Source: a virus. Taken from it: a stretch of DNA of 34,074 nt. The notes below the pieces were generated by a model. It had not been told where the DNA came from. It ran no database searches and saw only the letters and a program-made list of their open reading frames with translations. The translations under genes were made by a program, and so were the position numbers. Below, piece after piece: positions 1 to 34,074 of this stretch (its first letter is position 1; each line of letters starts with the position of its first letter). The DNA lies in the IMG/VR virus record IMGVR_UViG_3300029893_000043, positions 1-34,074 of that record. One strand, 5' to 3'.

Positions 1-127
1 CCGGCCGGCGCCTGGCAGTGTGTAAGCGCGCGCGCATTTTGGCACAGGGTTGCGCGATATTTGGCACAGCACAGGGTTGCGCAATAACGAATTAAATTGC
101 GCAACAGAAAAGAAGCGAAGAGGAGCG
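1..127. repeat. Non-coding left edge with 14-bp direct repeats; possible phage end
   Basis: No gene is seen left of 128. A 14-bp word (gcacagggttgcgc) occurs at 42-55 and again at 69-82, spaced 27 bp, and each copy is preceded by or overlaps ttggcacag (39-47 and 61-69). A palindromic ttgcgcaa follows at 97-104. Transposable phages carry repeated transposase-binding sites just inside each end, and this is the late-gene end of the map, so these repeats could be part of the right-end transposase-binding array. That is inference: the host junction and the 5-6 bp target duplication cannot be seen here. Confidence 0.4.
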
Positions 128-544
128 TTACAGTCCAAGCGCCGCTTTTTGAGCGCGCCCCCACGCCCTACAGTCCTCGACATAGGCGTTGTAGGCCTCG
201 AACTCGGCCGATGGCGCCGTGCGCAGCAGCCTGATTTCGTCGCCTATCGAATACGCATCGGCGATCATCTCGGTGACACGCCGGTTGATCAGGTACACGT
301 GCGGGCTGGCCGCCTTGAGCGCTTCGCGCAGGCTATCGGTCAGCGTCACCGTCTCGATGCTGGCCGCGATCTCGGTGGGCTGATCGGCGGGCAAAGTCGC
401 GCCATCAGGCAGGCTGACATAGGTAATCCCATCCACAGTAGCGATCTCCTGCCCGAGCCGCTGGAGGCCGGCATCTTCCGGCAACTTGATCTCGCGAGTG
501 ATCTCGGTGGTGACGTGTTTGCGGTAGCTGATGATGGTTGGCAT
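128..544 (-). CDS. Small phage protein at the end of the DGR cassette
   Basis: This 138-aa protein has no recognised domain. The start is supported by a strong Shine-Dalgarno (AAAGGAG, about 9 bases before the ATG) that lies inside the reverse transcriptase coding region. It overlaps the last 140 bases of that gene in another frame. The sequence is mixed alpha/beta without membrane segments or signal peptide. It contains a TYVSLPDG stretch and a C-terminal region with paired Trp and Tyr residues (AYVEDCRAWGRA). Being the last gene next to a diversified tail-tip protein, it could be a tail-fibre assembly factor or another adhesin accessory, but this rests on position only. Confidence 0.7.
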   Translation of the reverse strand: MPTIISYRKHVTTEITREIKLPEDAGLQRLGQEIATVDGITYVSLPDGATLPADQPTEIAASIETVTLTDSLREALKAASPHVYLINRRVTEMIADAYSIGDEIRLLRTAPSAEFEAYNAYVEDCRAWGRAQKAALGL

Positions 545-1493
545 GGTGGTACTCCTTTAAGTAACGCAGCATGGGCTGCAGCGAATGGGTGCGGCGGGCA
601 TGCCCGAGTGACGAGGCAATGCTCGCCGCATCGCCGCGCTTGACGGACTGACGAAAGGTATAGAGGCTGTGCTTACGCACAAAACGCTTGCCGGCCCAGG
701 TGCGATAGCCGACAAAATTCACGCCGCGCGTCGCTCGGGCAATGCTCGACTTTGATAACTCCAGGCGCAGGCCGGTGATGAATTCAACGATCTTCCGCCG
801 TGCCGCCAGCGCCGACTTTTGGTTGAGGCCGAAGAGAATGAAGTCGTCGACATAGCGGCAGTAGCGCTCAATCTTCAATGTGCGCTTAATGAAATGATCG
901 AGCGGGTTGAGGTAGATCAGCGCGTAGAGCTGCGAGAGCAGGTTGCCGATGGGAATGCCCACCGGTTCGCCATGATCGGCAAACAGCATCATCAGATCGA
1001 CAAAGCGCCGACCCTTGATCTTGCGTTCGATCTGGCCGCGCAGGATGGCGTGGTCGATGCGGTAGAAGAACTTGCGGATGTCCAGTTTTAGTGTGTAGCT
1101 GTCGCGCGGGCAGGCTTGCAGGGCGGCCTGCGCGTAGTCGGCGGCCTTGTGGGTGCCGTAGCCGATGCGGCAGGCGAAGGATTGCGCGATGAAGCTGCGG
1201 TCGAAGATTGGCTCGACCACGGCATAGATAGCATGCTGCACCACCAGATCACGGAAGGCCGGCGCATAAATCTGGCGCGGCTTCGGCTCATAAACCATGA
1301 AGCTGAAGTACGGGCGCGGCCTGTAAGTGCCGTCCTGCAATTCGCGGTGCAGTGCATCGAGATTGCTGGCCAGATGCCGCTCATACTCAAAACAGGCCCG
1401 CTTGCCGTGCTTGTGGCGCGCGGCAGCATGGAAGGCCGCCAGCAACGCCTCTGGCGTGAAGGCTTTTTCGTAAAGGTAGCCAATGCGCTTCAT
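405..1493 (-). CDS. DGR reverse transcriptase
   Basis: This 362-aa retroelement reverse transcriptase copies the template RNA into adenine-mutagenised cDNA that replaces the variable repeat of the target gene. The catalytic aspartates are visible: LDIRKFF with Asp138, and YVDD at 214-217. The motif before the palm (IGNLLSQ, 182-188) has the SQ signature typical of DGR enzymes rather than the SQG of group II introns. There is no maturase or endonuclease domain. It sits downstream of avd and the template repeat in the canonical order. The start has only a weak ribosome-binding site. The last ~45 residues lie over the next gene in another frame and look low in complexity, so the functional enzyme probably ends near residue 315. 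Confidence 0.96.
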   Translation of the reverse strand: MKRIGYLYEKAFTPEALLAAFHAAARHKHGKRACFEYERHLASNLDALHRELQDGTYRPRPYFSFMVYEPKPRQIYAPAFRDLVVQHAIYAVVEPIFDRSFIAQSFACRIGYGTHKAADYAQAALQACPRDSYTLKLDIRKFFYRIDHAILRGQIERKIKGRRFVDLMMLFADHGEPVGIPIGNLLSQLYALIYLNPLDHFIKRTLKIERYCRYVDDFILFGLNQKSALAARRKIVEFITGLRLELSKSSIARATRGVNFVGYRTWAGKRFVRKHSLYTFRQSVKRGDAASIASSLGHARRTHSLQPMLRYLKEYHHANHHQLPQTRHHRDHSRDQVAGRCRPPAARAGDRYCGWDYLCQPA

Positions 1494-1635
1494 GTCGCCA
1501 GACCGTCGAGAATCAACCTACCAGAATGACGGAAGCACACCGATTTCGCCGTGGCCAACAAGCCGACCACGCGCCGGAAAGCATCTCCCTGAATTCCGCT
1601 GCGACCAAACGTCAGCCCTTGCGGCGAAATTGAGT
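1494..1635 (-). other. Spacer between template repeat and RT gene
   Basis: These 142 bases separate the template repeat from the RT start and have no supported gene. In characterised DGRs the RNA that primes and templates cDNA synthesis extends past the template repeat into this spacer, so it is probably a functional part of the DGR RNA. No ribosome-binding site of quality is visible ahead of the RT start codon, so the RT may be expressed weakly or by coupling. Confidence 0.6.
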
Positions 1636-1747
1636 CAGCCCGGAACGACACGTTGTTGTTCGCGTTCGACCGGACATTGTTGAGATTCAACGCCCAGACC
1701 CCGGCATTCGACGAGTTGTTCCAGTTGCCGCCTGAGATCGGACACAT
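1636..1747 (-). repeat. DGR template repeat (TR)
   Basis: This 112-bp segment aligns without gaps to 2197-2308 at the 3' end of the target gene, with 95 identities. Sixteen of the 17 differences fall at adenines of the sense strand (A to G 13 times, A to C twice, A to T once). The TR is rich in AAC/AAT codons, the codon type that gives the widest amino-acid choice without producing stops. It starts one base after the avd stop codon. The first 17 bases on the plus strand are identical in both copies and act as the likely initiation-of-mutagenic-homology boundary. Confidence 0.96.
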
Positions 1748-1748
1748 G

Positions 1749-2162
1749 TTAAGACGCCTCCCGTTGCTGCATTGCCTTGCGTTCGGCGGCAATCCATCCG
1801 CCGATCATCCTACCAAGCTCATCAATCATGCGCGAAAGCGCAAGATAACGATGCTCAGACAATTCCTTGCGCGACTTCTCCGATTTACTGCCATTCTCGA
1901 AGCCGAAATATCCCAGCTCAAACGCCAGCCTGACCAGCATCCGCAGCTGCTCATGGCGGATGTCGAGATTCGTCAGGCTGGCTTTTTTCTGGTAACGCTT
2001 CTGGCATTCCACGATGATCGAATACACGTCATAGGCAGCCCTGCGAATTTCAAGCGCAAGGCCGTAGCGTTCGTGCTTTGGGAAGTGACTCAAATACAAA
2101 TTCACTTGCTTAGCCAAGGCAATAAACTTTTGATCGAGTTTCGCTTCATCGTGCAACGCCAT
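1749..2162 (-). CDS. avd: Avd, DGR accessory variability protein (four-helix bundle)
   Basis: This 137-aa basic, almost entirely alpha-helical protein lies between the target gene and the template repeat. The family forms a pentameric four-helix barrel that binds the reverse transcriptase and the DGR RNA and is needed for mutagenic cDNA synthesis. Visible support: four amphipathic helical stretches, many Lys and Arg, length close to that of known Avd proteins (about 125-130 aa), and the conserved position. The ATG lies inside the 3' hairpin of the target gene, suggesting coupling to target translation. The C-terminus (ERKAMQQREAS) is followed immediately by the template repeat. Confidence 0.9.
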   Translation of the reverse strand: MALHDEAKLDQKFIALAKQVNLYLSHFPKHERYGLALEIRRAAYDVYSIIVECQKRYQKKASLTNLDIRHEQLRMLVRLAFELGYFGFENGSKSEKSRKELSEHRYLALSRMIDELGRMIGGWIAAERKAMQQREAS

Positions 2163-2185
2163 GATCTTCGCTATCGCTCAGATCA
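2162..2185 (-). promoter_or_regulatory. Hairpin just after the variable repeat
   Basis: A 6-bp stem (TGATCT with AGATCA on the sense strand) encloses 12 bases that contain a further small GC...GC pairing. It starts 11 bases after the variable repeat, overlaps the target stop codon, and ends on the avd start codon. In the BPP-1 phage DGR a hairpin or cruciform shortly downstream of VR raises retrohoming efficiency. The stem here is less GC-rich than that example, so the assignment is tentative. Confidence 0.5.
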
Positions 2186-3532
2186 CAAATAACAGGCAGC
2201 CCGGAACGACACGCTGTGGTACGCGTCCGACCGGGCACCGCTGAGATTCAACGCCCAGACCCCGGCACCCGACGAGGCGCCCCAGCCGCCGCCCGAGATC
2301 GGACACATTTCGTTCGGGTTGTAATCCCAGAAGCCATCGTTACCAAAGGCATTGGTCCCGCCGCCTCCTTCCGCCAGCATGATTCCCATGCCCGCTGCAT
2401 TCCACGCATTGCCGCTGCTCGCATCACTGAATACCTGGCTGGCACTGCCGTATCCGACCAAGCGATCGGCACCGGTCGCGCGCCAGACACCGTAGCTGCC
2501 GCCCAGATTGTCATAGAGCGCGGCGAGGCCGGCGGCTCCCCATAAGTCGGTCGCCAGCCCATTTCCTCCGGTCACATCCATCATTCGCGCCGCCGTCTTC
2601 ATCACGTAGAGGTTCGTTCCGTCGCTGGTGAGTCCGGGCGTGACCTCCCAGAATCCGCCGTTCTCGTCGGCGAAGCCACAGTTCTGTCCGTTGTCGGTCG
2701 TTCTGGCGAACAGGTTTGCGCTGCCGGTCTTCGGCGCATTGTAGGTTCCATTTCCGTCGCCGAGGTAGAGGATATCGGCATCCTGCGCGTCGCCGAGGGC
2801 GCCGTTGTTGCAGCCCTTGGGGAAATTGTTTGTTGGGCTATACCATGCGCAGTAGGTGGTACTATTTGCGGCCTGCGCCTGCGCCAACGCGACCCACGCG
2901 GCGTCCATCTTCATGGCGCGCGAGGCGACAAAGAAGTTCGCGCCGCGAGTCTTGGCGGCGGCGATGGCGCCGGCATAGTTGCCCGCTGGGGCTCCATTCA
3001 GACTGGCGAATGTGGCTGTTGACAGGCTTCCGCGTTGCGCGGACGTGATGACAACTCCATTCTTGACGCTCGACGCGACCCCGCCGTTGTTGCTGACCTT
3101 GTACTTGTCCCGGAAATAGCCTGGCTGAACGGCGCCGCCGTCCCAGAATGAGCGCGGCAGAAAATAGCCAGACGCGGCGGCGGTGGAAACGCTGCCGAAG
3201 TACCCGAACGGCTTGATGTCGATCTGGTTGACGGCGAGACCATTAGAGCCTGTGCCGTACTTGAGCCAGTACGCCGGCCGCCAGATCATGATCGAGCCGT
3301 CCGAATACATGTAGTTGCCGTAGTTGTCGTGTGTAGGATCGGTATACCCGAAGAGCGTGCCCATGCCGGCCGGCAACGGCCCAGGGCAAACACCGACGCC
3401 GAAGCCGGGCTGATTGGCGATGCCGATGTTGTTGATGCCGCCCGCCGCGCCGGCGCCGATCTGAATGCCGGTGGGGAACAGGACGGGCAGGCCGTCTTTG
3501 CCGGTGACGCTACGAAGATTGAGGTTGCTCAT
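2183..3532 (-). CDS. DGR target: variable tail-tip/receptor-binding protein
   Basis: This 449-aa protein carries the DGR variable repeat at its C-terminus (residues ~409-445), the usual site in C-type-lectin-fold DGR targets. Asn codons of the template appear here as Gly, Ala, Ser, Asp, Tyr and His at residues 416, 418, 419, 422, 431, 432, 436, 438, 439 and 440, while the scaffold (WALNL, VSFRA) is fixed. The C-terminal half is rich in Gly, Trp and aromatics, as in CLec/formylglycine-enzyme-like folds. The ATG at 3532 has a GGAG site and overlaps the preceding stop as ATGA. As the last large tail gene it is inferred to be the host-recognition protein. Confidence 0.93.
   Translation of the reverse strand: MSNLNLRSVTGKDGLPVLFPTGIQIGAGAAGGINNIGIANQPGFGVGVCPGPLPAGMGTLFGYTDPTHDNYGNYMYSDGSIMIWRPAYWLKYGTGSNGLAVNQIDIKPFGYFGSVSTAAASGYFLPRSFWDGGAVQPGYFRDKYKVSNNGGVASSVKNGVVITSAQRGSLSTATFASLNGAPAGNYAGAIAAAKTRGANFFVASRAMKMDAAWVALAQAQAANSTTYCAWYSPTNNFPKGCNNGALGDAQDADILYLGDGNGTYNAPKTGSANLFARTTDNGQNCGFADENGGFWEVTPGLTSDGTNLYVMKTAARMMDVTGGNGLATDLWGAAGLAALYDNLGGSYGVWRATGADRLVGYGSASQVFSDASSGNAWNAAGMGIMLAEGGGGTNAFGNDGFWDYNPNEMCPISGGGWGASSGAGVWALNLSGARSDAYHSVSFRAACYL
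2197..2308 (-). repeat. DGR variable repeat (VR)
   Basis: This is the 112-bp recipient copy of the template repeat, offset exactly 561 bp with no gaps. Of the 17 differences, 16 are at template adenines. The exception is a T to C (sense strand) opposite plus-strand position 1674, changing Val in the template reading to Ala433. The 3' end of VR coincides with the last shared bases before the two copies diverge, 14 bases before the stop codon begins at 2185. Confidence 0.96.
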
Positions 3533-3987
3533 AGAATGCTCCAAATCGAGTGATCGTTCAGGGTGACTTCAACGCCCTCGCCGATGGTCAGCGGCCCGGC
3601 GGAATAGGCGTTGTAGCCGGAAGGGATGGCGAAGGCCTCGGTGATGGTGGAGGGGTTCATGCGCGCCGCCAGGTTCATGTCTAGGTTCGCCGCCAGGGCG
3701 GCGGTCCAGGCGGCGACCGCGCCGTCGCGCGCCTCTTCCGCCGCCGCCTGCGCCGCCTCGGCAAGACCCTGCGCAGTGACGGCATTGCCGGCTTGCGTGG
3801 TGGCGATGCCCGCCTGCGTGGTGGCGATGCCGGCTTGCGTGGTGGCGATGCCCGCCTGCGTGGCGGCGGTGGCAGCCTGTGTCTGCGCGTCCTCGCCGGC
3901 CGCCACCGCCGCCAGGTACTGATCATGCAGTTGATTGAGCTTGGTGATGTAGTCCTTGTCGCCAACCGAAAACAGGGGATCGCTCAT
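3529..3987 (-). CDS. Short Ala-rich tail-fibre-like protein with tandem repeats
   Basis: This 152-aa protein has a helical N-terminus, then a central block of 7-residue repeats (ATTQAGI type) followed by an Ala/Glu-rich stretch that should form a coiled coil, and a small C-terminal beta-like region (TIGEGVEVTLNDHSIWSI). The C-terminal motif resembles the short trimeric tips found in many phage fibre-associated proteins. A strong GGAGGAA ribosome site precedes the ATG. It overlaps both neighbours by 4 bases and lies directly before the DGR target gene, so it is probably a structural stalk or connector for the variable protein. That role is inferred. Confidence 0.75.
   Translation of the reverse strand: MSDPLFSVGDKDYITKLNQLHDQYLAAVAAGEDAQTQAATAATQAGIATTQAGIATTQAGIATTQAGNAVTAQGLAEAAQAAAEEARDGAVAAWTAALAANLDMNLAARMNPSTITEAFAIPSGYNAYSAGPLTIGEGVEVTLNDHSIWSIL
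3790..3873. repeat. Four 21-bp tandem repeats in the fibre-like gene
   Basis: Four consecutive 21-bp units occur at 3790-3810, 3811-3831, 3832-3852 and 3853-3873. Units 1 and 3 are identical, unit 2 differs at the first and fourth bases, and unit 4 is more diverged. They encode the heptad-like ATTQAGI repeats. Copy number changes would keep the reading frame and alter stalk length. Confidence 0.85.
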
Positions 3988-4838
3988 GATTCCTCCAGGG
4001 TTAAGGAAGTCTGGTGAACGCCGAGGTAGCGATGGGTCATCGCGCTGTCGGCACTGAGCCTACCGAAGAGCATGTGCATCTGCTCCTCGCGGGGATCGGG
4101 ATCGTCGGGGTAGAGACTGACCAGCACCTGGCCCTGCAGGCCGTAGTCGCGCAGGATCGACCAGCACATGGTGCGGTCGTGCGGGGTCATCCAGGACAGG
4201 TCGATGCTCAGGCTGCGGCCGCGTGCCTGCGCGTCGACGAACTGGTCGCCGCCGCCGCCGCGCGCGTGGCGGCTGCCGTCGCGCAGGCCGACCTTGGCGC
4301 CCCAACTGTGGTTGTAGTCGGGTTGCCAGTAACGGCCGACGATGATGCGGCCTGCCTCGATGTAGCCGTCCGGGTTGGTGGCATCGTTCAGATCGATGAC
4401 CAGCTTGCGCACGGCTGTGTGCGCAAGCCAGGCGCGGGCATAGGCGCCGCCGCCCTGGGCGAAGGTATTGGCGCCGCCGCGCCGGTAGATGTTGGGAGCG
4501 AGCGGCTCGACGCCCCACCAGCCACCGTCGATAGGCGCCGGTGGCGCGGCGAGGATGGCGCCACTATCGACGGCCGGCGCGGCATCGTCCGGCAGGGTGT
4601 AGCCGCGCACGCGGATGGTCGCGGCCGAGGTGATATTGCAGAACGGCAGGGCCACGCCACCGATGATCTCGGGCGTCGGCCAGGTGAGCGTCAGCATTGC
4701 GGCGGTGCCCGTGGCGCGCCATACGTCGGTTTTCATGTTGGTGAGCAAACGGTCGACCGTGCGCGTGCCGGCCGCGCTGCTGGCGGCGAGCGTGGCGCGA
4801 TAGGCCGCGTTGTCGAAGATGACGCGCATGCGGCTCAT
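3984..4838 (-). CDS. Tail-tip protein of Mu-like siphophages
   Basis: This 284-aa protein was started at the ATG at 4838 because that codon begins the conserved-looking MSRMRVIFDN segment; the frame is open further upstream but without a good start. It is a beta-rich virion-type protein. A central AGRIIVGRYWQP stretch is followed by PDDPDPREEQMHMLFGRL near the C-terminus. Similar proteins sit in the tail-tip clusters of B3- and D3112-type transposable siphophages, between the tail hub and the fibres. It has no signal peptide or membrane segment. The exact position in the tail is not known from sequence. Confidence 0.75.
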   Translation of the reverse strand: MSRMRVIFDNAAYRATLAASSAAGTRTVDRLLTNMKTDVWRATGTAAMLTLTWPTPEIIGGVALPFCNITSAATIRVRGYTLPDDAAPAVDSGAILAAPPAPIDGGWWGVEPLAPNIYRRGGANTFAQGGGAYARAWLAHTAVRKLVIDLNDATNPDGYIEAGRIIVGRYWQPDYNHSWGAKVGLRDGSRHARGGGGDQFVDAQARGRSLSIDLSWMTPHDRTMCWSILRDYGLQGQVLVSLYPDDPDPREEQMHMLFGRLSADSAMTHRYLGVHQTSLTLEES

Positions 4839-4845
4839 GGGGGTG

Positions 4846-5088
4846 TCAGCCGCGCCGCGCGATGCGCAGCCCGACCTCCGCCAGACGCGCGTCGATCTGT
4901 GCGAGCAGCGCGTCGTCGAAATCAGCATCCACCAGCGGCTCGACGACGTGCGTCTGCGCGCCGGCGATCTCGACGCCGTCGTCGTCCGCCAGCGTCACCA
5001 CCTTGGCGCCAGTGACCGGGGCGAGGTGGCCGCCGAAGGGACCGGTAAAGTTGATGGTGAGATTGACGTGCTTGACGGTTTTTTTCAT
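4846..5088 (-). CDS. Small tail-cluster protein, function unknown
   Basis: This 80-aa protein has an AGGAG ribosome-binding site that overlaps the stop codon of the preceding gene. It is acidic in the second half, with a beta-type first half (TINFTGPFGGHLAPVTG). No domain is recognised. Its place between two tail-tip genes and the short spacing on both sides suggest a structural or assembly role in the tail tip. Confidence 0.7.
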   Translation of the reverse strand: MKKTVKHVNLTINFTGPFGGHLAPVTGAKVVTLADDDGVEIAGAQTHVVEPLVDADFDDALLAQIDARLAEVGLRIARRG

Positions 5089-5097
5089 GGTGAACTC

Positions 5098-6147
5098 CTA
5101 GATCCAGTAAGGAAGCTTGATCGCGCCGGTGCCACCGGACTGAGACGCGACGTTGAGGGTCAGCCAGCCCGTCGGTGCCTTGATGCTCCAACCGCTGCCG
5201 CCAGGGCTGGAGGCGGTGTTGTTGATGAACACGACGATGTTGTTGACCGGATGGCCGGTGCCGACGGTGCAGCCGCCGGAGATCAGTCCGGAGTTGTGAG
5301 GCCCGGACAGGCCGCCGGCGTTGTCCGCGCTCGCGGCCTCGGCCGCTCTCAGGTTGACGCAGGTCAGGCCGTTCGCGACCGGCACATTTCCCGCCGCGTT
5401 TCCGGCATGACGCCCGTCGAGCAAGTCTGCATTGAGGTTGGCCACCACCTGCGTCGAGCTGATGGTCATGAGCCCCGCGACCTGCAGGGCTACCCCGGTT
5501 GCGCTGTAGGCGGCCACACCAGGGCCGGACCCCGCGTTGTATCCATACACCCCGGCGCCGCTGCCGTATGCCTCGCCTTTGACGGCATGTCCACTCGATG
5601 TATTGACGCCAAGCACGCCACTGCGAGACGAATTGGCAATGCCGGCCACGCCCTCGGCGACGCCAGCAGGCATGCCGAGCACCGCAGCCTGATAACCGCC
5701 GCCACTGACCGATCCGGTCGCCTTTAAACTGCCCGCCGTGTTGACGTTGCCGGCGAATGTACCGTTGCACCCGGAGATGTCACCTTTGAACGCGAACACC
5801 CCACCAGCCAGGTCGATCACCAGCTTGGTCTCGCCGCCGTATTTGTAGATCGCGCCGGCATCGTGGTAGGCGTACCCGGTGCCACTGGCGTAGCCGCTGC
5901 TCTGCTGTTGGAACCCGCTGCCGGTGATGGTCGTGGCCGACTTGCTGATCTTGTCGGAGAGGCCGGCGAGCGCGCTGGTGCCGTTCGCGGCGCCGTCGCG
6001 CACGGTCGCCGCCGATGTACCGGCGATGGTGCCGGTGACGTTGCCCGAGACGGTGCCGCCCCAGGTGATCGACGTGCCGACCGTTACCGGCACCAGGCGC
6101 GTAGCGCCCTGCAGGAGCACATCGCGGGCATTGACGACGATGGCCAT
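5098..6147 (-). CDS. Gly/Ala-rich tail-tip or fibre protein
   Basis: This 349-aa protein begins with the ATG that overlaps the previous stop by one base (TGATG). The frame is open upstream, but the upstream part is the antisense-like shadow of the neighbouring gene. Residues 1-110 (VLLQGATRLVP, then a Gly/Thr/Ser-rich segment) resemble the C-terminal tip segment of phage central tail fibres. The middle is a Gly/Ala/Ser/Val-rich repetitive beta region. Residues ~240-260 contain NLNADLLDGRHAG, a motif seen in many phage tail fibres. The C-terminus has more aromatic residues (SGWSIKAPTGWLTL). Confidence 0.82.
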   Translation of the reverse strand: MAIVVNARDVLLQGATRLVPVTVGTSITWGGTVSGNVTGTIAGTSAATVRDGAANGTSALAGLSDKISKSATTITGSGFQQQSSGYASGTGYAYHDAGAIYKYGGETKLVIDLAGGVFAFKGDISGCNGTFAGNVNTAGSLKATGSVSGGGYQAAVLGMPAGVAEGVAGIANSSRSGVLGVNTSSGHAVKGEAYGSGAGVYGYNAGSGPGVAAYSATGVALQVAGLMTISSTQVVANLNADLLDGRHAGNAAGNVPVANGLTCVNLRAAEAASADNAGGLSGPHNSGLISGGCTVGTGHPVNNIVVFINNTASSPGGSGWSIKAPTGWLTLNVASQSGGTGAIKLPYWI

Positions 6148-7616
6148 CAGACGAGCACCTCGACAGTCGCGCGGCGCTTGAGCCAGTCGCGCGTTACAGC
6201 GACCACCTGGCCAGGCTTGCCGGCGGCCAGGTTGTAACGCCGGCTGGTGAGCGTGACCCCGGCGCCGAGGGCCAGCAGCATCTTGTGCGGGCCACAGGGG
6301 CGGCGGTAGACGTGCCGCTGTACGCCCCACAGGGCCTGGCGCCGGTCCGCCTCGGCCTGCGCATCGGCGGCGACGAGGAGCATGGTCTCCTGCATCGCCG
6401 GCTCGGCATAGGTCTGGTAGTCGGCCTGCGCGGTCGCGTCGATGCTGGTCGCGGTGAGCCATTCCTGCGCATAGAGGGCGCGATGCTCCGCCGGGATGCC
6501 ACCCTGGACGGTCTGCACCGTCCAGTTGCGGCAATAGCCGAGCTTGACGGCCACCTGCACCGCCGGACGCGCGGCGATCTCGATCTCGCCGTCGACGGCG
6601 TCCTCGTCGGCGATCACCTCGCCGCCGCCGCTCGGGATATCGACCTGGGTAATCTGCAACTTGCCGAGCGGCGAGAAATGCACTTGCGCGCCGACGCTGG
6701 CGGTGAGCGCACGGCAGGCGTCGATGACGTTGGTGCGGTCGGGGCACCACAGGCCGACCGGCATCAGGTTGTCCGCGTCGAAGGCGGCGAAGCTGGCCGC
6801 GTCGATCTCGCTCGCAGCCAGCCGGCCGTCCGCCGTGCCGTAGCCGGTGACGATGCGCTGCACCAGGGTGGCGATGGTGTCGCGATACACGCCGCCGGAC
6901 TTGTCGCCCTGGACGCTGACGGTCAGGTCGGACACCAGATTGGCGGCGAGCGCGAACGTGCCGGCGGCGAGGTTGTTGCTGCCGCCGACCGGCACGCCGC
7001 CGTCGCGGCGCTCGATGACGCCCTCGATGGCGCCGCCGTGCACCTGATAGGTGAGCGTGGCCGGATCGACGAGCACCGGCGTGACGTTGTGGCACTCGCC
7101 GAAACAGAGCGGCACGGTGGCGTCCTTGTTCGGGCCGGTACCGCCGATCTTGGCCTCGGTGAGCGGCGCGTTGAGGCGCTGCATGTTGTCGCGCAGCTTG
7201 AGGTTGAGACGATCGGGCGCGCTGCTGTCGAGATCGTCGATGGTGCCGGCGAAGACCGGGCGGAAGTCGGCGCGCGGCCAGCTCGCATCGCCGACGAACA
7301 TGGCGATGGGCCGATTGCGCCAGATGCCGCCGAGCAGGTAGTCTAAAAAACCATCGGTGTTGTCGATCCCCACGTCGCCCCAGGCGATGGAGGCATCCGA
7401 GCCGTCGAGGGAGAGCCGCTCGCCGATGGTGCAGCCGCCGACGATGCGCGGCAGGTAGCACTCATTGGAGGGCGTTTCGCCGGTCTTGGTCGTATAGCCC
7501 ATGTCCGAGATGTTGAGCACCGTCTCGATGCCGTCGAGGCGCACGCCGGCCTCGACCAGCACGACCGGGCGCGCGTCAGGCGACGAGAGCCAGGCGAGGA
7601 ATTCGGCGTCCGTCAT
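6147..7616 (-). CDS. Tail hub/tail-tip structural protein
   Basis: This 489-aa protein overlaps the tape measure stop codon (ATGA) and follows it immediately, the place of distal-tail and hub proteins. The N-terminus (RPVVLVEAGVRLDG) and the following WGDVGIDNTDG segment resemble tail proteins of transposable siphophages. A segment near residue 230 has a VYRDTIATLVQRIV helix, and the C-terminal third is beta-rich with GKPGQVVAVTRDW. It has no enzymatic motif. It is most likely a hub component that connects the tube to the tip, by position and composition. Confidence 0.78.
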   Translation of the reverse strand: MTDAEFLAWLSSPDARPVVLVEAGVRLDGIETVLNISDMGYTTKTGETPSNECYLPRIVGGCTIGERLSLDGSDASIAWGDVGIDNTDGFLDYLLGGIWRNRPIAMFVGDASWPRADFRPVFAGTIDDLDSSAPDRLNLKLRDNMQRLNAPLTEAKIGGTGPNKDATVPLCFGECHNVTPVLVDPATLTYQVHGGAIEGVIERRDGGVPVGGSNNLAAGTFALAANLVSDLTVSVQGDKSGGVYRDTIATLVQRIVTGYGTADGRLAASEIDAASFAAFDADNLMPVGLWCPDRTNVIDACRALTASVGAQVHFSPLGKLQITQVDIPSGGGEVIADEDAVDGEIEIAARPAVQVAVKLGYCRNWTVQTVQGGIPAEHRALYAQEWLTATSIDATAQADYQTYAEPAMQETMLLVAADAQAEADRRQALWGVQRHVYRRPCGPHKMLLALGAGVTLTSRRYNLAAGKPGQVVAVTRDWLKRRATVEVLV

Positions 7617-10600
7617 ACCAGCGCCGGCGCGGAGCGCGCCGCCCAGGATTGCGTTTTTGCGGCGGCGATCTGGCCGTCGACGATGGTCTGCGCCGAGCGC
7701 TGGCTGCTCTCGACAGTGGCGGCGATCTGACCGGCCAGCAGGCGCTCCAGCGCCGTGCGCAGGGCGACCACCTCGGACCGCAGCGCGGCAAGCTCGGCGC
7801 TGTTGTCCGAGCCCAAGGCGCGCACGCCAAGGGAACCGCCGATATTGACCAGCGGCATGATCGCTTCTGGCGTGCGCTCGCCCATCACGTCGCGATTGAA
7901 GTAGGTCGGCCGCGTGACGATGCCGTTGGTGAACACGCCGCCATCGGCGAATGCCATGCCGTCCCCGATGCCAAGGCCGCGCAGCTCATCGACGATGCGC
8001 GCGATCACCGTCTGGGTGATGTCGCTAGACGCGCTGTAGCCCTTCTGCGCCTCGACGTAGGCGCGGGCATCGCCGACCAGCCGGTCGACGTTGTCGTAGT
8101 TGCCGGCGGCGGCCTGCTGGCGCACCTGGTCGAGCGATGCGTAATAGGCCGAGCGCGTGTTGCCGAGCAGCGCCTCCGGCGTGGCCAGGCCGCCCTGGTT
8201 GATCGTCAGGTCGCGCACGAGATCGGCGATGTCCTCGCCCGCCGCGCGCGATGCGGCGGCCAGGGCCTTATAGCTGGCCGTCGTATCGTCCATCAGCGAC
8301 GACCAACCATCGAACAGCGTCTCGACCTGGGCGATCCGTTCGGCGTTACCGAACGGGTCCGCCCGCAGCGCCTCAAGGTACTCCTGCACCTCATCCCTGG
8401 TCGGCAGCTTGGCGAGATTGGTCCCAAGCACGGCGTTGGCCTGCGCGAGCCAGCTCGCCTCGGTGAGCGTGCCCAGCCGGCCGAGCATCGCGTCGACGGA
8501 GGCATTGGCGGCGGTGGCGATCTGCGCGAAGGCAGGCGCGACCTTGACCAGGGCGGCGTAGGCATCGGCGCTCTCGTCGCCGAGCGCCACGACCACGTCT
8601 TCCATGCTGCGGAGGTCGGCGACCGTGGCCGGCGTGGCGACATTCCAGCGGGCGAATTCGCCGCGCACCTGCGCGACCGAGTAGGCGAGTTTTTCCGACT
8701 CGGTCCGGGTGGCGTCGTAGTAGGCGGAGAGTCCGCTGGCCAGCGCGTCGGCGCCGCCGAAGCGGTCGGCCAGGTCGAGGCCGACCTTGTAGATGTCGAG
8801 GCCGAGCTCGTCGAAGACCGGCTTGAGGTTGGCCACCGCCGCGAACTCGACGATGTCGGCCGTCATGTCCTGGAACGACTTGCCGACGTTGCCGGCCTGG
8901 GCGAGGTACTCGTCGAGCCAGCCGCCCTGGAGCGCGGCGAGGATCGCATTGGCCTGGTCGTCGGCCATGCCTTCGAGCAGATCCCGTGTCGCGGTTTGCG
9001 ACTTGTCCAGGTAGGCATCAACTACCGGCGACAAGTCGATGCCGCGCAGGGCCTTGAGCAGTTCGGCGGGGATGTCGGCGGCGAACTCTGACATGCCGGC
9101 CGCCATGTCCTTCGCGTAGCGCGCGCGGAATTCGTATATCTCGCGATTGTCGGCGCCGGCGACGCCAAGGCGGCCGCGCGTCGGGTCTTCGCCATCGCCG
9201 GAAAACGCCAGACCCACGGCGTAGTCGCGGCCGGCGCCGTAACGGCTGGTGATGCCGTTGAGGGTGGCCGCCAATCCCTGCGCCATCGCGCCGAGGGACT
9301 TGGACACCTCGGCGTTGTTGCGCTTCATCCAGTCGGATTCCGCAAACTGCCAGGTGCCGGACGTATCGACAAAATTGGCGTTGATGTCCGCCCAGGTCTT
9401 GGGCGTAGTGTAGCCGGTCCCCTCCGAGAACGCCACGCCGCCGGCGTGCGGCGTGCCACCCTTGCCCATGCCGGAGAGCAGGCTGATCGCAGCGACGACG
9501 GCGGCGGCATAGGGGGCGGCGGCGGCGAGGGAGGACACCGCGCCAGCTCCAGCCGCACTACCTGTCGCCGCCGCCGCGGACGCACCAGCGCCCACCGCGC
9601 CAGATGCCAGGCTGGCGCTCGGCCCGACGAAGCTCGACCCGAGCGCCAGCTCGGATGCCATCGACGCCGCGCCGGCCGAGAAGCCGCCAAGCATGCCGCC
9701 GCCGGTGAACATGTTGTAGGCGCTGTTGCCCGCAGAGAGCAGGTTCATCCCGCCGCCCACCGTGCCGCCAGCGCCGACATTTCCGCCGAAGCCGAGGGCG
9801 TTCATGCCGAGATTGACCACGCCCTGGATCACCGGGCGGAACACCAACGTCTTGAAGTAGTTTTCCAGCAGCTCGCCGGCGCCCTTGCCGCCCTTCATCA
9901 GCTCGTCGGTCAGGCTGCGGCCGAGGTCTTCGTGGATGCGCTCCCAGTATTTCGCCTCCTCGTCGGCGACCTTCTTCGCCGCGTCAAGCGCGTCTTTCTG
10001 GTCTGCGCCGGCGGCGAGGCGCTGGCGCGCAGCGATCTCGCGGTCGAGGAAGGCCAGGTGCTCCGGCCAGGCGCCGTTCTGGGCGGCGATGGCCCGCGCT
10101 TCCTCCAGGCGCGCCAGGGCGGCGGCCTGGATCGCGGCCTCGGTCATGCCGTAGGTCTCGACCTCGCGCTCCAGGCGCGCGGCCTGATCTTCCAGCGGCG
10201 CGATCATGGACTGGACGGCGTCGGCGTGGAGCTGCGCGGCGGCGACGGCCTCCTGCTCGGCGGCCGTGCGCTTTTCGATCAAGAGCGCGCCGGCGAGCAG
10301 CTTCTCCAGTTCTTGCGCCTGCGCCGCCGTGAGCGTGGCGCGCGCCGTCGCCAGCGCCGCCTGGACCGGCAGCAGCTTGCGACCGGCGACCGCCTCTAGC
10401 TCGATGCCGCGCGCCAGCTTGATGGCGGCCTCGTACTGCTGGGCATAGGACTTGGCCTGCTCGCCGGCGGCGTCGACAAAGCCCTCGTCGACCTTCTTCT
10501 TGCCCTTGTATTTGTCGTTGATGACCTGAAGCTTGACCTGGTACTCGCTGGCCAGGCGCAGTTGCAGATCCGCATTGCCTTTGATCTTCGCGGCCTCGGC

Positions 10601-12040
10601 GACATAGGCCTTGTCGAGCTCCGCTATCTCGGCGGCGCGCTGCTGCGCCTTGGTCCGATGCAGGCCGCCCCAGGCTTCCGAGATGCTGGCGACGGTCTTC
10701 GTCTCCATCGCCTCGACTTTGGCCAGGTATTTCTCCAGCGCGACGATTTCCTTGATGGTCTCGTCGAGTTCGCGCGGCTCGAAAATGCCGGGTAACTCGG
10801 CATTCAGCTTGTCGAGCCTCTCTCTGGCGGCCGCCACGTCGCCATCGCCGTACTTGCTGCGCCGCTCCAGATCGGCAAGCGCCTGGGACGCATCGAAGGC
10901 CTTCTTTCCTGCCGCGTCGGCTTCGTTCCCCCATAGTGCCCACGCCGTAACGCCGACCGTCAATGCAGTTGTCACCAGGCCGATGGGGCCGCCCAGCGCT
11001 CCAACGACGGCGCCGGCCGCGCTGGCCTTCGTCGTGGTCGTGGCAATCGCCATGCCCAGGGCGTCGTACTGCACCGCGGCCGCGCGTGCCGCGGAGGCCA
11101 GCGCCAGCGTCTCGATGCGCGCCGCAGCCGCCTTGCCGAGATAGCCGCCCAAGCCAACGGCGGTGACCATCGAAGCCGTTGCGACAACACCGTCGAACTG
11201 TTCCGCCACTACAGCCAGAGAGGAGGCCAGCACGGCCGATGCGCCGGATGCCTTGTCTGCCTGACCAACGTAGCGCAGGGCGGCGCTTTCGACGTTTTGC
11301 CAGGCCCCGGAAATGGTCGGCGTCAGGTCGGCGAACTGGCGGGCGATCTCCGGCGCCTGCTTTTCGAGGGCGGCAACGATCTCCTGTACCGTTATGGCGC
11401 CCTGTTCGCCCAGGGCACGCAACTCGCCCGTGGTCTTGCCCATGCCCTTGGCGATGGCCTCGGCCAGCGCCGGGGTTTGTTCCATCACGCTGTTGAGCTC
11501 GTCGCCGCGCAGGGTGCCGCTGGCCAGCGCCTGGCCGAACTGCATGATGGACGCCTTGGCGCTCTCCGCGCTGGCGCCGGACAATGCGACAGACTGGCTG
11601 ATGGTCTCGGTCAGGCCGATGATGCGCTGCTGCGACAGGCCAAGCGTATCCGCGCCCTTGGCCACCTTGTAATACAGGTCGCCGGTCGCATCCAGCGCCT
11701 GGCGCGTCCGCTGCGAGATCTGAAACACAGCATCCGACGCGCGCTGCTGCTCGTAGAGGCTAGCCGTAACCAGTCGAAGACGCGAATCGAGGTTCGTCAT
11801 CGCGTCGGCGCTGCGCACGGTATCGCGCAGCAAGCCAGCGCCCAGCCCGATGCCGGCCAACGTCGCGGCGCCGCTGGCAACACGCCTGATCGAGGCATCG
11901 AGGCGATCTATCTGCGCAACGACACCCTGAGCGGTCTTGCCGATCTCCCCCATGGCAGCATTCGTCTTGCCAGCCTCGACAACCGCCACCCGTCCATCGG
12001 CGGTGATGCGGATGCCGAATTCCATCGTGCGGTTTCTCAT
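7613..12040 (-). CDS. Tail length tape measure protein
   Basis: At 1475 aa this is the longest gene here, directly after the G/GT chaperone, the standard place for a tape measure. Residues ~60-250 match the conserved tape-measure N-terminal domain (LRDTVRSADAMTNLDSRL, then TGDLYYKVAKGA and LRGDELNSVMEQTPALAEAI). Hydrophobic segments near residues 350 and 840 suggest membrane insertion during DNA ejection. Long Ala/Glu/Lys/Arg coiled-coil stretches occupy residues ~380-700. The C-terminus has the FADGGVFTNGIVTRPT motif common in tape measures, followed by a coiled coil. At ~1.5 Å per residue this would suggest a tail of roughly 220 nm, a rule-of-thumb estimate. Confidence 0.95.
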   Translation of the reverse strand: MRNRTMEFGIRITADGRVAVVEAGKTNAAMGEIGKTAQGVVAQIDRLDASIRRVASGAATLAGIGLGAGLLRDTVRSADAMTNLDSRLRLVTASLYEQQRASDAVFQISQRTRQALDATGDLYYKVAKGADTLGLSQQRIIGLTETISQSVALSGASAESAKASIMQFGQALASGTLRGDELNSVMEQTPALAEAIAKGMGKTTGELRALGEQGAITVQEIVAALEKQAPEIARQFADLTPTISGAWQNVESAALRYVGQADKASGASAVLASSLAVVAEQFDGVVATASMVTAVGLGGYLGKAAAARIETLALASAARAAAVQYDALGMAIATTTTKASAAGAVVGALGGPIGLVTTALTVGVTAWALWGNEADAAGKKAFDASQALADLERRSKYGDGDVAAARERLDKLNAELPGIFEPRELDETIKEIVALEKYLAKVEAMETKTVASISEAWGGLHRTKAQQRAAEIAELDKAYVAEAAKIKGNADLQLRLASEYQVKLQVINDKYKGKKKVDEGFVDAAGEQAKSYAQQYEAAIKLARGIELEAVAGRKLLPVQAALATARATLTAAQAQELEKLLAGALLIEKRTAAEQEAVAAAQLHADAVQSMIAPLEDQAARLEREVETYGMTEAAIQAAALARLEEARAIAAQNGAWPEHLAFLDREIAARQRLAAGADQKDALDAAKKVADEEAKYWERIHEDLGRSLTDELMKGGKGAGELLENYFKTLVFRPVIQGVVNLGMNALGFGGNVGAGGTVGGGMNLLSAGNSAYNMFTGGGMLGGFSAGAASMASELALGSSFVGPSASLASGAVGAGASAAAATGSAAGAGAVSSLAAAAPYAAAVVAAISLLSGMGKGGTPHAGGVAFSEGTGYTTPKTWADINANFVDTSGTWQFAESDWMKRNNAEVSKSLGAMAQGLAATLNGITSRYGAGRDYAVGLAFSGDGEDPTRGRLGVAGADNREIYEFRARYAKDMAAGMSEFAADIPAELLKALRGIDLSPVVDAYLDKSQTATRDLLEGMADDQANAILAALQGGWLDEYLAQAGNVGKSFQDMTADIVEFAAVANLKPVFDELGLDIYKVGLDLADRFGGADALASGLSAYYDATRTESEKLAYSVAQVRGEFARWNVATPATVADLRSMEDVVVALGDESADAYAALVKVAPAFAQIATAANASVDAMLGRLGTLTEASWLAQANAVLGTNLAKLPTRDEVQEYLEALRADPFGNAERIAQVETLFDGWSSLMDDTTASYKALAAASRAAGEDIADLVRDLTINQGGLATPEALLGNTRSAYYASLDQVRQQAAAGNYDNVDRLVGDARAYVEAQKGYSASSDITQTVIARIVDELRGLGIGDGMAFADGGVFTNGIVTRPTYFNRDVMGERTPEAIMPLVNIGGSLGVRALGSDNSAELAALRSEVVALRTALERLLAGQIAATVESSQRSAQTIVDGQIAAAKTQSWAARSAPALV

Positions 12041-12797
12041 GTGTCCCCGTTACCGTAAATTGCCGCCAGGGCGGCATCTTCCATCTCGCGCAGTTCGGTA
12101 AAAACCCGCCTGCGCTTCTTCGGTTTGACGCCCATCAGCCGCAGCGTCGATTCGATTTGTGCCGCATCCAGCCCCTGCAGCCTGTCACCGTTGAGTCCGC
12201 TGATCACACGCCAGCGGTTCTCCAACTCCACCCAGACCTTCCACGCAAGCCAGTTGTCCGGCCAGATATCGATTACATCGGCGCCAGGCCGCTTGGGCGC
12301 GACGCCGATAAAGCTCAAGTCGTCGGCGAGTTCGTCTCCGCCTCGCCGGCACCGGAGGCTTCCCCAGGCGCGGGCGAGGTCGAGGCGTTTTTTCTGGCGC
12401 CGAACCCAAGGCGGATTTCCAGGTCGGCCTGGTTGAGCGCGGCGGAAATCGCCAGGCCGTCGAGCCCGGTGATCATCTCCGTCAAGCGCTCGACGCTGAA
12501 GGGGATCGGCTGGCCGCTTTCGTCGACAACCTCGTCGCCCCAGCCGACCAGCAGGCGGCCGAAATAGTCGGCGTTGCGCGCCAGCATGTCGGCGGCGGTC
12601 AGCTTGGCGGCATCCGCGCCGCCAAACTTTTCCTCAAGCGCCTTGGCGATCTCGACGCGCTCGGCCTCCGTGACGGGGCGCCAGAGCGCGACGAAGGTCT
12701 GCTCGTTCTCGACGACAACGCCGGCGGCGTCGCTCTCCAGCAGCTTGACCGTGACGGGCCAGCGCCGCGATTCGGATTTGCGTACCTTGAAAGCCAT
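12037..12797 (-). CDS. Tail assembly chaperone GT fusion (programmed -1 frameshift)
   Basis: Slipping back one base on the A AAA AAC heptamer at 12387-12393 joins the first 137 codons of the upstream G-like gene to a stop-free frame of 116 codons ending at 12037. The product is ~253 aa. The downstream frame has no ATG: its only nearby start would be TTG at 12318. No stop codon lies between the slip site and that point. The T part contains IDIWPDNWLAWKVW and KPKKRRRVFTEL, typical of the second half of tail chaperones (DUF1799-like). Lambda-like siphophages make G and GT this way immediately before the tape measure. Confidence 0.85.
12315..12797 (-). CDS. Tail assembly chaperone, G-like (unshifted product)
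   Basis: This 160-aa protein starts 2 bases after the tail tube stop codon. It has a beta-type N-terminus (WPVTVKLLESDAAGVVV) and a helical core with PVTEAERVEIAKALEE. The C-terminal ~25 residues after the slippery site (STSPAPGEASGAGEAETNS) are low in complexity, as expected of the part bypassed by frameshifting. Chaperones of this kind coat the tape measure and recruit tube subunits during tail assembly, and are absent from the virion. Confidence 0.87.
   Translation of the reverse strand: MAFKVRKSESRRWPVTVKLLESDAAGVVVENEQTFVALWRPVTEAERVEIAKALEEKFGGADAAKLTAADMLARNADYFGRLLVGWGDEVVDESGQPIPFSVERLTEMITGLDGLAISAALNQADLEIRLGFGARKNASTSPAPGEASGAGEAETNSPTT
12387..12393 (-). promoter_or_regulatory. 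-1 ribosomal frameshift slippery heptamer (A AAA AAC)
   Basis: On the sense strand the codons are AGA AAA AAC, so the heptamer fits X XXY YYZ in the zero frame. Slipping moves the ribosome into the T frame, which stays open for 116 codons. A GC-rich downstream region could supply a stimulatory structure, which was not modelled. Confidence 0.85.
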
Positions 12798-12799
12798 GA

Positions 12800-13747
12800 T
12801 CAGAGCACCTTGAGCGCCAGCTCGTCGTTACCGGCATCCGGCATCAGGTCGAGCGCCAGCTGGTAGGCCGCCATGCCCTCGATCTCGGCCTCGGTGATGT
12901 TCACGACGCGCACCTTGGCATCGGTCTGCACCTTCTTGCCGGCGGCCGAGCCGTGGGTATTGCTGAGCGCCACGGTGGTGCCCGCATCGGCGAGGGCGTA
13001 GGGATTGAAGGTGGCGAGCGCGGGCGCCAGCACGGTGAGACTGGCGGTGGGTGCGCGATCGCGGATCATCACTTCGCGCTGCGGCCCCGGCAGATCGAGG
13101 CGCGCGATCTGGTTGGCGAGATCCCACTCGAAGGTCGAGAAGGCGAGATCCACGGCGTTGAGGGTGACCTTGCCGGTGTTGACGCTGTTCACCGCTTCCT
13201 CATACGACCAGCCGGTCTTGACGATGCCGGTGATGTTGCCGGCGGCCGGCGCGGTGTAGAGGCTGGTCAACTCGACCACCAGGACCGGGATGCCCTTCGC
13301 CGTGAGGCGCCCCTTGATGTTGCCGCGGCAACCGACGAACTTGTAGAGCACGCCGTCGATGACGAGATAGGCGGTGAGGCTGTCGAAGGCTTCCGACACC
13401 AGGTTGTAATCGACGTCGACGCCGGCGCTGACAGTCTCGGCGAAACCGCAACCGAGCAGCATCGACCCCCACTTCGGCGCGGTGCCGGCGGCGCCTGAAC
13501 CGGCCAGGGCGATCTCGAACGAGAGCTTCGACCACTTCGAGGCGACCACCTTGCCGGAATGGCCAAGCCAGTTTTCGATAATGTTGCGCTCGACGGCCTC
13601 GACGTCGTAGCTGGTGAGCTGGACGTTGCGAGCCTCGAACCAGTTGTCGGCGCCGGTGGGCGTGGCGTCGGTGCCGTAGGTGGCTTCCGCCTTGAGGACA
13701 ACGGCCTTCTTGTCCCAGACGCGCGGCGCGGCGATGAGGTTTGCCAT
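12800..13747 (-). CDS. Tail tube protein (siphovirus type)
   Basis: This 315-aa protein is a tail tube subunit of the type found in non-contractile tails. It has the N-terminal signature of this group (VLKAEATYGTDATPTGADNW) and a long beta-rich body (WSKLSFEIALAGSGAAG, KGIPVLVVELTSLYTAP). The ATG at 13747 was preferred over an in-frame GTG at 13753. No tail sheath gene precedes it, which separates this phage from contractile Mu. It lies directly before the tail chaperone and tape measure, the standard siphovirus order. Confidence 0.87.
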   Translation of the reverse strand: MANLIAAPRVWDKKAVVLKAEATYGTDATPTGADNWFEARNVQLTSYDVEAVERNIIENWLGHSGKVVASKWSKLSFEIALAGSGAAGTAPKWGSMLLGCGFAETVSAGVDVDYNLVSEAFDSLTAYLVIDGVLYKFVGCRGNIKGRLTAKGIPVLVVELTSLYTAPAAGNITGIVKTGWSYEEAVNSVNTGKVTLNAVDLAFSTFEWDLANQIARLDLPGPQREVMIRDRAPTASLTVLAPALATFNPYALADAGTTVALSNTHGSAAGKKVQTDAKVRVVNITEAEIEGMAAYQLALDLMPDAGNDELALKVL

Positions 13748-13749
13748 GA

Positions 13750-13956
13750 TCACTTACCTTTCTTGGGTTTGATGGGGGCGGCGGCCGTGGCGACGAGCGT
13801 GTCACCTTCCACGGGCGTCATGGGGACGCCATAGCCGGGGTACTCCTGCATGCCGGCATCTGGCTGTATCTCGGGCATGGCCGGCACGCGCTGGCCGTCG
13901 ACGACGACGTAGCGCCCGCCCTTGCCCCAGTGGGCGTCATTCTTGAACTCGCTCAT
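13750..13956 (-). CDS. Small tail-cluster protein (Mu gp38-position)
   Basis: This 68-aa protein was started at the ATG overlapping the preceding stop (ATGA). It is Pro/Gly-rich (MPEIQPDAGMQEYPGYG) with a Lys-rich C-terminus (IKPKKGK). It has no recognised domain. It occupies the slot of the small protein between the tail terminator and the tube in Mu-like phages. Confidence 0.7.
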   Translation of the reverse strand: MSEFKNDAHWGKGGRYVVVDGQRVPAMPEIQPDAGMQEYPGYGVPMTPVEGDTLVATAAAPIKPKKGK

Positions 13957-14378
13957 GGCTTCCTCTCGTAGAAGGATGATGCGTAGGCGTCTTGCCACCA
14001 TATGTGGCCATCCTTGAAGGCCATCAGCGCCGAGCGGCCGCGCGACATCGTGGCGTAGCCTTCGACCGGCGCCCAGCCGAGCAGCGATGCCTTGATCGCG
14101 TCGCGCAGCGGCTGGAGATCGTCATGCACGGCCTGTCCCTTCGCGTCAGCGACGTTGCGCACCACCAGCACGACGCCCACGCTGACGCGGATGTGCTGGA
14201 TGTCGTCGCCGGAGAACGGCGCCGGCCCCGGCGTCTCGTCCATCGGCAAGACGTAGACGGCCGGCGTTGCGGTCGGGTTGCTCTGGGCGGCACGCTGAAA
14301 ATCCGCCGCGCCGGACACCAGCTTGAGGCCGAGCGCCGCCTTCTCGGCGTCGAGCTTGGCGATGATTTCGGCGATCAC
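13953..14378 (-). CDS. Gp37-family tail terminator-like protein
   Basis: This 141-aa protein has the Mu gp37-family pattern: an N-terminal helix (IAEIIAKLDAEKAAL), then a beta strand with PAVYVLPMDETPG, a central RVSVGVVLVVRNVADAKGQ strand-turn and a final AFKDGHIWWQDAY segment. Proteins of this family and position are thought to cap the growing tail or join it to the head. It follows the gp36-like gene across an 79-base gap that holds a GC-rich repeat. Confidence 0.82.
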   Translation of the reverse strand: MIAEIIAKLDAEKAALGLKLVSGAADFQRAAQSNPTATPAVYVLPMDETPGPAPFSGDDIQHIRVSVGVVLVVRNVADAKGQAVHDDLQPLRDAIKASLLGWAPVEGYATMSRGRSALMAFKDGHIWWQDAYASSFYERKP

Positions 14379-14415
14379 GCTGCCTCCCGTGGAGCCGCCT
14401 CAAGGGAGGCATACA

Positions 14416-14456
14416 CCCCCTCAGGGGGCAGCGAGCCGGGCTTGCGAGCGCGGGGG
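14416..14456. repeat. GC-rich dispersed repeat, copy A (intergenic)
   Basis: The core at 14424-14456 reads GGGGGCAGCGAGC, five variable bases, TTGCGAGCG, one variable base and GGGGG. It matches 26242-26274 at 28 of 33 positions. The left ccccc and the ggggg of the core can pair as a small hairpin. It fills most of the gap between the gp36-like and gp37-like genes. Similar sequences are common between genes in betaproteobacteria, which points to that host group. Confidence 0.75.
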
Positions 14457-14457
14457 A

Positions 14458-14856
14458 TCACTGTATGCCTCCGCCGAACGCCTTCTCGCGGCCGTTGGTC
14501 ACGGCGATGGTGGCGGCCGGCGTGTTGCCCGCGAGCGGCGCGGCGGCCATGAGCACGGCGCGCCCGCCTTGCACGTCGCGCAGGAGGCGGATCGCGTCCT
14601 CGTAATCCTTGCGCGCCTGCTCGTCGCTTGAGCTACCGAGCAGCCGGTAACGCGCGATCGAGCAGGCCACGCGCACGATGTTCGCCGGCACGGGATTGAG
14701 CGGCACCGCGTAGGCGCCGGCGACGTAGCTATCGATCTCCGCATCCGCATCGGCCAGGGCGCGCGCGACGGCGCCGGCCAACAGCATGCTTTCGCGCTGC
14801 GTCAGCTCGTCGGCGCCGTAACGCTCTTCCAGGTCGGTGCGGGTGGCGTAGGTCAT
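14458..14856 (-). CDS. DUF1320 (Mu gp36-like) head-tail connector protein
   Basis: This 132-aa protein starts with MTYATRTDLEERYGADEL, the hallmark N-terminus of the Mu gp36/DUF1320 family. A helical core follows (ALADADAEIDSYVAGAY, then VPANIVRVACSIARYRLL), in which the Tyr-containing helices are conserved. It is considered a head-completion or connector protein placed between capsid and tail genes. It begins 4 bases after the preceding stop codon. Confidence 0.9.
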   Translation of the reverse strand: MTYATRTDLEERYGADELTQRESMLLAGAVARALADADAEIDSYVAGAYAVPLNPVPANIVRVACSIARYRLLGSSSDEQARKDYEDAIRLLRDVQGGRAVLMAAAPLAGNTPAATIAVTNGREKAFGGGIQ

Positions 14857-14860
14857 GGCG

Positions 14861-15124
14861 TTACTCTGCGACCACCACAACAGCCAGCATCGGCTCGGCC
14901 AACAGCTGCGCGATCTGCACCTCGGTGAGGTCGCTGGCGGCGACCTCCGTTTCCTCGACCGGCCAGGCACGGCCGGCGCGGCGGAAGCCGGCCTTGCGGG
15001 AGCGCACCAGCAGGCGCGTGACGGCGGGCTGAGCGGGCCCGGAGGCTGCCACCCGAACATCCTCCTCGGCAGCAGCCGAAGCATCCGCTTGAGCGGTACT
15101 CCCGGCCTTCTGATTCTTTGCCAT
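14861..15124 (-). CDS. Mu gp35/FluMu N-terminal-domain-like protein
   Basis: This 87-aa protein has a good AGGAG ribosome site 6 bases before the ATG. Residues 1-40 are Ala-rich and probably disordered. Residues 45-85 match the FluMu/HI1506-type small domain, with LLVRSRKAGFRRAGRAWP, then LTEVQIAQLLAEPML. This domain occurs in small proteins located just after the major head gene in Mu-like phages. Its molecular role is not established. Confidence 0.85.
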   Translation of the reverse strand: MAKNQKAGSTAQADASAAAEEDVRVAASGPAQPAVTRLLVRSRKAGFRRAGRAWPVEETEVAASDLTEVQIAQLLAEPMLAVVVVAE

Positions 15125-15151
15125 GTTCAACTCCTGTTCTCGGGTTCTTTG

Positions 15152-15179
15152 CGCCCTGCCGGTCAGCACCGGCAGGGCG
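15152..15179. promoter_or_regulatory. Strong 12-bp hairpin downstream of the capsid gene
   Basis: A perfect 12-bp stem (cgccctgccggt with its complement) closes a 4-base loop in the gap after the capsid stop codon. There is no T-run after it on either strand, so it is not a standard intrinsic terminator. It may stabilise the 3' end of the abundant capsid mRNA or mark a processing site. Confidence 0.6.
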
Positions 15180-15210
15180 AGCGTGCTACTTCGCTGGGGT
15201 GGTGTTGGTA

Positions 15211-16254
15211 TTAGCCGGCGCCGGTCGAGCCGTAGGACAGCTGCCAGAAGCCATACACGCCGGTAGCGCGGGCCTCAGCGCCGAACTTGAACTCGCCGCG
15301 GTTGAACACGTCGTCGTTCTCGGCCGTGGTCTGCTGGACGAACACCGGGCGCTGCCGCATCTGCACGATGAAGGGCTTGATGCTTTGCTTGTTGGTGACG
15401 TGCAGGAACCAGGCGGTGGAGCTGGTCAGGCCGGGATTCACCAGCACTTTTGCCGTGCCGCGATAGGGGTTCGGCGAGTTGTCCTGGAGCTTGTCGGCCT
15501 CGCAGATGATCTTGGCGACAGCTTCCAGGGCGGGCGGCACCTCCAGCACATCCGGGATCAGGCGCAGCGGCATGCCCTCGGAGTCGGTGAAGCCCATGAT
15601 CGCGGTGCGGGCGGCGCCGTAGCTCGCCTGCACGGCGGCCAGGTTGGTCGCGGCCAGGGCGGCAGTGCCCTTGTTGCTGACGCTGGTGGTCACGCCGTCG
15701 CTGTTCTTGAGCGGATGGTCGGTGTCGTAGAAGTACTGGCCGTCCATGCCCTCGTTGGTGAAGGCGCCGTTCTTCAAGTCATCGACGATGATGTCGTGCA
15801 GCTCGCCGGCCGACTCGCCGGCAGACATCGCCTGGGTGTTGTAGATGCCAAGCTTGTCGTCGGCAATGTCGTTGCGCTTGACTGCGATGGTGGTTTCCCA
15901 GTCCTCGTTCTTCTTGTAGAACTTGCCGGCTTCCAGCGCCTTGACGAACTTGTCGCCCACCCACTTGCGCATCTTCGGGAAGCGCGAGAGCCAGGCGTAA
16001 TCCTCGCCAGCGCCGGTGGAGGGAACCTCCATCGCGGTGAGCTGCCAGTTGCCGGTGACCGCTTTTAGGGCGTTGTTGAAGATCGTCTTGAGGCCTACGA
16101 AGACGCTATTGATGGCGTCGCGGTTGACCATCATGCCGAGGCACATGACGCCGAGCCCGGTTTCGTCGGGCAGCGGAGCGGCGAAGGCCGGCGCGGCCAC
16201 CATTGCCGCCACAACCCCAAGGGCGGCGACAGCGAGGGCAATGAGTTTTTTCAT
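15211..16254 (-). CDS. Major head protein, Mu gpT family, with apparent signal peptide
   Basis: This 347-aa major capsid protein matches the gpT family from residue 42 on (MVNRDAINSVFVGLKTIF, then KFYKKNEDWETTIAVKRNDI and YDTDHPL). Upstream, residues 1-26 form a textbook signal peptide: MKK, a hydrophobic LIALAVAALGVVAAMVAA core and an APAFA cleavage-like site. The ATG at 16254 has a good AGGAG site, while the internal Met41/Met42 has none. A cytoplasmic capsid should not be exported, so this extension is unexpected. It could be removed in maturation, act as a membrane anchor during assembly, or be a family-specific N-arm. Confidence 0.92.
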   Translation of the reverse strand: MKKLIALAVAALGVVAAMVAAPAFAAPLPDETGLGVMCLGMMVNRDAINSVFVGLKTIFNNALKAVTGNWQLTAMEVPSTGAGEDYAWLSRFPKMRKWVGDKFVKALEAGKFYKKNEDWETTIAVKRNDIADDKLGIYNTQAMSAGESAGELHDIIVDDLKNGAFTNEGMDGQYFYDTDHPLKNSDGVTTSVSNKGTAALAATNLAAVQASYGAARTAIMGFTDSEGMPLRLIPDVLEVPPALEAVAKIICEADKLQDNSPNPYRGTAKVLVNPGLTSSTAWFLHVTNKQSIKPFIVQMRQRPVFVQQTTAENDDVFNRGEFKFGAEARATGVYGFWQLSYGSTGAG

Positions 16255-16295
16255 GGTGTCGTTTCTCCTGTTATTGAAGGGATGCCGGACGCCGA

Positions 16296-17150
16296 TCAGG
16301 CGCTCGGGGTGATGACGACTTGCACCTCGGCGGTAACCGCCGCGTCGTTGGTGCCGCCGACCGTCACGCTGATGACGTCGCCCACGGCCACCGTCTTGGC
16401 GGCGCTGGGCGTGGCGCTATCCACGTCGCCAGCGGCGGAGCCGGCCTGGGTGATGGTGACCACACCGTCGGTGATGGCGGCCGCGCCGATCTTGCCGGTC
16501 AGGGTCGCGTTGCCCGTGGTCAGGGCGCCGTTGGTGACCGTGCGGATCGCGGCGATGTCGCCGGCCACCGGCGAGACGATGCGCAGCACCGAGGCATTGG
16601 CGCCCACCAGGGAGACGGGGCCCATCGGCAGACAGACCTTGTCGGCGCCGCCACCGAGATTGGCGCGCGCCGTGGCCTTGGTGCCGAGGTCGGACAGGTT
16701 GTTGGCCGCCAGCAGGCCGCCCGAGGGCGAGACGTAGGACTCGAAGCCCATGCGCACCCAGACGCCAGCGCCATCCACGTCGGCGATGATGCCGGCGACG
16801 CTGCGCGTGTTCGTGCCGCTGGTCTTGGCCACGGTCTCGTCATCGACGATGTAGCAGACGTCGCCGATCTGCGCGGCCGTGATGGCGTCGCCGGCGGCCG
16901 AATTGCCAAAGCGGAAGGTGCCGCGCTTGGCGGTGGCATTCACGGCGTTCGCCAGGCCGGTGCTGTTGTCGACGGTCTCCTCGAAGCGGCCGACGCAGAT
17001 CAGGCCGGTGGCGGTAACGCCGGGCTTGATGTTGCCGGACGCATCGAGGACGGCGATGCCGCCCGCGTGGCACTTCACGCCGGCGGCAACGCCGGCGCTG
17101 ATGAGGTCGCCGGTACGTTCGGCGGTGTTGCGGTCTTCGGTCAGAGCCAT
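16296..17150 (-). CDS. Capsid decoration/cement-like protein
   Basis: This 284-aa protein lies between the protease/scaffold and the capsid gene, where decoration proteins usually sit. The first ~135 residues (RNTAERTGDLISAGVAAGVK, then GDVCYIVDDETVAKT and GVWVRMGF) look like the compact beta domain of capsid cement proteins. A linker (NNLSDLGTKATARANLG) follows, a motif shared with many tail-fibre and decoration proteins. The C-terminal half is a Val/Ala/Gly/Thr-rich beta domain that may project from the capsid. An AGGAG site precedes the ATG. Confidence 0.75.
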   Translation of the reverse strand: MALTEDRNTAERTGDLISAGVAAGVKCHAGGIAVLDASGNIKPGVTATGLICVGRFEETVDNSTGLANAVNATAKRGTFRFGNSAAGDAITAAQIGDVCYIVDDETVAKTSGTNTRSVAGIIADVDGAGVWVRMGFESYVSPSGGLLAANNLSDLGTKATARANLGGGADKVCLPMGPVSLVGANASVLRIVSPVAGDIAAIRTVTNGALTTGNATLTGKIGAAAITDGVVTITQAGSAAGDVDSATPSAAKTVAVGDVISVTVGGTNDAAVTAEVQVVITPSA

Positions 17151-17181
17151 GTCGCTCTCCTATCTCGGGTTGTCGGGTTGA

Positions 17182-17688
17182 TCAGGCCGCGGCCAGGTTG
17201 GCGGCGTAATCCTTGGGGTCGATGCCCATCAGGGCGCAGACCTTGGTCTGATCGGCGGTCAGCGCGGCCACGCCGACTTCGCCATCCGGCTTCTTGCCGC
17301 CGGTTTGCGTGCCGCCAGGCGAAACAACGACGGGCGCGGCGGCGATGAAGGCATTGAGCGCCGCCAGATTGGTCTTGCCCAGGTCGCGCGCCCACGCCTC
17401 GGTGGCGGGGGTGAGCTTGCCGGCGGCGAGGGCCTCGGTAACGACCGCATCGACGGCGGCAGCCTGACTCTCGGCCTTCAGCGCGACCAGCTCGGCGCGC
17501 GCGGTCGCCAGCTCGCCCTGGACGGCGGACAGGGTGGCGACGGCGACGTATTGCGCCGGATCGGGGGCCTGCGCCTTGAGGGCGGCCAGCGCGGTGTCGT
17601 GGGTGGCCCGTAGCGCATTCAGCGCGGCGAGCGCCTCGGCTTCGGTGGCCGTCTCGGGCAGACCGAGCGCGGCGAGCAGGGTTTTCAT
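17182..17688 (-). CDS. Internal-start scaffold protein (Mu gpZ-like)
   Basis: An in-frame ATG inside the protease gene is preceded by a much stronger ribosome site (AGGAGG, spaced 8 bases) than the gene's own start. The 168-aa product is Ala/Glu/Leu-rich and helical (ATEAEALAALNALRAT, ATARAELVALKAESQA), as scaffolds are. In Mu, gene Z is the in-frame 3' part of gene I and supplies the scaffold, which the protease later degrades. The same nested arrangement is inferred here. Confidence 0.8.
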   Translation of the reverse strand: MKTLLAALGLPETATEAEALAALNALRATHDTALAALKAQAPDPAQYVAVATLSAVQGELATARAELVALKAESQAAAVDAVVTEALAAGKLTPATEAWARDLGKTNLAALNAFIAAAPVVVSPGGTQTGGKKPDGEVGVAALTADQTKVCALMGIDPKDYAANLAAA

Positions 17689-18234
17689 GGGCGGTTCCTC
17701 CTGAGGAAAAAGCGCGGAAAGAGCCGCCGCGCCGGCTAAATCGGTGAGGCCGTCGAGGCCCGGGTCGTTGGTGAGCGCGGCATGGGCGATGCCGAGCACC
17801 GCGCCGGTGCGCTTGTCGTAGGGAAAGACGGGGCTGATGTAGCGGTATTCGCCGGCGGCGATCATCGCGGCGGCTTGTGCCGTCCATTCGACGTTGACGG
17901 CATACAGGCCATCGGCGCGGGCTTCGAGCCCGCCGAACCAGCCGGCGGCGGGGGCGGGCTTGCCGTTCTCGGCGGCGCGGAGCGTTTGATGCTCGTAGTC
18001 GACGACGCGGCGCGAAACGCGGGTGGCCGATTGCGCCGCCAGGCGCGCGGCACCGGCGGCGTCGAGCAGCCAGCCGGCGGGCACGTCGGCCGGGCGACCG
18101 GAGCCATCGGCCGACTTGAAGCGGCCGAGCGGCAGGAGGCGGAATTCGGTGGGGGCGGCGTTACCAGCGGCACCCGCCGTCAGATCGACGGCGAGGGCGG
18201 CAATGGCAACGTGGGAGCGGTTCGCATTCGGCAT
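17182..18234 (-). CDS. Phage head maturation protease (Mu gpI-like) with C-terminal scaffold
   Basis: This 350-aa protein starts at the ATG at 18234, which lies after a terminator hairpin, so further upstream in-frame sequence is not counted. Residues ~25-175 are the protease domain of Mu I-type enzymes (FRLLPLGRFKSADGSG, then RVVDYEHQTL and YISPVFPYDKRTG). The His of DYEHQTL is a candidate catalytic residue in this family. Residues ~183-350 form the helical scaffold part that is also made alone. The protease cleaves scaffold and head proteins in the prohead. Confidence 0.88.
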   Translation of the reverse strand: MPNANRSHVAIAALAVDLTAGAAGNAAPTEFRLLPLGRFKSADGSGRPADVPAGWLLDAAGAARLAAQSATRVSRRVVDYEHQTLRAAENGKPAPAAGWFGGLEARADGLYAVNVEWTAQAAAMIAAGEYRYISPVFPYDKRTGAVLGIAHAALTNDPGLDGLTDLAGAAALSALFPQEEPPMKTLLAALGLPETATEAEALAALNALRATHDTALAALKAQAPDPAQYVAVATLSAVQGELATARAELVALKAESQAAAVDAVVTEALAAGKLTPATEAWARDLGKTNLAALNAFIAAAPVVVSPGGTQTGGKKPDGEVGVAALTADQTKVCALMGIDPKDYAANLAAA

Positions 18235-18259
18235 GCCGCCACTTTGCCGATCACGCGCG

Positions 18260-18287
18260 AAAAAAAACCGCTGGCGCGCGCCAGCGG
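18260..18287 (-). terminator. Intrinsic terminator with perfect 20-bp palindrome
   Basis: A 20-bp perfect palindrome at 18268-18287 is followed on the minus strand by eight T residues (plus-strand A-run 18260-18267). It lies between the G-gene side and the protease start codon at 18234. An identical palindrome forms the terminator at 27175-27194. If active it would reduce transcription into the head genes unless antitermination or a promoter in the short gap applies. Confidence 0.8.
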
Positions 18288-18309
18288 TTTCGCGAATCAA
18301 TGGGTGCCG

Positions 18310-18417
18310 CTACTGACCATTATCAACACCCTTATTATCCTGCCACGAATCGAACCACCAAGCAGTCCTGAATACCGCAATGGCCGCAGCAGCAACATAC
18401 ATCGCCGCGATTTTCAT
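18310..18417 (-). CDS. Possible 35-aa small membrane protein
   Basis: The frame from the ATG at 18417 encodes a hydrophobic N-terminal helix (IAAMYVAAAAIAVF) followed by aromatic and polar residues (TAWWFDSWQDNKGV), just before the terminator. The ribosome site is poor, which lowers confidence. The frame is open upstream to 18558, but the upstream part is not protein-like. It might be a small membrane peptide. Confidence 0.35.
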   Translation of the reverse strand: MKIAAMYVAAAAIAVFRTAWWFDSWQDNKGVDNGQ

Positions 18418-18554
18418 CGCAAACCAACAGACAAGCCAAGCATGCCCCGGCGTTACTGCCGCGTTACCGGCCCCGCTGTGCGATTTTTTTCTGCCTCGGG
18501 TGGCCCTGAGTAACCCCAGGCCACCCAAAACGCGCCACGGGCCGTTTTCGCGTA
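18418..18554. other. Gap between gpG gene and small ORF, with hairpin
   Basis: Nothing protein-like is supported here. A strong imperfect hairpin pairs 18498-18505 with 18519-18526 (gggtggcc with its complement, extendable with one bulge). It lies next to a run of seven T on the plus strand (18484-18490), which on the minus strand follows the hairpin as A, so it is not an intrinsic terminator for the phage transcript. Confidence 0.5.
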
Positions 18555-19145
18555 TCACCCCATAGCCCCCAGCAGGTGCCGCTGAATCACCCCCAGCACC
18601 TCGTCTTCCAGCCCGGCTTGCAGCCGGCCGTCGGGGAAGGCGGGCAGGTAGGGGCGGGCCGGGATACCAATACTATGGGCGCCCTGCTCGAACCAGCGCG
18701 TGAGCACGCGCTTGTGGCTGTCCTTGGCGAAGACCAACCCCTTGCCGCCAAGCGCCTCCGAGCGCAGCAGGTTGCCCTTGGCGTCGGTGCGGTGCGCTAC
18801 CCGCCGGCTTTGCGCCGCCTTCTCTATCGTGCCGCCGAGCTGATGGATGGCGGCGTATATGGCGTTGCTGCCGACACCGGCCTCGGCGGTCGAGGCGAAC
18901 GGCGTGACCGAGGCCGCGAGGCGGCCGGTGTCCTGGAGCATCTTGCCGCCCTGGCGCTTCTTGTCTTTCAGCGCCGGCCACTTGCCGAGCGGGCCGGATT
19001 CGGCGGCGAAGTTGTCTTCGGTCTGCCGCTCCAGCAACTGCGCGATTGCGCGCATGGCGGGCGTCAGGTCGCCGGCGGACTGCGCCAGCCGGTTGAGGGC
19101 GGCGATCACCGGCCCGTCGCTGACTTCGATCTTGAAGGCGGTCAT
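18555..19145 (-). CDS. Phage virion morphogenesis protein (Mu gpG-like)
   Basis: This 196-aa protein matches the phage virion morphogenesis (gpG/tail completion) family. It has N-terminal helices (VIAALNRLAQSAGDLTPAM), the DNFAAESGPLGKWPAL motif with conserved Trp, the MLQDTGRLAASVTPF segment, then IYAAIHQLGG and PARPYLPAF. In Mu, gpG is involved in head assembly and tail joining. It is separated from the F-like gene by 114 bases containing an unusual inverted repeat. Confidence 0.9.
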   Translation of the reverse strand: MTAFKIEVSDGPVIAALNRLAQSAGDLTPAMRAIAQLLERQTEDNFAAESGPLGKWPALKDKKRQGGKMLQDTGRLAASVTPFASTAEAGVGSNAIYAAIHQLGGTIEKAAQSRRVAHRTDAKGNLLRSEALGGKGLVFAKDSHKRVLTRWFEQGAHSIGIPARPYLPAFPDGRLQAGLEDEVLGVIQRHLLGAMG

Positions 19146-19167
19146 GGCTATGGCCTACAATGACAGC

Positions 19168-19265
19168 AAGTAGTCGGGATCGAAACCGGTGGGCACAGGA
19201 GCCAATGACCGGCGTTAGAGTGGGCCGAGCGCACCTGGGAGGCGGAGTCCGAGAACCGACTACTT
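19168..19265. other. 98-bp element bounded by a 10-bp inverted repeat
   Basis: A perfect 10-bp inverted repeat (aagtagtcgg at 19168-19177, its complement at 19256-19265) encloses 78 bases and includes the F-gene stop codon. Inside, ccggt (19186-19190) can pair with accgg (19211-19215). On the minus strand the 3' end resembles a tRNA T-loop and acceptor end (TTCGATCC then GACTACTT), but no cloverleaf can be completed. It may be a structured RNA, a degraded tRNA-like segment or an mRNA processing element. Confidence 0.4.
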
Positions 19266-20594
19266 CCCATACATCAACTCCCCGACGCGATGACTGTTCA
19301 TGGCCTTCGCTTCGGCCTGCATCACGTTCCACAGAAAGCCGCCGTCGCGGTTGCGGCGCACAACGCACATCAGGTCGCGCTCGCCCTGGAACAGCCCGAT
19401 GTAGCGCGGACGCGCCTTGCCGTCCGCGTACTGCGTCAGATAGACCTCGAACGGATCGAGCAGCGTCGGCAGGATGAAGCGGGCGTAGCGCTCCCGGCCA
19501 TCGGCTTCCTTTTCCACCAGGTGCGGCAGCAAATCGCGCCAGATCACCAGCTTCTCGACCGGCGTCTGGATGACGCGCTGCGTTGATTCAGCCGTCAGCC
19601 CAAGCTCGGCGGCCAGCACCTCGGCGGCGAATTCACGCGTGGCGGCGCGCTCGACCATGCCAGGCGAGGCCAGGCGCAGGCTGGCCGGCACGGCGCGCAG
19701 ATCGGGGCGACCGAAATCCTTCCAGGTGCGCTGCCCGTCGGCCATGCGCAGGCAGTTGCCCAGCAGCGGCCGGGCGGCCAGCGCGGCCACGCCACCCTCG
19801 CCCCAGGCGCAATCCGGCAGCGTGGCGGCCTTGTCCCACAAGGCCATCTCGCCCGGATTCCCCTCCCAGCCGATGTCCGGGCTGATGTATTTGCCCGGCG
19901 CGTACTGGAAGCGCGTGCGCGGCAGCGCCTGGCCGGGGCGGAACGGGTCGGGCAGCTCGATCTGCTCAAGATTCTTTCCCGAGATCGAGGTGGCGATGCC
20001 GCGCATTTTGATTTCGGCATCGGTGAGGGCGCGCACGCGGCAGCGGCAGTTGTAGCCATTGGGCGGGTAGAGCTTCTGCCAGATCGGATCGTCGTAGCGA
20101 AATACCCGGCCATTCAGCGAGGCATGCTGCGGCCGGGTGCGGCCGTCCATGATGGCGACGTACATCCACCAGGGCCGGTCGGCGGCGTTCTCCAGGTGGG
20201 CCTGGTAGCGCCCGGCCATGTAGGCCGTTTGCAGATTGGCGCGGAAGATCGTCTCCAGTCGACGCGGGGTGAGGCCCTTGCCGGCCATCTCTCCGGTTTC
20301 CATGTCGGTCTGCGCCAGCTTGCCCCACCAGCCCTTGGCCTGCATGCGCGGGATCAGATCACGCTTGAAGTCGGCATAGGTGCGGCCTTCGTTCAGGGCG
20401 CGCTGCAGCTCGGCGCGAATGTCTTGCAGCACATCCAGCTTGGTCACCCCGGCCACGGTGAAGGCGCGCGCATGGGCGGCGGCCGCCATGTCGCGCCAGC
20501 CCCAGGTGATGGCGTAGCCCTTCGACTCGAAATACTTGACCGCCTGCGCTGGCGGCAGGCCGAAGGCCAGCGCCAGATTAAGGCCGGCCGGCAT
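19260..20594 (-). CDS. Mu gpF-like head morphogenesis protein with PBECR2-like C-terminal domain
   Basis: This 444-aa protein overlaps the portal gene by 17 bases. Residues ~60-210 are the SPP1 gp7/Mu F-type minor head domain (TPRRLETIFRANLQTAYMAG, DGRTRPQHASLNG), with the diagnostic GYNCRCRVRAL. The C-terminal ~130 residues (REFAAEVLAAELGL, RYARFILPTLLDPFEVYL, ARPRYIGLFQGERDL) resemble the phage Barnase-EndoU-ColicinE5/RelE-like nuclease fold (PBECR2) found fused to such proteins. F-like proteins are minor head proteins bound to the portal and may be ejected with DNA. Nuclease activity is inferred from family only. Confidence 0.88.
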   Translation of the reverse strand: MPAGLNLALAFGLPPAQAVKYFESKGYAITWGWRDMAAAAHARAFTVAGVTKLDVLQDIRAELQRALNEGRTYADFKRDLIPRMQAKGWWGKLAQTDMETGEMAGKGLTPRRLETIFRANLQTAYMAGRYQAHLENAADRPWWMYVAIMDGRTRPQHASLNGRVFRYDDPIWQKLYPPNGYNCRCRVRALTDAEIKMRGIATSISGKNLEQIELPDPFRPGQALPRTRFQYAPGKYISPDIGWEGNPGEMALWDKAATLPDCAWGEGGVAALAARPLLGNCLRMADGQRTWKDFGRPDLRAVPASLRLASPGMVERAATREFAAEVLAAELGLTAESTQRVIQTPVEKLVIWRDLLPHLVEKEADGRERYARFILPTLLDPFEVYLTQYADGKARPRYIGLFQGERDLMCVVRRNRDGGFLWNVMQAEAKAMNSHRVGELMYGK

Positions 20595-22185
20595 TCGCCC
20601 GCCCCCACGTCTCGGCGGCGAACAGCGCTCGGGCGAGCAGATCCTCCAGGCGCGCCGAATCCATCTCCGGGTAACGCTCGGCCAGGGCCGCCAGCGCCTG
20701 ATCGAAGCTATCGACCTCGTCGAGCAACTTGAGGATCGGCGCGAGCAGCGCTTCGCTCATGGCCTGCATGTTCTCGGCGGGGATGGCGTCGATGGCAGCA
20801 TCGAGGGCAACCTGATCCTGAAAAGTCGGCGCCGGCGGGACGGCAGAGAGCGCGGCCAGCGCGGCCGGCTTTGGCGAACCCGAAGTTTCGGCCGGGTTCG
20901 CCAATGGGTTCGCCAATGGTTCGCCGCCCAGCGTCGGCTCATCGCCTTCGGGCTGCGGAATGCGTCCCTTCTCATGCACCCACGCCACCGGGATCGTGCG
21001 CATGCCGGCCGTCACCAGCTTGCCGACGCTGTCGGCCAGCGCGGCGAGATCCTCCGCCGCGCCGGTGTCGAACACCAGGCGCGGGCAGCGGCGCGGGCCG
21101 TCGCTGCCGCGATTGAGTGCCAGCAGCGGATAGATCAGGTCGAGCGTGAGGGTGCCGGCGATCTGGCGCGCGTCGGCGTTGCGGATGTCGTCGCGCACCT
21201 CGCCGTGCAGCTGGGCGTTACCCGAGCCGAGCCCGGACGCCTTGGCCTCGGCGCTCATGGTCTGGCCGAGGATGGCCTTGCTCTCGGCGCCGTCTGCCCA
21301 GCCCATCATCGCCAGGTGCGGCGTGCCGCCGTCGCCACCACTACCGCCGCCGGTGACCTTCTGGATCTCCAACTGCATGTCCGCCGGCATGATGGCGCGG
21401 GCGTCGTGGCCCAGCGCCGTCACGGCGCGCATCAGGCTGGCCTTTTCCTCGGCGCTGGCCCCCTGGTAATACTTGCCGACGACCATCGGCAGGCCGTAGG
21501 TTTCGAGGAACTCGGCGAAGTCGCCCAGGGCGTAGGCCTTGTAGAGGAAGGGCCAGACCAGCGTGCGATGCAGGCCCATGCGGCCCAAATAGCCGGTCTT
21601 CGGCTTGCCGTGCGTGTGCAGCAGCCAGCCGAAGGGCTGCAAGGGCGCGCCATCGGCGCCGGCATCGAGCAGGCGCAGCTCGCGGCGATTCTGCGAGAGG
21701 CGGAACCATTCCTGCGGGCGCGGCCAGAAGGCGGGCAGCCATTCGCGGCCGTCCTGCCGCCACTCCAGCTCGACGGGCGCGAAGCCGTGGCCGACGCCTT
21801 CCATCAGGGCGAGGATCAGATCCTCGATGGGGTCGATGGCATCGGTCAGGACTTCTTTCACCCACTCGGCGTCGGCCTTTTCCTTCGCGGTGGCGTTGCG
21901 CGGCGGCACGATGTCCCAGTCCAGCCCCATCACGGCCAGCTTGCGCTTGCCCATCTCGGCGTAGAGGTGCGCGTCGCGCTCCTCCATGTCGGCGAACAGA
22001 CGGTGCTGCGCCGTCAGGTCGCCGTCGTCGGCCTGCCGCAGGATCGCGGCGAGCCGCGACGGCGTCAGTCCGCCGAGCATCGGCGTCAGGTATTGGTTTT
22101 CCAGCGTGGCGATGCGGCTGGTCTGCGGTTCCCTGAGCGCGCCGGTGTCGATGGGGTTGCCGTGTTGGTCAAGTATTTTGGGCAT
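20578..22185 (-). CDS. Portal protein, DUF935 (Mu gp29-like)
   Basis: This 535-aa portal protein starts at the ATG two bases after the terminase stop codon. DUF935 features are clear: LTPSRLAAILRQADDGDL, MEERDAHLYAEMGKRKLAV, WDIVPP, GHGFAPVELEW and LVWPFLYKAYALGDFAEFLE. The portal is the dodecameric channel for DNA entry and tail joining. Around residues 420-435 is a short Leu-Ala-Asn-Pro repeat, encoded beside a 9-bp inverted repeat (20873-20881 and 20894-20902), that looks like a small inserted linker. The C-terminal region is helical and Ala-rich. Confidence 0.93.
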   Translation of the reverse strand: MPKILDQHGNPIDTGALREPQTSRIATLENQYLTPMLGGLTPSRLAAILRQADDGDLTAQHRLFADMEERDAHLYAEMGKRKLAVMGLDWDIVPPRNATAKEKADAEWVKEVLTDAIDPIEDLILALMEGVGHGFAPVELEWRQDGREWLPAFWPRPQEWFRLSQNRRELRLLDAGADGAPLQPFGWLLHTHGKPKTGYLGRMGLHRTLVWPFLYKAYALGDFAEFLETYGLPMVVGKYYQGASAEEKASLMRAVTALGHDARAIMPADMQLEIQKVTGGGSGGDGGTPHLAMMGWADGAESKAILGQTMSAEAKASGLGSGNAQLHGEVRDDIRNADARQIAGTLTLDLIYPLLALNRGSDGPRRCPRLVFDTGAAEDLAALADSVGKLVTAGMRTIPVAWVHEKGRIPQPEGDEPTLGGEPLANPLANPAETSGSPKPAALAALSAVPPAPTFQDQVALDAAIDAIPAENMQAMSEALLAPILKLLDEVDSFDQALAALAERYPEMDSARLEDLLARALFAAETWGRANAGRP

Positions 22186-22187
22186 GA

Positions 22188-23840
22188 TCAGAACATCCTG
22201 CGGCTGTCGCCGCTGTAGTCGTCGTCGCGGGCAAGCCCGCTCCCACGGCGCGGCATGGCCTGGAAGCCGGCGCTGCCGCCCATCATGGTGGTCGCGCCCA
22301 TCCACAGCATGTGCAGCGCGTCGGGGCCGTCGTCGTGGTCGGCCTTGGGAAAGTGCCGGAGCTGGTCGATCAGCGTGGTCTGGCTCGGGTGCAGGCGGAT
22401 CAGCCCGTTCGCCATGTGCGGTTGCAGGCTCTCGATGCGCAGCACCTTGTCGGAGATCGGCGTGACGGCGCGCGCCGGGACGGGAATGCCGCGCGCCGCG
22501 CTGCGCTTCACCAGCTCGGAGTAGAGGAACGCCTGAAACTGCACCGTCTCGACCACCCACAGCAGGCAGCGGTATTGCCGTTGCAGGTCGATCACGTCCT
22601 CGATGATGCGGTCGGGCAGGCGTTTCTTGATGAGTGCCTCGACCACGTCGAGGATGCCGGTCTGGCGATTGAAGCCGCCCACCAGCAGCGCGCTCGGGTC
22701 GCGGCTGGCGCCGGCCTTGCCGAGCGACGGATCGCAGGCGCCGGCGAAGATCCAGTCGGCCAGGCGATTGACCCAGAACTGGATCACCTTGGCGAAGGGC
22801 GCGTCGTCGTCGGAAAGCGGATCGTTCTGCAATTCGCTGTCGAACGAGGCGTGGCCGTCGCGCGCGCGAATCTTCATCAGGTCGAGCAGCGGGCGGCCCG
22901 CCGGCCAGCTCACTTCGGCGCCGGCATCCATCTCCAGCTTGTGCGCCTGGTAGAAGGCGTCGGCCAGCGCCTCGCCCTGCGAGAGGATGAGGTTTTCCCA
23001 CTCGTCCCACAGCACCATGTTGTGCGGCCACTGGATGATGGCCTTGAACTTGGCCGACGTCCACAGCGGGTTCTTGAGCAGCCGCGCCAGCACCGAGTCG
23101 TAGTGCAGGATGGTGCCGATGACGATGCAATCGAACTTCTCGCCGGCGCCGCCGAGCTTCAGCACGGCCTTGGTGATCCAGCCTTGCAGCTTGTCGCGCT
23201 GCTCGGGTGTCTTGACGTTCTCGTCGTTTTCCAGATCGTCGCCGACGAACAGGTCGGGCCGGTGCGGGCCGTGGCGGCGGCCCCGGATGCGCTTGCCGCT
23301 GCCGACTGCCTCGATCTTGCGGTCGTTCTTCGTGACGATCACGCCGGCCTGCCAGACGCGTCCGCCGCCGCCGCAGGATTCGGGGAAGTCCATGCCTAAG
23401 CGCGGGTTGCCTTCCAGCTCGGCCTTGATGGCTTCGAGCATGATGGCCGCCTGGTCGAAGGCGTCCATGCCGATCATGGCATACCACTTGCGCTCGGTGA
23501 TGACGCACCAGAGGACGAAGATCTGCGAGGTGATCGTCGACTTCGCTTCGCCGCGCGGCGCGGCGATGGCGTCGGTTTCCGCCTTGTCGCTGTTGGCGAT
23601 CTCCGGCAGGCGCTGGTAGAGGTAGTCGTGGAGCCGGCTGTTCTCCTTCTTCACGTAGTGCGGGAAGTAGGTGCGCGCGAAGAACTCGAAGTCGCCCCAG
23701 GCGCGCGCGCGACGCCCGGCCGAGGCGGCGGGATCGGGGTCGAAACCATCAACCTCCGCATCGATGACCTGGCGGAACTCGGCGGAGTAACGCGCGATGT
23801 CGTCGAGAAAGGTGCGGCGGGAGGTTTTGGCGTTACTCAT
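22188..23840 (-). CDS. Terminase large subunit (Mu gp28-like)
   Basis: This 550-aa protein is the packaging ATPase/nuclease. The start at 23840 overlaps the previous gene by 8 bases. The ATPase has a Walker A-like APRGEAKS (94-101) and a Walker B-type PDLFVGDDLEND (195-206). The C-terminal nuclease half contains ACDPSLGK and KADHDDGPDAL with conserved acidic residues. It packages DNA from the integrated phage copies headful-wise in Mu-type phages. The last 20 residues (RRGSGLARDDDYSGDSRRMF) are encoded partly by a REP-like palindrome, so the native C-terminus seems to have been extended or replaced. Confidence 0.94.
   Translation of the reverse strand: MSNAKTSRRTFLDDIARYSAEFRQVIDAEVDGFDPDPAASAGRRARAWGDFEFFARTYFPHYVKKENSRLHDYLYQRLPEIANSDKAETDAIAAPRGEAKSTITSQIFVLWCVITERKWYAMIGMDAFDQAAIMLEAIKAELEGNPRLGMDFPESCGGGGRVWQAGVIVTKNDRKIEAVGSGKRIRGRRHGPHRPDLFVGDDLENDENVKTPEQRDKLQGWITKAVLKLGGAGEKFDCIVIGTILHYDSVLARLLKNPLWTSAKFKAIIQWPHNMVLWDEWENLILSQGEALADAFYQAHKLEMDAGAEVSWPAGRPLLDLMKIRARDGHASFDSELQNDPLSDDDAPFAKVIQFWVNRLADWIFAGACDPSLGKAGASRDPSALLVGGFNRQTGILDVVEALIKKRLPDRIIEDVIDLQRQYRCLLWVVETVQFQAFLYSELVKRSAARGIPVPARAVTPISDKVLRIESLQPHMANGLIRLHPSQTTLIDQLRHFPKADHDDGPDALHMLWMGATTMMGGSAGFQAMPRRGSGLARDDDYSGDSRRMF
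22225..22246. repeat. REP-like palindrome inside the terminase C-terminus
   Basis: The minus strand reads GTGGGAGCGGGCTTGCCCGC followed by GA, with gcgggc (22227-22232) pairing with gcccgc (22235-22240) across two bases. This closely matches the REP sequences scattered between genes of Pseudomonas and some betaproteobacteria. Here it lies inside coding sequence and supplies residues ~532-539 of the terminase. Confidence 0.7.
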
Positions 23841-23970
23841 GCAGCTCGCCGTCGTCGTCGTAATACGGCATGGGGAACCAGCCGCACTCCTCGCACTCAA
23901 CCGCAACACCCATGTCGGCCTGCTCCATGCCGCATTCCGGGCAGGTCACAAACTCGATATCGTCAGCCAT
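23833..23970 (-). CDS. 45-aa zinc-ribbon protein
   Basis: This short protein has two CxxC pairs (CPECG and CEECGW), which would bind one zinc ion, and an acidic C-terminus (YYDDDGELHE). Its start overlaps the end of the small terminase gene and its end overlaps the large terminase start, each by 8 bases, which supports it as a real coupled gene. It probably is a packaging accessory, but no function is established. Confidence 0.7.
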   Translation of the reverse strand: MADDIEFVTCPECGMEQADMGVAVECEECGWFPMPYYDDDGELHE

Positions 23971-24454
23971 ACACCCCCACAATTTCCGCCGCAAACGGCT
24001 CCAGAATCTCGGCGAAGGCGCCGGCATGGCGCGGATGCTTGGTGCGGACGAACTCGCCAAGGCGCCTGACAACATCGGTGGCTATAGCGAGGCGATCCGC
24101 CTCGGGCATCATGCCTTTGCTGGCGGCGCGCAGCTTGGCGACGGTGTCGCCCAGGATGGCCATCGCCTTGACGGCCTCAACGGGGTCGCCGCTGGCCGTA
24201 GCTTCGAGCAACGTTTCGCAGCGTAGTAACGCGGCGGCGATGATGCGGCCGAGGGCCTGCTCGATGCCGCCGCCGGAGACGACCAGGCTTGCTTTCTGGA
24301 AGGCATCCCAGTCATCGCCACCATCGCGCGCTTCACGGAACCAGCGGCGCGCGGTGGGCAGCGGCACGTCGACCTTGTCAGCCGCCGCCTCAAGCGGCAA
24401 GCCGCCTATGTAGGCGGCGCGCAGCTTGATCTTGAGTTCCGGCGGGTGGGCCAT
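23963..24454 (-). CDS. Terminase small subunit, DUF3486 (Mu gp27-like)
   Basis: This 163-aa protein has an N-terminal helix-turn-helix (PPELKIKLRAAYIGGLPLE, then LPTARRWFREARDGG) that would recognise the phage DNA end. The helical core includes WDAFQKASLVVSGGG and LEATASGDPVEAVKAMAILG. DUF3486 proteins lie directly before the large terminase in Mu-like phages and act as the DNA-recognition subunit. It overlaps the previous stop by one base. Confidence 0.9.
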   Translation of the reverse strand: MAHPPELKIKLRAAYIGGLPLEAAADKVDVPLPTARRWFREARDGGDDWDAFQKASLVVSGGGIEQALGRIIAAALLRCETLLEATASGDPVEAVKAMAILGDTVAKLRAASKGMMPEADRLAIATDVVRRLGEFVRTKHPRHAGAFAEILEPFAAEIVGVYG

Positions 24455-24702
24455 CAGAACAGCTCACGCAGCCGCTGGACGTGCTCGCGCCCCTCGGGAG
24501 TCATCAGGGCCATGTCGCCGGTCAGCGTGACGGCGCCCACGTCCGCCAGCCAGCGCAGATCGGCGCGCACGCGGTCGAGCGTGACTGGGATGTTGTGGAC
24601 GTTTTCCAGCGCGTCGCGCAGCAGCCGGGCCGGCGCTGATCCGTGCTCAAACACCAGGCTAGCGAGCAGGCTGTTGCGGCGCTTCTTGTCGTCATCGTTC
24701 AT
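24454..24702 (-). CDS. Small winged-helix phage protein (Mu gp26 position, VpaChn25_0724-like)
   Basis: This 82-aa protein fits the small ArsR-like winged-helix family found before the small terminase of Mu-like phages. It contains ASLVFEHGSAPARLLRDAL, then IPVTLDRVRADLRWLADVG and a final ALMTPEGREHVQRL hairpin-helix. It overlaps the next gene by one base and the previous one by 4 bases. The target is unknown. Confidence 0.82.
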   Translation of the reverse strand: MNDDDKKRRNSLLASLVFEHGSAPARLLRDALENVHNIPVTLDRVRADLRWLADVGAVTLTGDMALMTPEGREHVQRLRELF

Positions 24703-25064
24703 GGCATGCCCTTTTCGGTGATTCGGTTGAGGATCAGGCGCAGCGTGTCCGACTGCCCCCGGTTCTCGCCCACGAGCTGATTGACCGTACCGGCAAGCGT
24801 GTTGATGGCCTCGTAGACCTTGCCCAAGTCGTCGTGATCGGGAGCCGAGGCGACAGCGCTTTCGAGGTGAGCCAGGCGACCGGACAATGCGGCGATCTCG
24901 CCGCTGTGCTTTTCGCCATCGGCCTTTTGCGCGGCCTGCATGATCGAGAACCGCTCATCGACCTTGTCGTTGCGCGTCGCATTGCGCACGTAGATAAACA
25001 GCGCGAGCTGGCTGATGGCCAGCACCCCCTTGATGATGAAGTCGAGAATAACTGCGAGGTCCAC
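24699..25064 (-). CDS. DUF2730 membrane protein (Mu gp25-like)
   Basis: This 121-aa protein begins at a GTG with an AGGTG site. It has one N-terminal membrane helix (AVILDFIIKGVLAISQLALF) followed by a coiled coil (EIAALSGRLAHLESAV, LAGTVNQLVGENRGQ). This matches DUF2730, a conserved protein of the Mu gp20s cluster. It may work at the inner membrane near lysis or packaging, but its job is not known. Confidence 0.88.
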   Translation of the reverse strand: MDLAVILDFIIKGVLAISQLALFIYVRNATRNDKVDERFSIMQAAQKADGEKHSGEIAALSGRLAHLESAVASAPDHDDLGKVYEAINTLAGTVNQLVGENRGQSDTLRLILNRITEKGMP

Positions 25065-25067
25065 GGA

Positions 25068-25304
25068 TCAATCACCTGCGCTCACGATGGAGTATTCGAG
25101 TTCTTGCTGGCATGCGATGCACGTCTGCACGCCGGGATAGGCTTCACGCCGTCCCTGCGGAATCGGCTCTTCGCAAAGATGGCAATGCGTTGCCGAGTCA
25201 TCGACGGTCTTGCCGTCGAGCCCAGCGCGCTCTGCTTGCGCTTGAAGAGCGGCCACGCGCTGCTGCTCTTCGAGCGCGCAGCCGTCATCGACCAGGCGGA
25301 TCAT
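25068..25304 (-). CDS. TraR/DksA-family C4 zinc-finger protein
   Basis: This 78-aa protein carries the DksA/TraR zinc finger HCHLCEEPIPQGRREA, then TCIACQQELE: the four Cys are in CxxC pairs about 17 residues apart. The N-terminal helix (CALEEQQRVAALQAQAERA) is short, as in phage and plasmid TraR, which bind in the RNA polymerase secondary channel and mimic DksA with ppGpp. The ATG overlaps the Rz stop (ATGA). It may adjust host transcription during late growth. Confidence 0.85.
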   Translation of the reverse strand: MIRLVDDGCALEEQQRVAALQAQAERAGLDGKTVDDSATHCHLCEEPIPQGRREAYPGVQTCIACQQELEYSIVSAGD

Positions 25305-25602
25305 TCGGCACCACCATCGTCGTAGCGCCGGATGTCGTCGAGACGTCCGAGGCATTGCTCGTAGAGGTCGCGGGCGGTGGCGATCCAGCCGGCGACGTCG
25401 GTATCGGTGGCGTACTCATCGCCGTCGCCGGCTTGGCCTTGGTGCGCGGGATCGGCGGCAGGTCGGGCAGCGGGGTCTTGTAACGTGCCGGCAGACAGGA
25501 GCGCCGCTCCGGCGGCGGGGCGTAGGCCGGTGGGCTGGTCGAGCACCCGGAGAGCAGCACCGCCAAGGCAAGGGCGGCCAGTGGTAACGGCATTAAGGGC
25601 AT
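25285..25602 (-). CDS. Rz1: Rz1-like outer-membrane spanin lipoprotein (nested in Rz)
   Basis: This 105-aa protein is encoded in another frame almost wholly inside Rz. The signal peptide ends at a lipobox (AVLLSGC, Cys20). The mature part is Pro-rich (SPPAYAPPPERRSC, LPDLPPIPRTK), as usual for Rz1. A near-ideal AAGGAG site lies 8 bases before the ATG. It is expected to be an outer-membrane lipoprotein that binds Rz across the periplasm to disrupt the outer membrane at lysis. Confidence 0.87.
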   Translation of the reverse strand: MPLMPLPLAALALAVLLSGCSTSPPAYAPPPERRSCLPARYKTPLPDLPPIPRTKAKPATAMSTPPIPTSPAGSPPPATSTSNASDVSTTSGATTMVVPNDPPGR

Positions 25603-25888
25603 CTTGTGTCTCCTTGAGTTGGCGCGCCTGGCGGGCAGTGGTGGCGGCGCGGGCGCGGTCGATGTCGTCGGCCAGGTCGGCCTTGCGCTTGACTTCGGCG
25701 CGCCAGATTTCGGCCTGGCCGAGCAGGCGCTTGGTCTCGACTTCATGCAGCCGCGCGATCTCGGCGTCGTGCGCGCTGGTGAGCGCATCGATGCGCAGCC
25801 CCTGCCAGCCGCCGGCGGCGGCGGCGCCGATGGCCAGGCAGGCGAGATAGGGCCACGCAGCGCGCAGCAGGGCGAGCAGCGCGGTCAT
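25301..25888 (-). CDS. Rz: Rz-like inner-membrane spanin
   Basis: This 195-aa protein has one N-terminal membrane helix (AAWPYLACLAIGAAAAGGW) and a long helical periplasmic part (ALTSAHDAEIARLHEVETK, ADDIDRARAATTARQARQL). It starts at the ATG overlapping the transglycosylase stop (ATGA). The position right after the endolysin and the nested lipoprotein gene define it as the i-spanin. Residues beyond ~105 are less conserved in look because they must also encode Rz1. Confidence 0.87.
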   Translation of the reverse strand: MTALLALLRAAWPYLACLAIGAAAAGGWQGLRIDALTSAHDAEIARLHEVETKRLLGQAEIWRAEVKRKADLADDIDRARAATTARQARQLKETQDALNAVTTGRPCLGGAALRVLDQPTGLRPAAGAALLSAGTLQDPAARPAADPAHQGQAGDGDEYATDTDVAGWIATARDLYEQCLGRLDDIRRYDDGGAE

Positions 25889-26607
25889 GTGCAGACCACC
25901 CCCGGCCCCCAGCTCGCGTAGAGCGGCTGCCATTTAAGGAGGATGCGCTGCGGGTAGCCAAGGTTTTCCGGGCAGTGCTTGGGGCTGCGGGATGCCTGGC
26001 CGCAGCGGGCATCAATCGCCCCCCTATCGAGCGAGGGAGCGGCCAGGCGTGACTCTTTGAGCCAGTGGCCGAGGCCGCCGTTGTAGGCGCGCAGGCCGGC
26101 CCACCAGCGGTCGCAGACGGTGGCGCCCTTGACGCGATCCAGCAGCCAGCGGTCGTAGACGGCCAGCGCGCGCAGCGCCCAGGCCGGGTTGCCCGTCAGG
26201 GCATCGCTGGGCCGCCCCGAGATGCCCTGCCCCCCCCCGTGGGGGGCAGCGAGCGCCGTTTGCGAGCGTGGGGGGCCAATCCATTCGGCGCTGGCCAGCG
26301 CGGGGTCGACACCGCCGATCCACTCGGCCGTATCGGGCGTGAACTGCGCCAGGCCGTGGGCGTAAATGGATCGCGCGTCCGGCCGCCAGGCGGATTCCTG
26401 GTGCACTTGGGCGGCCAGGGTGGCGACCGGCGCTTCGAGACCAAACACCAGGCGCGCCTGGCGCGTCAGCTCGCCACGGTAGCGCGCGGCGGCCGGCGGC
26501 ACCTGCGCTTGCGCCTGAGCCGGAATGAGCAAGGCCAAAATAACCACGCCAAACGCGACCACCAGATACAGGGAGCAGCGAATTAGATGGGCGCGATTAC
26601 TACCCAT
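25885..26607 (-). CDS. SLT-type lytic transglycosylase (endolysin)
   Basis: This 240-aa protein has an N-terminal hydrophobic signal or anchor (LYLVVAFGVVILALLIPA, then QAQAQ), implying export. The SLT domain has the catalytic Glu71 in QVHQESAWRPDA, then HGLAQFTPDTAEWIGG and a C-terminal YNGGLGHW with CGQASRSPKHC. It cleaves peptidoglycan glycan strands at lysis. Between ASAEWI and NPAWALRAL about 25-30 residues (111-138) are encoded by a GC-rich dispersed repeat and look like an insertion into the SLT fold. Activity of the enlarged protein is plausible but uncertain. Confidence 0.9.
   Translation of the reverse strand: MGSNRAHLIRCSLYLVVAFGVVILALLIPAQAQAQVPPAAARYRGELTRQARLVFGLEAPVATLAAQVHQESAWRPDARSIYAHGLAQFTPDTAEWIGGVDPALASAEWIGPPRSQTALAAPHGGGQGISGRPSDALTGNPAWALRALAVYDRWLLDRVKGATVCDRWWAGLRAYNGGLGHWLKESRLAAPSLDRGAIDARCGQASRSPKHCPENLGYPQRILLKWQPLYASWGPGVVCT
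26230..26275. repeat. GC-rich dispersed repeat, copy B (inside endolysin gene)
   Basis: The core at 26242-26274 matches the intergenic copy at 14424-14456 at 28 of 33 positions, with the same flanking C-run. It lies in frame inside the transglycosylase gene and encodes the Pro/Gly/Ala-rich stretch from about residue 112 to 126. Confidence 0.75.
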
Positions 26608-26921
26608 CACGCCCCCAACGCCATCGCCACCATGCCGGCGGCGACGATGAGCGCGCGCCGGATCATCGCGGCAGAAAACACCAGGTCGCGGCCGCCGACC
26701 AGGAACACATCGGGCCGTGCGTATGGCGCGGTGCTGCGGTCGATGCCGTAGCCGATCCATCCGCCGGTGGCGACGAGCATCGCCTTGTGAAGCGCAATGC
26801 GCCAGAGCGCCGGATCGTACTGCCCAGGCGGCGGCGCACTGACGTAGACGGCTGCGCCGAGGGCGATGGCGACGAGCAGCCATTCGGCCATGCGTGGCCA
26901 GGCAAGCTTAGGTGTTTTCAT
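26607..26921 (-). CDS. Holin-like membrane protein
   Basis: This 104-aa protein has two or three hydrophobic segments: WLLVAIALGAAVYVSA, KAMLVATGGWIGYGI and ALIVAAGMVAMALGA. A charged N-terminus (MKTPKLAWPR) precedes them. The size, membrane pattern and position directly before the transglycosylase (one-base overlap) fit a holin that times lysis or releases the endolysin. Confidence 0.8.
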   Translation of the reverse strand: MKTPKLAWPRMAEWLLVAIALGAAVYVSAPPPGQYDPALWRIALHKAMLVATGGWIGYGIDRSTAPYARPDVFLVGGRDLVFSAAMIRRALIVAAGMVAMALGA

Positions 26922-27141
26922 GGGGAGCTTCCTTTGGCTCGAAGGCCGGTACGCCAGCCGGACTGCGCACCATCAAGCAAACCGTCGTCACGTCGTGCAG
27001 ATGAATGTCGGGATAACGCAGGCTGCGCTCGCGCGCCAGCGCCATCTGCAGCTTGCAGTAGCCGTATTTGGGATCGCGCGCCGGCTCGAAATGAGCGCAG
27101 GCGCCACAGACGGGATCGGGAGTTGGCTGGATGCGGGACAT
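26908..27141 (-). CDS. Small Cys-containing protein before the holin gene
   Basis: This 77-aa protein was started at the ATG at 27141; a GTG 21 bases upstream is the alternative. It has CGACAHFEP with CxxC, then a further Cys in YGYCKLQ and one in TVCLMV, so a zinc or metal site is possible. A 21-bp dyad lies over its start codon. It is the first gene after the double terminator, at the head of the late region. No function is recognised. Confidence 0.68.
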   Translation of the reverse strand: MSRIQPTPDPVCGACAHFEPARDPKYGYCKLQMALARERSLRYPDIHLHDVTTVCLMVRSPAGVPAFEPKEAPHENT

Positions 27142-27150
27142 GTCCGCATC
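27130..27150. promoter_or_regulatory. 21-bp dyad over a start codon; possible operator
   Basis: Seven-base arms (gatgcgg at 27130-27136, ccgcatc at 27144-27150) flank a centre containing acatgt. It covers the start codon (27139-27141) of the first late gene. It could be a binding site for a late activator such as the Mor-family protein, or an RNA hairpin that limits translation. Confidence 0.35.
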
Positions 27151-27170
27151 ATCCGCGCGCACGCGGAAAG

Positions 27171-27194
27171 AAAACCGCTGGCGCGCGCCAGCGG
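27171..27194 (-). terminator. Intrinsic terminator, same palindrome as at 18268
   Basis: The same perfect 20-bp palindrome as 18268-18287 occurs at 27175-27194, followed on the minus strand by TTTT, C and TTT. It lies between the middle/regulatory genes ending at 27308 and the late region starting at 27141, so it should end middle transcripts. Confidence 0.75.
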
Positions 27195-27202
27195 AAAAGC
27201 GA

Positions 27203-27237
27203 AGCCCCGCCGGGCGCGCGGCCGGGCGGGGCTTTTT
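27203..27237 (+). terminator. Second terminator hairpin, plus orientation
   Basis: An 8-bp GC stem (agccccgc with its complement, 27203-27210 and 27226-27233) with a GC-rich inner part is followed by five T on the plus strand. On the minus strand the hairpin is followed by a weaker T-rich stretch, so it may work in both directions and back up the neighbouring terminator. The stretch 27238-27307 that follows holds no recognised gene. Confidence 0.7.
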
Positions 27238-27307
27238 CTAATCTACATCAAGCGGAGGGGGGGCGGCGCTGGTGGGACGCGGACAACCTTGCAAAAAACA
27301 AATTTTG

Positions 27308-27511
27308 TCACCCTGGCAAACCCTGCATTTCATCGGATTTGTCAACCACGCCACCCAGTTCCACCGCTACCCCCTGCATCGCCTCATACGCGGCCTGCAG
27401 GCGCGCGCGCTGCTCGTCCGTGAGGGTTGGGCAACAGACGGCCGCGTTATCGAGCTGCAGGGCGATCTGGCGCAAGCGTAGGGCCGTGAACTGCCGATGC
27501 AGCATCGTCAT
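27308..27511 (-). CDS. Small protein after Mor, function unknown
   Basis: This 67-aa protein starts at the ATG overlapping the Mor-like stop (ATGA). It is helical: an N-terminal FTALRLRQIALQLDNAA helix, two Cys (CC) then TDEQRARLQAAYEAMQGVAVE. It is the last gene before the terminators. No domain is recognised. Confidence 0.65.
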   Translation of the reverse strand: MTMLHRQFTALRLRQIALQLDNAAVCCPTLTDEQRARLQAAYEAMQGVAVELGGVVDKSDEMQGLPG

Positions 27512-27960
27512 GCGAACATGTCCAGTTGGTTGGAGGTCGCGGCGGCCTTGGCGATGGCGGCATCGCCGGTATCGCGCTTGAGAGCGCGCCATACGGTGGT
27601 TTCATGTATGCGCGCTTCGCCGACGATGATCGCGACGGCGGCGCGGGCGCTGCGGCCGCCGCCGGTCAGCTCGTCGAAGCGCGCCTGCAGCTCGGCGTCG
27701 CGAGCGGCCAGCAGCGCGCGGGTGCAGAGCGGAACGGTGAGCACGTCGGCGCCGTAACGCTCAGATAGCTTGCGGACGGCGACGGCGCCGATGCGCTCGG
27801 CCAGCTCCTGGTGCTGCACAGCGCCCTTGGCGCGCTTGCCCTTGGCGATCTGCATCTGCCGGCCGCCGTAGTGCTTGACCAGGTCGAGCGTGGCACGGAT
27901 GCCGATCAGCTCGACCAGGTCGCGCGCGGTCCGCGGCAGGTAGTCGAGGGCGAGTTTCAT
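27508..27960 (-). CDS. mor: Mor-family transcription activator
   Basis: This 150-aa protein matches the Mor/C family that activates middle and late promoters of Mu. The N-terminal dimerisation region has DLVELIGIRATLDLVKHYGG, the recognisable core with GGRQMQIAK. The C-terminal helix-turn-helix is ARAAVAIIVGEARIHETTVW plus RALKRD. It closes the early operon, just before the terminators and late region. Only one such protein is seen, so it may take the roles of both Mor and C. Confidence 0.88.
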   Translation of the reverse strand: MKLALDYLPRTARDLVELIGIRATLDLVKHYGGRQMQIAKGKRAKGAVQHQELAERIGAVAVRKLSERYGADVLTVPLCTRALLAARDAELQARFDELTGGGRSARAAVAIIVGEARIHETTVWRALKRDTGDAAIAKAAATSNQLDMFA

Positions 27961-28196
27961 CGCCGCGCCTCGTCGCTCTGGCGCGGCCAGCGGAAGTCGC
28001 GGCCGGCGGGCATGAAGACCAGACCATTTTTATCGAGCCAGGCGCGCACCATCTGGGCATTGATCTGGTGCAGCACTTCCGGGGTGACGACAATCTGCGG
28101 GCGTTCGCGGCGGACGAGCCGCTCCCAGGCCAGCGCGGCACCCACGGCGATGCCAATGCCCAGGCCGGCCAGGAAGATCAACACGCCGTCAGGCAC
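27957..28196 (-). CDS. Small single-pass membrane protein
   Basis: This 79-aa protein begins with a GTG 8 bases inside the GemA gene end. It has one N-terminal membrane helix (GVLIFLAGLGIGIAVGAALAW), then a charged cytoplasmic part (ERLVRRERPQIVV, INAQMVRAWLDKNGLVFMP). It overlaps the Mor-like start (ATGA). Its function is unknown. Confidence 0.7.
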   Translation of the reverse strand: MPDGVLIFLAGLGIGIAVGAALAWERLVRRERPQIVVTPEVLHQINAQMVRAWLDKNGLVFMPAGRDFRWPRQSDEARR

Positions 28197-28626
28197 GGCT
28201 GCGCCCCACGTGGATTTCCATCGCCTGCACGATCTTGTGCAGTTCGGGACGGTCGCACATGCGCAGCGGCTTGGTAACGCCGCCGGCCATCTGGGCAGCG
28301 ACGCCCTCGCAATAACGCACCTGACTGCCTTCCAGAATTCCGCCGATCATGCATTGGCGCCGCAGTTTCCAAAGGAGCGGTCGCCGCGCGGGTACGGCAC
28401 GATTCACCCACTCCCATTCCCCGGCAGTACGGGAAGCACGAGCCGCCGGGACTAAATGTCCGCGCAGATGATCTAGCACTTTGCGCGCCCCGTCTGCATC
28501 GAGCTGCGTGGACGACGACACGCCGGCCACAGCCTGCATCATGGCGCGGCGCGCATCGTCGTCTAGGCCGCGCGCCGTGCATTCGGCACGAATTGCGCGC
28601 TTCGCGGCTTGCAGGTTGTAGGGCAT
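28189..28626 (-). CDS. gemA: GemA-like regulatory protein (Mu gp16, DUF1018)
   Basis: This 145-aa protein matches the GemA/gp16 family: N-terminal AIRAECTARGLDDDARRAMM, then SSTQLDADGARKVLDHLRG and a C-terminal CEGVAAQMAGGVTKPLRMCD with RPELHKIVQAMEIH. In Mu, GemA affects expression of host genes and DNA supercoiling. A GGAGG site lies before the ATG, and a 9-bp hairpin (28643-28668) is just upstream, in the gap after the Rha gene. Confidence 0.85.
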   Translation of the reverse strand: MPYNLQAAKRAIRAECTARGLDDDARRAMMQAVAGVSSSTQLDADGARKVLDHLRGHLVPAARASRTAGEWEWVNRAVPARRPLLWKLRRQCMIGGILEGSQVRYCEGVAAQMAGGVTKPLRMCDRPELHKIVQAMEIHVGRSRA

Positions 28627-28642
28627 AGTGGCCTCCGAAGTG

Positions 28643-28668
28643 GCCAGCGCCGGAAAGTCGGCGCTGGC
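28643..28668. promoter_or_regulatory. 9-bp hairpin ahead of the gemA ribosome site
   Basis: gccagcgcc (28643-28651) pairs with ggcgctggc (28660-28668) across an 8-base loop. It lies in the 59-base gap between the Rha stop and the GemA start. No T-run follows on the minus strand, so an mRNA stability or partial-attenuation role is more likely than full termination. Confidence 0.5.
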
Positions 28669-28685
28669 GGGACGGCGTTACAGGT

Positions 28686-29279
28686 TCAATTCGCCCGAAT
28701 GCGCGGGTAAAGATGTCCGCGTACGCTGGCTTCCGCCCGACCCAGGGCGCGGGCAATCGCCCGGACGCTCTCGCCGTCCGCGACCATGTCGCGCATCCTG
28801 GCCTTCTCGTCGTCGGTGAAGGGGCGCGGTTTGGCGTGGGTCTTTCTCCCCTGCGCCTCCAGATGCGCCACCTTCGTCCGCAGCAGGTCGATGTATTCGT
28901 CCTTGGACACGGCGATGGTGCCGTCGCCGGCCAGTGCCGGGCGCTGCAATAACGCGGCCTCCATGTCGTTGAACGCCGCAATGAACGCTTCCTTGCGCCG
29001 CGCCGCCTCGGCGCCAGTGAAGCCCATCGTCAGGAACATGAAGCCGTCGCGGGTCATTTGGTATTCCAGCGACTTGATCGCGGCGCCACCGCTCGGGTTT
29101 GCGCGCTCGGCGACCGTCTCGCCAAAATTGGCTAGACGGAATCCCTCGCTGCAATCGAGGTTGCGGATGGAGCGCAGCACCTTACCGTGTTCCTTGTTGA
29201 ACACCCCCGCGACGATGCGCGAGGATGTGAGGGACTGCGGCTTGCCGGCCAGGTGGCCGGAAAAGACCTGGATGTTCAT
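28686..29279 (-). CDS. Rha-family phage regulatory protein/antirepressor
   Basis: This 197-aa protein has an N-terminal Rha domain: SSRIVAGVFNKEHGKVLRSI, FRLANFGE, YQMTRDGFMFLTMGFTG and KEAFIAAFNDMEA. The C-terminal part has RTKVAHLEAQGRK coiled coil and a helix-turn-helix with FTDDEKARMRDMVADGESVR, then AIARALGRAEASVRGHLY. Rha and antirepressor proteins with this domain affect lysogeny decisions. The ATG overlaps the upstream 78-aa ORF (ATGA), so its translation depends on that ORF. A C4-like RNA lies upstream, as in the P1 c4-icd-ant operon. Confidence 0.88.
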   Translation of the reverse strand: MNIQVFSGHLAGKPQSLTSSRIVAGVFNKEHGKVLRSIRNLDCSEGFRLANFGETVAERANPSGGAAIKSLEYQMTRDGFMFLTMGFTGAEAARRKEAFIAAFNDMEAALLQRPALAGDGTIAVSKDEYIDLLRTKVAHLEAQGRKTHAKPRPFTDDEKARMRDMVADGESVRAIARALGRAEASVRGHLYPRIRAN

Positions 29280-29512
29280 GCTGCGGCTCCTTTCTGAAGG
29301 GTGGCGAGGCGGCGATCGATCCGACGCAGCAGCTTGAGCATTTCGGGCTCGCCGGCGGGTTTTGCGGAGGCGAAGGCTTCGCGGACGGCCGCGAGCTTGT
29401 CCTCCGGGGTGTCGTGGGTCTTGACCCAGATGTAGGCGGCACGCATCAGATGCGCGTAGGGATTGGCCGGCGCGGGCCGGGGACGAACAGGGAAGGGAAT
29501 GACGGTGCACAT
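29276..29512 (-). CDS. 78-aa leader ORF coupled to the Rha gene
   Basis: The ATG at 29512 has a GAGGAG site 7 bases upstream. The protein (FPVRPRPAPANPYAHLMRAA, then HDTPEDKLAAVREAFASAK and LLRRIDRRLATLQKGAAA) has a Pro-rich N-terminus and helices. The frame is open upstream to 29782, but that region covers a structured RNA and a terminator-like hairpin, so the shorter start is preferred. Its stop overlaps the Rha start. It takes the place of icd in the P1 immunity operon. Confidence 0.7.
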   Translation of the reverse strand: MCTVIPFPVRPRPAPANPYAHLMRAAYIWVKTHDTPEDKLAAVREAFASAKPAGEPEMLKLLRRIDRRLATLQKGAAA

Positions 29513-29530
29513 GGCAATGCTCCTCAGATT

Positions 29531-29638
29531 GCGGTTGTCGAACCGCCTGCCCCCGACCAAGAGGGTGGGCGGAACCGTGCGGGTTGGTCGACCGGTCTGA
29601 GGGCCGGCAGGGCCGAAGCCCTCCCGCACGGCCCGCCC
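29531..29638 (-). ncRNA. C4-like phage antisense RNA candidate
   Basis: On the minus strand a long stem pairs 29623-29638 with 29567-29583 (GGGCGGGCCGTGCGGG with CCCGCACGGTTCCGCCC, one-base offset). It encloses a hairpin with a UUCG tetraloop (29609-29622). After it comes another hairpin, GCGGTT CGAC AACCGC (29531-29546), directly before the ribosome site of the leader ORF. Conserved phage C4 RNAs, which repress antirepressor synthesis in P1/P7, have this kind of layout and the GGTTCGACAACC motif. The match is from memory of the family, not a covariance search. Confidence 0.55.
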
Positions 29639-29659
29639 AAAGGACGTGCCAGTGCGCGC

Positions 29660-29689
29660 AAAAAAGCCGCGACTAGTGACGGCGCGGCT
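29660..29689 (-). terminator. Terminator-like hairpin upstream of the C4-like RNA
   Basis: agccgcg (29665-29671) pairs with cgcggct (29683-29689), and six T follow on the minus strand (plus-strand A-run 29660-29665). It lies between the early genes and the C4/Rha unit. The remaining gap, 29690-29808, holds a ctgccg/cggcag stem at 29722-29739 and a TTGACA (29771-29776, minus) that could be a -35 box, without a clear -10. Confidence 0.6.
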
Positions 29690-29808
29690 GTGCGCCTCAG
29701 ATACCGGGCGACCAAGCCCGACTGCCGGATTTACGGCAGCGGGGCGATGATGCGCCCGGAAGAATTTAGTTGTCAAGCTCATGCCGATGAAATGACTAAA
29801 TAACCGAA

Positions 29809-30177
29809 TTACTCAATAGATTCGCTGCGGACGGCGCGGGCGCGCAGCGTGTTGCTGACGATGATGGTGCTCTGGAGGCCGTAGTCGAAGTTCTGACACC
29901 AGGCCCAACCAGCGAGGGCATCCTTTTCGCCTGACCAGTACCAGGCCGGTTTGAAGTGTTTCTTGAGGTTTGCGAACAGCAGCGACTGCTCGCGGCACGA
30001 TGGCAGACGGCCGCCGATGCTGGCAGCCCAGGCCTCCTGCGTTTCCAGGTTGGCGGCCGGCGCTTCGCCAGGCAACAGGATGATGTGCAGATCAGGCTCG
30101 CCGTTTTCGCCGAGCAGGATTCCGGCGTACTCCTCTCCGGCGGACAGGTTGTCTTTGAGGAATTGCTCTTTGCTCAT
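29809..30177 (-). CDS. Small DUF1566/C-lectin-like protein
   Basis: This 122-aa protein has GGRLPSCREQSLLFANL, then AWYWSGEKDALAGWAWCQ and NFDYGLQST with a final NTLRARAVR. The pattern (L-P-s-r-E, W-Y-W-S-G, W-N/F-G, R-A-R-V-R) is that of DUF1566-type domains, which are related to C-type-lectin/formylglycine-enzyme folds. It occurs in the early block of other phages with unknown role. No signal peptide is seen. It sits just before the regulatory gap. Confidence 0.72.
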   Translation of the reverse strand: MSKEQFLKDNLSAGEEYAGILLGENGEPDLHIILLPGEAPAANLETQEAWAASIGGRLPSCREQSLLFANLKKHFKPAWYWSGEKDALAGWAWCQNFDYGLQSTIIVSNTLRARAVRSESIE

Positions 30178-30204
30178 GGTTGTCTCCTTGGTGATGTTGA
30201 TTGA

Positions 30205-30735
30205 TTAGCCAGCGGTCGCAGCGTCTTCCTTCGTCGCCTCCTTGAGCAGCGCGGCGACCAGCTTGTCGACTGCGCTATCCACCGGCTTGATGAACACGGC
30301 CTCGCCCGCGTCGATGACGTTGATTTCGAGCTTGCGCAAAGCTGATGCAGGCAGGTTGTTGAGCGCGGCCTTGACGGGGGTTTCTTCGGTGGCGATCAGC
30401 GTATCGGCCTGCTCTGGGTAATGCTTCTTGATGAGGGCGACGACGCGGTCGGCGTCGGCCCATTCGATCTTTCCCTTGCCCTTGGCGAAGCCGTAGCGGA
30501 TTCCGTGGGCGGTGATGGTTTTCGGCTTAGCGAACAGCTCCGGCGCTTCGGCGATCATCGCCTTGAGGGCATCGTGATGTTCGGCGGCGCTGGCGATGGC
30601 CCTGCGCAGCTTCGGCAGCTCGGAGTTCTTGAGCAGTTCCATCGCCTTGTTCAGATCGGTGATGATGGCGATGACACGCTCGCGGGCCTGGGCGTATCGC
30701 TTGGCGCGGGCGTCAATTTCGGTGAGTGTTGGCAT
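30205..30735 (-). CDS. gam: Gam-like host-nuclease inhibitor
   Basis: This 176-aa protein was started at the ATG at 30735, with a GGAG site. The N-terminal half is a long helical hairpin (YAQARERVIAIITDLNKAME, RRAIASAAEHHDALKAMIAE). The C-terminal half contains TITAHGIRYGFAKGKGKIEW, DADRVVALIKKHYPEQA and VKAALNNLP, as in Mu Gam-type proteins, which bind linear DNA ends and block RecBCD (related to Ku). The family assignment is from pattern; identity is not strong. Confidence 0.75.
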   Translation of the reverse strand: MPTLTEIDARAKRYAQARERVIAIITDLNKAMELLKNSELPKLRRAIASAAEHHDALKAMIAEAPELFAKPKTITAHGIRYGFAKGKGKIEWADADRVVALIKKHYPEQADTLIATEETPVKAALNNLPASALRKLEINVIDAGEAVFIKPVDSAVDKLVAALLKEATKEDAATAG

Positions 30736-30749
30736 GGGGACTCCGTGGA

Positions 30750-31079
30750 TCAAAGGGCGGGTAAGGGTTCGTCGTCGATGCCGGCCATGCGATTCCAGGC
30801 GTCGCGCAGCCTCTTGATGCGGGCAAATGAGTGGACGGCTCGGTCGCGGAGAAACTCGCAGTTGGCCTCGACCTCGGCTTCGGTGGCGGCGATGTAATAG
30901 CCCGTCGCCGGGAGAGCGCAGACGGGGACGCCGTCCGCGATCAGATCGTCCACGAGCCGGCGTATTCCGCGCTCCGTAGTACCGACCTCGAAGGCGAGCG
31001 TTCTGACGTTCTTGCCGTTGGCCTGGCCGTGCTGCAGCCGGGCGAGCAAGGTGTCCTTTGTAACGGGCGTTTCGGGCAT
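30750..31079 (-). CDS. Small helix-turn-helix protein
   Basis: This 109-aa protein has an N-terminal winged-helix-like part (KDTLLARLQHGQANGKNVR, LAFEVGTTERGIRRLVDDLI, then GYYIAATEAEVEA). The C-terminal helix carries FARIKRLRDAWNRMAG. It resembles small DNA-binding proteins of the Mu-like early block. The regulated target is not known. Confidence 0.7.
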   Translation of the reverse strand: MPETPVTKDTLLARLQHGQANGKNVRTLAFEVGTTERGIRRLVDDLIADGVPVCALPATGYYIAATEAEVEANCEFLRDRAVHSFARIKRLRDAWNRMAGIDDEPLPAL

Positions 31080-31088
31080 GGCGGTCTC

Positions 31089-31484
31089 CTAGCGGTGACT
31101 TAAAACGACAGGGGTGTCAAAGGTGCCTGCACCGCTCTGGCGCTGCACTGCGCTTTCGCAGGACGGGCAACGGCGGTTACCGGCGTGGGCGCTCATGAAG
31201 TCCTGTCGGCACATCAGGCAGGTGCGCATCGCCGGCTGGTTCGCCGCCGTCATGGAACGCCGATAGGGGTGGCGCCACTGTTCGATGGATCGGCCATGCA
31301 GGCTCGTGCCAACCAACTTGACGACGGCGCCGTCTTCTTCGAGTGCGGCGAGAATCTCGCGGACAACACGCGATGGGGCGCCGCTTGTGGCGCGGACGAA
31401 GTCGGATATCTCGCTGGCGCCGACAGGCGGTATCTCGTCGAGGATGCGGCGGCGCAGCTCGGCGCGGGTGAGTTGACGGGCCAT
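31089..31484 (-). CDS. Winged-helix plus zinc-finger protein
   Basis: This 131-aa protein has an N-terminal winged helix (LRRRILDEIPPVGASEISDF, GAPSRVVREILAALEEDGAV), then a zinc finger with Cys89, Cys92, Cys106 and Cys109 (CLMC...CPSC). The two domains suggest nucleic-acid binding. It begins one base after the preceding stop codon. Confidence 0.72.
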   Translation of the reverse strand: MARQLTRAELRRRILDEIPPVGASEISDFVRATSGAPSRVVREILAALEEDGAVVKLVGTSLHGRSIEQWRHPYRRSMTAANQPAMRTCLMCRQDFMSAHAGNRRCPSCESAVQRQSGAGTFDTPVVLSHR

Positions 31485-31485
31485 A

Positions 31486-31863
31486 TCAGCGTGCCTCCAT
31501 GCCGAGGCGCGCGCAACGACGCAGGATGCGGGCCGACAGCACGCCTATCGCGGTTGCCACGCCTTCATCCGCAGAGCAATGCACGCCACCGAAGCGAAAC
31601 AAAACCGCATGAGTAACTTCGTGCGGCACGAGTTCTAGCAGTCGCCCATCCGCCGGAATGACGATGTCGCCAATGAAGCTGCGCGACGCGGCAGCATGCG
31701 GCGGCGTGAAATAGGCATGAACCGTCGTATTGAGCGCCAGCGAACGGCCACCGGGAAATGCTTTGTGCACATCGCTTACGCTGGGTAAGATTGATACGCG
31801 CAGCCGCCAGCCACCATGACTGACGGTGAACACGTGCACGGCTTTGCTGCGTTGACGGCTCAT
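31486..31863 (-). CDS. HExxH metallopeptidase-like protein
   Basis: This 125-aa protein was started at the ATG at 31863, which overlaps the small ORF's stop. It has a zinc-peptidase motif HEVTH (81-85) and an acidic residue Glu100 in SADEGVA, 15 residues later, that could be the third ligand, as in gluzincins. Upstream beta strands (LRVSILPSVSDVHKAFPGG, LALNTTVHAYFTPPH) resemble the substrate-binding edge of minimal metallopeptidases. No signal peptide is present, so it would act in the cytoplasm. Its substrate is unknown. Confidence 0.72.
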   Translation of the reverse strand: MSRQRSKAVHVFTVSHGGWRLRVSILPSVSDVHKAFPGGRSLALNTTVHAYFTPPHAAASRSFIGDIVIPADGRLLELVPHEVTHAVLFRFGGVHCSADEGVATAIGVLSARILRRCARLGMEAR

Positions 31864-31967
31864 AGCAGCTCCCCAGCACGACGCCAGGCGCGGCGCCAGG
31901 TGTGGCGCAGGACGCGGTCGGCATGCAGGCGCAGCGCCAGGTCGAGGCGTTTCAGCATGGCGATCAT
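31860..31967 (-). CDS. 35-aa basic small protein
   Basis: This short frame fits exactly between its neighbours: the ATG overlaps the upstream stop and the stop overlaps the downstream ATG, both as ATGA. The peptide is basic and amphipathic (MLKRLDLALRLHADRVL then RHTWRRAWRRAGELL). The tight two-sided coupling in an operon where this is the rule supports real translation. It has no known relative by sight. Confidence 0.6.
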   Translation of the reverse strand: MIAMLKRLDLALRLHADRVLRHTWRRAWRRAGELL

Positions 31968-32290
31968 GACGGCACCCGCTCGATCCATTCGACGAATACG
32001 CCGCAGCGCGTGAACTGGCCGACGCGGTAGGCGCCGTGTTCGTCACGGCCTTGGCGCTCGTATTGCGCAAGCCCGACGCGCGCCAGGTTGCGCACATAGG
32101 GGCAGTCATGCACCCAGATCGTCGGCGTGGGTGGATGGCCGGTCGCCTGGAACGCAATGATGGTCATGTTGCCGTCGCGCAGCAGGCTGTTGGCGGCTTC
32201 GAGGATGCTGCGGACGTAGGCGTGGACGCTGATGCTAACGGCGCGGTTGCGGTCAACGAGGGCTGTGATGTGATGGACGGTGGCACTCAT
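31964..32290 (-). CDS. Early-block protein, function unknown
   Basis: This 108-aa protein has an N-terminal helix (VHAYVRSILEAANSLLRDGN), then alternating strands (MTIIAFQATGHPPTPTIWVH) and a CGVFVEWIERV C-terminus. Two Cys (Cys63 region DCPYV and RCGVF) are spaced widely. It is coupled on both sides by ATGA overlaps. No domain is recognised. Confidence 0.65.
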   Translation of the reverse strand: MSATVHHITALVDRNRAVSISVHAYVRSILEAANSLLRDGNMTIIAFQATGHPPTPTIWVHDCPYVRNLARVGLAQYERQGRDEHGAYRVGQFTRCGVFVEWIERVPS

Positions 32291-32661
32291 GGCTTTACCT
32301 CCGGGGCGGGTTTATTTGGGCACTGCTGACACTCGCGCCAAATGCGCATGGCGAGCGGGTTGTGGGTCGGGGCGCCGCCAATGGCAAAGCGTCGGCACAT
32401 GTCGCGCGGCTGTATTTCGTCGCCGCGTGCATGGCAGACGACGGTATGGAAGCGCCCGAGGACGCGGGCGATGAAAGCCTGGGGCACGCCATTTTTGAAT
32501 CCGGCGCTGGTGTGTCCCGTGGCCAGGGCGCGCGAGACGTAGGCGCGCTTGACGCCCAGCCTGTCCGCTACGCCTGCCTTTCCGCGCGGATGGGCCGCGA
32601 CCTCGGCTACGAGCAGGGCGCGCCAGTCGGGAGTGGCCGTTACTGCGACTGCATCAGCCAT
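32287..32661 (-). CDS. Helix-turn-helix protein of the early block
   Basis: This 124-aa protein has an N-terminal HTH (HPRGKAGVADRLGVKRAYVS then RALATGH), close to Cro/CI-type or Lambda-repressor-like small DNA-binding regions. The rest has FIARVLGRFHTVVCHARGDE and a Cys-rich end (CRRFAIGG, CQQCPNK). It overlaps its upstream neighbour by 8 bases. Proteins like it occur right after MuB-type genes in transposable phages of betaproteobacteria. Role unknown. Confidence 0.7.
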   Translation of the reverse strand: MADAVAVTATPDWRALLVAEVAAHPRGKAGVADRLGVKRAYVSRALATGHTSAGFKNGVPQAFIARVLGRFHTVVCHARGDEIQPRDMCRRFAIGGAPTHNPLAMRIWRECQQCPNKPAPEVKP

Positions 32662-33286
32662 AGATCGCGTCCTCCTCGGTAACGGGCTTCACCCAGACGG
32701 TCTTGCCGAGGTTGGGGTCGTAGATCGCGTCGGCGCGGCAGATCATCGGCGGCAGCGGGCCGGTGTTGCTGATCAGCCGGTATCGCGCCTGGCTGGCGTG
32801 GGCGCCGGCCTTGCCGGGCTTCGTGCAGTCCATGTAGCCGGCCAGATGCAGATTGCGCAGATAGTCGCCGGCGGCGGCCTCTTGCACGGGGATCGCTACC
32901 GTGCTGGCGTGTGCCGCCAGTTCGCGGGCGTTGGTGTCGCCCTTGAGCATGCGCAGCGTGCGCCACATCTGCTCCTGGGCAAACCCCATCGTGACTAGCG
33001 TGCCGTCCTTGCGCACGCGCGGGGCTTCGACGCCGGCGTCGCGCGCCAGCACGTAGCGCCGCACGCGCGCGGCGGCATGGGCGCCGGGGCGGTCGCCGGC
33101 CGGGGCGAGGTAGCCGGCTTTTTCCAGTCCCTGCAGGTAGGTGCGCGCGGTGCCGGTATCGACGTCGCCGGGAATGACTTCAAGGCGCTCGAAGGGCTGG
33201 CCGCGCGTGGCGCGAATCAACTCCCACACGCGCTGGCGCGGGCCCTTGCCGCCGTCAAGTTCGAGGGGGGCGGGTTTGCGCGACAT
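32654..33286 (-). CDS. Double winged-helix protein after MuB
   Basis: This 210-aa protein was started at the ATG that overlaps the MuB stop (TGATG). Two similar winged-helix-like units are visible: RQRVWELIRATRGQPFERLE with TARTYLQGLEKAGYLAP, and EQMWRTLRMLKGDTNARELA with AAAGDYLRNLHLAGYM. The C-terminus is basic and ends with GKTVWVKPVTEEDAIYG. It is probably a DNA-binding regulator or replication accessory. No enzymatic motif is seen. Confidence 0.72.
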   Translation of the reverse strand: MSRKPAPLELDGGKGPRQRVWELIRATRGQPFERLEVIPGDVDTGTARTYLQGLEKAGYLAPAGDRPGAHAAARVRRYVLARDAGVEAPRVRKDGTLVTMGFAQEQMWRTLRMLKGDTNARELAAHASTVAIPVQEAAAGDYLRNLHLAGYMDCTKPGKAGAHASQARYRLISNTGPLPPMICRADAIYDPNLGKTVWVKPVTEEDAIYG

Positions 33287-34008
33287 CAGCACCCCTCCGG
33301 CAGATCGCGGGTCGGCGCCTGGCCGGTGTAGAGCGGCGTGTCGCCCCAGGTTTTGCGGTCGATGCGGCGCCAGCCTTCGGCGGCCGCCATCTCTGCCGCG
33401 CGCGCCAGATTGACGCTGACGCGCCGCACGCTGCCGCCGCTGTGAGCGACCAGGTGGTCGAGAAAGTCGTCGTCGCACTTGGTCTCGCAGTAGATCGGCG
33501 CCAGCTCGCGGGCGTCGGCGACCGAGACCGGCGCGGCCGGTATCCACGACAGCACGCGGCTATGGAATCGCTCCCACCGCGCGAGCTTCCTGGGCAGCAG
33601 TTCCTCGCCGGCGAGCACCATCGATGCCTGACTGCCTTCGTAGATGTCGCGCACCAGTTCGACCATGCTGTCGCCCTTGAGGGCGAAGTCGAATTCGTCG
33701 ATGATCAGCGGCCGCCGGCTGCCGGCGAGCTGGGTGCAGATGTCGTCGAGCATGCGCGCGATGGTGCCCTGCGGCTTCAAGCTCATCTCGAAGAGAATCT
33801 TCTCCAGCAGGGCCTTGCGGCCCCACGCCGAGCGCATCTGCACGTAGTAGGCGCGGCTGGCGTTGGCCACGGCCACCAGCGCCGTGGTCTTGCCCCAGCC
33901 GGCCGGGGCATAGAGCACGCCGAGGCCGGGCAGGCCGGCGGCGCGGCCGTTCAGCGACTCCAGCGCGGTGCGCACCAGGGTCAGGTTCTGGATGTTGGCG
34001 GTTTTCAT
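33286..34008 (-). CDS. MuB-like AAA+ ATPase (transposition target activator)
   Basis: This 240-aa ATPase has Walker A APAGWGKT (34-41) and Walker B LIIDEFD (101-107), then VLAGEELLPRKLARWERFHS with an Arg-rich sensor region and a helical C-terminal part (DDDFLDHLVAHSGGSVRR). MuB binds DNA with ATP and delivers the target to the MuA transposome. An AAGGAG site lies 10 bases before the ATG. It marks the phage as transposable. It is shorter than Mu B (312 aa), lacking an N-terminal HTH extension. Confidence 0.92.
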   Translation of the reverse strand: MKTANIQNLTLVRTALESLNGRAAGLPGLGVLYAPAGWGKTTALVAVANASRAYYVQMRSAWGRKALLEKILFEMSLKPQGTIARMLDDICTQLAGSRRPLIIDEFDFALKGDSMVELVRDIYEGSQASMVLAGEELLPRKLARWERFHSRVLSWIPAAPVSVADARELAPIYCETKCDDDFLDHLVAHSGGSVRRVSVNLARAAEMAAAEGWRRIDRKTWGDTPLYTGQAPTRDLPEGC

Positions 34009-34074
34009 TCGGTAGAATCTCCTTCGCGGTTACTCTCGTGTGCTGCAAAAGGGCCGCTGTCTGATGCCAGTCAG
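34009..34074 (-). other. Right edge upstream of MuB; neighbouring gene end not resolved
   Basis: These 66 bases carry the MuB ribosome site. One frame is open from the edge to a TAA at 34030-34032 (14 codons), another meets a TGA at 34071-34073, so the end of the upstream gene (expected to be transposase A) cannot be decided. Confidence 0.4.

Follow-up and report, generated by a model that had tools for sequence, protein, structure and literature searches.

A Mu/D3112-like siphophage with a BPP-1-type diversity-generating retroelement, most likely functional, beside its right-hand end

The locus described here, in a 34,074-nt stretch of viral DNA (the window), is taken as a whole very probably a BPP-1-type diversity-generating retroelement (DGR), most likely functional, in a Mu/D3112-like siphophage whose right-hand end it adjoins. 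All features given below with coordinates lie on the minus strand, on which the target gene, a hairpin, the Avd gene, the template repeat (TR), a spacer and the reverse transcriptase (RT) gene follow one another. The initial annotation had described a complete DGR in the canonical order target-Avd-TR-RT, and this was borne out, with all parts present and their motifs intact. The RT gene (405–1493) encodes an enzyme of the DGR type, with an intact catalytic motif (YVDD), the motif GNLLSQ and a conserved core of roughly the first 330 residues; it matched the PHROG RT profile (1.1e-101) and Pfam RVT_1 (4.3e-16), and its best solved relative was PDB 8ub7 ('Reverse transcriptase', E 8.5e-50). The 137-aa Avd (1749–2162), which adjoins the TR and the RT gene, was recognized by Pfam bAvd (2.7e-16) and PHROG 'Avd protein of DGR' (2e-23).

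The TR (1747–1633, 115 bp) and the variable repeat (VR, 2308–2194, 115 bp) aligned without a gap over their full length, with 84% identity and 18 differences, 17 of which fell on TR adenines (A occupies 26 of the 115 positions; hypergeometric P = 5.9e-13). The only non-A difference was a T to C change (Val to Ala, codon 25). The gapless alignment of 112 bp noted earlier, with 16 of 17 differences at adenines, was confirmed and extended, being the same alignment minus its last 3 bp. Those 3 bp hold the difference between GACT in the TR (1636–1633) and GCCT at the end of the VR (2194–2197), a difference shared by 104 of the 115 related loci that resembles an IMH mark; it is fixed throughout the lineage and is not a fresh mutation. 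The reading of template Asn codons as becoming Gly, Ala, Ser, Asp, Tyr or His also held, 10 of the 11 being altered in the VR (Gly four times, Ser twice, and Ala, Asp, Tyr and His). In total 14 codons are variable, and a stop codon can be reached at none of them. Neither a second VR nor a second target was found in the window.

The VR forms the extreme C-terminus of the target gene product (2183–3532, 449 aa), homologues of which were present in 105 of 115 related loci. Its AlphaFold2 (AF2) model (pLDDT 87) matches the fold of two solved DGR variable proteins, giving a Z score of 30.0 and 3.0 Å over 302 residues against 5vf4 (TaqVP) and a Z score of 11.9 against Mtd; a profile match to 5vf4 was also obtained (4.4e-8). 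The VR-bearing protein is thus of the CLec type (CLec/FGE fold), as modelled from its sequence. Upstream lies a gene for a 152-aa tail protein (3529–3987), the C-terminus of which resembles the ends of phage tail fibres (PHROG tail fiber, 2.8e-6). The target gene is the last of the large tail genes, so variation in the VR most likely alters binding to the host receptor.

At the other end of the locus, a previously unannotated fifth gene (128–544) encodes a 138-aa protein of no named family with a confident AF2 model (pLDDT 95.9). The span of 128–3987 assigned to the DGR by the initial annotation takes in both this gene and the upstream tail gene, neither of which was discussed. The fifth gene lies 3′ of the RT gene and overlaps it in 85 of 115 loci, an arrangement that could be expected of a further homing factor; this interpretation, which concerns the fifth gene alone, is nevertheless unlikely, as 9 of 80 loci bearing the gene lack an RT, with the target upstream and the DGR core deleted or absent in 8 of them, while Bise and the Campylobacterota loci have an RT and no fifth gene. 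Its retention beside the target after loss of the DGR core, together with gene order, suggests that the product of the fifth gene probably acts with the target and not in homing. A surface varied at 11 Asn codons must still fold, a need that a dedicated partner protein would naturally serve, and the 138-aa product would most likely help the variable protein to fold or assemble.

A more specific proposal, which we put forward tentatively and hold to be somewhat less probable than its opposite, is that this gene encodes an undescribed partner (a chaperone or assembly factor) dedicated to CLec receptor-binding proteins that DGRs diversify, that the DGR core is an insert between the two genes that can be deleted without losing either, and that some RT-less loci may be diversified in trans. 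Two RT-less loci, L204 and L206, share an identical deletion junction, and their VRs differ at 18 positions; at 13 of these, most TRs of the family have an adenine. Scanning for the junction brought up no more RT-less members of this kind. The VR differences between another pair, L175 and L182, were not of the DGR type. Homology searches with the fifth gene gave little: when 21 members were scanned against Pfam and PHROG, single stray matches only were returned, among them one to 'tail assembly chaperone' (0.01) in one member, and no homologue was found in 50,697 annotated phage records. Foldseek with the model found nothing in the PDB at E ≤ 0.001 and the best VIA-align match (Z 6.3) covered the helical part only and was not trusted, and a single match was obtained among viral models (A0A516LIE3, E 9e-6).

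A 24-nt target-site hairpin, TGATCT-GA-GC-GATA-GC-GA-AGATCA (2162–2185), begins with the stop codon of the target and ends on the A that opens the Avd start codon. Its GATA loop (2175–2172) is of the GRNA type found at the BPP-1 target site, where the hairpin is required (PMC3240598). Of the 115 related loci, 98 keep the GC-GRNA-GC tip and 72 have GA/GA flanks, so that most have a tandem G·A internal loop, and the outer stem is preserved by compensation. The hairpin of the window departs from the unbroken, GC-rich stem of 7–10 bp described for such elements (PMC3240598): its stem is interrupted by a GA/GA internal loop and is AT-rich in its outer part. As an AT-swapped stem worked poorly in BPP-1 (PMC3240598), this outer part counts against a functional DGR. 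Conserved hairpins are also predicted, from covariation, in the part of the template RNA encoded by the 139-nt spacer between TR and RT (1494–1632). Applied to the spacer alignment in full, RNAalifold returned no more than a weak consensus, since variable loops misalign, whereas dividing the alignment into conserved elements yielded two elements of 12 pairs each, with 8 and 6 pairs doubly changed and with 87% and 95% pairing as compared with shuffle means of 64% and 85%. An Rfam scan gave no match over the DGR itself.

To estimate the rate of VR change within lineages, we compared seven sets of near-identical relatives having the same RT and the same TR (one base different in one set). The VRs differed in 451 of 838 comparisons at TR-A positions (54%) and in 10 of 2910 at non-A positions (0.3%), a rate about 160 times higher at the former, while differences upstream and downstream of the VR numbered 21 of 8748 and 9 of 49,500 comparisons, respectively. 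Relatives identical in RT and TR thus carry different VRs, the VR varying while the TR stays fixed, which is what the initial annotation had proposed to look for in related prophages. These rates were relied on in preference to the locus-wide count (1689 of 1770 TR/VR mismatches at A), which the scan itself biases toward A. They show, at the level of sequence, that VR rewriting is active in the lineage; for the phage of the window, activity is deduced from these relatives. It is improbable, in our estimation, that the DGR was once active and is now silent in this phage, with the VR a frozen product of the past and a hairpin stem that no longer supports homing. Such a history would agree with an outer stem (TGATCT/AGATCA) that is AT-rich, unlike that of most relatives, and with the retention of target and VR in some relatives without a DGR core, but no reading frame is interrupted, both RT motifs (YVDD and GNLLSQ) are intact, the hairpin is in register with the TR and the VR, and the outer stem pairs perfectly. 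Neither of the findings that the initial annotation had named as arguing against a DGR, inactivating changes in the catalytic Asp residues of the RT and populations devoid of adenine-specific VR variation, was encountered: the residues are intact, and the relatives vary in the VR specifically at adenines. Ordinary duplication of the 3′ end of the target followed by drift, without retro-homing, would likewise leave an 84% identical repeat of 115 bp, but the adenine bias, the RT and Avd in place and the within-lineage rates effectively refute it for the lineage.

By analogy with BPP-1, the functional DGR would operate as follows. The TR transcript, folded through the spacer and bound by Avd, would be copied by the RT with misincorporation at template adenines, and the resulting cDNA would take the place of the VR at the C-terminal end of the target. 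Direction and target site would be set by the GCCT/GACT mark together with the GRNA hairpin directly after the VR. The predicted outcome is a binding surface, of the CLec fold as modelled, in which up to 14 codons vary and none becomes a stop.

The initial annotation spoke of a prophage, a status that this record, a viral contig of 34 kb with no verified host flank, does not establish. The description as Mu-like was upheld by profile matches to a MuB-like DNA transposition protein (33286–34008, PHROG 8.1e-62), Gam-like (1e-9) and Mor/C-like (9e-27) proteins and a Mu-type portal (5e-164). No match to MuA (PF09299) was found in the window, the contig ending beside MuB; MuA is present in the related contigs G012 and G014, and MuA and the left end would lie beyond the contig end. 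The tail sheath (PF04984) had no match in the window and was present in three related contigs, the tape measure protein is long (7613–12040, 1475 aa; PHROG 8.2e-88), and the major capsid protein is closest, among named isolates, to those of Pseudomonas phages such as H70, which we take to be of the D3112 type. Gene content therefore supports assignment to the Mu/D3112-like siphophages, in agreement with the tail type first proposed.

The same annotation had regarded the pairing of a DGR with a transposable siphophage as uncommon. It is not novel, since Hankyphage, YPCBV-1, Bise and BalMu-1 are transposable-type phages with DGR-type loci, and the present locus is a new example rather than a new kind of system. 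Hankyphage, from Bacteroides, is a transposable, Mu-like siphophage whose tail is long and flexible and whose DGR, with 117-bp repeats and 14 adenine mismatches, is active (PMC6199706, PMC12135933); it differs in host phylum and in a VR that ends a large protein (residues 2188–2225), and its RT was not among the closest RT relatives listed. Pseudomonas phage Bise (OR683401) likewise has a transposable-type genome with a DGR near the right end, the closest RT among annotated phages (58%) and TR/VR mismatches at A in 9 of 9 cases, but contractile-tail genes (sheath, baseplate) and an adenine methylase gene after the RT. Bacillus phage BalMu-1, also Mu-like, and the published Mu-like DGR phage YPCBV-1 of Chromohalobacter (PMC9769972) carry the RT close to the right end, along with a TR/VR pair biased toward A, while their RTs are 36–40% identical to that of the window and their annotated baseplate genes (XkdT, gp46/gp47) indicate myophage-type tail modules.

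The BPP-1 DGR (mtd-avd-TR-brt) shares with the locus its order, adenine-specific TR/VR differences, a GRNA hairpin after the VR, a CLec/FGE-fold target and an RT of about 38% identity. It differs in its podophage backbone, a 134-bp VR with a (GC)14 stretch, a 21-bp IMH with five mismatches as compared with one fixed mismatch here, and an unbroken hairpin stem, and a tblastn search found no counterpart of the fifth gene. TaqVP, from a Thermus aquaticus prophage (5vf4, PMC6328139), is the closest solved structure to the target model and also carries its VR at the extreme C-terminus, yet it is 20% identical over the aligned part, and the alignment leaves out about 57 N-terminal residues of the target. 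A D3112-type siphophage thus joins the few transposable phages known with DGRs, and a large, evidently active cassette lineage, mainly from Proteobacteria and made up of target, Avd, TR, RT and fifth gene, is documented. Among the related loci the cassette occurs in Mu-like, integrase-type, sheathed and sheathless phages, and the picture of how it is built gains two specific features, the fifth gene and the hairpin with its G·A loop.

All parts of the diversity-generating retroelement (DGR) lie on the minus strand of the window, which is one entire 34,074-bp viral contig and no fragment of a host genome: the target ORF (3532-2183, 449 aa), the accessory protein Avd (2162-1749), the template repeat (TR, 1747-1633), the reverse transcriptase (RT, 1493-405) and a fifth ORF (544-128), which stops 127 bp short of the contig's edge. 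The RT matched the PHROG reverse transcriptase (1.1e-101) and Pfam RVT_1, contained YVDD and the DGR-type GNLLSQ motif, and had as its best PDB match 8ub7 'Reverse transcriptase' (8.5e-50), the RT of the model Bordetella phage BPP-1; Avd matched bAvd. A Pfam domain search of the target found none. Its AlphaFold2 model, built from 44 relatives (mean pLDDT 87), resembled the variable protein of a T. aquaticus DGR (5vf4; Z 30.0, 3.0 Å, 302 residues) and Mtd, the variable protein of BPP-1 (Z 11.9). The model is less confident in part of the variable repeat (VR), where residues 419-421 had a pLDDT below 50. The gene upstream of the target contains 21-bp tandem repeats (3776-3880, four or more units) coding for repeated AGIATTQ, a predicted stalk-like stretch.

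The gap-free alignment of TR and VR spans 115 bp and contains 18 differences, 17 at the 26 adenines of the TR (hypergeometric P=5.9e-13). An RT-based scan yielded 322 related stretches from viral contigs, of which 80 were kept, and a further 73 from genomes, and an A-biased scan identified a TR upstream of the RT in 115 loci, counting the window and its fetched copy L001, usually with the TR ~250 bp upstream of the RT and the VR at about −800. Since the final A difference (TR GACT, VR GCCT) was found in 104 of the 115 loci, it appears to be a fixed boundary mark at the position of the BPP-1 IMH/IMH* differences rather than a fresh mutation; the 16 of 17 differences over 112 bp counted in the initial annotation are our alignment minus this one. 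In frame, 10 of the 11 Asn codons had become codons for Gly, Ala, Ser, Asp, Tyr or His, a stop codon was possible at none of the 14 variable codons, and the potential protein space was ~4e14, a figure that still includes the fixed last codon.

The same TR with different VRs, which the initial annotation proposed to seek in relatives, was indeed found, as several contig sets had identical RT and TR and unlike VRs. In seven such sets, one with a single TR difference and with pairs within a set not independent, the VR differed in 451 of 838 pairwise comparisons at TR-A positions versus 10 of 2910 at other positions, which shows that the DGR is active in the lineage, and from this we infer activity in the window phage itself. 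Flanks of the same sets differed in 21 of 8748 comparisons (300 bp upstream) and 9 of 49,500 (1500 bp downstream).

Directly 3' of the VR is the hairpin TGATCT-GA-GC-GATA-GC-GA-AGATCA (2185-2162, minus strand), which opens with the stop codon of the target and closes on the first base of the Avd start codon. In BPP-1, a hairpin with a GRNA loop is required within the 24 bp that follow the VR; the portions of that study considered here describe GC-rich stems of 7-10 bp and no G·A form (PMC3240598). The GC-GRNA-GC tip was present in 98 of 115 loci, 72 of which had GA flanks on both sides that would make tandem G·A pairs between the tip and the outer stem; other loci had an unbroken stem without the G·A interruption. 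The outer stem was maintained by compensation (mean 5.8 pairs, versus 3.6±0.17 with 3' flanks shuffled among loci, related loci not being independent). The 139-nt TR-RT spacer also contained conserved hairpins, in two elements of 12 pairs each that were 87% and 95% paired (shuffle means 64% and 85%), with double changes at 8 and 6 pairs.

The fifth gene is preceded by a good ribosome-binding site (AAAGGAG) and shares 140 bp (405-544) with the 3' end of the RT, read in a different frame. In many relatives the RT match stops earlier, so the protein may not need its final residues; alternatively, translation of the two genes may be coupled through the overlap. Homologues of the fifth gene lay 3' of the RT in 85 of 115 loci, the remainder being truncated there or in more distant groups. 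Using the fifth gene as query gave 80 loci, 71 with an RT and nine without; target sequence was present upstream in eight of these nine (two cut by the contig start), while the ninth contig starts too late to tell. Among the RT-less loci, L163 retained ~15 Avd codons fused to the RT tail, L204 and L206 more of Avd and RT residues 279-315, L178 and L179 the hairpin and the beginning of Avd, and L173, L175 and L182 nearly nothing. As judged from these remnants, the DGR core was deleted from these loci, and phages have lost it repeatedly. Distinct deletions of the Avd-TR-RT core, with target and fifth gene kept, were seen in L163, L173, L175, L178, L182, L204 and L206. The survival of both genes across these varied deletions points to the fifth protein as a partner of the target and not of the RT, putatively a tail-protein chaperone or assembly partner. 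Its AF2 model, a confident one (pLDDT 95.9), gave no clear match against the PDB, and no named family was found. Two RT-less loci, L204:1-1304 and L206:1540-2843, had a common deletion junction and were identical on both sides of the VR; their VRs had 18 differences, 13 at adenines of most family TRs, which may reflect recombination or diversification in trans.

The initial view of a Mu-like siphophage was supported on both counts. The Mu-like character is shown by MuB-like, Gam-like and Mor/C-like proteins, a portal of the Mu type and further head genes; MuA was not found in the window, as expected if it sits past the contig end, which falls beside MuB. Three observations support a siphophage assignment: no tail sheath was detected in the window, the tape measure is long (1475 aa), and the named isolates with the closest major capsid protein are Pseudomonas phages such as H70. 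A betaproteobacterial host is likely, since the nearest RTs among genome bins were from Rhodocyclales/Rhodocyclaceae (75-78%).

The pairing of a Mu-like genome with a DGR, initially regarded as uncommon, is not new, being already found in Hankyphage, YPCBV-1, Bise and BalMu-1. Hankyphage, which is Mu-like and transposable, combines a siphovirus-type tail with a DGR (PMC6199706) whose activity has been demonstrated both in virions and during culture (PMC12135933). YPCBV-1 has likewise been published as a Mu-like phage with a DGR (PMC9769972). In Bise and BalMu-1 the layout is as in the window, near the right end. A DGR in a Mu-like siphophage is a type already known, to which this one adds two small structural features. 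A global survey had already sorted >30,000 DGRs into six lineages, three of them found mainly in phages and characterized by tail targets and CLec folds (PMC8144416). Pseudomonas phage Bise (L084:35606-37825), a sheathed, transposable-type P. aeruginosa phage, has a clean DGR with 9 of 9 TR/VR mismatches at A and a DNA adenine methylase gene 3' of the RT; its record names only the reverse transcriptase and a four-helix bundle protein there.

Among 18 larger contigs (17 with a DGR of this lineage, the exception being the RT-less L163), a Mu-type portal was found in 5, a MuA C-terminal domain in 2 and a tyrosine integrase in 12, and a sheath was present in 3 of 23 contigs tested. Homologues of the upstream window proteins (3984-4928, 4922-5770 and 6147-7616) occurred in at most 5 of 115 loci each, versus 105 of 115 for the target. 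The Mu backbone is therefore one among several settings of this cassette.

Elsewhere in the window, adjoining minus-strand Rfam matches to C4 antisense RNA (29561-29644, 61.4 bits) and isrK (29660-29740, 57.7 bits) lie immediately 5' of a gene for a Rha/Ant-like regulator (28686-29510), together a putative P1/Gifsy-type antirepressor control module within a Mu-like phage. In the interval that separates the contig start from the fifth gene, TTGGCACAG / TTGCGCAATA-like motifs recur (19-115); they may be sites where a transposase binds the right end of the phage, whose terminus could be the TG at 19-20.
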